Shown here: positions 1 through 64,000 of the stretch, piece after piece
Numbering within the stretch: position 1 is the first letter of the stretch
Layout: every line of letters begins with the position of its first letter
Source of the DNA: a bacterium
Lineage (GTDB): Bacteria; Desulfobacterota; Desulfocorpusculales; Desulfocorpusculum
NCBI GenBank assembly: GCA_037481695.1
Contig: JBBFLE010000006.1
Span: 62,001 to 126,000 of the forward strand
Length of the DNA stretch: 64,000 nt
Direction of reading: 5' to 3'
Position numbers and translations under genes: made by a program
Notes under the pieces: model-generated
What the model saw: the letters and a program-made list of their open reading frames with translations, nothing else
Told to the model about the DNA's origin: nothing
The model's database searches: none

Positions 1-49
1 CGAAACACATGGATTCCCCGTTGAAGGCGAACAAGGCCATCTTCTTCAT
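1..49 (-). CDS. DsrE-family-like protein, N-terminal fragment
   Basis: Only the first 16 codons lie in the window; the gene runs off the left edge. The start is ATG at 49, with a GTGAGGAA-type ribosome site just upstream. The peptide begins MKKMALFAFNGESMCF, which resembles the start of DsrE-family small soluble proteins. That match is recalled from family patterns and rests on a very short stretch. Function cannot be assigned. Confidence 0.45.
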   Translation of the reverse strand, partial: MKKMALFAFNGESMCF

Positions 50-522
50 TTCCTCACCCCCGGGTTAATAAGTTGGTGTTCTTTGTATCTCAACTTTGGC
101 ACTTTTTGGTGGGGTGAGTTGGGTAATGGGTTGATTTTTCTGTTGGGGACCTTCGCAATTTTGCCTTCTATTGTGTTAGGCCTACTGAAATAGAGAGGGC
201 CAACCACGTACAAAAGTCTCATGAACCTGGGTAGGCTCGACCAGCTGGTCCGGAAAAAGATAGATGCTGAAGGTACATGCTCTCGTGGCCTATGGCACCA
301 ACCCCAAGGTCCCATGGGCAAAGGACATAGAGCACAGAAGCGCCAGGGACTATGGCCACATGCTGGTGATGGCTTTGGGCTTCTCCGGTACAGAGCACAA
401 GGCGGGGAGCGCGGAGCGCAGGGCACGGAGTCACTTTATCCCTCTGTTCGTATTTAGTTGGTGCCTGGCACCGTATCTACTAAAGGGAAGCTCCACATAT
501 GTTTTTTCATCGGGCAGGGTCG
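50..522. other. Intergenic stretch without a convincing gene
   Basis: Open frames on both strands lack ribosome sites and protein-like composition. Around 398-425 there is a purine-rich run built from GGAGCGC/GGAGCGCAG-like units, of the short tandem type seen in non-coding DNA. I see no terminator, RNA gene or mobile element end. Confidence 0.5.
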
Positions 523-1305
523 TCATAGCTTAACCACTCCCTTGCAATCCGGGTAATCGCAGCAGCCCCAGAACTGGCTGCCTGCGTTCTTCCCACTTTT
601 GGCAGTGCGAAGCACCATCAGCTTTCCGCAGAGGGGGCAATGGGGAATTTGATCGGACGGATCCGACCGATCCGACTGATCCGTCCGATCAACTCTCTTC
701 TTCGCCCTAAACGCCAGCCTTGCGGCTGCAAGCTGCTCGCTGTAGCCGCCGGCCTCCACAAAGCCCTTTTCAAGGGCTGCAATCTGCTGGTCCAGTAGAA
801 AATTGGCCTGGTTGATCAGGCAGATAATGGCATTTGCCCTCACCGCAGGATCATCATGTTCAAGCCAGGGGGCGTATAACGCCCAGCGCTCTTGGTCGGT
901 TAGGTCTTTGAGATCCGTCGGATTGGTCGGATCCGACGGATTGGTCCGATCTTCCCTAAACTTCCTTGGCACCTGCCGCACTGCCCGGGCTTCCGGAGAA
1001 TCCGGCGGCCATTGCAGCAAGCGCCGGTGGCGCAGAAAATCCTCAAAATCAAGGAGCAACTCCTCCAGGCTGGCCCGTGCCACATTGAGCAGCCGCAACT
1101 CGGTTTGGGATGAAGTGGCCGCGGCCCGGCTGCCTTCGGCAATGTTCTGGCGGCCGGACCGCGCTGCCTGCACCATCTGGTCTGTCATGCGGGAATGCGG
1201 GTCAAGGAATTTTTCGCAGAACCAATAGGTGGCATCATAAATCAAGGTTGCGGTTTGAAAACTTGCGGTGGCCCGGTAGCCTCCGCTGGGTCGGATTTTG
1301 GTCAT
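523..1305 (-). CDS. Four-helix-bundle protein with repeat insertions and C-terminal zinc finger
   Basis: 260 aa. The N-terminal part (about 15-125) has the pattern of four-helix-bundle proteins related to the 23S rRNA intervening-sequence protein (ATYWFCEKF, QMVQAARSGRQNIAEGS). The C-terminus has CPLCGKLM and a WGCCDYPDC segment, like the topoisomerase-type zinc finger. Two low-complexity stretches rich in S/T/N-D-P/Q (about 120-136 and 208-221) are encoded by GATCCGAC-like repeats at 913-951 and 651-690. A GGAGG site lies 10 nt before ATG 1305. The function is unknown; these proteins are often found as solitary genes. The repeats look like in-frame insertions that the protein tolerates. Confidence 0.75.
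   Translation of the reverse strand: MTKIRPSGGYRATASFQTATLIYDATYWFCEKFLDPHSRMTDQMVQAARSGRQNIAEGSRAAATSSQTELRLLNVARASLEELLLDFEDFLRHRRLLQWPPDSPEARAVRQVPRKFREDRTNPSDPTNPTDLKDLTDQERWALYAPWLEHDDPAVRANAIICLINQANFLLDQQIAALEKGFVEAGGYSEQLAAARLAFRAKKRVDRTDQSDRSDPSDQIPHCPLCGKLMVLRTAKSGKNAGSQFWGCCDYPDCKGVVKL
651..690. repeat. GATCCGAC-type repeat cluster with 13-bp inverted arms
   Basis: The arms GATCGGACGGATC (651-663) and GATCCGTCCGATC (678-690) are perfect reverse complements. The 14-nt spacer consists of the same CCGACCGATCCGACT units. It lies inside the four-helix-bundle gene and stays in frame, encoding an S/D/Q/R-rich linker before the zinc finger. The same unit family recurs at 913-951. Confidence 0.8.
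913..951. repeat. Second GATCCGAC-type repeat cluster in the same gene
   Basis: Alternating GATCCGTCGGAT, TGGTCGGATCCGACGGAT and TGGTCCGATC units. They encode a T/N/P/S/D-rich linker in the middle of the four-helix-bundle protein. The unit matches the cluster at 651-690 but in a different arrangement, so the two are probably separate insertions or expansions of one repeat family. Confidence 0.7.
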
Positions 1306-1311
1306 AAGAGG

Positions 1312-1404
1312 TTATCCTCCAATCGGGTTGAGAGTGTTCAATCCCACGTCGCTCAGGCAGTTATTGGCCATCTCTTCCTGCCAGCCGATGGCCCCCGAAT
1401 ACAT
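1312..1404 (-). pseudogene. Short 30-codon remnant upstream of the four-helix-bundle gene
   Basis: This reads MYSGAIGWQEEMANNC and ends LNTLNPIGG. The TAA overlaps the ribosome site of the next gene. Stops lie just upstream in frame. The W-x-E-E-M and LNP segments are vaguely like nucleoside 2-deoxyribosyltransferase-type proteins, but this is too short to assign. It may be a gene remnant or a leader peptide. Confidence 0.25.
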
Positions 1405-1520
1405 TGCCGATGATTCAGGTCCTGGTTATCATGAGTCTGCTTGGGGCATCTGAAGAATCCTCAGCGACTGCTCTCAACAGGCAGCTGCAACTAGGCGTGC
1501 GGAGAACCTGCCAGACCGAC

Positions 1521-1720
1521 TTACGGAATTCCCAGGGCGTCCATCCGCTGCCAAAGTGCAAGGAAGCGGGCAGCCTCTGGGCTTCCTCGAGCCATATCCA
1601 AGTAGATTACTCGACCATGACGCACGATCTGGCCACCCCAATAGAGGAACCGCTCCCAGAGCGTCCACACCATGGGGATCGTTTTAGTGACGGCCTTGAC
1701 CACCAATTCCCGGTAAGCCG
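1521..1720 (-). pseudogene. Possible remnant of a transposase C-terminus
   Basis: In an open frame ending at TAA 1521, the segment IPMVWTLWERFLYWGGQIV followed by RHGRVIYLDMA recalls the C-terminal end of DDE transposases (a conserved R-H-x-R and an L-x-L-A-like run). Upstream residues do not look like a catalytic domain, and no inverted repeats were identified. It is best read as decayed mobile DNA; an unrelated chance frame is possible. Confidence 0.3.
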
Positions 1721-1940
1721 CCGGCTCCGGCTCCAGTGCGTCCCCTTGCCCCGTACCAGAACTCCGACACGCAGATACTAGCAGCAACCTCCTTGTATCG
1801 AAGCCCCCTCCCGCATCCCAAACCAACCAGCAAACCGGCTCAGTAGTTGTACGCATGCATAGAGGGGAGGGCAGCGCGCTGTTTTGTTCGGGTTGCTTGC
1901 CCCTTTAACTCATTACGGTATAGATCATGAACAATCCAAA

Positions 1941-4900
1941 TTAGCTCTTGGGCAATGTGCGCTTCCTCCACAGATAGAAAATGGAAGGGTAGATGAGCAG
2001 CTCCAGCACAGTGGATGTCACCACTCCTCCCACCATGGGGGCTGCGATGCGTTTCATCACATCGGCCCCTGTTCCGTGGCTGAACATGATGGGGATAAGA
2101 CCCGCCAGGATAACGCTCACGGTCATTATCTTGGGCCTGATGCGCTTGACAGCCCCGTGCATGATGGCCTCCTTGAGGTCCTGGATGCTCCTAAGCCTTC
2201 CTTCTCGCTTCCACTGATCGTATGCCAGGTCCAAGTACAGGAGCATCACGACCCCTGTCTCCGCATCCAGGCCAGCCAGGGCAATGATCCCAACCCACAC
2301 CGCAATGCTCATGTGGTAACCCAAGAGGTGAAGCAGCCAGAAAGAGCCCACCAGGGAAAACGGCACAGCCATGAGCACTATGGCTGTCTTGGTGAGGGAG
2401 CGGGTGTTCAGGTAGATGAGCACGAAGATGATAAAGGCCGTAAGGGGGATCACCAGCCTCAACCGCTCGTGGGTGCGAAGCAGGTACTCGTACTCCCCGC
2501 TCCACTGGAGCCTGTATCCAGGCGGGATCTCCAGGGTGGCCACCTTCTGTTTGGCTTCCTCCACGTAACCGCCCACATCGCGGCCTGCGAAGTCCACGAA
2601 AACATATAAGGCCAGGAGCCCTTCCTCGCTCTTTATGCTGGTGGGGCCTCTGGTCACCCTGATCTCGGCCAGTTGCCCGAGGGGGACCTGGGCAGGCCCC
2701 TGGGGGGCAGAGGACATCCCGGTCAAAGGCCTTGAGCTTTCCATGGAGATTGGCACCAGCACCCTTTTTAGGCGCTCCAGATCCGAACGAAGCTCCCTGG
2801 GGTACCTCACGTTGACGGGATAGCGCTCCCTTCCCTCTATGGTAGTGGTCACGTTCATGCCGCCTATGGCCGACTCCACAACCTCCAGGACGTCTTCCAC
2901 CCTCAGACCGTAGCGGGCCGCCTCATCCCGCTTCACCAGGATATCCAGGAAATACCCTGTGGTGGCCCTCTCGGCATAGACGCTCCTTGTGCCTGGAACC
3001 TCCCTCAAATGGTGCTCCAGGGCAAGGCCTATTCTCTCCAGTTCCTCCAGATGAGGCCCCAGCACCTTGATGCCCACTGGGGTGCGGATCCCGGTGGCCA
3101 GCATGTCTATCCTGGCCTTGATGGGCATGGTGAAGGAATTGGCGACCCCCGGAATAGTTAGAAGATCGTTCATTTCCTCTATGATCTTCTCCACGGTCAT
3201 GCCGGGCCGCCACTGGGATTCGGGCTTGAGGTTTATGACCGTCTCGAACATCTCCAGTGGGGCCGGGTCTGTGGCGGTCTCGGCGCGGCCAGCCTTGCCG
3301 AACACCTGGGCCACCTCCGGAATGGTGGAAAGAAGCCTATCCTGCAATTGAAGGAGCTCTGATGCCACGGAGATGGAGGCAGCAGGCACCGTGACGGGCA
3401 TGTAAAAGAGCGTGCCTTCATAAAGAGGTGGCATGAATTCAGAGCCCAGCTGCTTGAATGGGTAAACCGTGGCAGCCATGATGCCCAGGGCCAGCAACAG
3501 GAGGCTCTTGGGGAACCTCAAGGCCAATCGCGCAAAAGGCGTGTACAGCCAGTGGAGGATCACTGACAGGGGATTTCTTTGCTCGGGCCTTATCCTGCCC
3601 CGGATAAAAAGGGTCATGAGCACTGGGGTTATGGTCACAGCCAAGAAGGATGAGAAAAGCATGGCAAAGGTCTTGGTGTACGCCAAAGGCTTGAAGAGCC
3701 TTCCCGCCTGAGCCTCCAGGGTGAAGACAGGTAGGAACCCAACGGTTATGACCAGAAGGGAAAAGAACAGAGAGGGTCCCACCTCCTTTGCCCCTTCCAC
3801 TATCATATCCACGCGGCTGGCGCTTTTGGGCCCGGCTTCCCACTCTTCCAGCTTCTTGTGGGCATTCTCCACCATGATTATGGAGGCATCCACCATGGCC
3901 CCTATGGCTATGGCAATGCCGCTTAGGCTCATGATGTTGGATGTGACCCCCAGGTAATACATGCAGATAAAAGACATGAGGATGGCCAGAGGAAGGGTCA
4001 GTATCACCACAAGGGCGCTTGGCAGGTGGAACAAGAAGACCAGGCAAACGGCGCTCACTGCCAGTGCAAGCTTAATGATCTCCTCCCTGAGGGTGTCTAT
4101 GGCCCTGTGGATGAGATCGCTTCTGTCGTACGTCACTACCAGCTCCACCCCCTTGGGGAGGCTAGGCTGGATGTCCCTGCTGATCCTCTCCTTGACCCTC
4201 TCTATGACCTTGAGAACATTCTCTCCGAACCGTACTATGACTATCCCGCCCACCACCTCCCCTTTTCCATCCAGGTCCACGAGCCCCCTTCGGATCTCTG
4301 GGCCCATCTGGACTCGTGCCACCTCCCTGAGGAGCACCGGCGTGCCCCCTGGGCCTGTGCCCACAGGGATCTGCTCCAGGTCCTGGGTGTTTCGGATGTA
4401 GCCCCTGCCCCTCACCATATATTCCACACCCGATAGCTCCAGGACCCTTCCCTCCACGTCCCTGTTGCTCTTGCGGATGGCCTCCACCACCTTCTCCAGA
4501 GGCAGGTTGAAGGCCGAGAGGCGATTGGGATCCAGCGTCACCTGGTACTGGCGCACAAAGCCCCCGATGCTGGCCACCTGGGCCACCCCTGGGACGCTCT
4601 CCAGGGCCAGTTTCACGTTATAGTCCTGAAAGGAGCGGATCTGGGAGAGGTCGTGCTCGCCCGTCTCGCACTTGAGCGCGTACATGAAGCCCCATCCAAC
4701 GCTTGTGGCATCCGGGCCCAGAACCGGGTTGACCTCCTGGGGGATCTTGGCGCGAACCGCCTGCAGGTACTCCAGGACCCTTGTGCGGGCCCAGTAGATA
4801 TCTGTGCCATCCTCGAAGATCACGTATATGAAGGAAGCACCCAGAAACGAGTAGCCCCTCACCGCCTGCACCCTGGGGGCGGCAAGCAGCGTGGATGAGA

Positions 4901-5105
4901 TAGGATAGGTTATCTGGTCCTCCACGAGATCCGGGCTTCGGCCTGGCCACTCGGTGTAAATGATCACCTGGGTGTCGCTCAGATCCGGGATGGCATCCAG
5001 AGGGGTCTTGGTGAGGCACCAGTAACCCCAACCTCCCAGAAAGGCCATCATCAGGAAAATGAAAAACCTGTTGCGCGCGCTATATTCGATGAGCCTGGCG
5101 ATCAC
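1941..5105 (-). CDS. cusA: Copper/silver-type RND efflux permease (CusA-like)
   Basis: 1054 aa, full length for heavy-metal RND permeases. It is the inner-membrane proton/metal antiporter that moves metal ions into the adaptor-TolC conduit. Twelve membrane helices are expected: helix 1 near 12-30, clusters near 340-550 and 870-1040. The TM4 motif GAMVDASIIMVENAHK, with Asp about 406, matches CusA-type (monovalent Cu/Ag) pumps rather than divalent CzcA types. The start ATG 5105 overlaps the 3' end of the adaptor gene by 4 nt (ATGA), so translation is coupled. It is the last gene of the operon at 8120-1941. The exact metal is inferred from the motif only. Confidence 0.93.
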   Translation of the reverse strand: MIARLIEYSARNRFFIFLMMAFLGGWGYWCLTKTPLDAIPDLSDTQVIIYTEWPGRSPDLVEDQITYPISSTLLAAPRVQAVRGYSFLGASFIYVIFEDGTDIYWARTRVLEYLQAVRAKIPQEVNPVLGPDATSVGWGFMYALKCETGEHDLSQIRSFQDYNVKLALESVPGVAQVASIGGFVRQYQVTLDPNRLSAFNLPLEKVVEAIRKSNRDVEGRVLELSGVEYMVRGRGYIRNTQDLEQIPVGTGPGGTPVLLREVARVQMGPEIRRGLVDLDGKGEVVGGIVIVRFGENVLKVIERVKERISRDIQPSLPKGVELVVTYDRSDLIHRAIDTLREEIIKLALAVSAVCLVFLFHLPSALVVILTLPLAILMSFICMYYLGVTSNIMSLSGIAIAIGAMVDASIIMVENAHKKLEEWEAGPKSASRVDMIVEGAKEVGPSLFFSLLVITVGFLPVFTLEAQAGRLFKPLAYTKTFAMLFSSFLAVTITPVLMTLFIRGRIRPEQRNPLSVILHWLYTPFARLALRFPKSLLLLALGIMAATVYPFKQLGSEFMPPLYEGTLFYMPVTVPAASISVASELLQLQDRLLSTIPEVAQVFGKAGRAETATDPAPLEMFETVINLKPESQWRPGMTVEKIIEEMNDLLTIPGVANSFTMPIKARIDMLATGIRTPVGIKVLGPHLEELERIGLALEHHLREVPGTRSVYAERATTGYFLDILVKRDEAARYGLRVEDVLEVVESAIGGMNVTTTIEGRERYPVNVRYPRELRSDLERLKRVLVPISMESSRPLTGMSSAPQGPAQVPLGQLAEIRVTRGPTSIKSEEGLLALYVFVDFAGRDVGGYVEEAKQKVATLEIPPGYRLQWSGEYEYLLRTHERLRLVIPLTAFIIFVLIYLNTRSLTKTAIVLMAVPFSLVGSFWLLHLLGYHMSIAVWVGIIALAGLDAETGVVMLLYLDLAYDQWKREGRLRSIQDLKEAIMHGAVKRIRPKIMTVSVILAGLIPIMFSHGTGADVMKRIAAPMVGGVVTSTVLELLIYPSIFYLWRKRTLPKS

Positions 5106-6319
5106 TTGTGGCCCCCTAGGGGTGCCACCCCCTTTAGCTGGGCTTCGGAGTCTAATAGGAAGGCAGCAGAGGCGGCCACTCGCTCCCCTGCCCTCAGGCC
5201 TCTTGTAACCTCGGCCATATCCCGGGTCCTGATCCCCAGCTTGACCTCCCTTGGCTCGAAAAGCCCCTCTCCCCGATCCACGTAAACTATCTGGCGGGTG
5301 CCCGTATCTATCACAGCCTCGGATGGCACCATGAGCCTGGGGCCCAGATCCACGTTGATCTCCACATTGGTGAACATCTGGGGCTTTAATCTGCCCTTGG
5401 GGTTTGGCAGCACCAGGCGCACCCTGGCAGTGCGGGTCTCGGGAGAGAGCGTGGGGTAGATATAGTCTATCCTGGAGGAGAGCTCTTCCCCCGGTACATA
5501 GCTCAGAGTCACCCTGGCCGGCATGCCCACCTGCACAAAGGGCAGCTCATACTCGTAAACATCGGCCAGGATCCATAGAGTGGATAGGTCCGCCAGGTCG
5601 AAGAGTTTCTCTCCTGGCATGACCCTCATGCCCAGTATGGCCATCTTCTGCACCACGTAACCGCTTGCAGGGCTCAACAACTTGATGGTACGAATGGGCT
5701 TCTGAGTGACCTCCAGTTCCTGGATCTGCTCCTGTGTCATGTCCCACAGCCGCAGCCTCTCCCTGGCAGCCTGGAGGATGGCCTCGGCGTCTGTGGCCAG
5801 ATTCTCCCCCCAGGAGCCGACCTCCTTCCTGGCCCTGGCCCAGCGCAACAGACTCAGGAACTCCTGCTGGGTTGCCAGGAGTTCGGGACTGTAGATCTCG
5901 GCCAAGACTTCGCCCTTTTTGACATAACGGCCCGTGTAATCCACATAGAGCTTCTCTATCCAGCCCTCGAACTTGGTGTTGACCGTGGCGAGCCTTCGCT
6001 CGTCGTACTCTATGCGGCCCACGGTTCGGATGGTGTGCGTCAGGCCTCGCACGGCCACCTCGGCGGTGCGTACCCCTATGAGCTGCCTCTTTTCCGGAGG
6101 GATCTCGATGGTGGGGGGCATCTCCTCGCTCTGATTCGAGCCCTGCTGGACGGCCTGGGGGGCAGCCTGGTGGCTGTCGTGGCCATGCTGCGCCTCGGCC
6201 AGAGATGTGCTGACAGATAACCCCAATACCACCAGCATCCCCAGAAAGCCTCCTAACTGCCTGAGTTTGGCCTGCATGGGAGACTCACCAGGGCTGTTTC
6301 TCATGCTCTTTTCATCCAT
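5102..6319 (-). CDS. cusB: RND periplasmic adaptor subunit (CusB-like)
   Basis: 405 aa membrane fusion protein. The N-terminal membrane/signal segment is about 20-42, followed by a His-rich linker (AQHGHDSHQ) that could bind metal. Then come the barrel-sandwich and alpha-hairpin regions (about 100-215), the lipoyl-like return strand (SGYVVQKMAILGMRV) and beta-barrel and membrane-proximal domains. The C-terminus reads AASAAFLLDSEAQLKG, typical of heavy-metal adaptors. It sits 10 nt after the TolC gene and overlaps the permease by 4 nt. It links the permease to the outer-membrane channel. Confidence 0.92.
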   Translation of the reverse strand: MDEKSMRNSPGESPMQAKLRQLGGFLGMLVVLGLSVSTSLAEAQHGHDSHQAAPQAVQQGSNQSEEMPPTIEIPPEKRQLIGVRTAEVAVRGLTHTIRTVGRIEYDERRLATVNTKFEGWIEKLYVDYTGRYVKKGEVLAEIYSPELLATQQEFLSLLRWARARKEVGSWGENLATDAEAILQAARERLRLWDMTQEQIQELEVTQKPIRTIKLLSPASGYVVQKMAILGMRVMPGEKLFDLADLSTLWILADVYEYELPFVQVGMPARVTLSYVPGEELSSRIDYIYPTLSPETRTARVRLVLPNPKGRLKPQMFTNVEINVDLGPRLMVPSEAVIDTGTRQIVYVDRGEGLFEPREVKLGIRTRDMAEVTRGLRAGERVAASAAFLLDSEAQLKGVAPLGGHK

Positions 6320-6329
6320 TCCTGGCTCC

Positions 6330-7619
6330 CTATTCCCATCCCCCTCCCACCAGGGCCTCTATCCTGGCCAACGCCTTTTCCCTCTGAGCCAACTGGGACC
6401 AATAGAGCAGCTCTGTGTCCAGGAAGGCCTTTAGCCTGGATATCACGGTCAGGGCCTCGATCTTGCCCGTGGTGTATCCTGAGAGGGCCAGCTCGAAGTC
6501 CTGGTACTGCTTGGGAATAATGGCCTCCCTGTAAAGGGACAAGAGGTTCTCACCGCTTTTGACCATGGCGTAGTTGTCTCTGATGGAGGATTCGATCATC
6601 AAACGGGTGGCTTCCAGTTCGTGTCGAGCTTCCAGGAGGGAGGATCTGGCCTCTTTCACACCTTCCTCCTGCTTGGTCCTGAAGAAAATTGGAACATTGA
6701 CCGTGGCCGTGAGGCTCCACATGTCCTCGAACTGCCCTGCACCCCTGCTGAAGTAATTGCCTGTTAGGGTTAGGTCCGGGAAGTACTCTTTTCGGGCCAT
6801 GGACACCTTGGCCTCCGCGGCCTCCACCATCCTGGCACGAGCCTTGAGCTGGGGGGAGCGCTCATTGGCCAATTGCAAGAGCTGCTCTGGGCTCTTGTGC
6901 AGTGGGGTAATGGAAGGTTCTTCCGGCCTCCCAAGAGGCACATGGGCGGAGCGACCCAGGGCAGAGCTCAACATGGCCTCCAAAGAGCGGATGCGCTGCC
7001 TTTGCATCTCCTCCCTTTCCAGAAGCATGTAGCGCTCTGTCTGGGCCATGAGAACCTCCTGCTGGGGGCCTGTGCCAGAGCTGTACCTTGCCAGGGCAGC
7101 TTCCTCGAGCCTGGAGAAAAGGGCACGGGTCTGGGCCAGGATATCCAGGGTCTTGTATGCCAGAAAGAGGTCGTGGAAGAGCTCCTTGACCCTTGCTAGT
7201 ACCTGTAGCGCAGCATACTCGGCAGAAGAATCCAACCCCCTGGCCTCCTGCTCAGCCATCTCTCCTTTTAGGCCCAGCTTGCCCGGAAAGGGGATCATCT
7301 GCGAGGCTGAAAACATCCACTGGGCATCGGGCATCTCGCCGTAAGTGTACCTCTTCCAGCCCTCGTTCTGATATCCGGTCATGAACATGGGATCCGGGAG
7401 ACTCCTGGCCTGGGGGACCTTGTGATGGGCGGCCTGTGCCCTGGCCTTGGCAGCAAGGATCTCGGGGCTTCGCTGCAAGGCCTCCTCCAGAAGGGGCTTT
7501 AGCCTTAGCTCCTGGGCAGAGGCCGCTGGACAGATACCCCAGAGCAACCATCCTGCACATGCCACCAGACCAGCCAGGTTCCCCTTGTGGCTCAATACAC
7601 GCACCATTGCCCTGAACAT
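6330..7619 (-). CDS. cusC: TolC-family outer-membrane efflux protein (CusC-like)
   Basis: 429 aa from ATG 7619, chosen because a GGAGG site lies 7-8 nt upstream; a longer frame to 7709 has no such site. A signal peptide runs to about residue 35 (ending ASAQ). Two tandem OEP repeats follow (starting near LRLKPLLEEALQRSPEI and LLQLANERSPQLKARARMVE), rich in long amphipathic helices. It supplies the trimeric outer-membrane channel of the pump. No lipobox cysteine is visible, unlike E. coli CusC. Confidence 0.9.
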   Translation of the reverse strand: MFRAMVRVLSHKGNLAGLVACAGWLLWGICPAASAQELRLKPLLEEALQRSPEILAAKARAQAAHHKVPQARSLPDPMFMTGYQNEGWKRYTYGEMPDAQWMFSASQMIPFPGKLGLKGEMAEQEARGLDSSAEYAALQVLARVKELFHDLFLAYKTLDILAQTRALFSRLEEAALARYSSGTGPQQEVLMAQTERYMLLEREEMQRQRIRSLEAMLSSALGRSAHVPLGRPEEPSITPLHKSPEQLLQLANERSPQLKARARMVEAAEAKVSMARKEYFPDLTLTGNYFSRGAGQFEDMWSLTATVNVPIFFRTKQEEGVKEARSSLLEARHELEATRLMIESSIRDNYAMVKSGENLLSLYREAIIPKQYQDFELALSGYTTGKIEALTVISRLKAFLDTELLYWSQLAQREKALARIEALVGGGWE

Positions 7620-7666
7620 GGCAAGACCTCCGCAAGCAGACCTTCCCTGCCCTCTTTTCCGGTCCG

Positions 7667-7689
7667 GGGGCGGAGGTGAAGTCCGCCCC
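7667..7689 (-). other. Intergenic hairpin between the FixH-like gene and cusC
   Basis: GGGGCGGA and TCCGCCCC form a perfect 8-bp stem with a 7-nt loop, flanked by CTTTTC/GAAAAG that could extend it imperfectly. No U-run follows on the minus strand. It is more likely an mRNA processing or stability element that sets different expression levels within the operon than a strong terminator. Confidence 0.45.
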
Positions 7690-7724
7690 TCAGAAAAGCC
7701 GGGCAACATTAGAGATGGCTTGCC

Positions 7725-8120
7725 TTACTTGGCATCCACGTTGAATTTGGCCGAGGTGGTCTTGCCGGCCCTGCTGATACGCACCTCTATGTTCCAGGGG
7801 CCTGCCATGGACAGATTCATGCGGGCTTGGTATTCATTCCCGTGGAGCATGGCATCGGTTTTGTAGTTCATGGGGGGCATCCCTGGCATGGCAGGCATGG
7901 AATAGTTGACCACGACCTTGGCATCCGTGACCGCCTTGCCAGAGGAGTCCTTGATCTCCACGATCATGTCGTTATTGCCTACGATGGGCGGGTTCTGCTT
8001 CAGGGTGACCTTCACATCCAGATCCCCTGCCTTTTTCTTCAACTCCAGGTCCTTGGCATTAGCAATTCCTAGGGAAAAAATTACTACCACTGCCAAGAAG
8101 GTCATTCTCTTGATCATCAT
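7725..8120 (-). CDS. YtkA/FixH-like periplasmic protein of the cus operon
   Basis: 131 aa from ATG 8120, with an AAGGAGGAG site. A signal peptide covers residues 1-22 (cleavage after IANA). The rest is an immunoglobulin-like beta fold (LDVKVTLKQNPPIVGNNDM, GPWNIEVRISRAGKT), as in YtkA-like/FixH-like proteins. Residues 75-95 are Met/Pro-rich (SMPAMPGMPPMNY), a plausible Cu(I) site. It is the first gene of the operon before cusC. A copper-binding periplasmic role is inferred from composition and neighbours. Confidence 0.8.
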   Translation of the reverse strand: MMIKRMTFLAVVVIFSLGIANAKDLELKKKAGDLDVKVTLKQNPPIVGNNDMIVEIKDSSGKAVTDAKVVVNYSMPAMPGMPPMNYKTDAMLHGNEYQARMNLSMAGPWNIEVRISRAGKTTSAKFNVDAK

Positions 8121-8251
8121 TCTGCTCCTCCTTATCTGGTGGATCCCTATGATCCAGACTCTCATCATGAGCCCTGGGCTGCAGCATCGGAAGAAGCCGC
8201 GGCCCAAGGCCTATCCAGGCTTCTCCTATCAAAGCTCCATCACTTCTCAAC

Positions 8252-8280
8252 AAAAAAATGCACTGCCCCGCGAACAGGGG
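8252..8280 (-). terminator. UUCG-loop hairpin with T-run after the Cys/His-rich gene
   Basis: On the minus strand, CCCTG-TTCG-CGGGG forms a 5-bp stem (one G-T pair) capped by the stable UUCG tetraloop. Seven nucleotides later comes a run of seven T. It lies 47 nt after the stop at 8327 and before the cus operon, so it could end the upstream transcript. Confidence 0.45.
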
Positions 8281-8326
8281 TTGTTCGAGTTTTCTGACAA
8301 CTAGACATACAGGCTCCAAGGCCGGG

Positions 8327-8722
8327 TCAAAAAAGCAACGACACCTTCATGAGGTAGAGCTGCTGGAACAAGGGTGTCCAGATTCCCCATGAAAAGCTCG
8401 GTCCCATACATGGGGTCTGCTGGAATAGCCTGGCCCCGGCTGCCGAAGCTGGGTGAAGGTTCCATAAAAACAGATGAGCCTGTGCCGTGGCCCAGGATAG
8501 GTGGCCAGGGCTCCTTGGAACAAAGGGGCTGCCCTGGGACCCAAGCTCCAGATTGCATTGGCCGCAACATTGCTGGCCATGGGCAGGAGCCTGAAAGCTT
8601 TCCCACTCTTGACACGCTGCTTTGGCTGCCCCATGACCAGGACAAAAACAGGGCAATGGGCCTCCAGCAAGTGCCAGGAACCAAAAGATCAATGGCAGGA
8701 GGATCAGTCGTTGCAAAGCCAT
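8327..8722 (-). CDS. Small secreted Cys/His-rich protein beside the cus operon
   Basis: 131 aa from ATG 8722, with GAGGAG about 10 nt upstream. The first 22 residues are a clear signal peptide (MALQRLILLPLIFWFLALAG). The mature part has PCFCPGHG and HGQQCCGQC, then many His/Trp/Phe residues. I do not recognise the family. The CxC and CCxxC motifs, export signal and location between the copper pump and a sensor kinase suggest a metal-binding periplasmic protein. A consensus -35 box lies just upstream. No homology is assured, and a chance frame is possible. Confidence 0.5.
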   Translation of the reverse strand: MALQRLILLPLIFWFLALAGGPLPCFCPGHGAAKAACQEWESFQAPAHGQQCCGQCNLELGSQGSPFVPRSPGHLSWATAQAHLFLWNLHPASAAGARLFQQTPCMGPSFSWGIWTPLFQQLYLMKVSLLF

Positions 8723-8741
8723 CCCACTTGCTCCTCTGCCC

Positions 8742-8770
8742 CATTTAAACACTCTGGTGAATTTTGTCAA
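8742..8770 (-). promoter_or_regulatory. Candidate sigma70 promoter for the Cys/His-rich gene
   Basis: On the minus strand: TTGACA (8765-8770), a 17-nt spacer, then TAAATG (8742-8747). The -35 is perfect; the -10 is weak. The predicted start is close to the ribosome site at 8731-8736. Confidence 0.4.
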
Positions 8771-8935
8771 CTGCTTCGGTGGGAATTTAAGGTTTTGGTC
8801 GGAGCATGCCCATGGGCTTGCACCTTCTTGCAAGGCTTTGCTAACTTCTCAAGAAAGGCATTGTCTTCGGCAGGCTGGGCAGTGAAGTAGCACTGTTTCC
8901 AGATGCACCGGACCCTCTGGGAAAGGAGGCGGCCC

Positions 8936-10006
8936 ATGTGGGTGCACTTGGTGGGGTTCCTGAGGCCAAGGAAGGTCAGGATCATCCTGATTTCCCTGCT
9001 ACTGGTGTGCCTGTTTCATTACCTGATTCCGCGACAGGAACACTTCTACAACGAGCTCTTTGGCAGACTTTACTACTTCCCCATCTTCCTGGGCGGCTTC
9101 TGGTATGGGCTGGGCGGGGGGCTTGGGGTGGGTCTCCTGGTGGTGCTTGTTTATCTGCCCCAAGTATTCTTGGCTTGGGCCGAGGGACAGGCCATGTTCT
9201 ACTCCAGGCTCATGGAGATATGTCTGTTCGCACTGGCAGGTCCGGTGGTGGGCCTGTTGTCGGACAGGGAGAAAAGGCAGAGGCTCAGGAATCAGGAGCT
9301 GGAGACCCTGGCCGCCCTGGGTGAGGCTGCTGCCTCTGTGGCCCACGAGATGAAGAATATACTTGTTCCCATAAGGGGATTTCTGCGCAGGATCCGAGAG
9401 GCCGACGCCCTGGATCCAAGGGCCTCGGAGTACCTGGATATAGTTGAACGCGAGTCAGCCAGACTGGAGAACATGACCAAGGACATGCTGGCCTTCGCTC
9501 GACAGGCCCCCCTTCAAAGGGAGGATGTGGACATGAGATCCTTTCTGGAAGAACTGCGCGTAAGCCTTCAGATTCCCTTCAAAGAGAAGAGGGTTCGCCT
9601 AATATGCTCTTGCGAACCTCAGGAAATCTCTGTTCCCATAGACAGAGAAAGGATGCGACAGGCCCTCCTGAACCTGTTGCAAAATGCACTTCATGCTTCC
9701 ACAGAGGGTAAGGAGGTGAGGCTGACAGCAGCCATGGATGGAGACTCCCTCAAAATAACCGTGGAGGACCAAGGCAAAGGCATCCCGAGGCAAGATCTGG
9801 ATCGCATCTTCCTGCCCTTTTTTTCCACAAAACCAAAAGGGACCGGCCTTGGTCTGGCCATCACCAGGGCCATAGTAAAAGAGCATGGCGGAGGGATAAG
9901 CGTTGAGAGCGCTTTGGAAAGGGGTACCCGGGTTCTGTTGGATTTGCCCATAACCAGGAGCCGGTCCCCTGTGAACGATTTGGAGCCTGATGAGGGAAAG
10001 CAGTGA
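8936..10006 (+). CDS. Membrane-bound sensor histidine kinase
   Basis: 356 aa from ATG 8936, preferred over ATG 8903 because AAAGGAGG lies 7 nt upstream. The N-terminus has about four membrane helices within residues 17-110 and no large periplasmic domain. The HisKA box AHEMKNILVPIRG has phospho-His 137. The HATPase has N (LLNLLQNALHAS), G1 (DQGKGIP) and G2 (GTGLGLAI) boxes. No receiver domain is fused or encoded next to it. Its TGA overlaps the GTG of the adenylyl cyclase gene (GTGA), so the two are co-translated. The signal is unknown; it may be a metal or membrane state, given the copper genes. Confidence 0.9.
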   Translation: MWVHLVGFLRPRKVRIILISLLLVCLFHYLIPRQEHFYNELFGRLYYFPIFLGGFWYGLGGGLGVGLLVVLVYLPQVFLAWAEGQAMFYSRLMEICLFALAGPVVGLLSDREKRQRLRNQELETLAALGEAAASVAHEMKNILVPIRGFLRRIREADALDPRASEYLDIVERESARLENMTKDMLAFARQAPLQREDVDMRSFLEELRVSLQIPFKEKRVRLICSCEPQEISVPIDRERMRQALLNLLQNALHASTEGKEVRLTAAMDGDSLKITVEDQGKGIPRQDLDRIFLPFFSTKPKGTGLGLAITRAIVKEHGGGISVESALERGTRVLLDLPITRSRSPVNDLEPDEGKQ

Positions 10007-11733
10007 GGCTGGGCACCAAGAGTCTACAGCAACGAATGGCCTTTTTCCTTTTGGTCCCCGTGGCATTGATCCTGCTGGTCGTCGGCGCTGTGGGTTTCAT
10101 GTACGCCAGAAGCGCCATCCTCCAGCAGTGGGAGGAAGCCGCCATGCTGAAGCTACAGAGGGCGGCTCATCAGATCGACATGCGTCTGGCCCGTCCTATG
10201 GAATGGATACAAGTTTTTCAGCAGGCCTCGGCAGCCAGAGGGGGACCTCAAGTTCAGGACTGGCTGATGAGCCAACTGAAAGGGGCACCTGGGGTCACCT
10301 CGGTCAGTTTGATCCTGCCTGGCAATGCCCCATATCCCGGAAAAACGCATGAGAGAGGGCCGCACATGGACCCCGGGAGAGAGATGGCCAAAAGGCCGCT
10401 TGAGCACCCCAGGCCCGTGGAGGTGACCCCTCCGGCATATGACTACCAGGCCGGGCACCACTCCTTCCAAATGGTCTCCGATCTCAAAGACCAGGAGGGG
10501 CGTAGCGTGGGCAGGCTGGAGGTGACCATGCGTTTCGACTACCTTCTGGAGGATGTGATCTCCACTGGGTGGTGGCAAAGCCAAGAGGCCTGTCTCGTAG
10601 ATGACACAGGACGATTCCTTGCCCATGCGGCAGCCCTTTCCATGGACCGGCAGAGGCTGGGGGAATTCCAAGACCCCCTCGAGATCTCCCTCCTTTCCGC
10701 CATCAGGTCCAAGGACTCGGGGACCCTTTGGGGGCCAGGGCGGCCGCCCTGGCCCCCGGAGCGCATAGTGGGTTTTTACAGGCTTCATGAGGCCCCATGG
10801 AGCATTGTGCTGTTCGCACGCGGTGAGGAGATCCTGGCTCCATTGTTGCGTTTCCGAAACTACTATGCCATGGCATTGGGAATCTGCATCCTGTTGGTCT
10901 TGGTGTTGATCCGTGGGGTAGTGGGAGGCATGGTCAGCTCGGTAAAGGGCTTGTCCTATGCGGCTGGACAGATAGCCCAAGGCCTCTTCCAAAAACTTCC
11001 ACCGCCTAGGCGCAAGGACGAACTAGGACAGCTCATACTGAGCTTCAACTCCATGGTGGATGGGCTGGCTGAGAAGGAGTTCATAGCCAACACCTTCGGT
11101 CGGTACGTGGATCCAGAGGTCGCAAAGCAGTTGCTTGGCAGACCGGAGGCAAGAAGACTTGGTGGAAAGAGGCGCGAGGTGGCCATCCTCATGGCGGACA
11201 TCCGGAATTTCACTCCTTTGTCTGAACTCTTGAGGCCCGAGGAGACCATCCAGATAGTAAACCGTTTTTTTTCATCCATGATCCATGTCATAAGGCGTCA
11301 TGGAGGCATCATAGTGGATTTTCTCGGGGACTCGGTTCTGGCTTTTTTTGACCCCCTGGATGGGCCCCTTCATGAGGCCGTCAAGAGGGCTGTGCTTTGT
11401 GGCTTTGAGATGCAGGAAGCCATGGGGCCTCTCAACGAGCACAACCTCCGAGATGGGCTCCCTGAACTGAGCATGGGCGTTGGCATTCACGCAGGGGAAG
11501 TCATCGTGGGCAACATAGGTTCCGAGGCGCGTGCCAAGTACGGCATAGTGGGCTCACCCGTGAATCTGACCCACAGGATTCAACAGTTGGCGGGGCCAGG
11601 AGAGGTGGTGGTTTCAGAGAGGGTGTACGTGGAGGCGGGAGACCTCGCTTCTCCTCTCAGAACCGTGGAGGCTCAATTGAAAGGGGTGCAAGAGCCCATG
11701 CAGATGTATGTTTTGGGGCGTTCAAGTGCGTAG
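10003..11733 (+). CDS. Membrane class III adenylyl/guanylyl cyclase with HAMP domain
   Basis: 576 aa, GTG start overlapping the kinase stop. TM1 is about 11-33, a periplasmic sensor domain about 34-284, TM2 about 286-310, HAMP about 307-355, and the cyclase domain about 385-560. Metal-binding Asp399 (MADIRNFTP) and Asp443 (FLGDSVLAFF) and the transition-state pair Asn521/Arg525 (VNLTHR) are present. The residues that usually select ATP are altered: the Lys position is Asp439 and the Asp position is Ser518. Ser/Thr there occurs in class IIIb cyclases; Asp at the Lys position is unusual. The product should be a cyclic nucleotide, but which one is uncertain. Confidence 0.88.
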   Translation: MRLGTKSLQQRMAFFLLVPVALILLVVGAVGFMYARSAILQQWEEAAMLKLQRAAHQIDMRLARPMEWIQVFQQASAARGGPQVQDWLMSQLKGAPGVTSVSLILPGNAPYPGKTHERGPHMDPGREMAKRPLEHPRPVEVTPPAYDYQAGHHSFQMVSDLKDQEGRSVGRLEVTMRFDYLLEDVISTGWWQSQEACLVDDTGRFLAHAAALSMDRQRLGEFQDPLEISLLSAIRSKDSGTLWGPGRPPWPPERIVGFYRLHEAPWSIVLFARGEEILAPLLRFRNYYAMALGICILLVLVLIRGVVGGMVSSVKGLSYAAGQIAQGLFQKLPPPRRKDELGQLILSFNSMVDGLAEKEFIANTFGRYVDPEVAKQLLGRPEARRLGGKRREVAILMADIRNFTPLSELLRPEETIQIVNRFFSSMIHVIRRHGGIIVDFLGDSVLAFFDPLDGPLHEAVKRAVLCGFEMQEAMGPLNEHNLRDGLPELSMGVGIHAGEVIVGNIGSEARAKYGIVGSPVNLTHRIQQLAGPGEVVVSERVYVEAGDLASPLRTVEAQLKGVQEPMQMYVLGRSSA

Positions 11734-11890
11734 CCCGAGTTATTCCCCAACAGCGGCAGCTTGGCGGGCCAGACCCAAACCCATGGTGCATTTAGCCATT
11801 TTCAGGTTCCAAGAGGGACTGGAGCTGGCAGAGAAAGTCAAGGTTTGTTTGACCATGAATCAGGTTATCCTGAAGTATGGTTAAGATTAC

Positions 11891-11923
11891 CCCGCATCAT
11901 CTGCTGGTTGCAATCAATGCGGG
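11891..11923 (+). other. Inverted repeat between the cyclase and the Met-rich gene
   Basis: CCCGCAT (11891-11897) and ATGCGGG (11917-11923) are perfect complements separated by 19 nt. There is no U-run. It could be an operator-like site or a leader hairpin for the gene starting at 11958. Confidence 0.3.
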
Positions 11924-11957
11924 CTAATTTCAATCAGGGACCATCGGAGGCCATAGC

Positions 11958-12362
11958 ATGAGCAGGGAATTTAGCATACTGGTGATGGTTTTCTGGCTGG
12001 CTGCAATGGGCCTAGCCATGGCACAGGAGGGCCCGAAGGTGGGTGGTTACGAACAGTACCCTCCTGGGCCGTTGAGCGAGGCCCAGATTGGAGCCGGATG
12101 GGGTCACCGCTCCATGACCTACGGGGTGATGAATATGATGTCAGGGATGGCAACTCAAGTGGCAACCATACTGCGATCTGGAAAGGCGGATGCGGAGATG
12201 CAAAAGAGGCTCGCTGCAATAATCGATCATATCGCGGACATGCTGAACGAGGCTCCAGCCTACATGATGGGGACCAAGAAGATCGACTCCAAGATGATGA
12301 AGGAAATGCATGACATGTTGCGGGAACTCGAAAGCATGAGGGGAGCTGCGGGACTCAGATGA
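11958..12362 (+). CDS. Small secreted Met-rich hypothetical protein
   Basis: 134 aa with a GGAGG site before ATG. A signal peptide covers about 1-22 (ends GLAMA-Q). The mature protein is largely helical and Met-rich (GVMNMMSGMATQVATIL, MMGTKKIDSKMMKEMHDML). I do not recognise a family. It lies tail to tail with copA (10 nt apart). Methionine-rich exported helices next to copper genes suggest a periplasmic copper-binding role, but that is inference only. Confidence 0.7.
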   Translation: MSREFSILVMVFWLAAMGLAMAQEGPKVGGYEQYPPGPLSEAQIGAGWGHRSMTYGVMNMMSGMATQVATILRSGKADAEMQKRLAAIIDHIADMLNEAPAYMMGTKKIDSKMMKEMHDMLRELESMRGAAGLR

Positions 12363-12372
12363 GTCCCAGGCA

Positions 12373-14865
12373 TCAGTGGCTACTGGAGGCTTGCAATGGT
12401 CGAAACCTCTTGAGCCTCAGGGCATTGGATACGACCGTTACCGATGAGAGGCCCATGGCCACTGCAGCGAAGATGGGACTCAGCAGGATCCCAAAGAAGG
12501 GAAAGAGCACCCCGGCTGCCACAGGTATGAGGATGGTGTTGTATGCGAAGGCCCAGAAGAAGTTCTGCCGGATGTTGCGGATTGTGGCTCGGCTCAAGGC
12601 AATGGCCGTGGCCACCCCCCTCAGGTCCCCCCTCATGAGAATTATGTCAGCGGATTCCATGGCCACGTCAGTGCCGGTTCCTATGGCTATTCCCACATCG
12701 GCCTGGGCCAGAGCAGGGGCATCGTTTATGCCATCTCCAACCATGCCCACCCGCCTTCCTTCGCTTTGAAGCCTTTTCACCTGGGATGCCTTTTCCTCGG
12801 GCAGGACTTGTGCCAACACCCTGCCTATGCCCAGCTGCCTGGCTACGGCATGGGCAGTGCGGGGATTGTCTCCTGTGATCATGATCACTTCCAAGCCCAT
12901 CTGCCTGATCTTTTCCACAGCCTCCCGGGCCTCCTCCTTGAGAATGTCCGCCAGTGCGAGAAGGCCTGCCAACTTTCCCTCCACAGCCAACAAGACAATG
13001 CTCCTTCCTTCCTCGGCCAACCTTTCCGCTCCCTCCATCAAGGCTGGCTCCAGGCTGACATGGCGCTTCCTCATCAGGGCCTCATTGCCCAGGAGTATCT
13101 CCATGCCCTCCACGCGGGCCAGTAGCCCATGGCCTGGGAGAGCCTCAAAACTCTCTGGGTCACTCAAGCTGAGACGCCTCCTTACGGCCTCCTGAACCAC
13201 TGCCTGGGCCAGGGGATGCTCCGAGCGTCTCTCGGCCGAGGCGGCCAGCCTCAGGAGTTCCTCCTGGTTCCATCCCTCCACCGACATAAGCTCCGTTAGG
13301 GAGGGCTCTCCACGGGTTAGGGTCCCTGTCTTGTCCAAGATCAGGGTGTCCAGCTTGTGGGCTGTCTCCAGGGCCTCCCCGCTTCGTATCAGGATCCCCA
13401 GTTCAGCACCCTTGCCAGTGCCCACCATTATGGAGGTTGGTGTGGCAAGTCCAAGGGCACATGGACAGGCAATGATCATGACCGCCACGAAATTTAGCAC
13501 AGCGTAGGTAAGCCTTGGCTCTGGCCCCCAGATCAGCCAGACCAAGAACGTGATGGTTGCCGCTGCCATCACCCCGGGCACGAAACGGCTGGCTATGATA
13601 TCGGCCAGCCTGGCTATGGGAGGCTTGGAGCCTTGGGCCTCTTCCACCATGCGCACGATCTGAGCCAGGACCGTGTCGCGGCCGACGCGGGTCGCCCTGA
13701 AAGTAAAAGCCCCGGTCCTGTTGAGGGTGGCTCCTATGACCTCATCTCCGGGCGCCTTTTCCACGGGAAGGGACTCACCTGTGACCATGGACTCATCCAC
13801 TGCAGAGCGCCCCTCCAGGACCACTCCGTCCACGGGTATCCTCTCCCCAGGCCTGACCAGGACCTGGTCTCCAACGTGCACGTCTTCTAAAGGAACCTCC
13901 AGCTCCTGCCCATGACGCACGATCCTGGCCGTGCGGGGCTGAAGCCCCATGAGCTTCTGTATGGCCTCTGAGGTGCGGCCCTTGGCCCTGGCCTCCAGCA
14001 TGCGCCCCAGAAGGATGATCACTATGATGGCCCCGGCAGTGTCGAAGTACACCTGTGGGGAGAGGCCCTGAGCGGAGAAGATCTTTGGGAAGAAGCTGGC
14101 CACCACGCTGTACCCATAGGCAGCCGATGTGCCCACGGCTATGAGGGTGTTCATGTCCGTTGTGCGGTGTTTGGCTGCAGCCCATGCGCCCTTGTAGAAC
14201 TGCCAGCCAACCCAAAACTGAATCGGGCTTTGAAGCACAAACTGTAAGACGAAGTTCCCCTGTGTCCCCAGAGCCAGGAAGCTCTCCAGGCCCAGCTCTT
14301 TCCAATAGCACAGAATCATCATGGGTATGAGCAGGCCCACACCCACCATGAACTTGCTGCGCAAGGCGCGCAAAGCCTCTTGCCTGATTTTCCTTTCCTG
14401 CTCCAGGGGATCTCCCAGGGAAGCTTCCCTCAGCTTGTACCCGGCCTGCTCCACGGCCCTGGCCAGCTCCGAGACGGATGTCTGGCCTGACAGGAAACGG
14501 ACAGTGGCTCTCTCGGTGGCGAAATTCACCTCTGCTTCCAGGACTCCTTGCACATTGCTCAGGGCCTGTTGAACTCTTCTGACGCAGGCAGCGCAACTCA
14601 TGCCCTGGATGGGAAGGCTTACCTTCTCCAGGCGCGGCTCGTAACCCAGCTCCTCTACTGTTCTCACCAAATCCTTGAGGCCCACCTTAGCCGGATCGTA
14701 ATGCACCGTGGCCTTTTCCGAGGCCAAGTTTACCTTGGCCTCAGCCACCCCCTCCAACCGGGAAATACCCCTCTCCACCCTGGCTACGCAGCTGGCACAG
14801 GTCATACCGCCTATGGGTACATCAATCTTGAGAACCTGTTCAGGGAAGTTTTTCTCTGGGTGCAT
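12373..14865 (-). CDS. copA: Cu(I)-translocating P1B-type ATPase
   Basis: 830 aa. Two N-terminal heavy-metal-associated domains have GMTCASC (20-26) and GMSCAAC (88-94). Eight membrane helices surround the CPC translocation motif (467-469, [11 protein letters not shown]). The phosphorylation loop has Asp511 (DKTGTLTRG), the HP motif (SEHPLA) and [10 protein letters not shown]. Together these are diagnostic of CopA-type Cu(I)/Ag(I) exporters moving metal from cytosol to periplasm. The periplasmic pump at 8120-1941 would then take it across the outer membrane. The upstream region (14866-15102) is shared with a divergent protease gene; no clear CueR box was recognised. Confidence 0.96.
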
Positions 14866-15036
14866 TTGCTGGGCATCTCCTTGCCTTTGAGCTTTTATCC
14901 AGTATGCTTCCCAAGGGAGAAGTAATCAACAAGAGGATCCTGCTTCTCCCTCCATATCTTTCAGGGAGGTCTGCTGGGGGCTTGAGCCTGCAAGGCAATC
15001 TCTTGGGGCTGATCTGTGGGCATGAGAAAAAACAGA

Positions 15037-15065
15037 TTGAGACCACAGGGGTATGTGAATAGAAT
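15037..15065 (+). promoter_or_regulatory. Strong sigma70-type promoter for the HtrA-like gene pair
   Basis: TTGAGA (15037-15042), a 17-nt spacer and TAGAAT (15060-15065): five of six matches in each box. The predicted start near 15072 lies about 30 nt before ATG 15103. Confidence 0.6.
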
Positions 15066-15102
15066 AACCCCCAAGATCTTGTTCCCAAATAAGGGGCGAT
15101 TC

Positions 15103-15921
15103 ATGAAAAAACTGCTGGGTTCGGCTCTGGGGATACTGGTTTTGATGCTTTTTTTGCTCCCATGGGTTTCCACAGGCATTGCTCTTACTGCCGAGGAGAA
15201 CATAAGCATAGAAGTCTACAAGAGAGCTTCCCCAGGGGTCGTGCATATTCGCTCCACGGTGGTGCGTTACGGCTTCTTTTTCCAGCCGTTTCCAAGCCAG
15301 GGCACTGGCTCCGGGGTCATTCTGGACCTGGAAGGAAACATCATCACCAATTCCCATGTGGTTCAAGAGGCCCGTTCCATGGAGGTTACCCTGTTTGATG
15401 GGAGTGTTTTCCCGGCCAAGTTGGTAAGCAGCCTCAAGGATCTGGATCTGGCCTTGATACGTATCAGTGCTCCCCGGGAAAAGCTCAGACCAATTCCCTT
15501 TGGGGATTCCAAGGCCCTTGAGGTCGGCCAGGCTGTATATGCCATAGGAAATCCCTTTGGATTTCAGCATACCTTGACCAAAGGAGTGATCTCCTCTCTG
15601 GACAGGACCCTCTTGACCCCCGAAGGCAAGAAACTCAAAGGTCTGCTTCAGACCGATGCCGCCATCAACCCTGGCAACTCGGGTGGCCCCTTGCTGGACA
15701 GAGAGGGGAGGCTGGTGGGCATAAATACGGCCATCTTGAGTCCATCGGGGGGGAGCGTGGGTGTGGGTTTTGCCATACCCACGGCAGCCCTTGAAGAAAA
15801 CCTGCCAACTCTGGTGCGCCACAAGAGGGTAAGATGGCCGGGGATCCTCATGGCTCTGGCGGGCGTGAGCATTCTCTTGTGGCTCCTGGCACGCCGCAGG
15901 CGCAGGAGGCCCCTTTGGTAA
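15103..15921 (+). CDS. HtrA-type serine protease without PDZ, C-terminal membrane anchor
   Basis: 272 aa from ATG 15103 (AAGGGG site; a longer frame to 15016 has none). A signal peptide/anchor is about 1-28. A trypsin-like S1C domain has the triad His85 (NSHVV), Asp115 (DLALI) and Ser193 (GNSGGP). No PDZ domain follows. Instead the chain ends in one hydrophobic helix (PGILMALAGVSILLWLLA) followed by RRRRRRPLW, which should tether it to the inner membrane. The gene downstream is a close paralogue that keeps PDZ. It is likely a periplasmic quality-control or regulatory protease. Confidence 0.88.
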   Translation: MKKLLGSALGILVLMLFLLPWVSTGIALTAEENISIEVYKRASPGVVHIRSTVVRYGFFFQPFPSQGTGSGVILDLEGNIITNSHVVQEARSMEVTLFDGSVFPAKLVSSLKDLDLALIRISAPREKLRPIPFGDSKALEVGQAVYAIGNPFGFQHTLTKGVISSLDRTLLTPEGKKLKGLLQTDAAINPGNSGGPLLDREGRLVGINTAILSPSGGSVGVGFAIPTAALEENLPTLVRHKRVRWPGILMALAGVSILLWLLARRRRRRPLW

Positions 15922-15945
15922 ACAGGATCTGGAGGTGATGACGAG

Positions 15946-17028
15946 ATGAGGAAGACTCCACTCGAAAAGCTCAAGAGCTTTGGTTTGGGGGTGGTCTTGT
16001 TACCCCTTTTGTGCTCTCAGGCCTTGTGCTTGACCGAGGATGAACGAAACACCATCTCGGTTTACAAGAAGGCGGCCCCGGGGGTGGTAAACATAACCAG
16101 CACTGTGTTGGAGAGGGACTTCTTCTTCAGGCTGGTTCCCAGGGAAGGGGCGGGTTCCGGAGCAGTAATTGACTCCAAAGGCTACATCCTGACCAACAAC
16201 CATGTTATCAAGGATGCCAGGCGTATAGAGGTCACCTTGGCTGATGGGAGCAAATGGCCAGGAAGGCTGGTGGGCACAGATCCAGAAAACGACCTGGCCG
16301 TGATTCGCATAGAAGCGCCGGCTGAGAGGCTGAGGCCAATTCCCTTGGGCAGCTCTCAGGATCTCCAGGTGGGCCAGAAGGTCTTGGCCATAGGAAACCC
16401 CTTCGGCTTGGGTGAGACCCTCACCACTGGGATCATTTCCTCCTTGGGCCGCTCCATACGCTCCGAGGATGGTTCCTTCATGGAGGATCTGATTCAGACG
16501 GATGCGGCAATCAACCCGGGCAACTCGGGGGGGCCGCTTCTGGATTCAGAGGGAAAGATCATCGGAATTAACACGGCCATTTTCACCCCGTCCGGGGGCA
16601 GCGTGGGGATCGGCTTTGCCATTCCAGTGGACACTGCCAAGAGAATCATACCGGATCTGGTGGAAAAAGGTTACGTGTCCCACGCCTGGATGGGAGTGAG
16701 CCTTTTTCCAATGACCCCCGGTTTGGCCAAGGCCCTGGATCTGCCGGTGAGCAGGGGGGCCCTGGTGGTGGAGGTCATGAAAGGCGGGCCAGCGGACAAG
16801 GCAGGGCTCAGAGGTGGGAGCAAGATGGTTCAGCTGGGTAATGCCTTGCTGTCCGTAGGAGGCGATATTATCACGGCCGTAGACGGGCAAGCAGTTAACT
16901 CTTCCGAGGATCTGGTGCGAAGGATAAGAAAACACAAACCTGGGGAACAGGTGCGCCTCAAGATCCTGCGTGAAAAAAAGAGCGAGGAGTTGACCCTAAC
17001 TCTTGGGGAAAGACCCAGGGGCAAATGA
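15946..17028 (+). CDS. HtrA/DegP-family serine protease with PDZ domain
   Basis: 360 aa. A signal peptide is about 1-28 (LLCSQALC). An S1C protease domain has the triad His86 (NNHVI), Asp116 (NDLAVIRIE) and Ser194 (GNSGGP). One PDZ domain is about 250-350 (SRGALVVEVMKGGPADKAGL). It is 24 nt after the PDZ-less paralogue with a GGAGGTGATGA leader, so they form an operon born of tandem duplication. The family degrades misfolded envelope proteins. Confidence 0.93.
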   Translation: MRKTPLEKLKSFGLGVVLLPLLCSQALCLTEDERNTISVYKKAAPGVVNITSTVLERDFFFRLVPREGAGSGAVIDSKGYILTNNHVIKDARRIEVTLADGSKWPGRLVGTDPENDLAVIRIEAPAERLRPIPLGSSQDLQVGQKVLAIGNPFGLGETLTTGIISSLGRSIRSEDGSFMEDLIQTDAAINPGNSGGPLLDSEGKIIGINTAIFTPSGGSVGIGFAIPVDTAKRIIPDLVEKGYVSHAWMGVSLFPMTPGLAKALDLPVSRGALVVEVMKGGPADKAGLRGGSKMVQLGNALLSVGGDIITAVDGQAVNSSEDLVRRIRKHKPGEQVRLKILREKKSEELTLTLGERPRGK

Positions 17029-17035
17029 GTTCTAT

Positions 17036-17058
17036 CCCTTGCCAGCGCAAGGCAAGGG
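17036..17058 (+). other. Intergenic hairpin after the PDZ protease gene
   Basis: CCCTTGCC and GGCAAGGG form a perfect 8-bp stem with a 7-nt loop, just after the stop at 17028. It is not followed by a T-run. It could be a weak terminator or a 3'-end stabiliser. Confidence 0.45.
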
Positions 17059-17088
17059 CAGGGGTGAAAGGATCAGGAGGTGATGGCC

Positions 17089-17280
17089 ATGACCGTGAAT
17101 GAAGGACTCAGAATGGTGGCCGGAAGCCTTATTCTCATATCGGTCTTCTTGAGCCTGGTTTGGAGTCAATGGTGGCTACTTCTCACGGCCTTTGTGGGGG
17201 CAAATCTGTTGCAGTCCGCTTTTACCAGATGGTGCCTCATGATGAATTTCTTGAGAGCTTTGGGCTTCAAGGAGGGCTGA
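17089..17280 (+). CDS. DUF2892 (YgaP-like) small inner-membrane protein
   Basis: 63 aa from the ATG at 17089, chosen because AGGAGG then has normal spacing; an ATG at 17083 is too close to it. MTVNEGLRMVAG followed by two hydrophobic helices separated by SQWW matches the DUF2892 pattern. In other proteins this is the membrane part of YgaP-type rhodanese proteins, but there is no rhodanese domain here. The role is unknown. Confidence 0.8.
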   Translation: MTVNEGLRMVAGSLILISVFLSLVWSQWWLLLTAFVGANLLQSAFTRWCLMMNFLRALGFKEG

Positions 17281-17380
17281 GCAGACCCCAGAGGCCCCTG
17301 GGCTGAGCCCAAATCCTGGCGGGCAAAGCTTGCAAGAACTTGCCAGAGACATGTGGCCATCTGAGAGCTGGAGAGATGTC

Positions 17381-18832
17381 ATGGGCTGTCATGGGCGAAA
17401 AGGAATCCTGATACTTGTGGCAGCAGGGCTTCTTGGCCTGCTTTGGGCTTGCAACCCATATCTGGGCCCGGTGGGCACGGAAGATGGGGCCTTGGATACG
17501 GCCAGGGTCCTGAAAAGATGGGAAACTCTGGCGCTGGAGGCGCCTTCTGGTCCCTTAACCCTTGAGAGGGCCATCCAGGAGGCCCTTGGGGCCAACCCAG
17601 AACTGCGCCAGATACAAGAGAGGCTCTCAGCAGCAGCAGAACAGGTGCGTCAGGCTGAGGCGGCTTTCTATCCAAGGCTGGTCTTTGCCCAGGAGTTTTC
17701 TATCACAGACAACCCGGTCTTTGCATTCATGCAGTACCTCCACCAAAGAAGACTTAACTTTGCCATGGAGTTCAATGATCCCGGGGTACACCAAAACGTC
17801 TCCTCCAGGATCCAGGGGGAGTGGTCCTTGTTTGAGGGAGGTGCCCGCATCTACCAGCGTCGGGCTGCAGCTGGCCACAGAGATGCCACGGCTTCGGAGC
17901 TTCTGGCAGCCAGAAACAGGTTAGTGGCCTCCGTGACCGAGGCATATTTCAGGTGGCTTCAGTCTCTGGCCTTCTTGGATGTGGCGGAAAAGGCAGTGAA
18001 TCTGGCCCGCATAAACCAGCAATTGGGAGAGGCAAAGCTGAGGGCTCAGGTGGCCCTGGAGAGCGATCTTTTGAGGCTTAAGAGCCGAACCGCCGAGGCC
18101 GAAGGCAACCGGGTGACGGCCCGCGCTGGAGCCAGAAAGCTCCAGGCCGCCCTGGAAAGATTACTGGCAAGGCCCCTCAGGGAGGAGGAGATTCCGGACC
18201 TCAGGGAACTGGCCCAGGCCGCTCCATCTCAGCAACTCAAGGAGACCAGTTCAAGGGAGCTTTTGGAAAAGGCCCTGATTCAAAGACCAGAGATCCAGGC
18301 AGCCCGTTTCATGATCCTGGCCGCAAGGCAGCGGCTAAAAGCCGCCAGAGCCGAACTGCTGCCCAAGGTGGGTGCCAGAGCCTGGTACTCTTGGGATTCA
18401 GAGGAACTCAGAGGAGGCGGGGAGAGTTGGCTGGCGTCCCTTCAGGCCACCTGGCCTCTTTTCCAAGGGGGAATAACCCTTTCCAGAATCAGGGAGGCCT
18501 CCTCCAGGCTGAGGGAGATGGAGGCCAGGGGAGAGCAGGTGGCCCTGGATGTGGCCTTGGAGGTGCACCAGGCCGCCATAGGGTTGGAGGAGGCCTCGGC
18601 CAGACTTGAGGTGGCAGCCAGCAGACGGGAGTTGGCTGGCAAGGCCCTGGAAGAGGTGCGTTCTCAATATGCCAGAGAGGTGGTGACAGTGGATGCGCTT
18701 CTGAATGCCGAACTGGAATGGAGCAGGGCTGAGGTGTCCTACAGTGCTGCCTTGTTCGACCAAAAGATTGCCTCGGCTGCGCTTAGGCAGGCCTTGGGGG
18801 AGTTCGCCCGTTGGGTGGAGGTGGGATCATGA
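17381..18832 (+). CDS. TolC-family outer-membrane lipoprotein of a second RND pump
   Basis: 483 aa from ATG 17381 (GGAGAG site). The signal sequence ends in the lipobox L-W-A-C near residue 24, so it should be a lipidated outer-membrane factor. Long OEP repeats follow (ALGANPELRQIQERLSAAAE; ALIQRPEIQAARFMILAAR). It is the first gene of a three-gene operon; its TGA overlaps the adaptor ATG by 4 nt. Confidence 0.9.
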   Translation: MGCHGRKGILILVAAGLLGLLWACNPYLGPVGTEDGALDTARVLKRWETLALEAPSGPLTLERAIQEALGANPELRQIQERLSAAAEQVRQAEAAFYPRLVFAQEFSITDNPVFAFMQYLHQRRLNFAMEFNDPGVHQNVSSRIQGEWSLFEGGARIYQRRAAAGHRDATASELLAARNRLVASVTEAYFRWLQSLAFLDVAEKAVNLARINQQLGEAKLRAQVALESDLLRLKSRTAEAEGNRVTARAGARKLQAALERLLARPLREEEIPDLRELAQAAPSQQLKETSSRELLEKALIQRPEIQAARFMILAARQRLKAARAELLPKVGARAWYSWDSEELRGGGESWLASLQATWPLFQGGITLSRIREASSRLREMEARGEQVALDVALEVHQAAIGLEEASARLEVAASRRELAGKALEEVRSQYAREVVTVDALLNAELEWSRAEVSYSAALFDQKIASAALRQALGEFARWVEVGS

Positions 18833-20049
18833 GCCAGGACTCCCGATGGAAATCAGCGATCCTGGAGCCCTTGAAGGGGCTCGGTGTGGCAGCCTTGTTG
18901 GTGGTCATGATGCTTTGGCTCTCAGGAGCATTTGTGGAGAAGGTGGAGCCAGGACCTCCGGTACCTAAGGCCCCTCCACCTCCCCTCAAAACCCAAAGAG
19001 TGGAGCTTAGGAGTTTTCCCCTCATACTGGAGCAGATGGGCAGTTTGCGCACCAGAAACGAGGCCCAGGTCTCGAGTCGGATAATGGCCCAGGTCAAAGA
19101 AGTACACGTCAGGGAGGGCCAGGAGGTTACAGGACCTGACTCCCAGGGAGAGGGTGCCACGGTCTTGGCCAAACTGGACGACAGGGACATCCAGGCCAGG
19201 CTGAGGCAGGCTCAGTCCCAGCTCCAGGCCGTGGAGAGGGCACTTCCATCGGCCCGATCCAGGCTTCAAGCCGCCAGAGCTCAACTGGAGGCGGCCAAGG
19301 CCCAGGCAGTTCAGACAGAGGGGGATTTCAGGAGAATCCAGCAGCTTTATCAGGACAGGGCTGCCACAGGACAGCAACTGGAGCATGCCAGGGCCCAAAA
19401 AGAAGTGGCCGAGGCCAGGCAGCGGGCGGCCCTAGAAGAGGTACAGGCACTCCAGGCGGAGATTCACAGAATAGAGGCCCAGAGGCAAGAGGCCGAGGCA
19501 GCTGTGGCCGAGGCCAGGGTAATGCTCAGCCACACGAGAATCCAGGCCCCTTTTTCTGGAAAGGTGGTACGGAAGCTGGTGGAGGTGGGGGACATGGTGA
19601 CTCCAGGCAGGCCTCTTTTCATCCTGGAGACCTCCTCCCAGCCTGAACTGCACGCCGTGGTCTCAGAGTCCCTGCTCCCTAGCCTCAGGGTGGGCCAAAG
19701 TTTGGAGGTGCAGGTGGACTCCCTGGATAGGACTCTGCAGGGCATGGTCCGGGAGATTACCCCCTCGGCAGATCCCACCACCAGGACGGTCCTGGTAAAG
19801 GTCAGCCTCCAGCCGGGAGAGGGGCTCATGAGCGGACTTTTCGGACGCATCCGAGTTCCCTTTGGCTCGTACCAGGCACTGGTTGTGCCTTGGCCGGCGG
19901 TCAGGCAGGTGGGGCAGCTCCATTTGGTGGATGTCAAGGGACCTGATGGCCACCCCGAAAGGCGTTTTGTGACTCTGGGCAATCTCCAGGGGGAGCTAAT
20001 GGAGATTCTCTCGGGACTCAAAGAGGGCGAGGAGGTGGTCTTGCCATGA
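18829..20049 (+). CDS. RND periplasmic adaptor (membrane fusion) protein
   Basis: 406 aa with ATGA overlaps at both ends. There is one N-terminal membrane anchor (about 18-38). A long alpha-helical coiled-coil hairpin spans about 125-235 and is rich in Q/A/E/R (QAQSQLQAVERALPSARSR). The lipoyl half-motif is APFSGKVVRKLVEVGDMV, followed by beta-barrel and membrane-proximal domains. It joins the TolC lipoprotein to the permease that follows. The substrate is unknown. Confidence 0.92.
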   Translation: MSQDSRWKSAILEPLKGLGVAALLVVMMLWLSGAFVEKVEPGPPVPKAPPPPLKTQRVELRSFPLILEQMGSLRTRNEAQVSSRIMAQVKEVHVREGQEVTGPDSQGEGATVLAKLDDRDIQARLRQAQSQLQAVERALPSARSRLQAARAQLEAAKAQAVQTEGDFRRIQQLYQDRAATGQQLEHARAQKEVAEARQRAALEEVQALQAEIHRIEAQRQEAEAAVAEARVMLSHTRIQAPFSGKVVRKLVEVGDMVTPGRPLFILETSSQPELHAVVSESLLPSLRVGQSLEVQVDSLDRTLQGMVREITPSADPTTRTVLVKVSLQPGEGLMSGLFGRIRVPFGSYQALVVPWPAVRQVGQLHLVDVKGPDGHPERRFVTLGNLQGELMEILSGLKEGEEVVLP

Positions 20050-23000
20050 GCAGCCACGGGGTGCCCTCTCACAACTGGATCAACAGAATAGTGGCGGCTT
20101 TCCTTACAGGAAACCTGTCGGTCCTGCTGATCATTCTGAGCCTCATGGCAGGGGCTGTGGCCTTGAGTATCACCCCCAGAGAGGAGGACCCTCAGATAGT
20201 GGTCCCCCTGGCCGACGTGCTGGTGTCCATGCCAGGGGCCAGCGTGCAGGAGGTGGAAAGGCAGGTGGCCACTCGTCTGGAAAAGCTTCTGTACCAGATA
20301 GACGGGGTGGAGTACGTTTACTCCATGAGCATGCCTTCCATGGCAGTGGTGACGGTGCGTTTTTATGTGGGGGAGGACAGGGAGAGAAGCTGGGTCAAAC
20401 TGCACAACAAGATCCAGGCCAACATAGACCAGGTTCCCCCCGGGGTCGCCGGCTGGGTGGTCAAGCCCGTGGAGATAGACGATGTGCCAATAGTGAATCT
20501 TACCCTCTACAGCCACAGATACAGCGACTACGAGCTTCGCCGCATGGCAGAAGAGCTGGAGATCCGACTGCAGGGGGTCAAAAATGCGGGCCGTACCTAT
20601 GTGGTGGGGGGCAGGCCCAGGGAGATCACCATCAACATATCCCCACAAAGAATGGCCAGCCGAGGGGTTTCCATCCAGGACATTCAGAGGGCTCTCCAGG
20701 GGGGGAACATCTCTCTCCCAGCAGGCGAGCTGGTGCGAAGGGATGGTTCGGTCAGGCTCCAGGCCGGTCGTTTCCTTGAATCGGCCAGGCAGCTGGGGGA
20801 GCTTGTGGTGGGCGTTTCCCAGATGAGGCCAGTTTACCTCAGAGAGGTGGCCCACATAGAAGACGGCCCAGCAGAACCAGAGACCTATACACGCATAGCC
20901 TTTGGGCCAGCGGCCTTCACCAAGGGCGATCCGGCCCATGAAGCCGAGGCCTTGCCTCCCAACATAGAAAGGCAGACCGACTATCCCATGGTCACCGTAG
21001 GAGTGGCCAAGAGAAAGGGCACCAATGCGGTTTGGGTCTCAAGGGAGGTTCAGCGGGAGGCCCAGCGTTTCGCCAGGGAAGTGCTGCCTTCTGATGTGCA
21101 CATGAGGGTCACCCGTGACTACGGAAAGACAGCCAACGAGAAGGTCAACGAGCTTGTAGAGGCCCTGTTCGTGGCCATTGTCATAGTGGTGGCCCTCTTG
21201 GCCTACACTCTGGGCTGGCGAGAGGGGATCATCATAGCCTTGGCCGTGCCCATCACATTCAGTTTTACTCTTCTTATCAACTACCTGCTGGGCTACACCA
21301 TCAACCGGGTGACTCTTTTTGCCCTGATCCTCTCCCTCGGCCTTGTGGTGGATGATCCCATAGTGGACGTGGAGAACATTCACAGGCACTTCTCCATGAG
21401 GCAGCAGGATCCTTTCTCGGCCGTTCTCCACGCGGTAAACGAGGTGAGGCCTCCCATAATCCTGGCCACCTTGGCGGTGATCATCTCCTTTGTCCCTATG
21501 TTTTTCATAACAGGCATGATGGGGCCATACATGGCTCCTATGGCCTTAAATGTGCCTGTGGCAATGCTCATGAGCCTTCTGGTGGCCTTTACCATCACCC
21601 CGTGGCTTTCTTATCACATGCTTCGGCCTGTTTACCATAAGCCCCATGCAAAACCCTTTGTGCTGGAACAAAGCTCTCTTTTCCGTGCCTACAAAGCCGT
21701 GATGGAGCCTGTTTTCGCCCACAGAGCAGTGCGTCTTGGCGTCCTGGGCTTGGTCATGGTTCTGCTGGGCTTTGCAGGATGGCTCGTCCTGGATCGCCGC
21801 GTGCCCTTAAAGATGCTCCCCTTTGACAACAAGAACGAGCTTCAAGTGGTCATAGACATGGAAGAGGGCACCACCTTGGAGGCTACTGAGGCAGCCGCAC
21901 AGGCCTTGGCAGGGTACCTTGTGAGAGTGCCTGAGGTAACCGATGTCACCACGTACGTAGGCACTTCAAGTCCCATGGACTTCAATGGACTGGTGCGCCA
22001 TTACTATTTGAGACAGGGACCTCATTTGGCTGAGCTGCGCTTCAACCTGATAGAGAAGAAAAAAAGAGCCCAACAAAGCCACGCCATAGCCCTGAGGCTG
22101 AGAAAAGACCTCCAGGAAATAGCTCGGAGCCATGGGGCCAACATCAAGATAGTGGAAGTTCCCCCGGGCCCACCAGTGATCTCCACCATCGTGGCAGAGC
22201 TTTACGGTCCTCTGGGCACCCCGTACGAGTCCCTGGCCAGGGCTGCCAGGAAGGTGCGCTCTTACATGGAGAGCATGGAAGGGGTGGTGGATGTGGATGA
22301 CGTGCTTGTGGCACAGCAGCCCAAGGTCATATTTCGGGTGGACCACGCCAAAGCTGCTCTCCACGGGATTGGGGCCCAAGCGCTGGTGGAAAGCCTTCAA
22401 GGAGCCGTGCCGGGACTGGCGTCCAGCTCCCTCAGACTGGAGGACCAGGTGAATCCCGTGAGGATACGCCTCAGACTCCCCAAGAGGGAAAGGGACCTGG
22501 AAGCCCACCTGGGGCAGCTCTTTGTGAAAGGCCTGTCCGGACAGGGAGTGCTTCTGGGCGAGTTGGGCAGTTTCGAGCTTTCCACAATAGAGCAACCCGT
22601 GTATCACAAGAATCTACAGCCAGTTGTGTACGTGTTCGGGGAGACCGCGGGGCTTCCACCGCCTGAGGCCGTTCTGGCTCTGGCAAAGCAGGTGAAGCAG
22701 GACAAGGAGCTGGAGGATTTTCGGGTGGAGTGGGCAGGAGAAGGGGAATGGGAGGTGACCCTGAGGGTCTTCAGGGATCTAGGCATAGCCTTCGGAGTAG
22801 CGATATTGGGAATATACATCCTACTGCTTTATCAGACCGGAAGCTATCTTTTGCCTGCCATCCAGCTCATAGCCCTGCCACTTTCGGTCATAGGAATATT
22901 GCCTGGTTTCTGGCTCTTGAATGCCCTTTCAGGAGGGCCTGTGGGGGGATGGGCCAACCCTGTGTATTTTACGGCCACAGCCATGATCGGTATGATAGCC

Positions 23001-23303
23001 CTTGCAGGCATAGCCACCCGAAACTCCATTCTCCTCATAGAGTTCGTGGAGGAAAGAAAGAAGGAAGGCAAACCCATAGTTGGCTCCCTGTTGGAGGCCG
23101 GGGCCCTTAGGACCAGGCCCATAACACTCACCTCCCTGGCCGCCATGCTCGGGGCCTGGCCCATCACACTGGACCCAATATTCTCAGGGCTGGCCTGGGC
23201 ACTGATCTTCGGGCTGGCGGTTTCCACCCTATTTACCTTGGTGGTGGTGCCCATGGTCTATTACATGGCATATGCCAAGCGCTTTGAGCCCGTGGGGAAA
23301 TAA
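20046..23303 (+). CDS. RND efflux permease, AcrB superfamily
   Basis: 1085 aa. N-terminal helix about 18-38; large porter domains about 50-340 and 600-870; helix blocks about 375-560 and 910-1080. The TM4 relay LVVDDPIVDVENIHRHF carries the two adjacent Asp typical of drug/solvent-type proton-driven RND permeases, unlike the GAMVD of the metal pump at 1941-5105. It is translationally coupled to the adaptor. Probable export of organic compounds is inferred from the motif class. Confidence 0.92.
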   Translation: MSSHGVPSHNWINRIVAAFLTGNLSVLLIILSLMAGAVALSITPREEDPQIVVPLADVLVSMPGASVQEVERQVATRLEKLLYQIDGVEYVYSMSMPSMAVVTVRFYVGEDRERSWVKLHNKIQANIDQVPPGVAGWVVKPVEIDDVPIVNLTLYSHRYSDYELRRMAEELEIRLQGVKNAGRTYVVGGRPREITINISPQRMASRGVSIQDIQRALQGGNISLPAGELVRRDGSVRLQAGRFLESARQLGELVVGVSQMRPVYLREVAHIEDGPAEPETYTRIAFGPAAFTKGDPAHEAEALPPNIERQTDYPMVTVGVAKRKGTNAVWVSREVQREAQRFAREVLPSDVHMRVTRDYGKTANEKVNELVEALFVAIVIVVALLAYTLGWREGIIIALAVPITFSFTLLINYLLGYTINRVTLFALILSLGLVVDDPIVDVENIHRHFSMRQQDPFSAVLHAVNEVRPPIILATLAVIISFVPMFFITGMMGPYMAPMALNVPVAMLMSLLVAFTITPWLSYHMLRPVYHKPHAKPFVLEQSSLFRAYKAVMEPVFAHRAVRLGVLGLVMVLLGFAGWLVLDRRVPLKMLPFDNKNELQVVIDMEEGTTLEATEAAAQALAGYLVRVPEVTDVTTYVGTSSPMDFNGLVRHYYLRQGPHLAELRFNLIEKKKRAQQSHAIALRLRKDLQEIARSHGANIKIVEVPPGPPVISTIVAELYGPLGTPYESLARAARKVRSYMESMEGVVDVDDVLVAQQPKVIFRVDHAKAALHGIGAQALVESLQGAVPGLASSSLRLEDQVNPVRIRLRLPKRERDLEAHLGQLFVKGLSGQGVLLGELGSFELSTIEQPVYHKNLQPVVYVFGETAGLPPPEAVLALAKQVKQDKELEDFRVEWAGEGEWEVTLRVFRDLGIAFGVAILGIYILLLYQTGSYLLPAIQLIALPLSVIGILPGFWLLNALSGGPVGGWANPVYFTATAMIGMIALAGIATRNSILLIEFVEERKKEGKPIVGSLLEAGALRTRPITLTSLAAMLGAWPITLDPIFSGLAWALIFGLAVSTLFTLVVVPMVYYMAYAKRFEPVGK

Positions 23304-23587
23304 ACTCTGGGGGGCCACTGACTTTGAAAAACAGAGAGATCCTCAAGAAAACAGTGGGTTCACAGGTAAGAAGTAAGAACAAATGCTAACAGCTCAACGA
23401 GCGCACATGACGAAACTTTTCTTAACGTGTTGGACCTCATGGGGGATCCGGGTTTTGTTAAGGTCTTACGCATTGAGGCCTTGTCTCTTTTTGCCAGGGG
23501 TGCTTTTCGCCTGGGAGTTCATAGCGAAAGGATACAAAGAGAGGATCGGTTTTCTTGTCAGGCTTGCTGCTTGGAATCTATTGAGTA
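23304..23587. other. Intergenic stretch without a convincing gene
   Basis: This lies between the RND permease (ending from the left) and the ArsA-like gene (ending from the right). Short plus-strand frames here overlap the ArsA-like gene in antisense and lack ribosome sites. No strong terminator was recognised for either transcript. Confidence 0.4.
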
Positions 23588-24490
23588 CTATTTGCCCAAG
23601 GCGGGAAACAGCTCCCTTCTGACCCTTTCGATCCTGGAGAGCCCCTTTACTTCCTCTGCAAAAAGACAAACCTGATGTAAGCAAATGTGCTTATATTTTT
23701 CACGGATAAGAGCCATGTAGGGCCTTTGTTGCTCCCCCCGGCGAAACAAGAAATCCGAGTCGGAATCCTTGACCACATTATTAATGATCAGATCCTCCAC
23801 CAGCAGTCCGAAAGGGGTGAGCTGGGCTAGAATTCTATCCACCTGCTGCACAGCCAGAGCTTCGGGTATGACAACAAGAACATAGGAGACTTGCTCCTGG
23901 AGGAAAGCCATGTCCTGGGCAGAGAGTTTCTCCCAATCTTGTATGGTCTTCAGGACCGATCTGCGACTTCTGTTTCCCAGTCTCAGCCTGGAGTAAATCC
24001 TGGGAGCTGCTCTTAGATGCTGGGAAAGCATGGCTGGGGTCTTGAGCAAACTCAAGGTGTGCCCCATGGGAGCAGTGTCCCAGATGATCCTCTGGAATCT
24101 CCCCTCCAGAGCCAGCTCACGGATGTGGTCCACCATGAATTCTTCTGCCAGCCCCGGCAGCACGGAGCCCATGAACTCCAGGAACTCAGCATAATCTATG
24201 GATACCAGAGCCGAGAAAACCTCATACACCTCCCTGCCGAACTTGCGGTCCCACATCTGGCAGATGTCCTGAAAACCCAATTCCCAGGCAAAGAGTTTAG
24301 CAGTGACCTCTGAGGGTTCTTCCAGGGGGCGGGGAAATTCAAAGATGTCGGCCAAAGAGGGTGTCTGATCCGTGGAAATCACCAGGGTTTGTTCCCCTTC
24401 GAGGGCGCACTGCAAGGCCAAAGCCGCCGCACAGGTGGTCTTGCCCACCCCTCCCTTTCCCCCAATCATCACCACCGGGCGTTCCCACAT
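23588..24490 (-). CDS. ArsA/GET3-family P-loop ATPase
   Basis: 300 aa from ATG 24490 (a GGGGG-rich ribosome-like site is about 12 nt upstream; an open frame continues to 24634, so an earlier start at 24532 is possible). The deviant Walker A is GGKGGVGKTT (10-19). Switch I is STDQTPSLADIF and Switch II DTAPMGHTLSLLKTP, close to the ArsA DTAPTGHTL signature. It is a single ATPase domain, as in TRC40/GET3-like and bacterial ArsA-family proteins. No ArsB, ArsR or ArsD lies nearby, so an arsenite-pump role is unsupported; a chaperone-like or anaerobic metabolic role is as likely. Confidence 0.85.
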   Translation of the reverse strand: MWERPVVMIGGKGGVGKTTCAAALALQCALEGEQTLVISTDQTPSLADIFEFPRPLEEPSEVTAKLFAWELGFQDICQMWDRKFGREVYEVFSALVSIDYAEFLEFMGSVLPGLAEEFMVDHIRELALEGRFQRIIWDTAPMGHTLSLLKTPAMLSQHLRAAPRIYSRLRLGNRSRRSVLKTIQDWEKLSAQDMAFLQEQVSYVLVVIPEALAVQQVDRILAQLTPFGLLVEDLIINNVVKDSDSDFLFRRGEQQRPYMALIREKYKHICLHQVCLFAEEVKGLSRIERVRRELFPALGK

Positions 24491-24891
24491 GACAGGTATA
24501 CTATTCCCCCACCGCCCACTCTGTCCACCCATCTGGGAGAGCAGATCAACCACAAGAGAGAGTTGATTCTTGCCAGAGTTGGCTCCAACAGTATACAGGC
24601 CAGCAGGGGGCCGGGCTGCCCAAAGAGGGCTCAAGGGGAAACCAGTTCTTGGCTTGCACCCGAGAGTCTTTTAGGGGCAAAATAAGAGAACTTATGCGGA
24701 TCTTTGAGCCCTGGTATGGAGCTCAGGGAGGCCACGCTGGTAGAGCCCTTGGCTCATGGTGGCTGAAAGCTCCTGGGAAGGGGAAAAGAGATTTCTTGGA
24801 AATGACTTGCTTCAGCCCTGGGTACCTGTCAGGGGACAGATACTTGCCCAGTCCCACTGGTAGGGAGGGTTGAGTTTACACTGGAGGGAAG
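24491..24891. other. Divergent leader region between ArsA-like and aconitase genes
   Basis: No gene is supported. It may include the true start of the ArsA-like gene (frame open to 24634). On the plus side, CTGTC (24826-24830) and GACAG (24835-24839) form a small 5-bp inverted repeat with a 4-nt loop upstream of aconitase. No convincing -35/-10 pair was seen. Confidence 0.4.
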
Positions 24892-26811
24892 ATGGGACAT
24901 AGCCTGGCCGAAAAACTCATCCAAAGCCACTTGGTAGAAGGCAGTTTGGAAAGGGGCAGGGAGGTGGGGATACGCATCGATCAGACCCTCACCCAGGATG
25001 CCACTGGTACGATGGTGTATCTGGCCTTTGAAGCCATGCAGATCCCCAGGGTCAAGACCCAGCTTTCAGTAAGCTACATAGATCACAACATTCTTCAGAC
25101 CGATTTCAAAAATGCCGACGACCACAGGTACCTCCAGAGCAGTGCTGCCAAGTTCGGGGTGCTGCTTTCCCCTGCGGGCAACGGCATATCTCACCACGTG
25201 CACAGGCAAAGGTTCGGAGTTCCTGGCATGTCCTTGCTGGGATCGGACAGCCATACCACCACCGGAGGCTGCCTGGGCATGCTGGCCATAGGAGCCGGGG
25301 GGCTGGACGTGGCCTTGGCCATGGCAGGCAGAGCCTTCCACTTTGTCATGCCCAGGATCTGGGGTATCCATCTCAGCGGGAAGCTTCAGCCCTGGGTGTC
25401 GGGAAAGGATGTGATCCTGGAGCTTCTCAGGCGCTACAGCGTCAAGGGAGGCCTGGGGACCATAATGGAATTCTTCGGACCAGGGGTGGAAAATCTGGAC
25501 ATGGCTGCACGTGGGACTATCTGCAACATGGGGGTAGACATAGGGGCCACCGCAGCCATTTTCCCATCTGACGAGATCACCCGTGGATACCTGGCCCTGC
25601 AGGGCAGGGAGAAGGACTGGATACCCCTTCAGGCAGATGCAGATGCCAGGTACGATCAGGTGACGGAGCTGGACTTGAGCAGCATCGAGCCACTTGTGGC
25701 CTGTCCTCACTCCATGGACAAGGTGAGACCGGCAGCCGAACTGGGGGATGTTGAAATAGCTCAGGTCATAGTGGGTTCCTCCACCAATGGCTCATACAGG
25801 GACATAATGATGGCTGCGCTGGTGCTCAAAGACAGGCGAGTTCATCCGTCTCTAAGCTTTGATGTGAACCCAGGGAGCCGCCAGGTTCTGGAGAACGTTA
25901 TCCTGATGGGTGGGCTACTCCATCTTGTGCACGGGGGGGCCAGGGTCCACCAACCAGGATGTCTTGGTTGCATAGGCATGGGTCAGGTGCCACCCACCGG
26001 CAGCAACTCCCTTCGCACCATGCCGCGAAACTTTCCCGGCAGAAGTGGCTCCAAAGATGACAGGGTGTATCTCTGTTCGCCTGAGACAGCGGCTGCATCT
26101 GGCCTCTTTGGTAGAATAACGGATCCGAGGGAACTTGGGGATTACCCTCAGGTGCCTTTTCCTGAGCGGTTCTCCTGGAGTAGTGACTGGTTCATAGCCC
26201 CGGCCCATGACCCCTCTTCGGTGGAGATAGTCCGAGGGCCAAATATCCAACCCTTCCCCCAATTCCCTCCTTTGGAGGAGGACATCGAGGCAGAGGTGCT
26301 CCTTGTGCTGGGAGACAACATCTCCACAGATCACATAATCCCAGCCGGTAATAGGGTTCTGCCATTGAGAAGCAACATCCCGGCCATAAGTCGGTTCGTT
26401 TTCGACATGGTGGACGAGACCTTCGCCCAGAGAGCCCAGGAGGCCAGAAGCGGGATCATAGTGGCAGGTGAAAACTATGGCCAGGGTTCCTCCAGAGAGC
26501 ATGCGGCCCTGGCACCCAGATACTTGGGGATCAGGGTGAAGATAGCCAAGAGTTTTGCCAGGATTCACAAGGCCAACCTCATCAATTACGGAATAGTGCC
26601 CTTGGAGTTCTCTGAGCCGAGCCAATATCCCATGCTGAGCAGGGGCCAGAAAATCAAGTTTCCGGGGATCCGTAGTGCAGTCCTTCAAGGGGCTTCCCAG
26701 GTGAAGGCTTTGCTAGGGGACAAGGAGATCTTATTGAACCTGAAGCTTACCCCCAGGGAAAGGGAGGTCCTGGCCCAGGGAGGAGCCCTCAACTGGGCCA
26801 GAGAAAGATAG
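24892..26811 (+). CDS. Aconitate hydratase, Aquifex-type
   Basis: 639 aa with a GGAGGGAAG site at ATG. It isomerises citrate and isocitrate using a 4Fe-4S cluster. Conserved segments: TLTQDATGTM, YIDHNILQ, GSDSHTTTGG, GCLGCIGMGQ (Cys357, Cys360), NFPGRSG, GDNISTDHI and the catalytic GQGSSREHA. The length and motifs fit the single-chain Aquifex/clostridial type. The third cluster ligand is normally the Cys of GSCTN, but here the sequence reads VGSSTNGSY with Ser297 (codon TCC at 25780). The other active-site motifs are intact, so it is either a genuine variant, an enzyme with a differently ligated cluster, or a base error. Confidence 0.93.
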   Translation: MGHSLAEKLIQSHLVEGSLERGREVGIRIDQTLTQDATGTMVYLAFEAMQIPRVKTQLSVSYIDHNILQTDFKNADDHRYLQSSAAKFGVLLSPAGNGISHHVHRQRFGVPGMSLLGSDSHTTTGGCLGMLAIGAGGLDVALAMAGRAFHFVMPRIWGIHLSGKLQPWVSGKDVILELLRRYSVKGGLGTIMEFFGPGVENLDMAARGTICNMGVDIGATAAIFPSDEITRGYLALQGREKDWIPLQADADARYDQVTELDLSSIEPLVACPHSMDKVRPAAELGDVEIAQVIVGSSTNGSYRDIMMAALVLKDRRVHPSLSFDVNPGSRQVLENVILMGGLLHLVHGGARVHQPGCLGCIGMGQVPPTGSNSLRTMPRNFPGRSGSKDDRVYLCSPETAAASGLFGRITDPRELGDYPQVPFPERFSWSSDWFIAPAHDPSSVEIVRGPNIQPFPQFPPLEEDIEAEVLLVLGDNISTDHIIPAGNRVLPLRSNIPAISRFVFDMVDETFAQRAQEARSGIIVAGENYGQGSSREHAALAPRYLGIRVKIAKSFARIHKANLINYGIVPLEFSEPSQYPMLSRGQKIKFPGIRSAVLQGASQVKALLGDKEILLNLKLTPREREVLAQGGALNWARER

Positions 26812-27047
26812 GATGCAAAATCTGACCTGATCCAGGCCATTCAGAAGGATCAGGGAGCTCAGGGGCCTGAGTTCGCAACCCGCTGGTCTTTGGCCATTCC
26901 CAAAGCTGGCAAGGACCCGAGAGGAAAGTCAGGCTGCGCTGGACACAAACCAGTTGACCCTCAGTCTGTTCCAGGATGTGGTGAAGGCAGCCTGCATAAT
27001 CCGGTCATGGGAATAAATGCTGGCCAGGCCCGGTTGTGTCTTGTACA

Positions 27048-28229
27048 TCAGCTCCTTTGCTCCAAGGGTCTCCACTCGCATTTGTCAGGGCCACAGTAAG
27101 AGCCGATATAATCTGCCTGAGGCCTGTACAGTTGAGGCTTTCCCTGAGCCTCTCCAAGACGCTCCTCTATGATGTGAGCCACCCAGCCGGCTGTCCTGGC
27201 AATGGCAAACACTGGGGTGAAAAGATCCTTGGGTATGCCCATGGCATGATAGGTGGGAGCGCTGTAAAAGTCCACGTTGGTGGGAATAGTGCGGCCCTTT
27301 AGTCTCTGGAATTCTTCTTTGGCGGCCCGTTCGATTTCCACCGCAAGCTCGTACCAATGGGTCTGGCCTTTTCGTTTTCCTATGGCCTCGGCCATGGGCT
27401 TGAGCACCTTAACCCTCGGGTCATCTACCTCGTACACAGCATGCCCCAGGCCCATGATGCGCTTTCCTTCCTGGAGTCTCTTGGCCACCCACTGCTGGGC
27501 CCTGTCCTTGGATCCAACCTCCTCCAGCATGATCATGACGCGGGTATTGGCTCCGCCGTGGAGCTCGCCTGCCAGGGAGGCTACGGCTGCGGCCACTGCC
27601 CCGTAAGTGTGAGATCTGGTGGAGGCCACCGCCCTGGCTGTAAAGGTGGAGGCATTGAAGGAGTGCTCTGCGTGAAGGATCAGGCAAACATCCAGATCCC
27701 GCTCGGTCTGGGGATCTGCCCTGTGCCCGGTGAGCATGCGTAGAAAGTCTGCTGCGTGGGGAAGCGATGGATCTGGTGGCACCACAGGAAGCCCTTTTCG
27801 GATCCTCTCCCAGGCTGCCACAATGGTGGGGAACGCACCTATGATCCTGAGCCCCCTGTCCACCTCCGCAGGCCGACTCTCGTCCCTGATATTGGTGTCA
27901 TAGTCGGACAGGAAGGCCGAGGCTCCCTGGAGCACATCCATGGGGGAGGCCGAGGAGGGCCTCAGTCGCATGGAATTAATGATGGCCTCCGGGATCTGCC
28001 TGAAGTAAGCCAGCCTGGAGGAGAACTCCTTTAGCTCCTGAGGGGATGGGAGCCTTGCTTCCAAGAGAAGGAAGGCTGTCTCCTCGTAAGTTGAGTTGGC
28101 TGCCAGATCCAAGACATCGTAGCCCCTGTAGATGAGCACACCCCTCTTAGGGTCTATTCCGCATATCAGGGTGTCGGCCACTGGGATATCCCTGAGACCT
28201 ATGTTTTTTATGTTTGTTATGCACTCCAT
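27048..28229 (-). CDS. gltA: Citrate synthase (Si type)
   Basis: 393 aa from ATG 28229 with GGAGGGGG 7 nt upstream; further ATGs to 28262 lack this site. It condenses acetyl-CoA and oxaloacetate. Catalytic regions are present: AEHSFNASTFTAR, GELHGGAN, GLGHAVYEVDDPR and NVDFYSAP (active-site His, His and Asp). The length fits the short type I/2-methylcitrate synthase group, so use of propionyl-CoA cannot be excluded. It is convergent with aconitase and divergent from korDABC. Confidence 0.95.
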   Translation of the reverse strand: MECITNIKNIGLRDIPVADTLICGIDPKRGVLIYRGYDVLDLAANSTYEETAFLLLEARLPSPQELKEFSSRLAYFRQIPEAIINSMRLRPSSASPMDVLQGASAFLSDYDTNIRDESRPAEVDRGLRIIGAFPTIVAAWERIRKGLPVVPPDPSLPHAADFLRMLTGHRADPQTERDLDVCLILHAEHSFNASTFTARAVASTRSHTYGAVAAAVASLAGELHGGANTRVMIMLEEVGSKDRAQQWVAKRLQEGKRIMGLGHAVYEVDDPRVKVLKPMAEAIGKRKGQTHWYELAVEIERAAKEEFQRLKGRTIPTNVDFYSAPTYHAMGIPKDLFTPVFAIARTAGWVAHIIEERLGEAQGKPQLYRPQADYIGSYCGPDKCEWRPLEQRS

Positions 28230-28329
28230 GGAAACCCCCTCCATTGGTTGGTCTTCTGCCAAAGATCATGCATTCTTGGATGACTCTGGGCCGAGATGAT
28301 ACCTTTGACTAAAATCCCTTTCATATTTC

Positions 28330-28359
28330 TCCATACAACAGGCTGCTTACACTTGTCAA
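28330..28359 (-). promoter_or_regulatory. Candidate promoter for citrate synthase
   Basis: On the minus strand: TTGACA (28354-28359), an 18-nt spacer, then TATGGA (28330-28335). The -35 is perfect and the -10 weak, so an activator may be needed. The leader would be about 95 nt. Confidence 0.4.
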
Positions 28360-28404
28360 AGATAATCCGGGGCTGCCCGTGGCTGCAAGGCAAAACTCAT
28401 GGGC

Positions 28405-28433
28405 TTACTAGCCTATTCAGGATATGCTATAAG
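28405..28433 (+). promoter_or_regulatory. Candidate promoter for korDABC
   Basis: TTACTA (28405-28410), a 17-nt spacer and TATAAG (28428-28433), with an upstream TG giving an extended -10 (TGCTATAAG). It lies about 40 nt before the korD ATG. Confidence 0.45.
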
Positions 28434-28474
28434 AAGCTCGTGGGAGACGGATTCAGATGTGCTCTGGAGGAGTC

Positions 28475-28738
28475 ATGAGGGCGCAACTCAAGACAGCCCC
28501 AAGAAAAAAGAGGCCCAAGGGGTCAAGGGAACTTCGGGTGTACAGGAGTTGGTGCAAACGTTGCGGGATCTGTGTGGAGTTTTGCCCCAAACAAGCCTTG
28601 GAAAGGGATGAGGCGGGTTATCCGCGTTGGAAGGAGCAGAAGGCCTGCGTGCTTTGCAGGCTTTGTGAACTTAGATGCCCAGATTTTGCCATAGAGGTGC
28701 TGGGGGAACAAGGGGGGAAGGATGAGCCCGAGCAGTGA
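28475..28738 (+). CDS. korD: 2-oxoacid:ferredoxin oxidoreductase, delta (ferredoxin) subunit
   Basis: 87 aa from ATG 28475 (GGAGGAG site). Two ferredoxin clusters of ligands, CKRCGICVEFCP and CVLCRLCELRCP, bind 2x[4Fe-4S]. It carries electrons between the TPP-enzyme and external ferredoxin. It overlaps korA by 17 nt and heads the operon. Confidence 0.93.
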   Translation: MRAQLKTAPRKKRPKGSRELRVYRSWCKRCGICVEFCPKQALERDEAGYPRWKEQKACVLCRLCELRCPDFAIEVLGEQGGKDEPEQ

Positions 28739-29873
28739 GTCCTCCAGGGCAAGGCTGATCCAAGGTAACGAGGCCTGTGCAGAGGGAGCTGTGGCAGCCG
28801 GCTGCAGGTTTTATGCAGGTTACCCCATCACGCCTTCTTCGGAGATAGCCGAGGTGCTCTCCTACAGGCTGCCGGCGGTGGGGGGTACCTTCATCCAAAT
28901 GGAGGACGAGATCGCCAGCCTGGGTGCAGTGATCGGCGCTTCTTTGGCCGGAGTGAAAGCCATGACCGCCACAAGCGGACCGGGTTTTTCCCTCATGCAG
29001 GAGCACATAGGCTTTGCATGTATGGCCGAGGTGCCCTGTGTGGTGGTCAATGTCATGCGAGGGGGGCCCAGCACCGGGCTTCCCACCCATCCTTCCCAGG
29101 GGGATGTGCAGCAAGCCAGATGGGGAACCCATGGAGACCATCCCATAATAGCCCTTACTCCCTGGAGCGTGAAGGAGTGTTTCCTGCTCACGGTAAGGGC
29201 CTTTAACCTATCGGAAAAGTACCGCACACCGGTCATACTGCTCATGGACGAGGTGGTGGGGCACATGAGGGAAAATGTTGTGTTGCCCGAGGCAGACTCA
29301 TTGGAGGTCATAGACCGGGTCAAACCCAATGTGCCCCCTGAGTGGTACATCCCGTACGAGGACACGCCTTTTGGGGTCCCGCCCATGGCCCCCTTTGGTG
29401 AGGGCTACAGGTATCATGTCACGGGCCTCACCCATGACATCAGAGGCTTTCCCACCCTCCGTGAGGATGAGATCCAGCCCTTCATGAGCCGGCTTTTCCG
29501 CAAGATATGGACCCACCTGGAGGACATTCAGACCTGGGAGACCTATGAGATGGAGGATGCCGAGGCATGCATCGTGGCGTACGGCTCGGTGGCCAGAGCA
29601 GCCAAGAGGGCCGTTGTGGAGGCCAGGTCAAGGGGCATGAGGGTAGGGCTCCTGAGGCTCATAACCATATGGCCCTTTTGCAGAAGGGCTGTGGAGTCTG
29701 TGCTGGGAAGGTGCCGGGTGATAGTGGTGCCAGAGATGAACCTGGGGCAGATCTCCAGGGAGGTGAAGAGGGTGGTGCAAGGCAGGGCCAGGGTGCTTAC
29801 GGTTAGCAAGGCCCTGGGCAGGCTCCTTACACCCCAGGAGATCCTGGAGCCCTTGGGGGAGGTGCCCAGATGA
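28722..29873 (+). CDS. korA: 2-oxoacid:ferredoxin oxidoreductase, alpha subunit
   Basis: 383 aa with a GGGGGGAAGG site. Signature segments are AGYPITPSSEIAEVL, QMEDEIASLGAVIGAS and TATSGPGFSLMQEHIG, as in KorA/VorB-type alpha subunits with a C-terminal domain II (VAYGSVARAAKRAV). It forms the TPP-binding interface with KorB. 2-oxoglutarate is the likeliest substrate because of the citrate synthase and aconitase genes beside it; branched-chain 2-oxoacids are the alternative. Its stop overlaps korB by 4 nt. Confidence 0.93.
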   Translation: MSPSSESSRARLIQGNEACAEGAVAAGCRFYAGYPITPSSEIAEVLSYRLPAVGGTFIQMEDEIASLGAVIGASLAGVKAMTATSGPGFSLMQEHIGFACMAEVPCVVVNVMRGGPSTGLPTHPSQGDVQQARWGTHGDHPIIALTPWSVKECFLLTVRAFNLSEKYRTPVILLMDEVVGHMRENVVLPEADSLEVIDRVKPNVPPEWYIPYEDTPFGVPPMAPFGEGYRYHVTGLTHDIRGFPTLREDEIQPFMSRLFRKIWTHLEDIQTWETYEMEDAEACIVAYGSVARAAKRAVVEARSRGMRVGLLRLITIWPFCRRAVESVLGRCRVIVVPEMNLGQISREVKRVVQGRARVLTVSKALGRLLTPQEILEPLGEVPR

Positions 29874-30757
29874 ACGGTGAACAGCGCCTCATTTATCAAT
29901 ACCTTCGCCACGACAAGAAGTTTCCCCATGTTTGGTGTCCAGGCTGCGGCAATGGCATAGTGTTGGGTTCTCTGATTCGCACTGTGCACAAGCTGGGGCT
30001 TTCCAAAGATGAGGTGGTGCTGGTCTCTGGAATAGGCTGTGCGGGCAGGCTTCCGGTATACGTGGATTTCAATACATTACATACAACTCATGGCAGGGCT
30101 CTTACCTTTGCCACCGGGATAAAGCTGGCCAAGGCCCAACTGAAGGTGATAGTGATAATGGGTGACGGAGACGCCACGGCCATAGGGGGAAATCACCTGA
30201 TTCATGCAGCACGGCGCAACGTGGATCTGACGGCAATAATAGTCAACAACAACATATATGGGATGACCGGAGGCCAGTCCTCCCCCACTACTCCCCATGG
30301 ACTCAGGGCCAGCACCTCCCCATACGGACATGCGGAACATGCTTTTGATATATCCCGTCTGGCAGAGGCTGCGGGAGCCAGCCTGGTCGCCCGCGGGACC
30401 ATCTATCACGTGAATCTGTTGGACAAGCTCTTTGAGAAAGCAGTGGAGAAGGTGGGCTTTGCTCTGGTGGAAGTCATAAGCCACTGCCCTACCCACTTTG
30501 GGAAATTGAACCTGCTGGGTGGACCACTGCAGAGCATGCATTGGATGGCGGAGCATGCCGTGCCAGTGGAAAGGGCCAAGAAATTGAAGGCTGAAGAACT
30601 ACAAGGTAAATTCCGGATTGGGGTCTTGGTGGACAGGGACATGCCGGACTACCAAAGCGAGTATCAACGTGTCAGGGAAAGAGCCACCGAGGCTGTGCCT
30701 TACCGCATAGATCCTCAAGAGGTCTCTAAGATGCTGGAGTCTCATCAGATCTATTGA
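29870..30757 (+). CDS. korB: 2-oxoacid:ferredoxin oxidoreductase, beta (TPP) subunit
   Basis: 295 aa. CPGCGNGIVLG carries an early CxxC, and the thiamine-diphosphate Mg motif is MGDGDATAIGG...NVDLTAIIVNNN, followed by NIYGMTGGQSSPTTP. Length and motifs fit KorB. It is the catalytic partner of KorA; the reaction couples oxidative decarboxylation of a 2-oxoacid to ferredoxin reduction, or the reverse reductive carboxylation. Confidence 0.95.
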   Translation: MNGEQRLIYQYLRHDKKFPHVWCPGCGNGIVLGSLIRTVHKLGLSKDEVVLVSGIGCAGRLPVYVDFNTLHTTHGRALTFATGIKLAKAQLKVIVIMGDGDATAIGGNHLIHAARRNVDLTAIIVNNNIYGMTGGQSSPTTPHGLRASTSPYGHAEHAFDISRLAEAAGASLVARGTIYHVNLLDKLFEKAVEKVGFALVEVISHCPTHFGKLNLLGGPLQSMHWMAEHAVPVERAKKLKAEELQGKFRIGVLVDRDMPDYQSEYQRVRERATEAVPYRIDPQEVSKMLESHQIY

Positions 30758-30774
30758 TTCCAGGGGCTGAACAG

Positions 30775-31353
30775 ATGGCTGAGCGCTACGAGGTCAGGTT
30801 TAGCGGCACGGGTGGGCAGGGGGTAGTACTGGCAGGCATGATCCTTGCCGAGGCAGCAGGGCTCTTCGGAGGAAAGCATGTGGTACAAACGGTCAGCTAT
30901 GGCCCGCAGGTGAGGGGTGGTAACAGCAATGCCGAGGTTGTGATCAGTGAAGAGGAGATAGACTACCCAAGGCCCCTTGGCCTGGACCTCCTGGTGCCTT
31001 TCACCCAGCAGGGTTGCGACGAAGGGGCCAGGCTTCTGAAACCCAAGGGTGTTGTGCTTCTGGATCCTGAACTGGTGAGCCAGATGCCGGAGGGGTGGGT
31101 GGCATCTCTTCCCCTCAGGAAGACGGCCCTGGAAGCCACGGGAAGGGCCCAGATGGCAAATGTGGTCTCCCTGGGGGCAGTTGTAGTGCTTTGCCCCCAT
31201 GTGGACCTGGAGGCCATGAGCGCTGCGATAAAGGAGAGGGCACCCAGGGGATTGGAAGAAGTTTTCATCAAGGCCCTAAACGCTGGTTACGAACTGGCCG
31301 ATGCCATGCGTGCCAAGATTTCCTTTAGGGAGGCTGCCTCCCCTGAGGATTAA
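30775..31353 (+). CDS. korC: 2-oxoacid:ferredoxin oxidoreductase, gamma subunit
   Basis: 192 aa from ATG 30775; a TTG at 30754 overlapping korB is possible but poorer. The domain III pattern is present: SGTGGQGVVLAGMILAEAA, SYGPQVRGGNSNAEVV. It binds CoA in characterised homologues. It is the last gene of korDABC. Confidence 0.93.
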   Translation: MAERYEVRFSGTGGQGVVLAGMILAEAAGLFGGKHVVQTVSYGPQVRGGNSNAEVVISEEEIDYPRPLGLDLLVPFTQQGCDEGARLLKPKGVVLLDPELVSQMPEGWVASLPLRKTALEATGRAQMANVVSLGAVVVLCPHVDLEAMSAAIKERAPRGLEEVFIKALNAGYELADAMRAKISFREAASPED

Positions 31354-31374
31354 ATTATGATGTTAACCCCTGGC

Positions 31375-31395
31375 CCAAGGCCTGCAGAGGCTTGG
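31375..31395 (+). other. Hairpin after korC
   Basis: CCAAGGCCT and AGGCTTGG pair with one bulged G around a GCAG loop, 22 nt after the korC stop. It is not followed by a T-run, so it may be a weak or factor-assisted terminator. Confidence 0.3.
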
Positions 31396-31443
31396 CAATC
31401 TCCCAGGTAATAAGGCTCACCTGGCCTCCAAGGTCTCGCCGAG

Positions 31444-31478
31444 AAAAACCGGTTGCGGCCGTTGTGGACGCAAGACCG
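31444..31478 (-). terminator. Rho-independent terminator of the zinc-uptake operon
   Basis: On the minus strand, CGGT-CT-TGCG (31478-31469) pairs with CGCAACCG (31457-31450), leaving a 2-nt bulge and an 11-nt loop. GTTTTTC follows directly. It lies about 35 nt past the znuB stop. Confidence 0.6.
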
Positions 31479-31512
31479 CTCTTCGGTGTGCATCACGACA
31501 CGGGTGCACTCC

Positions 31513-32400
31513 TCAATCTGTCTGATGTCGGCCCGGCCATGGACTAGGCCGTCGGGTCACCAAGCCGCTGGTCCAAATGAGCGCCAGCCCCCCAGTCAGA
31601 AGCCCCACAGTCATCTGAGCTGACGGGGAATCCAAGTGATTCGCAAGGACGAATCCGGGAATACTCACCCCCAGGAACACCAAGGGGGCCACCACGAACA
31701 TGGACCAGACCTCGCGGCACAGCCTCTTGGCCAGGAGTGCAGGAAGGACCAGGCATCCGAAGGTATAGAGCATCCCAGCGGAACGGATGGAGAGGCCCAC
31801 GGTCAACCCGAGCCATGCGCACACCGCAGCAGACCAGATTCCCGTCCGCATCCCAAGGGCTTCGGCCATGGGGCGGTCCATGGAAAGGAGCAAAAGCGGG
31901 CGGTGAAAGAATACGAGTATCCAAGCGGTCATTATCGCAAGGGAACCGAACACCCAGACGTCCGCCGCCGTAGCCCCGATGATGCTCGAGGAGGCCAGGC
32001 GCTGGATCTCGTCCAACCCGTGTGGGCTGTGAGCCAGGATCAAGCTGGAAATACTCCCTGAAAACAAAAACACCCATCCGGTTACCGCCTCGTGGCTTTC
32101 CCCTCCTGAGTCGTTCCCGCGGGCTGTAACCAGGGCCGCGCCCACGGAAAAGGCCACCGCCATGGCGGACAAGAACAAGTCTGACCGGGACCAGTGTTGG
32201 GCATGGTGCCCCAGCATGTCTCCCAGCCAAAGAGCCCACGCAATACCTAGTCCCGACGCCTGGGAGACCGCCGCGCCGATGAAGATCTGATCCCGCGCCA
32301 CCACTATGACGCCCACTTGAGAAAGAAGCAACCCCATGGCCCATCCCGCCAGATAGGTGTTCTGAAACAGACCCCACGAAGAGAGGAAATCGTGGATCAT
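31513..32400 (-). CDS. znuB: Zinc/manganese ABC transporter permease (ZnuB-like)
   Basis: 295 aa from ATG 32400, overlapping the ATPase stop (ATGA). About eight hydrophobic helices in the ABC-3 pattern (QVGVIVVARDQIFIGAAVSQ; GMRTGIWSAAVCAWLG). It forms the membrane channel of a metal importer with the ATPase and binding protein encoded upstream. Arginine is often CGN, unlike the AGG-rich core genes of the window. Confidence 0.9.
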   Translation of the reverse strand: MIHDFLSSWGLFQNTYLAGWAMGLLLSQVGVIVVARDQIFIGAAVSQASGLGIAWALWLGDMLGHHAQHWSRSDLFLSAMAVAFSVGAALVTARGNDSGGESHEAVTGWVFLFSGSISSLILAHSPHGLDEIQRLASSSIIGATAADVWVFGSLAIMTAWILVFFHRPLLLLSMDRPMAEALGMRTGIWSAAVCAWLGLTVGLSIRSAGMLYTFGCLVLPALLAKRLCREVWSMFVVAPLVFLGVSIPGFVLANHLDSPSAQMTVGLLTGGLALIWTSGLVTRRPSPWPGRHQTD

Positions 32401-33170
32401 GGGGCCACCTCCGGCGGGCCTACGCGCACGCACACGCTCCCCGAGGGTTCCAGCGTCACTGCCACCGGCACCCCGTACGCGGAGGCGAGTACAGCCGGCC
32501 CCAGCGTCTCGCTAACGGGCCCTGCAGTCACCCGGCCGCCCTTGAATACCGCCGCATGGGTCCCGAATCGCATGGCGATTCCCAGGTCGTGGGTCACAAA
32601 CAGGATTGTCAGTCCGTCCACTCGGTGAAGGTCTGCCACACATCTCAGGAATGCGTCCTCGGTGGACAGGTCCATTCCGTTGGTCGCCTCATCCAGGATG
32701 AGAAGGCTCGGTCGGCGAATCAGAGCCCTGGCCACCAGGGCCCGCTGCCGTTGTCCCCCGGAGAGGGAAGAGTAGTCGCGACCGATCATCTCCTCGAGCC
32801 CGACCCTGCCCAGAGCCCACCGAAGGTCCTCTTCCCGTTCCTTGCGGTTTCTTCTGAGGCCCACCAGCCCCAGCGAGACGAACTCCCGAACCGTGGTGGG
32901 CACTGCCAGATTCAAGTCGCAGCGCTGGGGCACAAACCCGACGCGCTGCCGACCAGCCCGCTCGGGATGGCACCACAGAGTGCCCCCAGTGGGGGATAGA
33001 AGTCCAAGGATGGCCCTCAGAAGCGTGGTCTTTCCCTCGCCGTTGGGCCCCACAAGGAACCAGAACTCCCCAGACCTTACCTCCATGCAGACCTCGCGCA
33101 GAACCAGCCTTTGGCCATAGCCCAGAGACAGGTCCGTGGCCCTAAGCATGACCCTCTCATCCTGGATCAT
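32397..33170 (-). CDS. znuC: Zinc/manganese ABC transporter ATP-binding protein (ZnuC-like)
   Basis: 257 aa from ATG 33170 (GGAGG site); a second ATG at 33149 is possible. Walker A GPNGEGKTTLL has Glu where Ser/Ala is usual; signature LSGGQRQRALVARAL; Walker B LLILDEATNGMD; H-loop FVTHDLG. It powers the importer. The gene uses many CGN arginine codons. Confidence 0.92.
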   Translation of the reverse strand: MIQDERVMLRATDLSLGYGQRLVLREVCMEVRSGEFWFLVGPNGEGKTTLLRAILGLLSPTGGTLWCHPERAGRQRVGFVPQRCDLNLAVPTTVREFVSLGLVGLRRNRKEREEDLRWALGRVGLEEMIGRDYSSLSGGQRQRALVARALIRRPSLLILDEATNGMDLSTEDAFLRCVADLHRVDGLTILFVTHDLGIAMRFGTHAAVFKGGRVTAGPVSETLGPAVLASAYGVPVAVTLEPSGSVCVRVGPPEVAP

Positions 33171-33282
33171 CCATATGCCTCCACCAGAAAACCATGAGCA
33201 ACCGCCGCCGCGATCGGCCGCACAAGTTTCCTGAGATCGGGATCCTCCTGAAGGAAGGACAGGGAACCCCCGGACATTCACC

Positions 33283-34335
33283 TCATGGCCTCAGCGCGCT
33301 GAGAACCTCTTGCACATTGTGGTCCACCATGCCCAGGTAGTCCCTGGCCTCTGGCACCGACTCCACCTGGTGGGCCATTCGCGCAATCCGGGCACCCGTC
33401 CGTTCGGCCAAGAACCGGGCGTGGCGCGTATCGAAGTACGGCACCGTGAGAATCACCTTCACCCCTTGGGCCTTCATGGCTTGGATCAATTCCCCTAGAT
33501 GCTTTGTCGTGGGAGAGATCCCTGGTTTGGGTTCCATGAAACCAACGACACGGATCCCGAACCGTCGAGCGAAGTAAGGCCAAAGGTTATGATCCGCCAC
33601 GACCTTTACACCAAAGTGGGGCATCATGGCGCCAAGCCAGCCGCCTAGGAGATCGGTCTGTCCTTGCTCGGCCAGAAATGGCTGTAGTTTGCCATGCTCG
33701 AACAGGATGGCCAGTTTCTCGAAGTCATACCGCGCCGCCAGTCTTTCTCCCACCAAAGCCTTGGCCACTTTATCCCGAAAGGAGGAATATCGTTCGTGGA
33801 ACAACGCGCGTTCCTGGGGACGAATCTCGCTCAATCGGTCCCGGATGAGCCTTGCCACGGCAAGGCCATTGATGGGGTCCAGAAGGTAATGTGGATTGCC
33901 CCCCGGGTGAACGTCACCCATAGAGCGGTCCACGTGTCCGGTGGGCACCTCCAACTGCGAGATTGCTGACGACGCATCCACAAACCCTCTGGCGCCCGGG
34001 ACCACTTTGGAATTCCGCGCGTTCTGTATGATGAGCGGAGCCCACCCTGACTCCAGATCCAGTCCAGTCTGAACGAAGATGTCCGCCAAGCTCAAGGCCT
34101 TGACAAAACTTGGCTTGGGCTCCAGGAAGTGAGGATCCTCGCTTCCCTTCCCGAAGATCGTGAGAGAGACCCGCTCCCCGCCGATTTCTTGAACCAGGCT
34201 GCCTAGATCCGGGGTGGTGACGCACACGCGCACGGGCTCTCCTTTGGCCTGTACTGGCAGGAGGCAGGCTGCCACCGCACAGACGAATCTCAAGGCCTTT
34301 CCTGAGAGGTTTCTGAGTCCATTGCTTTTGATCAT
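33283..34335 (-). CDS. znuA: Periplasmic zinc/manganese-binding protein (ZnuA-like)
   Basis: 350 aa. A signal peptide is about 1-32 (LLPVQAKG). Cluster A-I family features: TTPDLGSLVQEIGGE, EDPHFLEPKPSF (first His ligand), GGNPHYLLDPING (second His), HNLWPYFARRFG and a C-terminal VPYFDTRHAR. The His-rich flexible loop of many ZnuA proteins is nearly absent. The metal is most likely zinc, given the Fur/Zur gene and His-rich outer-membrane protein next to it. Confidence 0.9.
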   Translation of the reverse strand: MIKSNGLRNLSGKALRFVCAVAACLLPVQAKGEPVRVCVTTPDLGSLVQEIGGERVSLTIFGKGSEDPHFLEPKPSFVKALSLADIFVQTGLDLESGWAPLIIQNARNSKVVPGARGFVDASSAISQLEVPTGHVDRSMGDVHPGGNPHYLLDPINGLAVARLIRDRLSEIRPQERALFHERYSSFRDKVAKALVGERLAARYDFEKLAILFEHGKLQPFLAEQGQTDLLGGWLGAMMPHFGVKVVADHNLWPYFARRFGIRVVGFMEPKPGISPTTKHLGELIQAMKAQGVKVILTVPYFDTRHARFLAERTGARIARMAHQVESVPEARDYLGMVDHNVQEVLSALRP

Positions 34336-34454
34336 ACTCTTCTCCTTTTCTGATCGTTTCTGGGAGGATCCATGGCTTCAGCCACATGGGGGCCAACCTG
34401 GCGCAACATCTCGACCAAAGGGCCCAGCAGTCGTCACCCCAGAAAAGTGCCTCC

Positions 34455-35966
34455 TCAGTACTGGTGCACCGGGTGGGCCCCCAGCAGGAATTCGAACCCG
34501 AACCAGACGGAGTGGGCCTCTCGGCCTTTGAGGTGGCTAGCGCGGTCGTAGTTGTACTGAAACCTGAGGCGAGAGAACTCCGTCGGTTGCCAGAGCAAAA
34601 GTGGCGAGAGGCGATGGCGGTCGTCCCGAAAAGGGTCCTGGGATCTGGCGATGAATTCCTCCTCCTCCATGCTCCGTCCGATTCCCGAGGCGAACTCGTA
34701 GCGCAGTCCAGCCGCCCACGGCCGCCGGATCCCCCAGAGGAGCTGCGTATAAAACCCCCAATCCCGCAGGGTGCTGGCAGGTATGCGCTCCCCGTCATGC
34801 GCAAATCCGTCCGCATGGAATGCCCTATACATGACCTCGCTTTGCCAGGTCAGGAAGGGCCACCCCCGTGCCGCATCCCGCGGACGCCATTTGAGCGTGA
34901 GGTCGGCTCCATAGATCCAAGTGCGGCCATCCGTACCCGAGTTGTTGGGGCCGTATAGGCCGGAAAGACCCAGGCGTGCAGAAACGGTATGGCTCACATC
35001 AAAGGCGTTGATCCAGCGGCCCGAGTAAACCAGATCCTTGAGGGCGCGCACGTCCCTGTCCAGGATGGGCCTGCCCCCGATCCCTTCCTCGTGTTCCTCT
35101 CCCCCGCCGTGATGGTGATGGCCTAGTCCCTCGCCTAGGAAGCTGGGCATAGTGCTGCCCCGCGGGTCCTGCACTCCCAGGCGGACCTCGCTGGACCAGG
35201 GGAGGGGCGTGAGCCATCCCAGCCGGATGCCCGTGTTTCGCATGCCATCACCTCCAAACAGACGGGTGTTGATGACAGGTTGATCGATCCAGGCCCAGGA
35301 ATGGGGGTGCGTCGGGTTGATGAGACCGAATTCCGTGAGATAGTATCCGGCCTTGGCCTGGAGGCCCCATGGCAGGGTGGTGGTAGTGGCGAAGGCCTCC
35401 TCCAGCTCCAACCCCTCTTCCGTCACCACCAGATGGGACTCAGCGGTGAAATAGGGATCCACGGCCCCGAGCATTGACAGTTCCAGTTGTTGAAAGGTGA
35501 AACCCCTTCGCTTGGGGTCATGAGCGCCCCCCTGAAGGATCTCAATCTGCTCGGAGCGTTTGGTCGAAGTGCCTCCCGCAACGTTCACGACCGCCGATAG
35601 GTCCATGAGCCGAAGGGTCGCTCCGCCAATTTGTTTGGAGAGAATGTCGCCTGCCTCCGAAGAGGACGCTTGGATCTTAGCCGACTGCGCCTCCTTTACT
35701 GCTTTGTCTAGGTCAGAAGCGGCGGATGTGGCCGCATTGTTCTCCCGCACTTTGCCCTGGAGTTCTGCGAGCTGCTTTTCCAGCGCCTCGATGCGGCGAT
35801 CTTTCTCCTCCAAGGCCTGTCGAAACTCTGCTTGGACTTTTTGGATCTCCTGCTTCAGGGATTCAATGTCCGAGACCCGGGATTCCGCGTATCCGATTGC
35901 GACGCCCAGGTACACACATGCAAACACCGCCATTATAGCCACCACAAGCGCTTGTGTCCGTGACAT
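34455..35966 (-). CDS. Predicted outer-membrane barrel protein with His-rich loop
   Basis: 503 aa from ATG 35966 (GGAGG about 10 nt upstream). The signal peptide is about 1-28. A coiled coil follows at about 30-75 (QALEEKDRRIEALEKQLAEL), as in trimeric porins, then a low-complexity linker and a C-terminal part of alternating aromatic beta-strands ending near FGFEFLLGA. A loop near 285-300 reads GHHHHGGGEEHEE, a likely metal site. Being upstream of znuA in the same operon, it probably passes zinc across the outer membrane or concentrates it. It is not a TonB-dependent receptor: no plug domain was seen. Confidence 0.75.
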   Translation of the reverse strand: MSRTQALVVAIMAVFACVYLGVAIGYAESRVSDIESLKQEIQKVQAEFRQALEEKDRRIEALEKQLAELQGKVRENNAATSAASDLDKAVKEAQSAKIQASSSEAGDILSKQIGGATLRLMDLSAVVNVAGGTSTKRSEQIEILQGGAHDPKRRGFTFQQLELSMLGAVDPYFTAESHLVVTEEGLELEEAFATTTTLPWGLQAKAGYYLTEFGLINPTHPHSWAWIDQPVINTRLFGGDGMRNTGIRLGWLTPLPWSSEVRLGVQDPRGSTMPSFLGEGLGHHHHGGGEEHEEGIGGRPILDRDVRALKDLVYSGRWINAFDVSHTVSARLGLSGLYGPNNSGTDGRTWIYGADLTLKWRPRDAARGWPFLTWQSEVMYRAFHADGFAHDGERIPASTLRDWGFYTQLLWGIRRPWAAGLRYEFASGIGRSMEEEEFIARSQDPFRDDRHRLSPLLLWQPTEFSRLRFQYNYDRASHLKGREAHSVWFGFEFLLGAHPVHQY

Positions 35967-36073
35967 GATCTTGCCCTCCTCTCCCATATGGCAACAAGAC
36001 TCCTGCCGTGGGCCGCCCGGACAATTTTCGCCGTTCGCCGCAGGAGCACCTTGGTTTAGTGGCGTATTGGGAA

Positions 36074-36475
36074 TTAAAATGGGGGAGGGCCTCTTGGCAC
36101 CGACACACAGGAGTCAAAAACAGCCTTGCGCGAAACTGAAATCTGGCAATGGGCTTTCACTCGGAGCGCTGGGAGCCAACTGATGACCATTGTTCCAGCG
36201 GATAGTAGGTTCTGGCTCTGGAGCGCTGCCCTGCAAATGGAGCATCTCGAAGGGTCGTGACCGTGTTCCCGATCACTCCGCGCTGCTGAAAGAGTTTCGC
36301 CGTTGCCATGTTGCGAGCAGATGGAAATGTACGATGTCCAACTCTGAGGATGAGCGTAGCTAGCGACCTCTAGCTCGTGGAGTAAAGGCAAGGCTAGGTG
36401 GGCCATCACGATAAAAAGCCCGAATGCTGATTTCCAGGAGCGAGGACTTAGGAATCCTTTGACAAGCAAACACAT
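36074..36475 (-). CDS. Small Cys/His-rich membrane or exported protein at the head of the zinc operon
   Basis: 133 aa from ATG 36475, with only a weak ribosome site; the frame is open further to 36652, so the start is uncertain. One hydrophobic segment is at about 13-32 (SAFGLFIVMAHLALPLLHE). Then SICSQHG and HGHDPSRCSICRAALQS, and a C-terminus ending VPRGPPPF. The HDPxxCxxCR motif and the R-x-PP end recall DUF2946-type proteins linked with metal genes; this is recollection, not a search. It probably belongs to the zinc operon and may bind zinc. Confidence 0.55.
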   Translation of the reverse strand: MCLLVKGFLSPRSWKSAFGLFIVMAHLALPLLHELEVASYAHPQSWTSYISICSQHGNGETLSAARSDREHGHDPSRCSICRAALQSQNLLSAGTMVISWLPALRVKAHCQISVSRKAVFDSCVSVPRGPPPF

Positions 36476-36619
36476 GCCACTAAACCTGAACGAAAGATCT
36501 TCCGAGTGTGCACAATGACACGGCTCCCAATGTGGCACCAAAGCCTGTTGGCTAAGGGCTAAAGCCACACCTAAAATTGGCACCTCATTGGATATTTTTG
36601 GAAGAGCCGAGCCAGTGAT

Positions 36620-36635
36620 TGCAAACGCAGTTGCA
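36620..36635. promoter_or_regulatory. Zur/Fur-type operator candidate 1
   Basis: The sequence TGCAAACGCAGTTGCA is a 16-bp site with TGCAA/TTGCA arms. It shares form and outer bases with the second site 51 bp downstream. It lies between the zinc operon and the divergent Fur-family gene. Confidence 0.5.
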
Positions 36636-36670
36636 GTATACGTTGTGGCCACTCAGAGATCAAGCTTTGA

Positions 36671-36686
36671 TGCAAAAGGTTTTGCA
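36671..36686. promoter_or_regulatory. Zur/Fur-type operator candidate 2 (palindrome)
   Basis: TGCAAAAGGTTTTGCA has perfect 7-bp arms around a 2-bp centre, 42 bp before the Fur-family ATG. Its position fits autoregulation of that gene and control of the divergent zinc operon. Size and symmetry suit a Fur-family dimer; the motif itself was not matched to a database. Confidence 0.6.
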
Positions 36687-36728
36687 AAAGATGAAGGGTT
36701 GGATATCTTGTGGGAAAAGGAGGCTGCG

Positions 36729-37100
36729 ATGAAACGCAACACATCTCAGAGGGCAGCCATTGAACAGGTCTTCATCCGTGAGAGTCGACCCTTGGCTGTT
36801 GAGGATGTCTTGAAGATCGGTCGCACTATCGTTCAGTCCTTGAATCAGGCGACGGTCTATCGGAATCTGAAGCTTTTAACGCAAGCAGGGTGGCTCGCCA
36901 AGGTCAACCACCCGCTCATCGGGACCCTGTATGAGAGAACTGGCAAAGACCACCACCACCACTTCCATTGCCGAATCTGTCGGAAGGTGTTCGACGTTCC
37001 CGGCTGTGCCCTGAACGATAAAGACGCCTTGTCGAGGGGGTTTGTCACGGAGAATCACGAGGTCTTTCTTTTTGGGATCTGCCCGTCCTGCGCGACTTAA
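36729..37100 (+). CDS. Fur-family metal-responsive repressor, probably Zur
   Basis: 123 aa from ATG 36729 with AAGGAGG at good spacing. A winged helix is in the first 80 residues ([26 protein letters not shown]). The regulatory site is [19 protein letters not shown] and the C-terminus has ICPSC, giving two CxxC pairs for structural zinc. It is short, and the divergent znu genes make zinc the likely co-repressor; Fur or PerR roles are less likely by context. Confidence 0.85.
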
Positions 37101-37416
37101 GAGATCCCCATGTCATAGAGGGGGAGGTTCTTTGGATCTGCCGTCTGCACGAGGCAACGCCAAGGTCTCTTTCAGTGGCGTGGAGTACATATCCGGTTTT
37201 GTCCAAGCTCATATTGTCCCCCATACCAATGCCACGCGCAGGGATGGCTGCCTCCATAAAAAAAGCGAAAAGTGCTGAATTTGGGCCAGGCCAGATTTGG
37301 CCAATTAGCCTGGCTGAGAAGAAGTTTCCTCCTATGGTGGTGAGCCTGAGGTAAACCTGCCCGAGGGCCAGGCGACAAATGGGTTAAAGGTGGTTCTTTG
37401 AGACCAGGAGGATCAA
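37101..37416. other. Intergenic stretch between the Fur-family and glycine-zipper genes
   Basis: No gene is well supported. A 36-codon plus-strand frame starting MAASIKKAKSAEFGPG is open but has no clear ribosome site. The A/T balance and lack of repeats suggest ordinary spacer at the edge of the zinc island. Confidence 0.4.
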
Positions 37417-37794
37417 ATGAAAACAAATGGGATTGCCAGGAAGTGGCGTGACACATGGGCAAAGAGCCTTTCCAAGGGGCTTTTCAGAGGCGGGATGGTT
37501 TTGGCATTTCTGGGGCTGGCTCTGGGGCTTGTGGGATGTGCTGCCACAGGAGGAGCCGGAGGTGCACTTCTGGGCTATGGAATAACGGGTAATGCCAGGG
37601 GAGCTGCCCTGGGGGCCGGGGCGGGAATGCTTGCAGGTTCCCTTTTTGACGCAGGGGTCATAAGGCCCCATCCTTATTCATACGGTCCTCCGGCCTATTA
37701 CGGGCCTGCACCTGGAAGATGGGTTTACGTACCCGGATACTGGGATGCTTATGGGCGTTGGATCCCACCTCATCGTTACTGGGCGCCTTACTGA
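37417..37794 (+). CDS. Glycine-zipper lipoprotein
   Basis: 125 aa with an AGGAGG site. A long N-region leads to a lipobox LGLVGC at about residue 41, so residues after it form a lipoprotein. The mature part starts with a Gly/Ala zipper (GGAGGALLGYGITG; GAALGAGAGMLAG). The C-terminus is rich in Tyr/Pro/Trp, with W-V-Y-V-P-G-Y-W and RWIPPHRYW, as in YXWG/PGxW-type envelope proteins. It is probably an outer-membrane-attached envelope protein of unknown role and ends at a strong terminator. Confidence 0.8.
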   Translation: MKTNGIARKWRDTWAKSLSKGLFRGGMVLAFLGLALGLVGCAATGGAGGALLGYGITGNARGAALGAGAGMLAGSLFDAGVIRPHPYSYGPPAYYGPAPGRWVYVPGYWDAYGRWIPPHRYWAPY

Positions 37795-38222
37795 GTGAGA
37801 ATAGGTAAGCTCCAGGTTCTCTTAGGGCATGGAGGGCACCTGGCAGACAGGTGCCCAAATTTTTTTCAAGATCTCCTCAAGAGATAAAGGCCGGGCCCGG
37901 GTAACCCAGGCCAGGGGCCAGGGCCAGAAAAAAGGGGCTCTTCCCTGTGAAAAGGCTTTCCTAGCAAGCGATCAGGATGGCCTTGCTCTCAAAGACTCCT
38001 TCTTGCTCTTTGTTGGCTTCTTTTGGGATGGGATAGGTCTTTTCCCCCCAAGGCTTTGCTTCCGTAGGGCTTTCCAACGACCCTAACTCTTGTATGATAG
38101 AGCTTGATCTTGGGGTTTCTAGAAGGGGCATGCCTGGGCTTGCTCCAAGAGGTGTGTTCAGGGCCATCACCAAAAACAGAGGGCCTGTTTTCCCCTGGAA
38201 TGCAAGACAAGGAGGAGAAGTC
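37795..38222. other. Intergenic stretch with terminator, otherwise empty
   Basis: The first part holds the terminator at 37834-37866. The rest has G/C-rich sequence and no protein-like frame. The 38094-38222 part is open in frame with the NTF2-like gene but precedes its ribosome site. Confidence 0.5.
37834..37866 (+). terminator. Strong Rho-independent terminator
   Basis: GGGCACCTG and CAGGTGCCC form a perfect 9-bp stem with a 5-nt loop, followed by AAATTTTTTT. It lies 40 nt after the glycine-zipper gene. Confidence 0.92.
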
Positions 38223-38672
38223 TTGACAAGACAAGAGATTCAGAAGGCCTTGGAGATCTGGAAAAAGGCATGGGAACAACACGACTTGGCCGGGGTCATG
38301 GCCTTGTTTCACGAGGAGATATCCTTTGAGAACTGGACGGGCGCAAAGGTAAGAGGCAAGCAAGCCCTGGAAAAAGCCTGGAGCTCATGGTTTGCACAGC
38401 ATGGTGGGTTTAGATTTCAGGAGGAAGAAACCTTCGTGGACGAGGTGGAGCAGAAGGTCCTTTACAGATGGAAACTGGAATGGCCCTCCCCAGAGAGAGG
38501 CTACCAGGGCAAGCCCGAGGTGCGCCGCGGGGTGGATGTTATCCATTTTCAGGATGGAAAGATCATCCGCAAATTGACCTACTGCAAGACCACCCTGGAA
38601 ATTGAGGGTTTCAGGGTCAGGCTTGTTCCAGAAGATGATAAGTCTCAAGAATCAACCTCAGGGGCACTCTAG
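38223..38672 (+). CDS. NTF2/SnoaL-like domain protein
   Basis: 149 aa from a TTG start at 38223, chosen because AGGAGG lies 7 nt upstream. The fold pattern is that of SnoaL-like proteins: helix KALEIWKKAWEQHDLAGVM, then LFHEEISFENWTGAKVRGK and RRGVDVIHFQDGKIIRK. Such cone-shaped proteins are cytosolic and may be enzymes or ligand binders. Nothing nearby fixes the role. Confidence 0.75.
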   Translation: MTRQEIQKALEIWKKAWEQHDLAGVMALFHEEISFENWTGAKVRGKQALEKAWSSWFAQHGGFRFQEEETFVDEVEQKVLYRWKLEWPSPERGYQGKPEVRRGVDVIHFQDGKIIRKLTYCKTTLEIEGFRVRLVPEDDKSQESTSGAL

Positions 38673-38749
38673 AGGCAAGCGGGCAAGCAAGGCTGGGCAT
38701 CCCTTTTGCGCGCTCAGATCAAACCAGATGTTGGCCAAGCTCAGAAGAC

Positions 38750-39208
38750 TCAAAATGTTTCATCGACATTTTCAGGGTGCACCTTGATCCATTTCACAAG
38801 AGATTCCTTGAGAAACAAAATATCCTTCAGCTCCTGGCTGCATATGGAATAAAGCTCCTCTCGAGTCACCTCATGATAGAAATGCACCATCCTGTTCCTA
38901 TAGCCAGCCAGAATCCTCATGATCTGAGCCGATTCGTGAGAAAGGACCCCTTTATTTTCCAATTCATCAGCTATTTTCTTGTATTCTGTAACTCCTTTTC
39001 CAAAACATTTGGCCAGGATGTGTCTGCCCAAATCCAAGATGGCTTCCAGCACCCTTCGCACACAGGCTTCCGCACTCCAAACATTTCTCCGGTCTGAAAA
39101 GAACTCCTCGGGATTTCCCAGCGGGAGGCTTTGAATCTCCTCTATCATCTGGGATATGTAATCGAGCCTTTGAACCAGTATCCTCTTGTTCAATTTGGTG
39201 GGTGTCAT
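38750..39208 (-). CDS. hepT: HepT-like HEPN ribonuclease toxin
   Basis: 152 aa, DUF86 family. The HEPN catalytic R-x4-6-H motif is visible in GYRNRMVHFYHEV. The rest is helical (LEAILDLGRHILAKCFGKG). It overlaps the 3' end of the antitoxin gene by 4 nt. In characterised HepT/MntA pairs the toxin cleaves RNA and is inactivated by AMPylation of a Tyr near the active site; HFYHEV offers such a Tyr. Confidence 0.88.
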   Translation of the reverse strand: MTPTKLNKRILVQRLDYISQMIEEIQSLPLGNPEEFFSDRRNVWSAEACVRRVLEAILDLGRHILAKCFGKGVTEYKKIADELENKGVLSHESAQIMRILAGYRNRMVHFYHEVTREELYSICSQELKDILFLKESLVKWIKVHPENVDETF

Positions 39209-39648
39209 GGGGAAACCTCGGGCTCGCCAAGTACGAGTCTTGATCGATCTCGCTCCAGAGGCTCTAGATCCCCTGCTCTTCTAAGAATGTAAAGATCATA
39301 CTGATCAGCCAAGTATTCGTCACAACAAAAGACCCTCTCACCCCTGATGATCTCTGCGGCCAGGAAAGGATCCACCTCATTGACTAGACAGAGGTCAATG
39401 CGCTCAACCCCCAAGATGGCCTCGATCTCCAGAGACAGTAAGACCTTTTCTCGCACCGAAAGAGAGGATCCGGGCTTGAGCTTAATACCTATGTCCACAT
39501 CCGAGCCGCCTTCGTCCAATTGGGCGATACTGCCATCCAGAAAATCCTTGACCTCCTTAGCCCGGCTTCCGAAGGAGTAAATGATTTCAATTTCGTACTT
39601 GGAGCATAAATTCTTTAGATATTCTTGGATTTCATTTAAACTAGCCAT
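39205..39648 (-). CDS. mntA: MntA-type nucleotidyltransferase antitoxin
   Basis: 147 aa from ATG 39648. It is a minimal nucleotidyltransferase with GSRA at 27-30 and SDVD at 49-52 (Asp50, Asp52) for Mg-ATP. Between the two halves lies about ten extra residues (KEVKDFLDGSIAQLDEGG) compared with the usual G-S-x9-D spacing. It precedes hepT, as in other pairs, and probably AMPylates the toxin. Confidence 0.87.
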   Translation of the reverse strand: MASLNEIQEYLKNLCSKYEIEIIYSFGSRAKEVKDFLDGSIAQLDEGGSDVDIGIKLKPGSSLSVREKVLLSLEIEAILGVERIDLCLVNEVDPFLAAEIIRGERVFCCDEYLADQYDLYILRRAGDLEPLERDRSRLVLGEPEVSP

Positions 39649-39667
39649 TCGTTCCACCCCCGATGGC

Positions 39668-39696
39668 ACTTTAGCATCGGTTCAAATCAGGAGCAA
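39668..39696 (-). promoter_or_regulatory. Candidate promoter for mntA-hepT
   Basis: On the minus strand: TTGCTC (39691-39696), a 17-nt spacer, TAAAGT (39668-39673), then the mntA ribosome site. Both boxes are imperfect. Confidence 0.3.
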
Positions 39697-39879
39697 GTTT
39701 TCACTCCGCTGGGATCGTTTGGCGCATGCGGCTACCGCCAAGCTTTCCATTGTCTGGAAAAACATCCGGCCCAGGTTACAAAAATCCTTGTTTTTGCAAA
39801 GAGCCCATGGAAATTCGATTTTCTTGGTAGAGTTGCCTTGTGGCTCAGCTGGAGTAAATTCAAATTATGGAGGTGCAAC

Positions 39880-40254
39880 ATGATGGGCCTTGAGGAGCTC
39901 AGGGAAAGGAAGGATATATTGATTGAGATAGACTGGGAGCTGACTCCCCTGGAAGCCGTTGAGATGTTTGATCACAGGGCTGGCGGGCTCAAGTCCAGGC
40001 TCCAGGTGAGGAGTCAGAACCAGAAACATTATTTTTTTTGCGTGGACAATTGGCAGGAAACGCCGAGGGTGGTTCTCAAGGAACGCTCTGTCAAGGAATC
40101 CCGAGTCATAGCCCAGATCTCAGCCCCCCAAGAGCTTCTGCAAGAGTGCATCAGGCAGTACGGGGGTCGCCGTGGGCTCTTCCCTCCGAGCGAGGCCTTG
40201 AAAAACTGGTTGAGGCAAAGCCTCTTTGCCGGGAACCCCTGTGGAGTTTCCTGA
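39880..40254 (+). CDS. DVU0772-family protein
   Basis: 124 aa from ATG 39880 with GGAGGTG. The sequence (LEELRERKDILIEIDWELT, PLEAVEMFDHRAG, HYFFCVDNWQETPRVVLKE) matches my recollection of a small family named after Desulfovibrio DVU0772, of unknown function. It is soluble, with no signal peptide, and supports a Desulfobacterota origin. It is convergent with the cyclic-nucleotide-binding gene. A TTGCCT/TAAATT pair with 16-nt spacing at 39833-39860 could be its promoter. Confidence 0.75.
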   Translation: MMGLEELRERKDILIEIDWELTPLEAVEMFDHRAGGLKSRLQVRSQNQKHYFFCVDNWQETPRVVLKERSVKESRVIAQISAPQELLQECIRQYGGRRGLFPPSEALKNWLRQSLFAGNPCGVS

Positions 40255-40267
40255 TAAGTTATGCTTT

Positions 40268-40750
40268 TCAGATTTCCAGGAGTTTTTGGATGTCCGGGTG
40301 CTTTCTCATCACTTTTATGAACTGATTGGTCCTTCTCTCCAGACGCCTTCGGAAGACCTGGAACACCCGTTTCATGACTAGATATCCCCAACGGGGCTCT
40401 TTCTCCAGGATGTCCAAGAAAGCCTCCCCTGATATGGAGAGCACCTGGGAGGGCTCTGAAGCCACGGCATAGGTGGTATGGCGGCCATCAGGCACCAGGG
40501 AAGACCACCCAAAGCAGTAACCTCTCTTTATGGAGCCCAAGGAAATTATGATGTCTTGGGCGATTTCCACCTCCAAGAGAACCTTTCCCTCCTTGAGCAT
40601 GTAGAAGTAATGGGCTCGGGTTCCTTCCTCGAATATCATGGCTCCAGAGCCATGTTCACTCAAGCGAATCTGTGGCACCATCTGGTCTAACAGGGATTCT
40701 GGAAGTCCCTGAAGAAGAAGTATTTCTTTTAAATCGGACGGAGAAACCAT
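40268..40750 (-). CDS. Cyclic-nucleotide-binding domain protein without output domain
   Basis: 160 aa. One CNB beta-roll (about 25-125): IFEEGTRAHYFYMLKEGKV, LGSIKRGYCFGWSSLVPDG and a DGRHTTYAVA segment at the phosphate-binding cassette. No helix-turn-helix or enzyme domain follows, only a basic helix (RRRLERRTNQFIKVMRKH). It is 38 nt after the last Mrp antiporter gene on the same strand, so it is likely the end of that operon. It could modulate the antiporter in response to a cyclic nucleotide. The cassette lacks a clear canonical Arg-Ser pair, so ligand binding is unproven. Confidence 0.82.
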   Translation of the reverse strand: MVSPSDLKEILLLQGLPESLLDQMVPQIRLSEHGSGAMIFEEGTRAHYFYMLKEGKVLLEVEIAQDIIISLGSIKRGYCFGWSSLVPDGRHTTYAVASEPSQVLSISGEAFLDILEKEPRWGYLVMKRVFQVFRRRLERRTNQFIKVMRKHPDIQKLLEI

Positions 40751-40788
40751 TGGTTGCCTCCCGCAAAAGCTTGGCTCTGGCCTTTGTC

Positions 40789-42561
40789 TCAGCCCAATAA
40801 GAAGAGCAGAAATAGGAAAAGAATGGCCATGGCTGCCCCCAGTCCCACGGGTAAGGCCCCTGAAGCCATGGCCCTTCTAACCTCTCTTGCCTGTACAAGC
40901 AGTTGCTCCCTCTCCATGCCCTTTAGCTTCCAGAGGGGAAATAGAAAAATCAGCGCCAGGCGAGAAGGCCCGTCTTGAGAGAACCGGCCCAGCCCGGCTG
41001 CCAGCCCATGGACCAGCAGCCTTTCCCCCAAAACACCAAGCCTGGGAAGAAGACCTTCCAGTGCCCTGTACAAGGCCCTGGCACCTTTCCGATAGAACCA
41101 ATCTGCATCCAGATTTGTGGCCCTCATCTCCGCAGGGTATATGCCCGAGAGAATAAGAAGAGTGAAGGCCAAAGAAGAGTAAAAGAGCAGCTGGCTCTGG
41201 CCCAGAACATGCCCTGGGCTGTAAGGAGCATACTCCACAGGGTAAGGCAGAAGGCTGTAGAGAAATCCCGGAGCCGAGCCTATGAACACGCAAAGCCCTG
41301 CTGTAAGCCCCATGGCCAGAAGCATGTGAAGGGGAGCCTCTTTGGGCCTGAGCCCGCTGTCGTGGGAGAAGAAGGCGAAGTAGGGTATCTTGATCCCGGC
41401 GTGATGAAAAACGCCGGCAGAGGCGAAAAGCAAGATGAACCATATCACCCGCATGTCTCCCAAGGCGGCTGCCTCCATGACCATGGACTTGCTCACAAAA
41501 CCGCTGAACAAGGGAAAGGCGGAGATGGAGGCTGCCCCCACCATGCAAAAGATGCAGGTCAGAGGCATGGTGCGGTAAAGCCCCCCCAGGTCCGTTGCAT
41601 TGATCCGGCCGGTTCTGTACATCACCGCTCCCATGGACATGAAAAGAAGGGCCTTGAAAAGTATGTCGTTGAAGGCGTGGCTCACGGCGCCGTTAAGAGC
41701 CATAGGTGTGCCTATTCCTATGCCGCAGACCATGAAACCCACCTGGTTTATGAGGCTGTACGAGAGAACTCTTCTGAGATCGTTTTCTATGACAGCGTAA
41801 AAGATGGGAAACGCCGTCATGGCCGCTCCGATCCAGATAAGGGCTGGAGTTCCGGGAAACCCCCTTGCCAAGGCGTAAACAGCGGCCTTGGTGGTGAAAG
41901 CGCTCAGAAAGACAGTTCCTGTGACCGAAGCCTCGGGATATGCATCTGTGAGCCAGGCATGAATCCCCGGCCAGGCGCAGTTGACTCCTATGCCCAAAAA
42001 TATCAAGAGGGAAGCTGGCCCCTGAAGTCCTAGAAAGCCGAACTCCACAGAGCCTGTTTCACACACGTGCAAGACTATTCCGGCCATGAGCAGCAGCCCG
42101 CCTGCCACATGCACAAGCAGGTAGCGGAAGCCTGCGGCCAGGGAGGCCTTTGTGCGTCTGGCCCAAATGATGAAAACAGAGGCTATGGACAGCAACTCCC
42201 AAAACACAAAAAGGGTAAGTAGGTCTCCTGCAAACACGATTCCCAGGGCGCAGCCAGCATAAGCCAAGGCTGCTCCCATCTCCAAAGAGTCCTCCACGTG
42301 AAGAGAATAAAGAAATCCAAGAAAGGCTATGAGGTGAAAAATGTAACCAAAGAGCAGACTCAATTTGTCTACCCTTATTAGCACCAATGTGTATCCAAGA
42401 CACTCCAGGCTCCAATGTAACCCCTCTTCCCAGTGAAGCAGATTCACAAGACCCACCACCGGCACCAATAGCAGCAGACCCTTTCTGGTCTTTCCCTTGA
42501 GAAGGGGCGCCAGAGCAGCTCCCAGAAAGAATAGAAGAAAAGGAGCCACAGGCTCACTCAT
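40789..42561 (-). CDS. NuoL/MrpD-type proton-conducting membrane subunit (third copy)
   Basis: 590 aa, about 14-16 membrane helices. Core proton-channel features: FVFWELLSIASVFIIWARR (Glu in TM5), NCAWPGIHAWLTDAYPEA (Lys/His region), ENDLRRVLSYSLINQVGFM and HAFNDILFKALLFMSMG. A C-terminal extension of about 120 residues has RALYRALEGLLPRLG and a final helix. It is the longest of three such subunits here and overlaps the small gene before it by 8 nt. Probably a cation/proton antiporter subunit. Confidence 0.9.
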   Translation of the reverse strand: MSEPVAPFLLFFLGAALAPLLKGKTRKGLLLLVPVVGLVNLLHWEEGLHWSLECLGYTLVLIRVDKLSLLFGYIFHLIAFLGFLYSLHVEDSLEMGAALAYAGCALGIVFAGDLLTLFVFWELLSIASVFIIWARRTKASLAAGFRYLLVHVAGGLLLMAGIVLHVCETGSVEFGFLGLQGPASLLIFLGIGVNCAWPGIHAWLTDAYPEASVTGTVFLSAFTTKAAVYALARGFPGTPALIWIGAAMTAFPIFYAVIENDLRRVLSYSLINQVGFMVCGIGIGTPMALNGAVSHAFNDILFKALLFMSMGAVMYRTGRINATDLGGLYRTMPLTCIFCMVGAASISAFPLFSGFVSKSMVMEAAALGDMRVIWFILLFASAGVFHHAGIKIPYFAFFSHDSGLRPKEAPLHMLLAMGLTAGLCVFIGSAPGFLYSLLPYPVEYAPYSPGHVLGQSQLLFYSSLAFTLLILSGIYPAEMRATNLDADWFYRKGARALYRALEGLLPRLGVLGERLLVHGLAAGLGRFSQDGPSRLALIFLFPLWKLKGMEREQLLVQAREVRRAMASGALPVGLGAAMAILFLFLLFLLG

Positions 42562-42814
42562 AGTAGTCCTCTTTGCGCATGACCAGGGGTCTCAGCACAT
42601 ACTTTGCTGCCAGCACCAAGGCCACACAGGCCACAAAACCGAAGGCAGCATAAAAACCCGGCCACTCTTCCCAGGGGAAGATGGTGTGACGGTGTACCAC
42701 CACTTCGGCCAACAACAGTGCTCCCAGCCAGGGATAGTAGGCCCCAAAGAGCCTCTTGATATTCTGGGGTTTGTCAAAAAGATACGGGCCCTCCTGTTGA
42801 AACTTTTCTCCCAT
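42554..42814 (-). CDS. Small two-helix membrane protein of the Mrp operon
   Basis: 86 aa from ATG 42814; a GAGGAG site sits six bases upstream, and the ATG at 42820 is too close to it. Two hydrophobic segments are at about 26-40 (YYPWLGALLLAEVVV) and 53-72 (AAFGFVACVALVLAAKYVL), ending in KEDYYE. I do not recognise a family. The tight packing between two antiporter genes marks it as a likely complex subunit. Confidence 0.75.
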   Translation of the reverse strand: MGEKFQQEGPYLFDKPQNIKRLFGAYYPWLGALLLAEVVVHRHTIFPWEEWPGFYAAFGFVACVALVLAAKYVLRPLVMRKEDYYE

Positions 42815-42824
42815 GACCATCTCC

Positions 42825-42959
42825 TCACAAAAGAGTCTTCCAGAAGATAAGCCCCAGGTACAAAACCCCTGCCGCCAAAGCAGCAAAGAAAAATTTCCTG
42901 TAACCCGCCACCGGCTCATGGGCCAAAACCATGCGGTGTTCTTGATGGTGTTCCCCCAT
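42825..42959 (-). CDS. 44-aa single-pass membrane protein in the Mrp operon
   Basis: ATG 42959 to TGA 42825. It starts MGEHHQEHRMVLAHEP, with four His, followed by one helix (FFFAALAAGVLYLGLIFW). GGGGAAG lies 7 nt upstream, and its stop overlaps the ribosome site of the next gene (GTGAGGAG). It fills exactly the gap between two antiporter genes. It is easily missed because of its size. It may be a small accessory subunit, possibly metal binding. Confidence 0.65.
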   Translation of the reverse strand: MGEHHQEHRMVLAHEPVAGYRKFFFAALAAGVLYLGLIFWKTLL

Positions 42960-42961
42960 TT

Positions 42962-44443
42962 TCAGCTTCCCCAAACCTGCCTGACCGCTACGCTAGTAAG
43001 ATCCAGGATCACTCCCGGAAACAAGAAAATTATCACGCATCCCAATGCAGTGAGCATGGGAGCCCAGGTGCAAAGGGAGGAAGTCTCAGGCAATCTTCCC
43101 GTGGGCTCTCCATCCGGGATGGGCAGGAAAAAAGCCCTGTAAACTACTGGCATAAGGTACCCAGCGTTCAACAGGGAGCTGAGCAAAAGCACCGCAAGAC
43201 ACACATTTTGTTCGGCACCCACGCACCCGAGGGCCAGATACCATTTGCTAAGAAACCCGGCCATGGGAGGTAAGCCTATGATGCTGAGAGAGGCCACCAG
43301 AAAGGCTACCATGGTCAGGGGCATGCGTCTTGCAATTCCATTGAGCTGGCTGATGCGCTGTTTTCCTGTGGCCACGTATATGGCTCCGGCGCAAAAGAAG
43401 AGGCTTATTTTTCCAAGGGCATGGGTAGCCATGTGGGTCAAGGCTCCCTGAAGGCCCTCTGGGCTTATCAGTGCTCCTCCCAGGATTATGTAAGATAGCT
43501 GACCCACCGTGGAATAAGCCAGCATCCTCTTGAGCCCGTCCTGGCAAAGCGCCACAAGGGAAGCTGCCACCATGGTGACGGCCGCAAGGGCCAAGACCAA
43601 GGAGTCCAGATTGCTGGAGCCCAGAAGCTCCAAGCCGAATATACCGGTCAGAACCCGAAGGATGCTAAAAACTCCCACTTTTACAACTGCCACCGCATGC
43701 AGGAGCGCACTGACGGGTGTAGGTGCCACCATGGCTGCAGGAAGCCAGCCGTGTAAAGGCATGATAGCTGCCTTGGCAAACCCAAAAAGGAACATGAGCA
43801 TCAACAAGGATAGTTCCAAATCCGAGAACCCGGCACTGCCCAGGATTCCTCCAGGAGAGAAATCCAGGGTTCTGGCAGTCCCGTAACAAGCAAGCATTGC
43901 AGGCAGCACCAGCCCCACCGAGCCTCCCACAATGAAAAGCAGATATCTTCGGCCAGCGCTCCTGGCTTCCTGGTCCTGGTGGTGGGTGACAAGGGGGTAT
44001 GTGGCAAAGGAGAGCAGTTCATAGAAGAGATAAAGGGTCAATAGGTTGGCTGAGAAGGCCACTCCGAGGGTGGAGCAGAGAGCCAGGGCGAAATAGCAGT
44101 AATAACGGGTCTGAGCATGTTCTTTGAGGCCCCGCATATAGCCAATGGAGTAAACAGAGGTGACTATCCAAAGGCTTGATGAGATCAAGGCGAAGAGAAT
44201 CCCCATGGCATCCACTCTGAAAGCAATGGAAGCTCCTGGGAAGACATCGGCCAGCTTGAACAAAAATGTTTTCCCGGCCAGTACCCCAGGGAGCATGCTC
44301 AACACCAAAGCCAGTTTGGCCAGCCCGGCAGCCAGGGTCCATCCCTCCCGCACATCCGCAGAACGGGCGGAGAGCAACACGGGCACAACGCCCATGGATG
44401 CCCCTATGGCCAAGATAGGTACTATGGAGTTGACATCCGACAT
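42962..44443 (-). CDS. mrpD: MrpD/NuoM-type antiporter subunit (second copy)
   Basis: 493 aa, about 14 membrane helices. Conserved segments: YLFYELLSFATYPLVTHH (TM5 Glu), FGFAKAAIMPLHGWLPAAMVAPTPVSA (Lys and PLH-WLP loop), DGLKRMLAYSTVGQLSYI and HALGKISLFFCAGA. It is part of the long antiporter operon, 16 nt after the first copy. It should form a proton/cation half-channel. Confidence 0.92.
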   Translation of the reverse strand: MSDVNSIVPILAIGASMGVVPVLLSARSADVREGWTLAAGLAKLALVLSMLPGVLAGKTFLFKLADVFPGASIAFRVDAMGILFALISSSLWIVTSVYSIGYMRGLKEHAQTRYYCYFALALCSTLGVAFSANLLTLYLFYELLSFATYPLVTHHQDQEARSAGRRYLLFIVGGSVGLVLPAMLACYGTARTLDFSPGGILGSAGFSDLELSLLMLMFLFGFAKAAIMPLHGWLPAAMVAPTPVSALLHAVAVVKVGVFSILRVLTGIFGLELLGSSNLDSLVLALAAVTMVAASLVALCQDGLKRMLAYSTVGQLSYIILGGALISPEGLQGALTHMATHALGKISLFFCAGAIYVATGKQRISQLNGIARRMPLTMVAFLVASLSIIGLPPMAGFLSKWYLALGCVGAEQNVCLAVLLLSSLLNAGYLMPVVYRAFFLPIPDGEPTGRLPETSSLCTWAPMLTALGCVIIFLFPGVILDLTSVAVRQVWGS

Positions 44444-44459
44444 TTTCCTGCCCGGCCCC

Positions 44460-45950
44460 TCAGAAAAAAGCAGGGGGAATCACTGGCTCCACGATAGTGG
44501 AGACTATCTCTGCGCTGAAAATACCCAGGGCAACCAACCCGGCAGCCACAACCAAAAGCGGCACCACCATCTGTACAGGGGCTTCCTCCATGGTGTGATC
44601 AGGTTGGTGATGTGCATTTTCATGAGTTTGGGCCCTGAAAAAAGCCCCCTCAAACACCCTGAAGAAGAGCACCACACTGATCAGGCTGCTAAAAATGAGT
44701 GCTATCAAAAAGCCGTACTGGCCAGCCTCCAAGGCCCCCAGCAGGAGGTACCACTTGCTGAAAAAACCGCAGGTGGGCGGCACCCCCACTATGGAAAGGG
44801 CCGTGGCCACAAGGGCTCCCATGCTGAAGGGCATCTTGGAGAAAACGTCTCTTAGCTCCCCAAAGGAGCAGCCCGGGAGCCTGTACAATAGGTTGCCTAC
44901 GGCCATGAAGGCGCCGAGAGTCATGAACACATCGTTGAGCAGGTGGAGGATTGCCCCAGTCATGCCGCTTCTGTTACCCAGCCAGAATCCACCCACCATG
45001 TAGCCCACCTCCACAAGGATCACATAGGTGAGCATCCTCTTGAGATTCTTCTGGGCCAAGGCCATGATGGAACCCATTATGACCGCTATGACTGCAAGCC
45101 ATACCACGGCCCTGTCCATGCCCAGTTTTTGGAAAGAGTAAGCTGGGCCGAACACGTAAAGGTCTATTCTGATCATCACATAGACCATGACCTTGGTCAT
45201 GAGGGGAGCGATCAAGGCGCTCACAGGGGAAGGGGCGTGGCTGTACGCATTGGGAAGCCAGCCGTGTAAAGGAAAGAAGGCCATCTTCAGCCATAGGCCC
45301 ACCATGGTGATGACGAAAGCCACCTGAATGGCCCTGGAGCCGTGAAGCCCTGTGAGAAGGCGGGCCAGGTCCGCCATGTTCAGAGTGCCTGTCATAATAT
45401 AGAGATAGCCCACTCCCAACAGATAGAAACAGGCCCCAACTGTCCCCATGAAAACGTAATTCAAGCTGGACAGCGCAGCCCTTTGTTCGCCCATGGCTAT
45501 GAGGGCGTAGGCTGTTATGGAGGCGATTTCCAGTAGCACGTAAAGATTGAAAGCGTCTCCAGTGATGGTCATACCCAGCAGGCCGGTCACAAAAAGCAAT
45601 TGCAGACCATAAATGGCCCCCAGCCTGTCTTGAAACTGGAGCTTCACGGCAGGAGCGGACCAGATCCAGTGGATGAAGGCAGACACGGAAATCGCAGCCA
45701 AGACCATGCCGTTTAGGGTATCCACAAAGTACTCTATCCCCCAAGGAGCCTCCCACCCACCCAATCTGTACGTGACAGGGCCTGATCCGAGGACTTCTAG
45801 CAGCAGTCCCACGCAGCTCCAAGCCGCCAGTCCCAGCCCCAACAGCCCCACCGGGAAACACAATTCCCTTCGGAGCCAGCCCAGTGCAAAGACCAGAAAG
45901 GCGGTCAGAAGAGGGACCGCTACGATGAAGGCGGGTAGGTGATCGGTCAT
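44460..45950 (-). CDS. mrpD: MrpD-type antiporter subunit (first copy)
   Basis: 496 aa, about 14 helices. YVLLEIASITAYALIAMGE gives the TM5 Glu; MAFFPLHGWLPNAYSHAPSPVSA and KNLKRMLTYVILVEVGYM are the channel segments. It follows mrpC with a 4-nt overlap, the usual Mrp order, so this is the best match to the canonical MrpD. Confidence 0.93.
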   Translation of the reverse strand: MTDHLPAFIVAVPLLTAFLVFALGWLRRELCFPVGLLGLGLAAWSCVGLLLEVLGSGPVTYRLGGWEAPWGIEYFVDTLNGMVLAAISVSAFIHWIWSAPAVKLQFQDRLGAIYGLQLLFVTGLLGMTITGDAFNLYVLLEIASITAYALIAMGEQRAALSSLNYVFMGTVGACFYLLGVGYLYIMTGTLNMADLARLLTGLHGSRAIQVAFVITMVGLWLKMAFFPLHGWLPNAYSHAPSPVSALIAPLMTKVMVYVMIRIDLYVFGPAYSFQKLGMDRAVVWLAVIAVIMGSIMALAQKNLKRMLTYVILVEVGYMVGGFWLGNRSGMTGAILHLLNDVFMTLGAFMAVGNLLYRLPGCSFGELRDVFSKMPFSMGALVATALSIVGVPPTCGFFSKWYLLLGALEAGQYGFLIALIFSSLISVVLFFRVFEGAFFRAQTHENAHHQPDHTMEEAPVQMVVPLLVVAAGLVALGIFSAEIVSTIVEPVIPPAFF

Positions 45951-46339
45951 GACTTGCGGATCTGTTCCAGTATTTCGTCCTCTTCAAGGGTGCCGTATTT
46001 CTTGTACACCTTGACGGCAAGAGCCAGAGCCACCCCTAGGGTAGAGACCGCCACAACAATGGCGGTGAGCATGAGAACATGGGGCAGAGGATTTATGTAA
46101 TCCACTGCCTGAATAGGGCCATGAGCCCCATGATCATGCATCACGATGGGAATGGTAGCTCCCCTTTTCATGCCCATGGAAACGAAAAAAAGTATGATGG
46201 CTGTCTGAAATATGCTCATGCCCACTATCTTCTTGACCAAATTGTTCTTGGCTATCACCCCGAAGAGACCTATCATCATCAGGGTGATATAGATCCAGTA
46301 ATTATATTTGGCGATGATGACATCCAGGATTTGTTCCAT
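45947..46339 (-). CDS. mrpC: MrpC/NuoK-type subunit
   Basis: 130 aa. Three helices with the NuoK-like pattern (LMMIGLFGVIAKNNLVKKIVGMSIFQ; PHVLMLTAIVVAVSTLGVALAL). Compared with typical MrpC it has a His-rich hydrophilic loop, VMHDHGAHGPIQ, between helices 2 and 3. It overlaps mrpD by 4 nt. Confidence 0.92.
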   Translation of the reverse strand: MEQILDVIIAKYNYWIYITLMMIGLFGVIAKNNLVKKIVGMSIFQTAIILFFVSMGMKRGATIPIVMHDHGAHGPIQAVDYINPLPHVLMLTAIVVAVSTLGVALALAVKVYKKYGTLEEDEILEQIRKS

Positions 46340-46342
46340 GAC

Positions 46343-47173
46343 TCAGAGCCCTTCGTCCAGTCTGCCTTCGGAGGCCAGGTTATGGTAAATGAGGATCATG
46401 GTTGCCATGACCGCTATTCCAACTCCCACCTCCACCAAGAAAATACCCAAAGAGCGGGCCTCCACGGGATCTACCCTGAAGAGTCCGGCCAAGGCTGCAT
46501 AATCCAAGAAATTTGAACCCATGACAAGGCAAAGGGCACCGGTACCCGCATAGACACTTACTCCCAAGGCGGCGAGCATTGCCAGGGTGCGTTCTGGGAT
46601 CCTTTTCAAGGCGCTTTGCATGTCTTGGGAGATGGCCAAGAGTATCAGGCTGGCCCCCAGTATGACCCCTCCCTGGAAACCGCCTCCCGGGCTGTGGTGC
46701 CCATGAGCTATGACGTAAAGGGCGAAGAGCTGGATGAAAGGTATGAGAAACCTGCACAAAGTCCGCAAGATCAGATCGTGAGGGGTCCAAAGAGAGTCCA
46801 TGGGCTCGAACTCCTCGAGCTGCTCCGGGGACTGCTTGCGTCTGCGAACCCGTATGGTCAGGCCGGTCAAAAGGTGCCTGTAGTGCAGGGTTTCAGGCCT
46901 TTCCTTTCCAAAGAGCCTAAGCAGCATGAAGCAACTTATGCCTGCAGCAAAAATCACAGTGGTTTCGAACATGGTGTCAAAACCCCTGTAATCAGCCAAC
47001 ACAGAGGTTACTGCATTGGGCACAGAGGTCTCCTCCAGGGTCTTTTCTATGTATCTTGGGGAGACATGGACACTGGCAGGGGAACCAGGATCCCCCCAGT
47101 CAGGGAACTCTCCCGTGGCCCAAATAAGAACCGCTCCTGTGATGAGAACTATGAGAAATCCCAGAAGCTTCAA
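46343..47173 (-). CDS. mrpB: Fused MbhE-like and MrpB-type subunit
   Basis: 276 aa. The first about 90 residues (VLIWATGEFPDWGDPGSPA, FDTMFETTVIFAAGISCFML) look like MbhE / the MrpA C-terminal end. Residues about 130-265 are MnhB-like (FIQLFALYVIAHGHHSPGGGFQGG). The fusion joins two subunits that are often separate. It overlaps the MbhD-like gene by 4 nt. Confidence 0.88.
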   Translation of the reverse strand: MKLLGFLIVLITGAVLIWATGEFPDWGDPGSPASVHVSPRYIEKTLEETSVPNAVTSVLADYRGFDTMFETTVIFAAGISCFMLLRLFGKERPETLHYRHLLTGLTIRVRRRKQSPEQLEEFEPMDSLWTPHDLILRTLCRFLIPFIQLFALYVIAHGHHSPGGGFQGGVILGASLILLAISQDMQSALKRIPERTLAMLAALGVSVYAGTGALCLVMGSNFLDYAALAGLFRVDPVEARSLGIFLVEVGVGIAVMATMILIYHNLASEGRLDEGL

Positions 47174-47415
47174 TCCTTGCTCCTGCGGGTTGTATGGAAA
47201 ACTGCGGCAACAAAGAACACGGTGCTCACCCCTGCCCCCACCGCCGCCTCAGTAAAAGCCACATCCACTGCTCCCATGACCGCCCAAAGAACACACATCA
47301 TGAAGCTGTATGCTCCGAAAAGGATGGCTGAGCCCAAGAGATCCTTTATCATGAGGGCCCCAATCCCGCATGCTACCACCAGGGAAAGAACAAGCAGATC
47401 CAGCTGCCATATCAT
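47170..47415 (-). CDS. DUF4040 / MbhD-like subunit
   Basis: 81 aa, three helices, with KDLLGSAILFGAYSFMMCV and DVAFTEAAVGAGVSTVFF, the pattern of the MrpA C-terminal DUF4040 domain and MbhD. It overlaps mrpG and mrpB by 4 nt each. Here, as in Mbh systems, the domain is a separate gene. Confidence 0.88.
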   Translation of the reverse strand: MIWQLDLLVLSLVVACGIGALMIKDLLGSAILFGAYSFMMCVLWAVMGAVDVAFTEAAVGAGVSTVFFVAAVFHTTRRSKD

Positions 47416-47744
47416 GGCTCGGCTTGCCCTCCGGGTTTCTGCCAGGGCTCCAAACCAGCTCTAACCCCGGCATCCACTATGGCGTGGGTGGCTGTGGGAC
47501 TGGTCAGAAACACTATGACCACAATGAGAAGTATCTTGAGACTGGTTAGAACCGACTCCAGAGTGATGGGAAAGAGAACGAAAAGAGCCAGACCGCTCAT
47601 GGCCAACACAGATCCTGAGGTGTCAAGCTTTCCCGCAGGATGTAGTCGTGAGTAAAAATCGGGAAAGCGAAGGATTCCCACACCGCCTCCCAAGAAAAAG
47701 ACGAGGCCTGCGGCCACCAAGACCACAACCATGAAATCGATCAC
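47412..47744 (-). CDS. mrpG: MrpG-type subunit
   Basis: 110 aa from GTG 47744, which overlaps the mrpF stop (GTGA); AGGAGAGG lies upstream. The MnhG pattern is clear: GGGVGILRFPDFYSRLHPAGKLDT and VVIVFLTSPTATHAI. Three helices. Confidence 0.92.
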   Translation of the reverse strand: MIDFMVVVLVAAGLVFFLGGGVGILRFPDFYSRLHPAGKLDTSGSVLAMSGLALFVLFPITLESVLTSLKILLIVVIVFLTSPTATHAIVDAGVRAGLEPWQKPGGQAEP

Positions 47745-48055
47745 AGTTCCTCTCCTGAAATGATAATCCCTTTGGGCTGCTTTGTGCTTCTGAGCCCCTT
47801 GCGTTTTTGGAAATAACGGGCTGCTGCCAGCACGGCTATGAAGTTCAAAAGCGCGTAAGCCAGGGCTATGTCCACGAACATGTCCACCCGCCTGTACAAG
47901 ACCCCGATGGTCACCAAAAGCACCACTGTCTTGCTCCCTATGGCATTCACTCCCACCAGTCTGTCCAGTACAGTGGGCCCAAAAACTCCTCTGTATAGTG
48001 ACACCAGCATGAGTCCACCCAGCACCAGAGCAACACCCAGGAAAAATCCCTGCAT
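47741..48055 (-). CDS. mrpF: MrpF-type subunit
   Basis: 104 aa from ATG 48055. MrpF pattern: GPTVLDRLVGVNAIGSKTVVLL and FVDIALAYALLNFIAVLA. Three helices. The start overlaps the mrpE stop by 1 nt (TGATG). Confidence 0.92.
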   Translation of the reverse strand: MQGFFLGVALVLGGLMLVSLYRGVFGPTVLDRLVGVNAIGSKTVVLLVTIGVLYRRVDMFVDIALAYALLNFIAVLAAARYFQKRKGLRSTKQPKGIIISGEEL

Positions 48056-48549
48056 CACTTCTCCCCAAAGATGGCCTCTACCCTTTGTTCCATTTCCCCG
48101 GGAAGGGCCTCTGCGCATTTGCTGTCTATGGCATGAACCCGAAACTCTCCATCCAGGTCCACAAAAACCGTTATTGTTCCTGGAGTCAAGGTGATAGAGT
48201 TGGCAAAGGTGACAAGGGCCAGCTCATCTTTGAGGCCACTCTTGAATGTGATGATGCGGGGGTCTATGAGCTCTCTCATGCGGGGATGCAAAGACAACCT
48301 AAGCATATGCAGGCTGGACAGAAAGATCTGGAGCAGCAGCCATGGAATATACCTCAGGAAGCCCCTGGCAACCTTCGGCAAACTGCCTCCCCCTATGGCC
48401 GAGACCAGAAGATCCCCGGAAAAGCTTGCCACGATCCCGCAGGAGATGACACCAAGAGTAACATGGAAAAGGTCGAAACGTCCCGAGAGTACCAACCAAA
48501 AAGGAAACATTATGCAGAAGGTTATGGCCAAATCCCTCTTTCTCTTCAT
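48055..48549 (-). CDS. mrpE: MrpE-type subunit
   Basis: 164 aa from ATG 48549 (GGGAGTGG upstream). The N-terminus has two or three helices (FPFWLVLSGRFDLFHVTLG), then a cytosolic ferredoxin-like domain with NSITLTPGTITVFVDLDGEF, diagnostic for MrpE. It is the first antiporter gene, 60 nt after the PAS kinase. Confidence 0.92.
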   Translation of the reverse strand: MKRKRDLAITFCIMFPFWLVLSGRFDLFHVTLGVISCGIVASFSGDLLVSAIGGGSLPKVARGFLRYIPWLLLQIFLSSLHMLRLSLHPRMRELIDPRIITFKSGLKDELALVTFANSITLTPGTITVFVDLDGEFRVHAIDSKCAEALPGEMEQRVEAIFGEK

Positions 48550-48608
48550 ACTGCTTCCACTCCCTGAGTTCAAACCCCTTTATCACAGTCATGCCCTGAG
48601 CGTCAATC

Positions 48609-49793
48609 CTAGCCTTGGGAACCGGGTTCTTTTGGCAGTCTGACCAGGAAGGTGCTCCCCTGCCCATATCTGGTTTCAAAACTGATTTCGCCCCCCAATT
48701 GGGTGACTATTCTCCTGCAGATGGGCAGGCCCAGCCCGGTTCCCTTGCCCGGGCCTTTGGTGGTAAACAGAAGCTCGAAGATCCGATCCATGTTTTCAGG
48801 TGGGATTCCGATGCCGTTGTCTATCACCTTTATCTCCCAGGCCGTATCCAGGGGTTGGATCACCACATGAACAAGACCTCCTGGCTGGGACTTCTCCTTG
48901 ACTGCATCCAGCGCGTTGCTCAGCAGGTTAACCAGTAGCTGCTCCAGCATCCTTGGATCAGAGCGAATCAGGAGCTGCCCCTCTGGTCTAGTAATCCTTG
49001 CCTCCACCAGAGCCTTTTTCATCTCGTGGCGCAAAAATCCCACAGCCCGCTCCACCACCTGGGCCAAATCAACTGGTTGAAAGGTTGGAGGTGCCTCCCT
49101 GACAAAACCCAGTAGCTGGTGGGTTATACTGCTGCCCCTGCGGGTCTGCTCCAGGATATCCTCCAGGGCCTTTTTCAGTTCAGCTCTTAGTTCGGGATGT
49201 TCCTGCTCCCCCGATAGAAGGGTCATCCCCCAGCCCGCAATCTCCTGGATTATGGCCAAAGGGTTGTTTATCTCGTGGGCTATGCCAGCGGCAAGCCTTC
49301 CCATTTCAGCAAACCTTTCTATGGATTTCAAACTCTCTTGAATGCTTTTCCATCGGGTTATGTCCTGACAGATTCCTATGATGCCCACCTGTTGGCCAAG
49401 GCGGTTTCTGAGAGCCACCAATGACACGTTGCAGGAAGCCTCCCCGCCTCCTTTTGTAAAGAAGGGCACATCCAGGAGAGTCACACTTCCTTTTTCACCA
49501 GCTGTTCTTATGGCCTCCTCCAGCTCATGATGCCTTGGGGAGAGCTGGCTTACTTTTCTGCCCAGGAGCTCCTTTGCCGAGAATCCCAGAGTTCTCTCAC
49601 CCCCAAGGCTGAAAGAGAAAAGGATGCCCTCCACATCAGCGGCAAAGATCATGTCTGTGGTGTTTTGTAAAATGCCCTGCAGATAAGAGCGGGTCTGATC
49701 CAACTCAGCCTTGCAGATGTTGAGCTCCCTGGAGAGCTTCAACAGCTTTGGATCTTCTTTGGGTGGGGATATGTTTGCTCCCTGCAGATCCAT
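48609..49793 (-). CDS. PAS-domain sensor histidine kinase
   Basis: 394 aa, no membrane segment, so cytosolic. An N-terminal coiled coil (about 15-38), a PAS domain (about 38-150; ILQNTTDMIFAADVEG), a HisKA box GIAHEINNPLAII with His173, and HATPase N/G1/G2 boxes (NLLSNALDAV, DNGIGIP, GTGLGLPI). It is the same strand as, and 63 nt after, the response regulator, and 60 nt before mrpE. Probably one operon that tunes antiporter synthesis or activity. Confidence 0.92.
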   Translation of the reverse strand: MDLQGANISPPKEDPKLLKLSRELNICKAELDQTRSYLQGILQNTTDMIFAADVEGILFSFSLGGERTLGFSAKELLGRKVSQLSPRHHELEEAIRTAGEKGSVTLLDVPFFTKGGGEASCNVSLVALRNRLGQQVGIIGICQDITRWKSIQESLKSIERFAEMGRLAAGIAHEINNPLAIIQEIAGWGMTLLSGEQEHPELRAELKKALEDILEQTRRGSSITHQLLGFVREAPPTFQPVDLAQVVERAVGFLRHEMKKALVEARITRPEGQLLIRSDPRMLEQLLVNLLSNALDAVKEKSQPGGLVHVVIQPLDTAWEIKVIDNGIGIPPENMDRIFELLFTTKGPGKGTGLGLPICRRIVTQLGGEISFETRYGQGSTFLVRLPKEPGSQG

Positions 49794-49856
49794 GAACCTC
49801 CAGAGTCTTGGGCAAGGTGGTCTTGTTTGAATGCTTCAAGACTTGAGAGAAAAGCC

Positions 49857-50378
49857 CTATTCCTCCGGGAGGCCGAGGCTTTTTTTTAACTCCATCACCG
49901 CACTTCTCAAAGCCTTGGCTCCAAGGCCTGCCTTGGTTAGTTCCTCCAATCTGCGGTCGAATTCCTTTCGGCGCGCCTCCATGGCCCTGAGATGGGCCCC
50001 CCTGATGGCTTCTAGCAACTGGGCATAGTCAGCGGGCTTGAGAAGGTATTGAAAAGCATCCTGCTTGCCGCTCTCAAGGGCCGTCTGGATGGAGCCGTGG
50101 CCTGTGAGCACTATGCATTGCATGAAAGGCTGAATCTGCTTGAGCCTCTTTTGGGTCTCCACTCCGTCCATGCCTGGCATCTTTAGGTCCACCACCGCCA
50201 CATCCAAGACCTGTCTCTGGGCCATCTCCAGTGCCTTTTCCCCGGAGTCGGCCGTTAGCACCAAGAAACCTTCCCTTGAGAGTCTCTTGGAGAGATACTC
50301 CAGAAGAGTGCCCTCATCATCTATTATCAAAACCCTGGGCGCTAAATCCAATTTGCTCACCCCCACGATGGCCGGCAT
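49857..50378 (-). CDS. Response regulator with receiver domain and no DNA-binding domain
   Basis: 173 aa. Receiver with acidic pocket Asp20/Asp21, phospho-acceptor Asp64 (VVDLKMPGMDG), Thr92 (VLTGHG) and Lys114 (LLKPADY). After about residue 128 there is only a charged helical tail (AMEARRKEFDRRLEELTKA) with no HTH or enzyme. It probably acts by protein contact or in a phosphorelay, with the PAS kinase as partner. Confidence 0.9.
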   Translation of the reverse strand: MPAIVGVSKLDLAPRVLIIDDEGTLLEYLSKRLSREGFLVLTADSGEKALEMAQRQVLDVAVVDLKMPGMDGVETQKRLKQIQPFMQCIVLTGHGSIQTALESGKQDAFQYLLKPADYAQLLEAIRGAHLRAMEARRKEFDRRLEELTKAGLGAKALRSAVMELKKSLGLPEE

Positions 50379-50684
50379 TACTCACCATGACAATACCATG
50401 CCTGCCATTAGACAATATCCCCAATGGGAAATGCTCATTTCTAGCCCGGATCATTCTCCAAGGTAAATGACATCCAAGAACCCCCCGGCACCTCTACCAT
50501 TTTCAGGCCTGGACCAAAGATGGATCCCAGACATCCCTAAGGCCTGCGGAGAAAAGTTCTCACGGTGGCCACCCAGCAGGCCCCCTGCCTCACACCACAG
50601 GCTCTAACCATTGGAAACGCAAAGCGCCCTCTGTGTCAACTCTTGAGGGCGCCCCCTTTAAGACCTTGTTCATCAGACAGTTTT
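50379..50684. other. Intergenic region between ATP synthase and two-component genes
   Basis: No gene. It contains the atp terminator at 50624-50652. It should also hold the promoter of the response regulator-Mrp operon, but no convincing box pair was identified. Confidence 0.45.
50624..50652 (-). terminator. Terminator of the ATP synthase operon
   Basis: On the minus strand, GCGCCCTC (50652-50645) and GAGGGCGC (50631-50624) make a perfect 8-bp stem with a 13-nt loop, followed by TTTGCGTTT. It lies about 35 nt after atpC. Confidence 0.6.
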
Positions 50685-51089
50685 TCAGATCCTGGCTACT
50701 TTCAGACGGGCCAAAGCTCTCTGGAGTGAAGCCTCGGCCCGGGCCAAATCCACACCTTCCTGTTTTTCCCGAAGCCTTTGCTCGGCTCTGGATTTGGAAG
50801 CCTCGGCCCTGCTCACATCTATTTCCCGGCTGGACTCGGCGGTGCGTACAAGCACAGTGACCTTAGATGGGGTCACCTCTGCTATGCCCCTGTTGAGGGC
50901 GAACCACTCCAGCTTTCCCTCGCATCTGAAATGCATGGGCCCTATGCGAAGCTCGCTCAAAAAAGGTGTGTGACCCGGAAGTACTCCGAACTCCCCCAAA
51001 ACACCAGGCAGGTTGACCTCTTCCACCTGACCGCTGAAAGCCAGCTTCTCAGGTGTCACGATGTCCAGCTGAATACGAGATTCCGCCAT
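50685..51089 (-). CDS. atpC: F1 ATP synthase epsilon subunit
   Basis: 134 aa. The N-terminal beta-sandwich (IQLDIVTPEKLAFSGQVEEV, GEFGVLPGHTPFLSEL) is followed by a C-terminal helical hairpin (EASKSRAEQRLREKQEG). It belongs to the central stalk. Last gene of the operon, 50 nt after atpD. Confidence 0.96.
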   Translation of the reverse strand: MAESRIQLDIVTPEKLAFSGQVEEVNLPGVLGEFGVLPGHTPFLSELRIGPMHFRCEGKLEWFALNRGIAEVTPSKVTVLVRTAESSREIDVSRAEASKSRAEQRLREKQEGVDLARAEASLQRALARLKVARI

Positions 51090-51139
51090 GATAAGTCCTC
51101 TTCAGCGGCCCTCAAGATCCGACCAGGGCTTTAAGATAA

Positions 51140-52555
<1,416 letters not shown>

Positions 52556-52633
52556 CTAGACCTCCTCGCCAAAAAGTCCCCCCGTGACGCCTATCACAAT
52601 AAGTCCAGGTTCTTATTGTTTGGCCTCAAGGCC

Positions 52634-53497
52634 TCAGCCCTTCTTCAAGGCCTCAGCCCCTCCCACAATGTCCATGAGCTCCTTGGTAATAGCCGCCTGG
52701 CGGGCTTTGTTGTATACCAGAGTCAAGCGCTCGATCATGTCCTTGCAGTTGCGAGTGGCATTGTCCATGGCTGTCATACGGGCGGCTTGCTCGCTGGTGT
52801 TGTTTTCCAGCAAGGCCGCAAACACCTGCACTCTCACCTGTTCGGGCAGAATGGCCTCAAGCAGTATGTTGGGGGCCGGCTCGTAAAGATAATCCACTCC
52901 CTGGGGACCCTCCTGCTGTGGAAGGGCAAAGGGCAGCAGGCTCACCAACTGGGGCCTCTGCACAGCTACATTTACGAAACGGCTGTAAATGAGCAATACC
53001 TCGTCCACCTGTTCCTGTACATAGGAGGTTATCACATCCTCCGCCACCCGGGCAGCCAGCTCGTAAGTGATCTTTCGGTTGTCCACATAAGCCTGGCGTA
53101 TGTCCCTTTTTTGACGCCGGAAGAAGTCCCTACCTTTGCGTCCCACCAGGAAGAAGCACACCTCCTGCCCCTGTGAGGCCCTGGCCTTGGCCTCCTTTTC
53201 AGCCTTTACTATGAGGTTGGTGTTGAAGCTGCCACAAAGACCTCTGTCCGCCGTGATGAGAAGGATCCCCACCTTTCGCACTTCCCTTCTCACCAGCAGG
53301 GGATGGGCGTCGGGTTCCACCCTTTGGGCCACGGAGCGACCTACTTCAGCATATTTCTCCGCATAAGGGCGAAAAGCCTGAACCCTTTCCTGGGCACCCC
53401 TCAACTTGGCAGAGGCCACCATGTTCATGGCCCTGGTGATCTGCTGGGTCTTCTTTACAGCAGCGATCTTGCGTCTTATGTCTCTCAGAGTCGCCAT
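52634..53497 (-). CDS. atpG: F1 ATP synthase gamma subunit
   Basis: 287 aa. The N-terminal coiled coil (RDIRRKIAAVKKTQQITRAM), GLCGSFNTN and the C-terminal KARQAAITKELMDIVGGAEAL are typical. It forms the rotor shaft. Confidence 0.97.
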   Translation of the reverse strand: MATLRDIRRKIAAVKKTQQITRAMNMVASAKLRGAQERVQAFRPYAEKYAEVGRSVAQRVEPDAHPLLVRREVRKVGILLITADRGLCGSFNTNLIVKAEKEAKARASQGQEVCFFLVGRKGRDFFRRQKRDIRQAYVDNRKITYELAARVAEDVITSYVQEQVDEVLLIYSRFVNVAVQRPQLVSLLPFALPQQEGPQGVDYLYEPAPNILLEAILPEQVRVQVFAALLENNTSEQAARMTAMDNATRNCKDMIERLTLVYNKARQAAITKELMDIVGGAEALKKG

Positions 53498-53537
53498 CTG
53501 GGTCTCTCTCGCCTCGGGATCTGCAGCACCCGGGCTT

Positions 53538-55058
53538 TCACGCCTGGGCCTGGAACACGGTATCGAATTCCTTAAGAGCGGCCTCTATCTTCTTGTCCAG
53601 CTCTTCGTCTATGACCCATTTGGCCTTGAGGCTGGAGAAGATGTCCTTGTATTTGGTCTCCAGGAACTCGAACAGCTCCTTCTCGTAACGTTGCACTGCC
53701 TCCACCGGGTACTTGTCCAGGAACCCCCTGGTGCCGGCGTAGATAATGAGGATCTGCTTTTCAGCCGGCATGGGCTGATATTGGGGCTGTTTGAGCACCT
53801 CGACCAACCTCATACCCCTGTTGAGCTGGGCCTGGGTGGCCTTGTCCAGCTCGCTTCCGAACTGGGCGAAGGCCTCCAGTTCCCTGTACTGGGCCAGATC
53901 GAGCCTCAGACTTCCGGCCACCTGTCTCATGGCCTTAACCTGGGCGCTTCCACCCACCCGAGAGACCGAAAGGCCTACATTGACGGCAGGCCTCACGCCC
54001 GAGAAGAAAAGACCAGGCTCCAGGTAGATCTGCCCGTCGGTGATGGAGATCACGTTGGTGGGAATGTATGCGGATACGTCCCCCTGCTGGGTCTCTATGA
54101 TGGGCAGAGCTGTGAGGCTGCCCCCTCCCAGCTCGTCGTTGAGTTTTGCAGCCCTCTCCAGCAGCCTGGAGTGGTTGTAGAAGATGTCCCCCGGGTAAGC
54201 TTCCCTTCCAGGAGGTCTTCGCAAGAGCAAAGACACCTGCCTGTACGCCTGGGCCTGCTTGGACAAATCGTCATAGATTATCAAGGCGTGGCGTCCCGAG
54301 TCTCTGTAATACTCGCCCATGGCGCAACCCGCATAGGGGGCTATGAACTGAAGTGTGGCCGGGTCGCTTGCGCAGGCAGCCACCACCACGGTGTAATCCA
54401 TGGCCCCATAACGTCTCAGGGCTTCCACCACCTGGGCCACAGTGGACTTCTTTTGGCCCACGGCCACGTAAATGCAAAGCACCCCCGAGTCCTTCTGGTT
54501 GATGATGGCATCCACGGCCATGGCGGTCTTGCCTATCTGCCTGTCCCCAATGATCAACTCCCTCTGTCCGCGCCCAATGGGAGTCATGGCATCCACGGCC
54601 TTGTAACCGGTGTACATAGGCTCCTTCACAGGCTGGCGGGCCACCACCCCTGGTGCTATCATCTCGATACGTCTGAACTCCTTGGCGTCCACCGGCCCCT
54701 TGCCGTCCAAGGGATTCCCCACCGGATCTACAACTCGGCCTATTACAGCATCACCCACGGGCACCTGGGCGATGCGACCGGTGCGCTTCACCAGATCCCC
54801 CTCTTTGATCTCCTTGTCGTCTCCGAGTATTGCCACACCAACATTGTCCTCCTCCAGGTTGAGGGCCATGCCCAACACCCCGTTGGGGAACTCCAGAAGC
54901 TCCATGGACATGACATTTTCCACGCCATAAACCCGGGCTATACCGTCACCCACAGACAGCACCACACCCGTTTCGCTCATCTCTATCTTCTTGTCATAGT
55001 CCTTTATCTGCGCCCGGATTATTTCGCTGATCTCTTCTGCCTTGATCTGCATGGCCAT
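53538..55058 (-). CDS. atpA: F1 ATP synthase alpha subunit
   Basis: 506 aa. Walker [16 protein letters not shown], the arginine-finger region [20 protein letters not shown] 55058 follows GGGGTGATCC; a second ATG two codons later is possible. Non-catalytic nucleotide-binding subunit, full length. Confidence 0.98.
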
Positions 55059-55061
55059 GGA

Positions 55062-55601
55062 TCACCCCTTCAAAAGTATTTCTTTAAGGCCCGCCAACTG
55101 TGTGCGGACACTGCCGTCATAAACCGTATCGCCTATCTGTGTGACCAGTCCGCCTATGAGTTCGGGATCTTGCCATACCTGCAGGAAAACCTGCTTTCCT
55201 GTAATGGCTTCCAGCCTCTCCTTGAGTTCCTTTAGGATGGATTCATCAAGGGGAACCGCGCTGGCTACCTTGGCCGTGATTCTGCCGGCCAATTCATCGG
55301 CCAGCATCTGGTAGCAGCGCACTATGTCCTTGAAGGAGCCAATCCTCCTCTTATCCACCAGGAGAAGGAGGAAATTCCTCACCACCTGGGAGAAGTTCAA
55401 CCTCTGATATATGGCGCTCAGCAGCCCTTTTTTGTCTTCTCTCTCGTAGATGGGATTCACCATGACGGCTTTCAATTCTGGGCTGGCCTCCAGCAATTCC
55501 TGGAAAGCCTTGAGCTCCTGTCCATACTGCTCATATTTCCCGTCTTCTTGTCCTATCTGAATGAGCGCCCTGGCGTAGCGTTTCGCTATTATCTCGTTCA
55601 T
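55062..55601 (-). CDS. atpH: ATP synthase delta subunit
   Basis: 179 aa. It starts with MNEIIAKRYARALIQIGQE and ends with ELIGGLVTQIGDTVYDGSVR, both delta signatures. It connects F1 to the peripheral stalk. Its ATG overlaps the b-subunit stop by 1 nt. Confidence 0.95.
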   Translation of the reverse strand: MNEIIAKRYARALIQIGQEDGKYEQYGQELKAFQELLEASPELKAVMVNPIYEREDKKGLLSAIYQRLNFSQVVRNFLLLLVDKRRIGSFKDIVRCYQMLADELAGRITAKVASAVPLDESILKELKERLEAITGKQVFLQVWQDPELIGGLVTQIGDTVYDGSVRTQLAGLKEILLKG

Positions 55602-56176
55602 CAGGCCGTTTTCCCCACGCTTTGCAAGTACTGTTGGATCAATCTTTCATGGTCCTTGGGATCGATGCGCTCCTTGAGAAGCGCTTCAGCTATGCGTGCC
55701 GCCAGCTCTACCGCCTCCTTGCGCAGCACGGATTGGGCCTTTTTGAATTCCTGCTCAGCGGTCAACTCGGCTTGCTTTCGGATCTTGTCCGCCTCTTTTC
55801 TGGCATTGGCCAGGATACGTTCCTTTTCCACCCGTCCCTGCTCCAGGAGCATACCCTTGAGCTCTTCCATCTCTTTTTGGGCTTGGGTCAGTTTTTTCTC
55901 CATCTCCTTGAAACGGGCCTCGGCTTCAGCCTTGGCGCGCTGGGCTTCCTCTAAGGCCTCTTTCACACCCTGCTGCCTTTGGTTGAGGAAATTGCGCACG
56001 GGCTTGCGCAGAAAATAATACAGAAGCCCGGCCAGAAGCAGAAAGTTCACCAGCCTCATGGCCAAGGTGAAACCGCTTTCCAGTTCCACCTCATGAGCTC
56101 CCCCAGAGGCAAGGGCCCAGGCCGGAAGCATCCAAGCCAGGATGATCAAAGAGTTCTTCATTATCCTGCCCTTCAT
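55601..56176 (-). CDS. atpF: ATP synthase subunit b
   Basis: 191 aa. The start ATG 56176 overlaps the b' stop (ATGA) and has GGAGGG upstream; ATG 56161 is an alternative. A signal-like N-terminus is followed by one membrane helix (LVNFLLLAGLLYYFL) and a long charged coiled coil, the stator stalk. It differs from b' in having an extra N-terminal hydrophobic segment. Confidence 0.93.
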   Translation of the reverse strand: MKGRIMKNSLIILAWMLPAWALASGGAHEVELESGFTLAMRLVNFLLLAGLLYYFLRKPVRNFLNQRQQGVKEALEEAQRAKAEAEARFKEMEKKLTQAQKEMEELKGMLLEQGRVEKERILANARKEADKIRKQAELTAEQEFKKAQSVLRKEAVELAARIAEALLKERIDPKDHERLIQQYLQSVGKTA

Positions 56177-56607
56177 CTCAGAGCCCTCCCCAGGATCTTC
56201 TGGGCCATCTCCAGGCCGAGGGAATCTGCCTGGGCCTGAAGGGCCTGCCTTGCCCGATGGAGCTCCTGTTCCAGGCTCTTTCTGGCCTCTTCCACCGAGC
56301 GGGCGGCCTCGGAGCGGGCCTGTTCGAGCATCTTGCGCTCGGCCTCTATACCCTCGGCCTTGAGCTTCTCTTTTTCAGCAGCAGCTGCGCTCTTGGCCTT
56401 CTGGAGCTCTGCCTGATACTGCTCCCACTGCCTGGAGGTGCGCTCCTGAAGCTCCCGCACAGAGCGCTCGGAGTCCTCCACGCGCCGTCGGCGTTCGTCC
56501 AGAATTCCCAAGATCGGCTTGTACAAGAATTTGTTCAGGAGAAACAAGAGGACCAAAAAATTGGCCATCTGGATGAGGAGCGTGTAATCGAGCTGGATCA
56601 CGGCCAC
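56173..56607 (-). CDS. atpF': ATP synthase subunit b'
   Basis: 144 aa. One membrane helix (LLIQMANFLVLLFLLNKFLY), then a coiled coil (SERSVRELQERTSRQWEQY). With the b gene after it, the stator would be a b/b' heterodimer. It is the first gene of the operon, with GGAGGTG upstream. The a and c subunit genes are not in the window. Confidence 0.93.
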   Translation of the reverse strand: MAVIQLDYTLLIQMANFLVLLFLLNKFLYKPILGILDERRRRVEDSERSVRELQERTSRQWEQYQAELQKAKSAAAAEKEKLKAEGIEAERKMLEQARSEAARSVEEARKSLEQELHRARQALQAQADSLGLEMAQKILGRALR

Positions 56608-56635
56608 CTCCGCATCAGCCAGGATGTTTATTGCA

Positions 56636-56662
56636 GGATTGGGGGTTGAGAACCCCCGATCC
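56636..56662 (-). promoter_or_regulatory. Leader hairpin before atpF'
   Basis: The arms GGATTGGGGGTT (56636-56647) and AACCCCCGATCC (56651-56662) pair nearly perfectly around a 3-nt loop, with one T-G position. It sits in the 5' leader, about 30 nt before the atpF' start. It may stabilise the mRNA or act in regulation; it is not followed by a T-run. Confidence 0.55.
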
Positions 56663-56724
56663 TAGCCCTCTCCCGAAAGGAACAGGAAATTCGCAACTTA
56701 CACGGCCGCCTCGCGAGCTTTGCT

Positions 56725-56753
56725 CTTTTATCAAAATTCCCCGGCAGTGTCAA
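56725..56753 (-). promoter_or_regulatory. Promoter of the ATP synthase operon
   Basis: On the minus strand: TTGACA (56748-56753), a 17-nt spacer, TAAAAG (56725-56730). The -35 is consensus. The leader would be about 110 nt and contain the hairpin at 56636-56662. Confidence 0.6.
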
Positions 56754-56908
56754 GTGTGTTGATCAGAGCCTGGAAAAACAACCTGCGGGGGGAATCTGCC
56801 CAGAGAAAAAGTCCCGTTCCGACAATGGGTTGTGTAAGATGCAGGTGCTTGTTTGTTAAAGACCATGCCGGATCTGCCAAACGGTTTGCATGCCCGAGCA
56901 CGCCCATA

Positions 56909-57331
56909 TCACCGTGAATTTATCTCCAAGGCATTGAAAAAGTATGCGATCTCCACTTGAGCGTTCTCGGGGGAGTCAGAGCCGTGCACTATGTTTTGCT
57001 CCACGTTGTCTGCGTACTGCCTTCTTATGGTTCCTGGCTCAGCCTCTTTGGGATTTGTGGCCCCCATTATTCTTCTGGTCTTGGCTATGGCATCATCTCC
57101 TTCCAGGACCATCACCACCGCAGGCCCCGAACTCATGAAATCCGTAAGGCTATCAAAAAAAGGCTTTTCCTTGTGCACAGCGTAAAAACCCTGGGCCTGG
57201 GCCTTTGTCATTCTAAGCATCTTGAGGGCCACAACCCTGAGCCCCTCCTTTTCAAACCTTCCTATGACTTCCCCTATGAGGTTCTTGCCCACCCCGTCCG
57301 GCTTTACTATGGAAAGCGTCCGCTCCAACAT
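56909..57331 (-). CDS. ndk: Nucleoside diphosphate kinase
   Basis: 140 aa. [20 protein letters not shown] at the start, [18 protein letters not shown] and the active-site His in [12 protein letters not shown]. It transfers phosphate between nucleotides in the cytosol. Full length, 66 nt after the HMGL-type gene on the same strand. Confidence 0.97.
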
Positions 57332-57397
57332 CTCTTGCCCGACCTCCTTTTTTGAGATTTACTGAGCAGCCTTGGCCATCCCTTGATCCCCTAGAGC

Positions 57398-59236
57398 TTA
57401 CCTTCCGTTTTTGCCATCTGCCTCCACCATCTTGGCCAGTTCGTCAAATTTCATGTCAGCAGCCAGTATCCCTACGATCTCGTCCTGCTCGTTGCGGATA
57501 GGGGCCGAAACCGTGACCGCCAGCTGGTGGGTGAAACGGGATACATAGAAATCTGTGACGTGGCTCTTGCCATCCCTCAGAGGTCCTATGAACCAGGGCC
57601 TGTCCGAGTAATCCTCTTCTATGACCACCGGGGGATACTTGGCCCTGTCCACTATTTGAGTTATGAGCTTGGTGGTTATTCTGCCTTCCATGTTGGTCAC
57701 ATAAACCCATTGAATAAATGGGTTCTCTTCGGCCATTTGCTCCATGAGTGGCTCTTGCTGGGCAGGGTCCATGGAGCGCATCTGGGGCTTTTCGGCCAGT
57801 TCCTCTATGAGGTGCACTGCCACCTCGGCGGCCTTTTGTTTGAGTAGCTGCAGATCGCTCACAAAATACTCGGGCAGGTATTTCTTGGCCAACCTTCTCA
57901 TCTCGTCTGAACCTATGGCCGTGGTGCGACCTTCCTCGTATTGACGCATTATAGCCTTGTGGATCTTGGCCACGCCCGGATGGCGTTTGTCCACCATGCG
58001 CGCACCTGTGAGCCCAAGGTGGGTGTTTATCCAGTGCACCACTCCGGCTATGCCTGACTTGTCCGTGATGATGACGCTCAGTGGCCTGTGAAGGAACTTA
58101 TCGGTGTTAAAAATCGAATATATCTCAGGATTCTTCAGTATGCCGTCCACGTGTACCCCCGCGGAGGTGGCATTGAACTCCGAGCCTGCAAACGGGTAAT
58201 TGGGAGGAAGTCTGTGGCCTATTTCCTTTTCCATGTACTCGGCTATCTCGGTGATGACCGTGGTGTCCATGCCGTCGTGCTGACCCCGAAGAGAGATATA
58301 CTCGATTACCAGAGCCTCCACCGGGGTGTTGCCTGTTCTCTCCCCCAGACCCAAGAGAGCACCATTGGCAGCACTGCAACCATAAAGCCATGCGGTGGTC
58401 GCGTTTATGAGAGCCTTGTGAAAATCGTTGTGGCCGTGCCATTCCAGAAGCCGACCAGGGACTCCAGCATCGTCTATCATGGCCCTCACCAGCTTGTCTA
58501 CTGCCCTGGGAAGGGCTGCACCGGGATAAGTCACTCCCAGACCCAGGGTGTCGCACAACCTTATCTTTATGTCTATGCCGCTTTCCTCCCTGAGCTTCAT
58601 GAGTTCTTTGGCCAGAGGCACGCAAAAACCATAGATGTCCGCCCTGGTCACGTCCTCGAAGTGGCACCTGGGAATGATGCCATGGTTCAGGGCAGCCTTT
58701 GCCAGGGATAGGTATTCCTCAAAGGCTCTTCTTCGGTTCCAACCCAGCTTCAGGAAGATGTGGTAATCGGAAATGGACATGAGCATGCCCGTCTCTTTGA
58801 GACCCATCTCCTTGACCAGTCTCAGATCCTCCCTGTTGGCCCTGACCCAGGCTGTTATCTGCGGGAATCTGAAATCCTTGGCCAGACACCTCTCCACTGC
58901 CTCCCTGTCCTTGGGGCTGTAAAGGAAAAACTCGCACTGACGTATGACCCCGTCGCGGCCTCCCAGCCTGTGGAGCATCACGTAAAGGTCTTCTATCTGT
59001 TTGGGGGTGAAGGGGGGGCGTGCCTGCTGGCCGTCCCTGAAGGTGGTATCAGTTATGTACATGGCAGGGGGCGGATTTATGGGGATGATCTTCTGGTCAA
59101 AATCGATCCTGGGGATCTCATCCACCGGGAAGACCCCCCTTAAGAGATTGGGCTCCCCCACATCCCTGAGATCAGGTTCTTCAAACTTGGAGAGCTCATG
59201 ATAAAGAATTCTTTTTTCCCTATCCCACTTGGCCAT
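57398..59236 (-). CDS. HMGL-family enzyme (Re-citrate synthase-like) fused to a Cache domain
   Basis: 612 aa from ATG 59236, with a near-perfect AAAGGAGGTG site. An N-terminal arm of about 60 residues precedes a TIM-barrel of the isopropylmalate/homocitrate synthase superfamily: TDTTFRDGQQARPP, RCHFEDVTRADIYGF, LEWHGHNDFHK. The motif DGQQARPP and the length of the barrel match my recollection of Re-citrate synthases of anaerobes. The region about 500-605 is a Cache-type sensor fold (WVYVTNMEGRI, DYSDRPWFIGPLRDGK, VTDFYVSRFTHQLAVTVSA), with no membrane helix, so it should sense a cytosolic ligand. Substrate is unproven; homocitrate or citramalate synthesis are alternatives. Confidence 0.8.
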   Translation of the reverse strand: MAKWDREKRILYHELSKFEEPDLRDVGEPNLLRGVFPVDEIPRIDFDQKIIPINPPPAMYITDTTFRDGQQARPPFTPKQIEDLYVMLHRLGGRDGVIRQCEFFLYSPKDREAVERCLAKDFRFPQITAWVRANREDLRLVKEMGLKETGMLMSISDYHIFLKLGWNRRRAFEEYLSLAKAALNHGIIPRCHFEDVTRADIYGFCVPLAKELMKLREESGIDIKIRLCDTLGLGVTYPGAALPRAVDKLVRAMIDDAGVPGRLLEWHGHNDFHKALINATTAWLYGCSAANGALLGLGERTGNTPVEALVIEYISLRGQHDGMDTTVITEIAEYMEKEIGHRLPPNYPFAGSEFNATSAGVHVDGILKNPEIYSIFNTDKFLHRPLSVIITDKSGIAGVVHWINTHLGLTGARMVDKRHPGVAKIHKAIMRQYEEGRTTAIGSDEMRRLAKKYLPEYFVSDLQLLKQKAAEVAVHLIEELAEKPQMRSMDPAQQEPLMEQMAEENPFIQWVYVTNMEGRITTKLITQIVDRAKYPPVVIEEDYSDRPWFIGPLRDGKSHVTDFYVSRFTHQLAVTVSAPIRNEQDEIVGILAADMKFDELAKMVEADGKNGR

Positions 59237-59326
59237 CCCACACCTCCTTTGGATGGTCAAAAATTCTCTGGACTCCCTCTGGGGGCTGTCCAACCCGGCG
59301 GTTCTGAAACCGGCAGGAAATTCTAC

Positions 59327-61120
59327 TTACTTATGCCTGACTTGTATCCAGAGCTCTTCCAATTGCCTGGGGTCCACCTGGGCCGGGGCCTCTGTGAGAA
59401 GACATGATCCCCGCTGGGTCTTGGGAAAAGCAATCACATCCCTGATGGTAGCTGCTCTTGCCATCAACATGATGAGCCGGTCCAGGCCAAAGGCTATCCC
59501 ACCATGGGGAGGAGCCCCGTACGCCAGGGCCTCCAGCAAAAACCTGAACTTCTCCTGGGCCTCCTCTTCAGGGATGGACAGTGCCTTGAAGAGGGACATC
59601 TGCAGATCCAGTCTATGGTTACGAATGCTGCCTCCGCCTATCTCGTTCCCATTCAAGACCAGGTCATAGGCCCGGGCCCTCACAACAGCCGGATCCGTTT
59701 CCAAGAGATGCAGATCCTCTGGATGGGCGGCCGTGAATGGATGATGTACGGCCACGAACCTGCCTTGCAGGCTGTCATATTCCAGAAGCGGGAACTCTGT
59801 GATCCAGACTAACCTGAACTCCTCCTCTTTTACCAGCCCCAGCTTTCTTGCGAAGTGACTTCTCAAGATGTCCAGGGTGGGATTGACCATGGAGGGATCC
59901 CCTGCCACAAACAAAATCAGATCACCAGGCTCCAAGCCCGCCAGATGGGCCACCTGTTGTTGTTCGGCAGGGCTTAAAGCCTTGGCCACAGGCCCCTGCC
60001 ATCCCTCTGGAAGAAGTTTCACCCAAGCCACACCTTTGGCTCCGGTTTGCACCTGATAGTGCAGCTTGAGGTTCTCCTCTCCTTGCATTCTATCCAGTTC
60101 GGCCCTGGGCAAGGCCGCCATGCCCTTGAGAGGAAGGGCCTTGACAATCCCGCCCTCTTCGATGGCCTGGGAAAAGAGCCTAAAGTTGCTGGTGCGAAAT
60201 ACCCCCGTCAGATCAACAAGCTCCAGTCCATATCTGATATCGGGCTTGTCCGTGCCGAATCGGGCCATGGCTTCGCGGTAAGTCAACCTTGGGAAAGGTG
60301 TTTCCAACTCTATGCCCAGGGTGTTTTTGAAAACAGCAGCCACCATCCCCTCGGCCAGCTCCTGCACTGCAAGTTCGTCCACAAAGGACATCTCCAGATC
60401 TATCTGGGTAAACTCTGGCTGCCTGTCCTTTCTCAGGTCTTCGTCCCTGAAGCACTTTACTATCTGGTAATAGCGGTCAAAACCTGCCACCATCAAAAGC
60501 TGCTTGAACAATTGAGGAGACTGGGGAAGGGCGTAGAAACGCCCAGGCTGCAGACGGCTGGGCACCAGGAAATCCCTGGCTCCCTCGGGGGTGCTGCGGG
60601 TAAGAAAAGGGGTTTCCACTTCCAGGAATCCCTCTTGATCCAGAAAATTCCTTACCGTCTGCACGGCTTTGTGCCTCAAGAGAAAATGGGAAAACATCCT
60701 GGGCCTTCTCAGATCCAGATACCTGTAGCGAAGCCTCACATTTTCGGCCACATCTGCCTCGTCCTCTATGGGAAAAGGTGGAGGCAGCGATTCGTTGAGC
60801 ACCCAAAGTTTCTCTACCTCTATCTCCACTGTACCTGTGGGTATCTTGGGGTTTTCGGTCTCAGGAGGTCTCTTGCGCACCTGCCCTTCCAATTCCACCA
60901 CGAACTCGCTTCTTACCCCTTGTGACGCAGCATGGGCCTCCCAGGAGGTCTCGGCGCTTATGACCACCTGGACTATTCCTGTGCGGTCCCTGAGGTCTAT
61001 GAAAATCACTCCTCCCAGATCCCTGACGGTCTGGACCCAACCGGCCAGGCGAACCCTTGTGCCTATATGTTCTTCTCTTATCTCACCGCAGTGGTGCGTC
61101 CTGCAGTAGAGCTCTGCCAC
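59327..61120 (-). CDS. aspS: Aspartyl-tRNA synthetase
   Basis: 597 aa, bacterial type with an N-terminal OB anticodon domain (GWVQTVRDLGGVIFIDLRD), class II core (FRDEDLRKDRQPEFTQIDLE), a GAD insertion domain and the motif 3 GIAFGLDRLIMLMA. It charges tRNA-Asp; whether it also charges tRNA-Asn cannot be read from this. It starts 3 nt after the hisS stop, so the two are co-transcribed. Confidence 0.97.
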   Translation of the reverse strand: MAELYCRTHHCGEIREEHIGTRVRLAGWVQTVRDLGGVIFIDLRDRTGIVQVVISAETSWEAHAASQGVRSEFVVELEGQVRKRPPETENPKIPTGTVEIEVEKLWVLNESLPPPFPIEDEADVAENVRLRYRYLDLRRPRMFSHFLLRHKAVQTVRNFLDQEGFLEVETPFLTRSTPEGARDFLVPSRLQPGRFYALPQSPQLFKQLLMVAGFDRYYQIVKCFRDEDLRKDRQPEFTQIDLEMSFVDELAVQELAEGMVAAVFKNTLGIELETPFPRLTYREAMARFGTDKPDIRYGLELVDLTGVFRTSNFRLFSQAIEEGGIVKALPLKGMAALPRAELDRMQGEENLKLHYQVQTGAKGVAWVKLLPEGWQGPVAKALSPAEQQQVAHLAGLEPGDLILFVAGDPSMVNPTLDILRSHFARKLGLVKEEEFRLVWITEFPLLEYDSLQGRFVAVHHPFTAAHPEDLHLLETDPAVVRARAYDLVLNGNEIGGGSIRNHRLDLQMSLFKALSIPEEEAQEKFRFLLEALAYGAPPHGGIAFGLDRLIMLMARAATIRDVIAFPKTQRGSCLLTEAPAQVDPRQLEELWIQVRHK

Positions 61121-61123
61121 CCC

Positions 61124-62419
61124 TCACCCCCTGTCATCCAGAATACCGGGCCTTTGCTTCCATTTTGCCAGAACATTTCTTAGATCTACCAGATCCACCT
61201 CTGCCTGGAGAGCCTTTACCATGTCCCTCAAGGGTGCCTTCCCAGATGCCAGTTCCTTTTCCCCCAGGATGAGGACCCTCCTTGCTCCCAACTTGTCCGC
61301 CCGCCTGAGCTGGGCCTTGAGGCTGCCTCCCCTGAAGTCCATCTCAGCCCTGAGCCCCAGGCTTCTGGCCTGCTCCACCCACAAGAAAGCCTCTCTGGAG
61401 GCCTTTTCTCCCAGGGCCGCCACGAATAGCTCCAGAGGCTGTTGCTCCAAGGCTCCTTTTTGTTCAAGAATCCACACCAGGCGTTCCACTCCCACGGCAA
61501 ATCCTATGCCAGGCAAGTCGGGCCCGCCCAGCTCCTGGATCAGCCCATCGTAACGCCCTCCGCCGCAAACCGCGTTTTGGGCCCCCAAGGCTCCGCTTAA
61601 GACTTCGAAGGTGGTTCTCCTGTAATAATCCAAGCCCCGCACAATGAAGGGATTCATGGAAAAGGGAACGCCCAAGAGGCTCAGGTGCTCCTTGACAGTT
61701 TCCAGGTGCTCCATACAGAGCTGGCAAAGCCCATCCAGGATACTCGGAGCGCCCTCTAGGGCTTCCCTGCATCCCTGTGCTTTGCAGTCGTAAATTCTCA
61801 AGGGATTCACCGAAAGACGTCTGTTACAGTCAGGGCAAAGAGAATCCTTGCGCCCTTCCAGGTATGCCACGACTCTGTTTCTAAAGGCCGGCCTGCACTC
61901 AGGGCAGCCCAGGGAGTTTATTTGGAAATCCAATTCCTCCAGGTCCAGCTCCTGGAAAAAGCACCTCAATGCTGCCAGCAGTTCTGCGTCTGTTCTGGGA
62001 TCAGAGGAACCCAGAACCTCGGCGTCGATCTGGTGAAACTGGCGGTACCTTCCCTTTTGAGGCCTTTCATAGCGAAACATGGGGCCCATAAAATACAATT
62101 TTTGAACAGGCTCGCTCTGGTAAAGTCCATGCTCTATGTAAGCCCTTAGTATCCCAGCCGTGGCCTCTGGCCTAAGGGTAAGGGAGATTCCGCTTCGATC
62201 CTGAAAGCTGTACATCTCTTTTTCTACGATGTCAGTTGACTCCCCTATGCTTCTGGCAAAGAGCTCTGTACGCTCCAGCACTGGCACCCTGATTTCCTTA
62301 AACCCGTAGCGCTCCAGCACTTCCCGGGCTGTTGCCTCCACCCGCTGCCAAAGCCCAATCTCCTGGCCCAGCACATCCTTGAAGCCCCTGACGGCCTGAA
62401 TGGGACTGCGAGCTGCCAT
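61124..62419 (-). CDS. hisS: Histidyl-tRNA synthetase
   Basis: 431 aa from ATG 62419, with GGGGGTC upstream; the longer frame to 62551 would begin before the predicted transcription start. Class II motifs: MFRYERPQKGRYRQFHQIDAE (motif 2), GLDYYRRTTFEV (His A) and GGGRYDGL. The C-terminal anticodon-binding domain is complete. Confidence 0.97.
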   Translation of the reverse strand: MAARSPIQAVRGFKDVLGQEIGLWQRVEATAREVLERYGFKEIRVPVLERTELFARSIGESTDIVEKEMYSFQDRSGISLTLRPEATAGILRAYIEHGLYQSEPVQKLYFMGPMFRYERPQKGRYRQFHQIDAEVLGSSDPRTDAELLAALRCFFQELDLEELDFQINSLGCPECRPAFRNRVVAYLEGRKDSLCPDCNRRLSVNPLRIYDCKAQGCREALEGAPSILDGLCQLCMEHLETVKEHLSLLGVPFSMNPFIVRGLDYYRRTTFEVLSGALGAQNAVCGGGRYDGLIQELGGPDLPGIGFAVGVERLVWILEQKGALEQQPLELFVAALGEKASREAFLWVEQARSLGLRAEMDFRGGSLKAQLRRADKLGARRVLILGEKELASGKAPLRDMVKALQAEVDLVDLRNVLAKWKQRPGILDDRG

Positions 62420-62442
62420 CTTTGACCCCCACAAAAAAGAAA

Positions 62443-62472
62443 AATATAAAACACCCCTCATCCAGTCGTCAA
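62443..62472 (-). promoter_or_regulatory. Promoter of hisS-aspS
   Basis: On the minus strand: TTGACG (62467-62472), an 18-nt spacer, TATATT (62443-62448). Five of six matches in each box. The start is expected near 62436, 17 nt before the ATG. Confidence 0.6.
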
Positions 62473-62544
62473 TCATGCGGTGTGCTCGGAAAAAACATTG
62501 ACCCGCTTGGCAGCTCTGGGAAGGCCTTGGGAAGACTTGGTTTC

Positions 62545-62573
62545 TTGACACCTTTGCCTGTCCGGGCTAGATT
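62545..62573 (+). promoter_or_regulatory. Promoter of larC
   Basis: TTGACA (62545-62550), a 17-nt spacer and TAGATT (62568-62573). It is divergent from the hisS promoter, and about 27 nt separate the predicted start from the larC TTG. Confidence 0.6.
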
Positions 62574-62606
62574 AGGCCAGCCTTGAAAACCTTGGAGAGG
62601 GGCACC

Positions 62607-63788
62607 TTGCGGATCCTTTACATAGATGCCTTCAGCGGAGCCAGCGGGGATATGATCTTGGGAGCCCTTTTGGATCTAGGAGTTCCACTGGAGGCGCTAC
62701 TGGAGCCCCTTAGGCTCCTTCCCATGGGGCCATGGGAGTTGAAAGTAACGAGGGAGTCCCGTCATCACATCCACGGAACCAGGGTCCAGGTGGAACTGCC
62801 TGTTGAAATTCATGAGCACAGGACCCACGCCCAAATCAGGGCCATGCTGCTGCAGGCGGCTCTGCCACAGGCGGTCCGAGACAGAAGCTTGAGAATTTTC
62901 CAGGAGCTGGCCAAGGCCGAGGCCAGGATCCATGACAGGGATCCGGACCAGATAACCTTTCACGAAGTGGGGGCCGTGGATTCCATTGTGGACATCGTGG
63001 GTGCAGCAATGGGCTTTGAGTTTCTTCAGCCACAAAAGGTTGTGGTTTCAGCCCTTCCTCTGGGCAGAGGTCTCGTGCATGCCCACCACGGTACATTGCC
63101 GGTGCCGGCTCCGGCAACCCTCGAGATCCTGAAAGATGTGCCCGTGCACCAGGGAGATGTGGAGGCTGAGCTGGTGACCCCCACAGGGGCTGCCATACTC
63201 AAGGAAGTGGCCCATGAGTTCGGGGGCATGCCGGCCATGATGCCCAAGAAAATAGGCTATGGAGTGGGCTCAAGGGAATTGCCCACCAGGCCTAACCTGC
63301 TGAGAATGATTTTGGGGGAGTCTGCCACAGCAGGTTGGAGGGAAGACTGGGTCCTGGAAGCAAACATAGACGACATGAACCCCGAATTCTGCGAACACCT
63401 CATGGAGAAACTTCTTGAGGCTGGGGCCCTGGATGTGGGTTGGTCTCCCATGGTGATGAAGAGAGGAAGACCGGGAGGGCTCCTGAGGGTTCTGGTGGAA
63501 AGCCGAAACAGGGATTCTGTCTCGGAGGTCATTCTGTTGGAGTCCACATCCATAGGTCTTCGGGCCTACTCGGTGGTGCGCCAGTGTCTGGAAAGACGTC
63601 AGGAAGAGGTTGAAGTCCCTTGGGGGAAGGTGAGGGTGAAGGTGAGTTCCTTAGGGGGAAGAGTAATAAACGCCCTTCCAGAATATCAGGATTGCCGGGA
63701 AGTGGCCCTCAAGAGCAAAGTGTCCCTCAAGGAAGTCTACTTCCGCGCTCTTGCAGCTTATTTCTGCAAGAGCGGGGCCGGAGATTGA
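62607..63788 (+). CDS. larC: Nickel-pincer cofactor biosynthesis protein LarC
   Basis: 393 aa from TTG 62607, with GGAGAGGGG upstream. LarC homologues begin like this at MRILYxDxFSGxSGDM; TTGs at 62583 and 62592 are possible. Signature parts: DAFSGASGDMILGALLDLG, FHEVGAVDSIVDIVGAA, VTPTGAAIL and the C-terminal MVMKRGRPGGLL. It inserts nickel into the pyridinium-dithio cofactor of LarA-type racemases. LarB, LarE and LarA are not in the window. It is followed by pgpA. Confidence 0.93.
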   Translation: MRILYIDAFSGASGDMILGALLDLGVPLEALLEPLRLLPMGPWELKVTRESRHHIHGTRVQVELPVEIHEHRTHAQIRAMLLQAALPQAVRDRSLRIFQELAKAEARIHDRDPDQITFHEVGAVDSIVDIVGAAMGFEFLQPQKVVVSALPLGRGLVHAHHGTLPVPAPATLEILKDVPVHQGDVEAELVTPTGAAILKEVAHEFGGMPAMMPKKIGYGVGSRELPTRPNLLRMILGESATAGWREDWVLEANIDDMNPEFCEHLMEKLLEAGALDVGWSPMVMKRGRPGGLLRVLVESRNRDSVSEVILLESTSIGLRAYSVVRQCLERRQEEVEVPWGKVRVKVSSLGGRVINALPEYQDCREVALKSKVSLKEVYFRALAAYFCKSGAGD

Positions 63789-63829
63789 GTATCAAGCAGG
63801 GCTCGAACATCAGGAGGCTGGCTTAAGTC

Positions 63830-64000
63830 TTGGGACCGGATTGGGAGAGCCTGGGACTGAGGGTGGCCACTGTGGGCGCCTTGGGGCGGGTTCCTTTTGC
63901 TCCTGGTACCGCAGCCAGTGGGCTGGGGCTTTTGGTCCATCTTGCTCTCCAGGGGCTGCCGGGGGCGTGGACCTGGGTGGTTTTGGCAGCTGTGGCCTTA
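63830..64000 (+). CDS. pgpA: Phosphatidylglycerophosphatase A family, N-terminal fragment
   Basis: 57 codons to the right edge. The start is uncertain: TTG 63830 is the first possible start after an in-frame TAA, with AGGAGG about 13 nt upstream. VATVGALGRVPFAPGTAASG resembles the PgpA N-terminal signature (P-x-A-P-G-T), followed by a hydrophobic helix. PgpA-like membrane enzymes dephosphorylate phosphatidylglycerol phosphate. Confidence 0.6.
   Translation, partial: MGPDWESLGLRVATVGALGRVPFAPGTAASGLGLLVHLALQGLPGAWTWVVLAAVAL

Follow-up and report, generated by a model that had tools for sequence, protein, structure and literature searches.

The closest described counterparts of the small ORF reported here are CruR of Bordetella pertussis, which belongs to DUF2946, and CutF of Rhodobacter capsulatus. 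As described in PMC9426467 and PMC9973294, these share a common anatomy, in which an ORF at the head of a metal operon carries two paired Cys and, close to its end, a proline motif some 45 residues further on; in CruR, the spacing from CxxC to R-x-PP is 45 (PMC9426467). All the relatives tested in these reports, CruR and CutF, respond to copper through their Cys pairs. Of the arrest motifs tested in published work, RAPP and RGPP proved the most robust (PMC12992588), and the structural basis of the arrest at RAPP has been described (PMC10951233). The discussion of the CruR paper notes that copper and zinc both lack a known riboswitch (PMC9426467). The word "zinc" does not occur in the main text of the RAPP/RGPP survey (PMC12992588), a figure of which may hold a zinc group, and in the parts of the literature covered we found nothing that links uORFs of this type to zinc. 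As far as we could find, a ribosome-internal metal sensor has been described for copper and is apparently new for zinc.

The locus studied here lies in a stretch of 64,000 nucleotides, hereafter the window. Its minus strand reads, in order, leader ORF, porin, ZnuA, ZnuC and ZnuB, and a Fur-family gene is divergent from them (Table 1). The initial annotation had proposed ZnuABC genes, and all three Pfam families (PF00950, PF00005 and PF01297) were matched on this strand, so that ZnuA, an ABC-3 permease and an ABC ATPase are present together. The same three families make up the ZnuABC/AztABC zinc importers, although the scores of the operon fall under the NCBIfam cut-offs of the equivalogs that carry these names. 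The ZnuA of the window has a His aligned where solved zinc-binding proteins have their third His. The Fur-family gene had been placed within the unit and at its end. The family assignment stands; since the gene is divergent, on the plus strand, it is a neighbour of the unit and not its end. Its product scores 19 bits against the NCBIfam Zur model, below the cut-off of 167; by sequence it can be placed in the Fur superfamily only, and its identity as Zur is not established. The terminator said to close the unit could not be recovered: no intrinsic-terminator-like site was found between ZnuB and the convergent gene, the hairpin found there having no U-run. No Rfam elements were found across positions 31000-37500. 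Taken as a whole, the operon probably takes zinc through both bacterial membranes.

Table 1. Features of the locus, with positions in the window
Feature	Position	Strand	Characteristics
ZnuB-family ABC permease	31513..32433	-	PF00950, 80.7 bits
ZnuC-family ABC ATPase	32397..33281	-	PF00005, 100.2 bits; best NCBIfam match AztA, 154.8 bits, under its cut-off
ZnuA-family zinc-binding protein	33283..34335	-	PF01297, 150.5 bits; aligns to solved zinc-binding proteins
Porin, 503 aa	34455..35966	-	Start ATG 35966; predicted N-terminal coiled coil and 16-strand barrel
Intergenic region leader ORF/porin, 107 nt	35967..36073	-	Shine-Dalgarno AGGAGGG before ATG 35966
Leader ORF, 133 aa + stop	36074..36475	-	Signal-like hydrophobic segment; HGHDPSRCSIC; RGPP two residues before stop
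Fur-family regulator, 123 aa, ATG 36729	36729..37100	+	PF01475, 58.5 bits

The most interesting part of the locus is its overlooked small ORF. It had been recorded as a small Cys/His protein; such an ORF does lie between the porin and fur genes, and its features fit better with an upstream ORF that senses a metal and carries an arrest motif at its C-terminus. Like CruR, the leader ORF heads an operon for outer-membrane metal uptake and carries a CxxC (CSIC) followed by a C-terminal R-x-PP at about the same distance, here 46 residues. Its hydrophobic segment (maximal 15-residue hydropathy 2.24) is signal-like and may correspond to the export signal at the start of CruR. The next gene begins 107 nt downstream, compared with 162 nt in CruR. 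The two also differ: CruR ends in RAPP and the leader ORF in RGPP with a more His-rich site, and CruR is a copper sensor before a TonB-dependent transporter whereas the leader ORF, known from its sequence alone, precedes a porin and ZnuACB. With CutF it has in common its small size, a metal site, a proline motif at the C-terminus and a place ahead of metal genes, and it may likewise be exported (PMC9973294). CutF, however, has a CxxxC and activates a copper oxidase via a stem-loop, and here the intergenic RNA between leader ORF and porin folds no better than its shuffles (z 0.47), so a stable stem-loop of the CutF kind is unsupported. ORFs of the CruR/CutF type were defined as shorter than 150 aa, on the same strand and less than 1000 nt upstream of metal genes, with a PP motif (R-A/G-PP) in the last 15 residues and a CxxC about 45 residues before it; the leader ORF agrees in size, position, PP motif and CxxC spacing, and it passes the filters for length, PP motif and intergenic distance given in PMC9973294. 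The DUF2946 profile (PF11162) aligns with it over its full length with 16.2 bits (E 0.018), below the gathering cut-off of 23.7, and on this score it does not count as a Pfam DUF2946 member. At E up to 0.1, the profile matched 22 of 37 aligned uORFs (one row, L037, is in the wrong frame), and the equivalent ORF of locus L118 scored 25.0.

In many loci, the porin is preceded by a short ORF with a His-rich stretch, a C..C and a C-terminal RAPP. A strict pattern (CxxC, then R-x-PP close to the C-terminus after 30-62 residues) matched immediately ahead of the porin in 51 of 103 loci; the match in L059 is in the wrong frame. Elsewhere it occurred at 10 sites in 11,984 ORFs, of which 6 were displaced uORFs of the same operons and 4 were unrelated. 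A looser automated pattern recovered 69 of the 103 loci (70 before the false row L114 was removed), and inspection by eye added about 11 with a variant or displaced uORF (L035, L037, L050-L052, L054, L068, L094, L100, L115 and L125). About 20 porin loci, many from Planctomycetota, had no uORF, none was seen at the Vibrio porin copy, and the loci L065, L089 and L122 include no upstream sequence. The spacing from CxxC to the proline motif was 43-46 in 56 of 61 scored uORF rows, the window having 46, and the end motifs were RAPP (49), RGPP (11), RSPP (7) and RPPP (2). Of 61 uORFs, 48 have at least two His among the 25 residues that precede the C..C/H site; the site itself varies, being CxxH in Methylomirabilota and CxxS in some Gammaproteobacteria. 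The uORFs of the other loci are only 10-31% identical to the leader ORF of the window. The excess of C over G close to the uORF end was modest. A Zur-like operator common to the upstream regions of 64 uORFs was sought with box patterns, and none was found; a TGCAA-N6-TTGCA palindrome is the window's own and is not common to other uORF loci.

The outer-membrane component had been described as a porin-like coiled-coil protein, linked to ZnuABC and resembling no TonB receptor, and here the structural model, the fold match and the gene neighbourhood all agree. The start of this porin is more likely ATG 35966, behind the AGGAGGG, than the first ATG of the ORF (35987), from which the residues named below are counted; numbers in the model are lower by 7. 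The AlphaFold model, obtained with 80 aligned sequences (mean pLDDT 89.4), has an N-terminal coiled coil and 16 long strands. Among the families in the VIA-align structure list, OprP (Z 28.6) and OprO (Z 28.5) ranked at the top, with OmpF-type porins and DcaP at about 24. These phosphate- and polyphosphate-selective channels, also with 16 strands, are the closest solved folds; they are only 12-14% identical to the porin, which adds a long coiled coil and has His where OprP has the arginine ladder named in its entry title. The sequence itself matched no Pfam family above that family's own cut-off, and neither single nor profile searches of the sequences of solved structures gave a convincing match. 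Porin_O_P (PF07396) matched 2 of 23 porin relatives at E up to 0.1, and no match to the porin of the window appeared among the 25 listed of 26 families. A TonB barrel profile gave weak matches in 5 of the 23 (best E 2.3e-4). ZnuD-type TonB-dependent zinc receptors, which would carry out the same outer-membrane step of zinc uptake as is proposed for the porin, are 22-strand barrels. The porin, by contrast, combines a coiled coil with 16 long strands, and no plug family was found in the Pfam search, so it does not have the features of a TonB-dependent receptor.

H227 and H229, forming an H-x-H, are invariant in all 103 aligned porins, down to about 22% identity; this set draws on the named loci, the best 80 of at least 531 confirmed relatives. 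E197 is kept in 102 of the 103, H505 in 100 and H508 in 99. In the model, H227/H229 lie between strands 5 and 6, which we take to be the site of the constriction loop L3 in 16-strand porins, and H505/H508 come after the last strand, in a low-confidence tail. The initial annotation had instead drawn attention to a His-rich loop, and its sequence, GHHHHGGGEEHEE, is indeed present from residue 289, between strands 7 and 8. As a defining feature, this loop did not hold up: its GHHHH stretch varies among the relatives, and only about 5 of 22 in the same phylum are His-rich there, as judged by eye, while the H-x-H elsewhere is invariant. The sequences better support a role in zinc handling for the H-x-H than for the loop. 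From the conservation of H227/H229 and H505/H508 and from their positions in the model, we infer a possible zinc path through the porin in which histidines form a fixed filter.

The operon type is widespread, and the idea of a private island was rejected on this ground. The barrel protein was found in 23 of 198 genomes of the phylum sample, that of the window included, and the neighbourhoods of the other 22 were fetched. In a scan of a genome collection, at least 531 of 587 pattern matches were confirmed relatives, the best 80 of which are the named loci (L035 and L068 have an identical protein). Neighbour genes were sought with profiles that had been derived from the genes of the window. In the 2.5 kb downstream of the porin and on its strand, ZnuA is present in 77 of these best 80 and in 17 of the 22 same-phylum loci, that is, in 94 of 102 relatives; ZnuB comes next in 72 and 16, and ZnuC in 51 and 6, respectively, and some of the neighbour genes missed belong to loci cut by contig ends. 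The hosts of the best 80, mostly metagenome bins, carry the labels Thermodesulfobacteriota, Myxococcota, Methylomirabilota, Planctomycetota, Pseudomonadota, Verrucomicrobiota, Binatota, Fidelibacterota and Nitrospirota. A porin homologue is also present on a Sulfurovum plasmid; its annotation there is hypothetical protein, and genes annotated as a zinc-binding protein and a metal permease follow it.

Transfer of the island had been suggested from its arginine codons, and these do differ from the flanks: AGG makes up 19 of 124 arginine codons in the island genes (15%) and 491 of 1165 in the other ORFs of the window (42%), and CGG 37 of 124 (30%) and 104 of 1165 (9%). The contrast over the six codons is real (chi-square p = 5e-17), with crude longest-ORF gene calls and the small ORF counted with the flank. 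The porin is absent from two genomes of the same family. Moreover, the genome of the window has a second znuACB on another contig, without a porin, which is common to one same-family genome (about 68-70% DNA identity) and whose ZnuA is 26% identical to that of the island. Because of the porin-less relatives, the separate shared znuACB and the codon use, horizontal acquisition of the island is supported. A quick tree places the window beside two bins, with the labels Thermodesulfobacteriota and Myxococcota (SH-aLRT 100), a placement that points to no single donor.

By analogy with CruR and CutF, we read the leader ORF as a putative zinc-responsive arrest peptide that controls the porin and the ABC importer. 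We consider it probable that the locus is a horizontally acquired zinc operon combining an OprP/OprO-like, His-gated porin with a CruR/CutF-like nascent zinc sensor. We also lean, if only slightly, towards the broader proposal that a zinc-sensing nascent peptide controls, across several phyla, a new TonB-independent family of histidine-gated zinc porins together with an ABC importer. For the metal sensed and the sign of its action, the arrest and the termination, the zinc selectivity of the porin and the regulation by Fur, we infer the following scheme. Zinc would cross the outer membrane through the 16-strand, OprP/OprO-like porin without TonB, its selectivity site being the invariant H-x-H of the predicted constriction loop; the C-terminal H-x-x-H, near the periplasmic end, would pass it to ZnuA, and ZnuB and ZnuC would import it after this hand-over. 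When zinc is scarce, the ribosome would stall at the RGPP of the leader ORF and the downstream genes would be expressed. Zinc bound to the emerging His/CxxC site would relieve the arrest, and downstream expression would drop, either by Rho-dependent termination, as in CruR, or by changed access to the ribosome-binding site of the porin, as in CutF. The Fur-family neighbour would probably add transcriptional repression.

Zinc is the metal that we propose because the genes behind the uORF are of zinc type, with ZnuA in 94 of 102 relatives (80 of these being the best of at least 531), and because the metal site is usually His-rich. Both observations speak against the chief rival, in which the uORF does act by arrest but responds to copper, or to a general metal or redox state, and this signal determines how strongly the zinc operon is expressed; the copper response of CruR and CutF through their Cys pairs argues for it, and we regard it as unlikely. 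It is very unlikely that the small ORF encodes an ordinary metal-binding protein or chaperone of the periplasm, with an RGPP end that has no regulatory function. The signal-like segment and the His/Cys site would fit this too, and CutF itself was at first thought to be a chaperone, but the uORFs are highly divergent (with little else conserved) and nevertheless keep a fixed spacing and a C-terminal R-x-PP, the small ORF is always ahead of the porin, and RAPP-type motifs are generally excluded from proteomes (PMC12992588).

The barrel raises a separate question, since its fold is that of a common 16-strand porin type and it may be a porin for anions, or one of the general kind, that shares a transcript with ZnuABC and whose histidines are structural and not zinc-selective. 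We find this doubtful. The H-x-H, at the position of the constriction loop, is conserved in all 103 of these divergent sequences, the nearest structures (OprP and OprO) are substrate-selective, and the porin has a fixed place beside znuA.

To our knowledge, the TonB-independent passage of zinc across the outer membrane is poorly understood. If the proposal is true, this porin family, with a clear selectivity motif, would provide a dedicated outer-membrane zinc channel. The leader ORF would be a ribosome-based sensor for zinc, and control by arrest peptides, described for copper and suspected for nickel and cobalt, would take in zinc as well.

Two forms of the operon were observed. In the second one, the porin gene is accompanied by those for ZnuA and ZnuB, without an ATPase gene alongside. 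ZnuC was found downstream of the porin in only 51 of the 80 named loci (the best 80 of 531 confirmed relatives), and in 6 of the 22 loci sampled from the same phylum. Two other loci, L035 and L068, carry two complete znu modules in tandem behind a Fur-family gene, with the uORF at the head of the first module and the porin between both.

Features located in this analysis (L-numbers, loci; G000, genome of the window; C5, another of its contigs)
Feature	Location	Remark
ATPase-less operon form	L040, L041, L042, L066, L067, L101, others; L137 (Sulfurovum plasmid); L136 (Vibrio)	
ORF ahead of porin, Sulfurovum	L137 3842-4198	HHH and CxxC present
Second znuACB of the window's genome	G000:C5, read as L147 5598-8051	without porin

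The second znuACB also occurs in a genome of the same family. The contig of locus L069 bears the title Klebsiella pneumoniae; in the porin tree it forms a tight cluster with a Deltaproteobacteria bin, and it is probably a mislabelled bin.

The leader ORF also varies. The Sulfurovum ORF ends in HAPPYTFS instead of RAPP. In the Methylomirabilota loci (L058-L063), the metal site is CxxH, compared to CxxC elsewhere, and the RAPP end is unchanged. CxxH is a natural variant of the predicted metal site.

What the first reader, a model, noticed from the sequence alone, without database searches (positions are those of the whole stretch)
57398..59236. Condensing enzyme fused to a cytosolic Cache sensor domain
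A Re-citrate synthase-like TIM barrel carries a C-terminal Cache-type fold, normally an extracytoplasmic receptor domain. I recall related sequences being misnamed in databases. Here it may be an allosteric domain, as ACT-like domains are in isopropylmalate synthase.
Basis: partly seen in the sequence, partly recalled or inferred. Interest (0 to 1): 0.6.

Follow-up and report, generated by a model that had tools for sequence, protein, structure and literature searches.

The report
Re-citrate synthase with built-in Cache sensor
An enzyme that anaerobic bacteria use to make citrate, and from it glutamate, carries at its end a small-molecule sensor domain of the kind usually found outside the cell on receptors, and the sensor keeps most of the residues that grip amino acids, so the enzyme is probably switched by a metabolite it senses directly.

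Summary
The minus-strand gene at 57398-59236 encodes a 612-residue soluble protein: an HMGL/LeuA-type condensing TIM barrel (residues 59-333) followed by one Cache (PDC) module (about 456-606). By sequence and fold the C-terminus matches amino-acid and pyruvate receptor domains (KinD, Tlp3, PctA), not the LeuA dimer domain, which this genome's own isopropylmalate synthase carries. The protein is 62% identical over its whole length, Cache included, to the orthologue in a 3,179,300-bp genome that I take to be Syntrophus aciditrophicus, whose Re-citrate synthase is biochemically characterised. Absence of Si-citrate synthase from most carriers, and TCA genes beside it, support Re-citrate synthase. 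The fusion is widespread (over 120 loci, at least eight phyla). New here: five of the six positions of the published amino-acid-binding Cache motif are kept (R546, W548, F549, Y564, D594; W and D invariant in 128 sequences); the first (Y121 of PctA) is not. Best reading: a Re-citrate synthase regulated in cis by an amino acid or similar ligand. Ligand and direction of control are unproved. No paper found in the searchable library joins Cache and Re-citrate synthase, but Pfam alone shows the architecture.

The parts
57398..59236 (-). Whole gene, 612 aa: Re-citrate synthase with C-terminal Cache domain
   Evidence: start ATG, MAKWD start conserved in relatives
58238..59062 (-). HMGL-like condensing TIM barrel, residues 59-333; FRDGQQ (66-71), EWHGHND (265-271), GERTGN (298-303) invariant or nearly so in 70 relatives
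   Evidence: whole-model Foldseek best hit homocitrate synthase 6ktq, E 4e-24
58034..58165 (-). Weak homocitrate-synthase post-HMGL subdomain match, residues 358-401
   Evidence: PF22617, E 0.001, below cut-off
57794..57865 (-). Long helix, residues 458-481, joining barrel and Cache fold; N-terminal helix of the Cache unit
   Evidence: DSSP on AF2 models
57419..57811 (-). Single Cache (PDC) module, residues 476-606, equivalent to the first (membrane-distal) half of a dCache receptor domain
57455..57601 (-). Amino-acid-type Cache motif R546-x-W548-F549-x14-Y564-x29-D594
   Evidence: conservation in 128 long forms; motif definition PMC11237719, PMC10104139
59327..61120 (-). aspS (aspartyl-tRNA synthetase), upstream neighbour; same order hisS-aspS-RCS in the presumed S. 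aciditrophicus genome
   Evidence: sequence; aspS upstream in 58 of 148 loci
27048..28262 (-). PF00285 citrate synthase (Si-type fold) of the same genome, beside aconitase (24892-26811 +) and 2-oxoacid:ferredoxin oxidoreductase-like genes (28722-31353 +)

Best explanation
The protein is a Re-citrate synthase: a HMGL/LeuA-type condensing barrel that joins acetyl-CoA and oxaloacetate to citrate, the first step towards 2-oxoglutarate and glutamate in anaerobes. Its last ~155 residues are a cytosolic single Cache module whose pocket keeps most of the amino-acid motif. Proposed mechanism: a cytosolic metabolite, most likely an alpha-amino acid such as the pathway's end product glutamate, binds the pocket (R546 and W548 to the carboxylate, Y564 and D594 to the amino group). 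The change is passed through the long helix 458-481 to the barrel and adjusts citrate synthesis, as leucine does through the LeuA allosteric domain. Shown: architecture, predicted fold, conservation, kinship to a characterised Re-citrate synthase, genomic context. Inferred: activity of this copy, ligand, coupling, and direction (feedback inhibition is a guess).
For: Domains. Orthologue in a genome whose single contig is 3,179,300 bp (from memory the S. aciditrophicus SB length): 629 aa, 71,766 Da, 62% identical over residues 1-602; my recollection of the tagged purified enzyme is 72,892 Da, which fits only the Cache-bearing form. PMC12016533 names the S. aciditrophicus and C. kluyveri enzymes as known, isolated Re-citrate synthases. 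Desulfobacterota: RCS+/Si-CS- 83, RCS+/CS+ 15, RCS-/CS+ 82, neither 18; Fisher p 2.8e-22; 32 of 47 other carriers lack PF00285. Isocitrate-dehydrogenase-like, aconitase-family or malate-dehydrogenase-like genes lie directly downstream in 13, 8 and 7 loci, examples confirmed by NCBIfam. Motif: W548 128/128, D594 128/128, F549 127, R546 118, Y564 110 plus 15 F; five-position regex in 117/128. Structural and sequence neighbours are mainly amino-acid receptors.
Against: The aromatic Y121 position of the motif is not conserved (E541 here; full six-position regex in 11/128), so the ligand may not be a standard amino acid. The best fold match, KinD, binds pyruvate. Short forms without Cache exist in several phyla, so the domain is not needed for catalysis. 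Domain packing is uncertain (whole-model pTM 0.73). This genome also has an Si-type citrate synthase, so the need for this copy is less obvious. The Fisher test ignores shared ancestry.
Confidence: 0.6

Rival explanations
1. Re-citrate synthase whose Cache module senses a keto or carboxylic acid (pyruvate, oxaloacetate, 2-oxoglutarate, citrate) rather than an amino acid.
For: Closest fold KinD, a pyruvate-binding Cache; R546 aligns with the KinD arginine mutated in 4jgq/4jgr (alignment); Y121 position lost.
Against: D594, which contacts the amino group in amino-acid sensors, is invariant in 128 sequences and is absent from KinD at the aligned place.
Confidence: 0.22
2. The Cache module is only an assembly or stability domain (dimer/tetramer contacts) with no ligand.
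For: Repeated absence in short forms; PAS/Cache domains often dimerise (PMC8694187).
Against: The pocket motif residues are among the most conserved positions of the domain (Mann-Whitney p 2.6e-4); a pure scaffold need not keep them.
Confidence: 0.15
3. The protein is not a citrate synthase but another member of the HMGL condensing group (homocitrate, citramalate or isopropylmalate synthase).
For: Best NCBIfam scores are to homocitrate/isopropylmalate models.
Against: All scores are far below cut-offs (nifV 133 against 462.9 bits); the genome has its own IPMS with LeuA_dimer; the Re-citrate synthase orthologue, Si-CS complementarity and TCA-gene context point to citrate.
Confidence: 0.05

Closest known systems
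Re-citrate synthase of Syntrophus aciditrophicus (SYN_02536; Kim et al. 2013, cited in PMC12016533)
   Same: 62% identity over residues 1-602, same HMGL + Cache architecture, same hisS-aspS-RCS order
   Different: About 17 more C-terminal residues; Cache domain not discussed in any paper I could open (the 2013 paper itself is not held)
Short Re-citrate synthase type (C. kluyveri kind and ~450-490 aa forms L120-L128, L141-L152)
   Same: Same catalytic clade for the L loci
   Different: No Cache domain; the C. kluyveri sequence itself could not be fetched
2-Isopropylmalate synthase LeuA
   Same: HMGL barrel plus C-terminal allosteric domain; the likely analogy of mechanism
   Different: Its C-terminal domain is LeuA_dimer (E 3.1e-38 in this genome's copy), not Cache
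dCache_1AA amino-acid receptors (PctA, Tlp3, CtaA, Mlp24)
   Same: Cache fold and five of six motif positions
   Different: Those are double, extracytoplasmic, membrane-anchored; here a single cytosolic module on a metabolic enzyme
YkuI_C (cytosolic Cache of an EAL protein)
   Same: Intracellular Cache; 28 of 70 C-termini match PF10388
   Different: Attached to a c-di-GMP signalling domain, not a metabolic enzyme

Membership tests
Re-citrate synthase (Kluyveri/Syntrophus clade) | Full-length homology to a biochemically characterised member | tested here: met
   62% over 602 residues to the protein of the 3,179,300-bp genome taken as S. aciditrophicus; the genome's identity rests on its remembered length
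Re-citrate synthase (Kluyveri/Syntrophus clade) | HMGL metal and active-site motifs (FRDGQQ, HGHND, GERTGN) | tested here: met
   R67 D68 G69, H267, H269, N303 invariant in 70 sequences
Re-citrate synthase (Kluyveri/Syntrophus clade) | Takes the place of Si-citrate synthase | tested here: inconclusive
   Holds across the phylum, but this genome has both
Re-citrate synthase (Kluyveri/Syntrophus clade) | Re-face stereochemistry and oxaloacetate specificity | not testable with these tools
   needs enzyme assay
Cache superfamily (single PDC module) | Sequence profile above curated cut-off | tested here: met
   PF02743 and PF22673
Cache superfamily (single PDC module) | Fold: long N-terminal helix plus PDC sheet | tested here: met
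   predicted model
Cache superfamily (single PDC module) | Flanking membrane helices (usual, not universal, so not disqualifying) | tested here: not met
   no hydrophobic segment; YkuI_C and Diacid_rec are also principally intracellular (PMC4822843)
dCache_1AA amino-acid sensor | Motif [YFWL]xxxx[RK]xW[YFW]x13-17[YFW]x27-34D | tested here: not met
   five of six positions met; the first position is E541 and is variable in the family
dCache_1AA amino-acid sensor | Double-Cache arrangement | tested here: not met
   profile positions 32-163 of 240 only
dCache_1AA amino-acid sensor | Binds amino acids | not testable with these tools
   needs ITC or thermal shift
2-Isopropylmalate synthase | LeuA_dimer domain and equivalog score | tested here: not met
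   present in the genome's separate LeuA

The most novel reading that the evidence does not exclude
A Cache domain, known as an extracytoplasmic receptor module, works in the cytosol as a covalent allosteric amino-acid sensor of a central metabolic enzyme: end-product control of citrate and glutamate synthesis across many anaerobic phyla.
Probability: 0.45. Interest if true: 0.72.

Novelty: new variant of a known kind. Interest (0 to 1): 0.52.

Why it matters
I found no known mechanism for the regulation of Re-citrate synthase, the entry to glutamate in many sulfate reducers and syntrophs. A conserved amino-acid-type pocket on the enzyme makes a direct, testable prediction. It would extend Cache domains from receptors to cytosolic control of central metabolism, where the main survey (PMC4822843) reported signal-transduction outputs.

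Tried and rejected
Chance or spurious match: rejected (all 70 relatives match, predicted fold agrees). LeuA dimer domain: rejected. Membrane-bound receptor or signal peptide: rejected. Lineage-specific fusion: rejected; widespread. Viral contigs: no relative; plasmids: five weak hits, best a Deinococcus protein at 37% without Cache. The tree of catalytic domains puts short forms among long ones with 3-5 changes, but one clade of short forms is not rejected (p-AU 0.31), so the number of losses is unsettled. Clostridium kluyveri and Desulfovibrio vulgaris sequences could not be reached by name; the 2013 and 2011 enzyme papers are not held. A D. vulgaris mutant-library paper says nothing of this gene.

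Full report
OBSERVATION. The gene lies on the minus strand, window 57398-59236, 612 aa. Pfam finds HMGL-like at 59-333 (E 1e-27), dCache_1 at 476-606 (E 1.7e-13, above cut-off) and MCP-like_PDC_1 at 497-601 (E 1.9e-11). No NCBIfam equivalog is reached; the best, nifV, scores 133 bits against a cut-off of 462.9. The highest 19-residue hydropathy is 1.05, so there is no membrane helix.

FOLD. With 70 relatives, AlphaFold2 gives mean pLDDT 90.1 and pTM 0.73 for the whole chain, and pLDDT 89.1, pTM 0.86 for residues 456-612 alone. Foldseek puts the whole model beside homocitrate synthase 6ktq (E 4e-24), LeuA and citramalate synthase. It puts the C-terminal model beside the KinD sensor domain (E 4.8e-9) and then the amino-acid receptors Tlp3, CtaA, PctA/B/C and Mlp24, with cytosolic YkuI further down. 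A profile of the C-termini finds Tlp3 (1.5e-11), KinD and PctA by sequence alone.

DISTRIBUTION. Of 198 Desulfobacterota genomes, 98 carry a relative at E <= 1e-60, nearly all about 600 aa long. Titles of the 80 genome-contig loci include Nitrospirae, Spirochaetes, Elusimicrobia, Omnitrophota, Lentisphaerae, Armatimonadetes, Fibrobacteres and others. All 70 C-termini scanned match both Cache models. Short forms without Cache occur in the searches centred on the Armatimonadetes and Spirochaetia genomes and in three Desulfobacterota. In trees of the catalytic domain they fall among long forms (5 changes; 3 without distant rows), but a single short clade is not rejected (p-AU 0.31).

WHAT THE ENZYME IS. 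A genome of the order Syntrophales with a single contig of 3,179,300 bp, which from memory is the length of the S. aciditrophicus SB genome, encodes a 629-aa orthologue of 71,766 Da, 62% identical over residues 1-602, with a Cache HMM score of 219 bits and MCP-like_PDC_1 above cut-off. From memory, the purified Strep-tagged Re-citrate synthase of that species was reported as 72,892 Da per subunit, which requires the long form; the paper is not held. PMC12016533 refers to the S. aciditrophicus and C. kluyveri enzymes as known, isolated Re-citrate synthases. The order hisS-aspS-RCS is shared with the window.

CONTEXT. In the same 198 genomes, the protein and PF00285 citrate synthase tend to exclude each other: 83 RCS only, 82 CS only, 15 both, 18 neither, Fisher p 2.8e-22; the test ignores common descent. 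Thirty-two of 47 other carrier genomes have no PF00285 match. Isocitrate-dehydrogenase-like, aconitase-family and malate-dehydrogenase-like genes follow directly in 13, 8 and 7 of 148 loci, examples confirmed by NCBIfam (NADP-ICDH 667.6 bits in L025). The window's own genome is one of the 15 with both enzymes: a type-II citrate synthase lies at 27048-28262 beside aconitase and 2-oxoacid:ferredoxin oxidoreductase-like genes.

THE SENSOR. The published amino-acid motif of Cache domains is [YFWL]xxxx[RK]xW[YFW]x13-17[YFW]x27-34D, with the first aromatic, R and W on the carboxylate and the later Y and D on the amino group (PMC11237719, PMC10104139). The family keeps R546 (118/128), W548 (128/128), F549 (127/128), Y564 (110, plus 15 F) and D594 (128/128), in the right spacing in 117 of 128 sequences. 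The first aromatic position is lost (E541; six-position regex 11/128). The five positions are more conserved than the rest of the domain (p 2.6e-4). The purine motif lacks the Asp and the amine motif lacks the Arg, so an amino-acid-like ligand is the best single guess, with a keto or carboxylic acid next because KinD binds pyruvate.

MECHANISM. Inferred: ligand binds the Cache pocket; the long helix 458-481 transmits to the barrel; citrate synthesis is adjusted, probably as end-product inhibition by glutamate or a related amino acid. Neither ligand nor direction is shown.

NOVELTY. The enzyme is known and the two domains can be seen in Pfam. What I did not find in the open library is any paper linking Cache to Re-citrate synthase or to the HMGL and isopropylmalate synthase families. 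The Cache survey PMC4822843 describes all families as principally extracellular except YkuI_C and Diacid_rec, with known outputs in signal transduction. Hence: new variant of a known kind.

Noticed in passing
window 24892-31353: Aconitase, type-II citrate synthase and 2-oxoacid:ferredoxin oxidoreductase-like genes in one stretch; the genome thus holds both Si-type and Re-type citrate synthases, seen in 15 of 98 Desulfobacterota carriers.
   Followed up: partly
L129 (Deinococcus wulumuqiensis plasmid pDrdI) 2992-4290: A distant, Cache-less relative labelled 'pyruvate carboxyltransferase' lies back to back with a gene annotated citrate/2-methylcitrate synthase.
   Followed up: no
G347, G383 and G540 genomes: Genomes holding two relatives, one long with Cache and one matching only the catalytic part; possible division of labour.
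   Followed up: no
window 55601-56607: Two adjacent genes resembling ATP synthase b/b' subunits upstream of the delta and alpha subunit genes; judged from sequence only.
   Followed up: no
family-wide, residues 569-573 of the window protein: A TGALC stretch (THQLA in the window protein) is common in the Cache of relatives; its role in the pocket is unknown.
   Followed up: no
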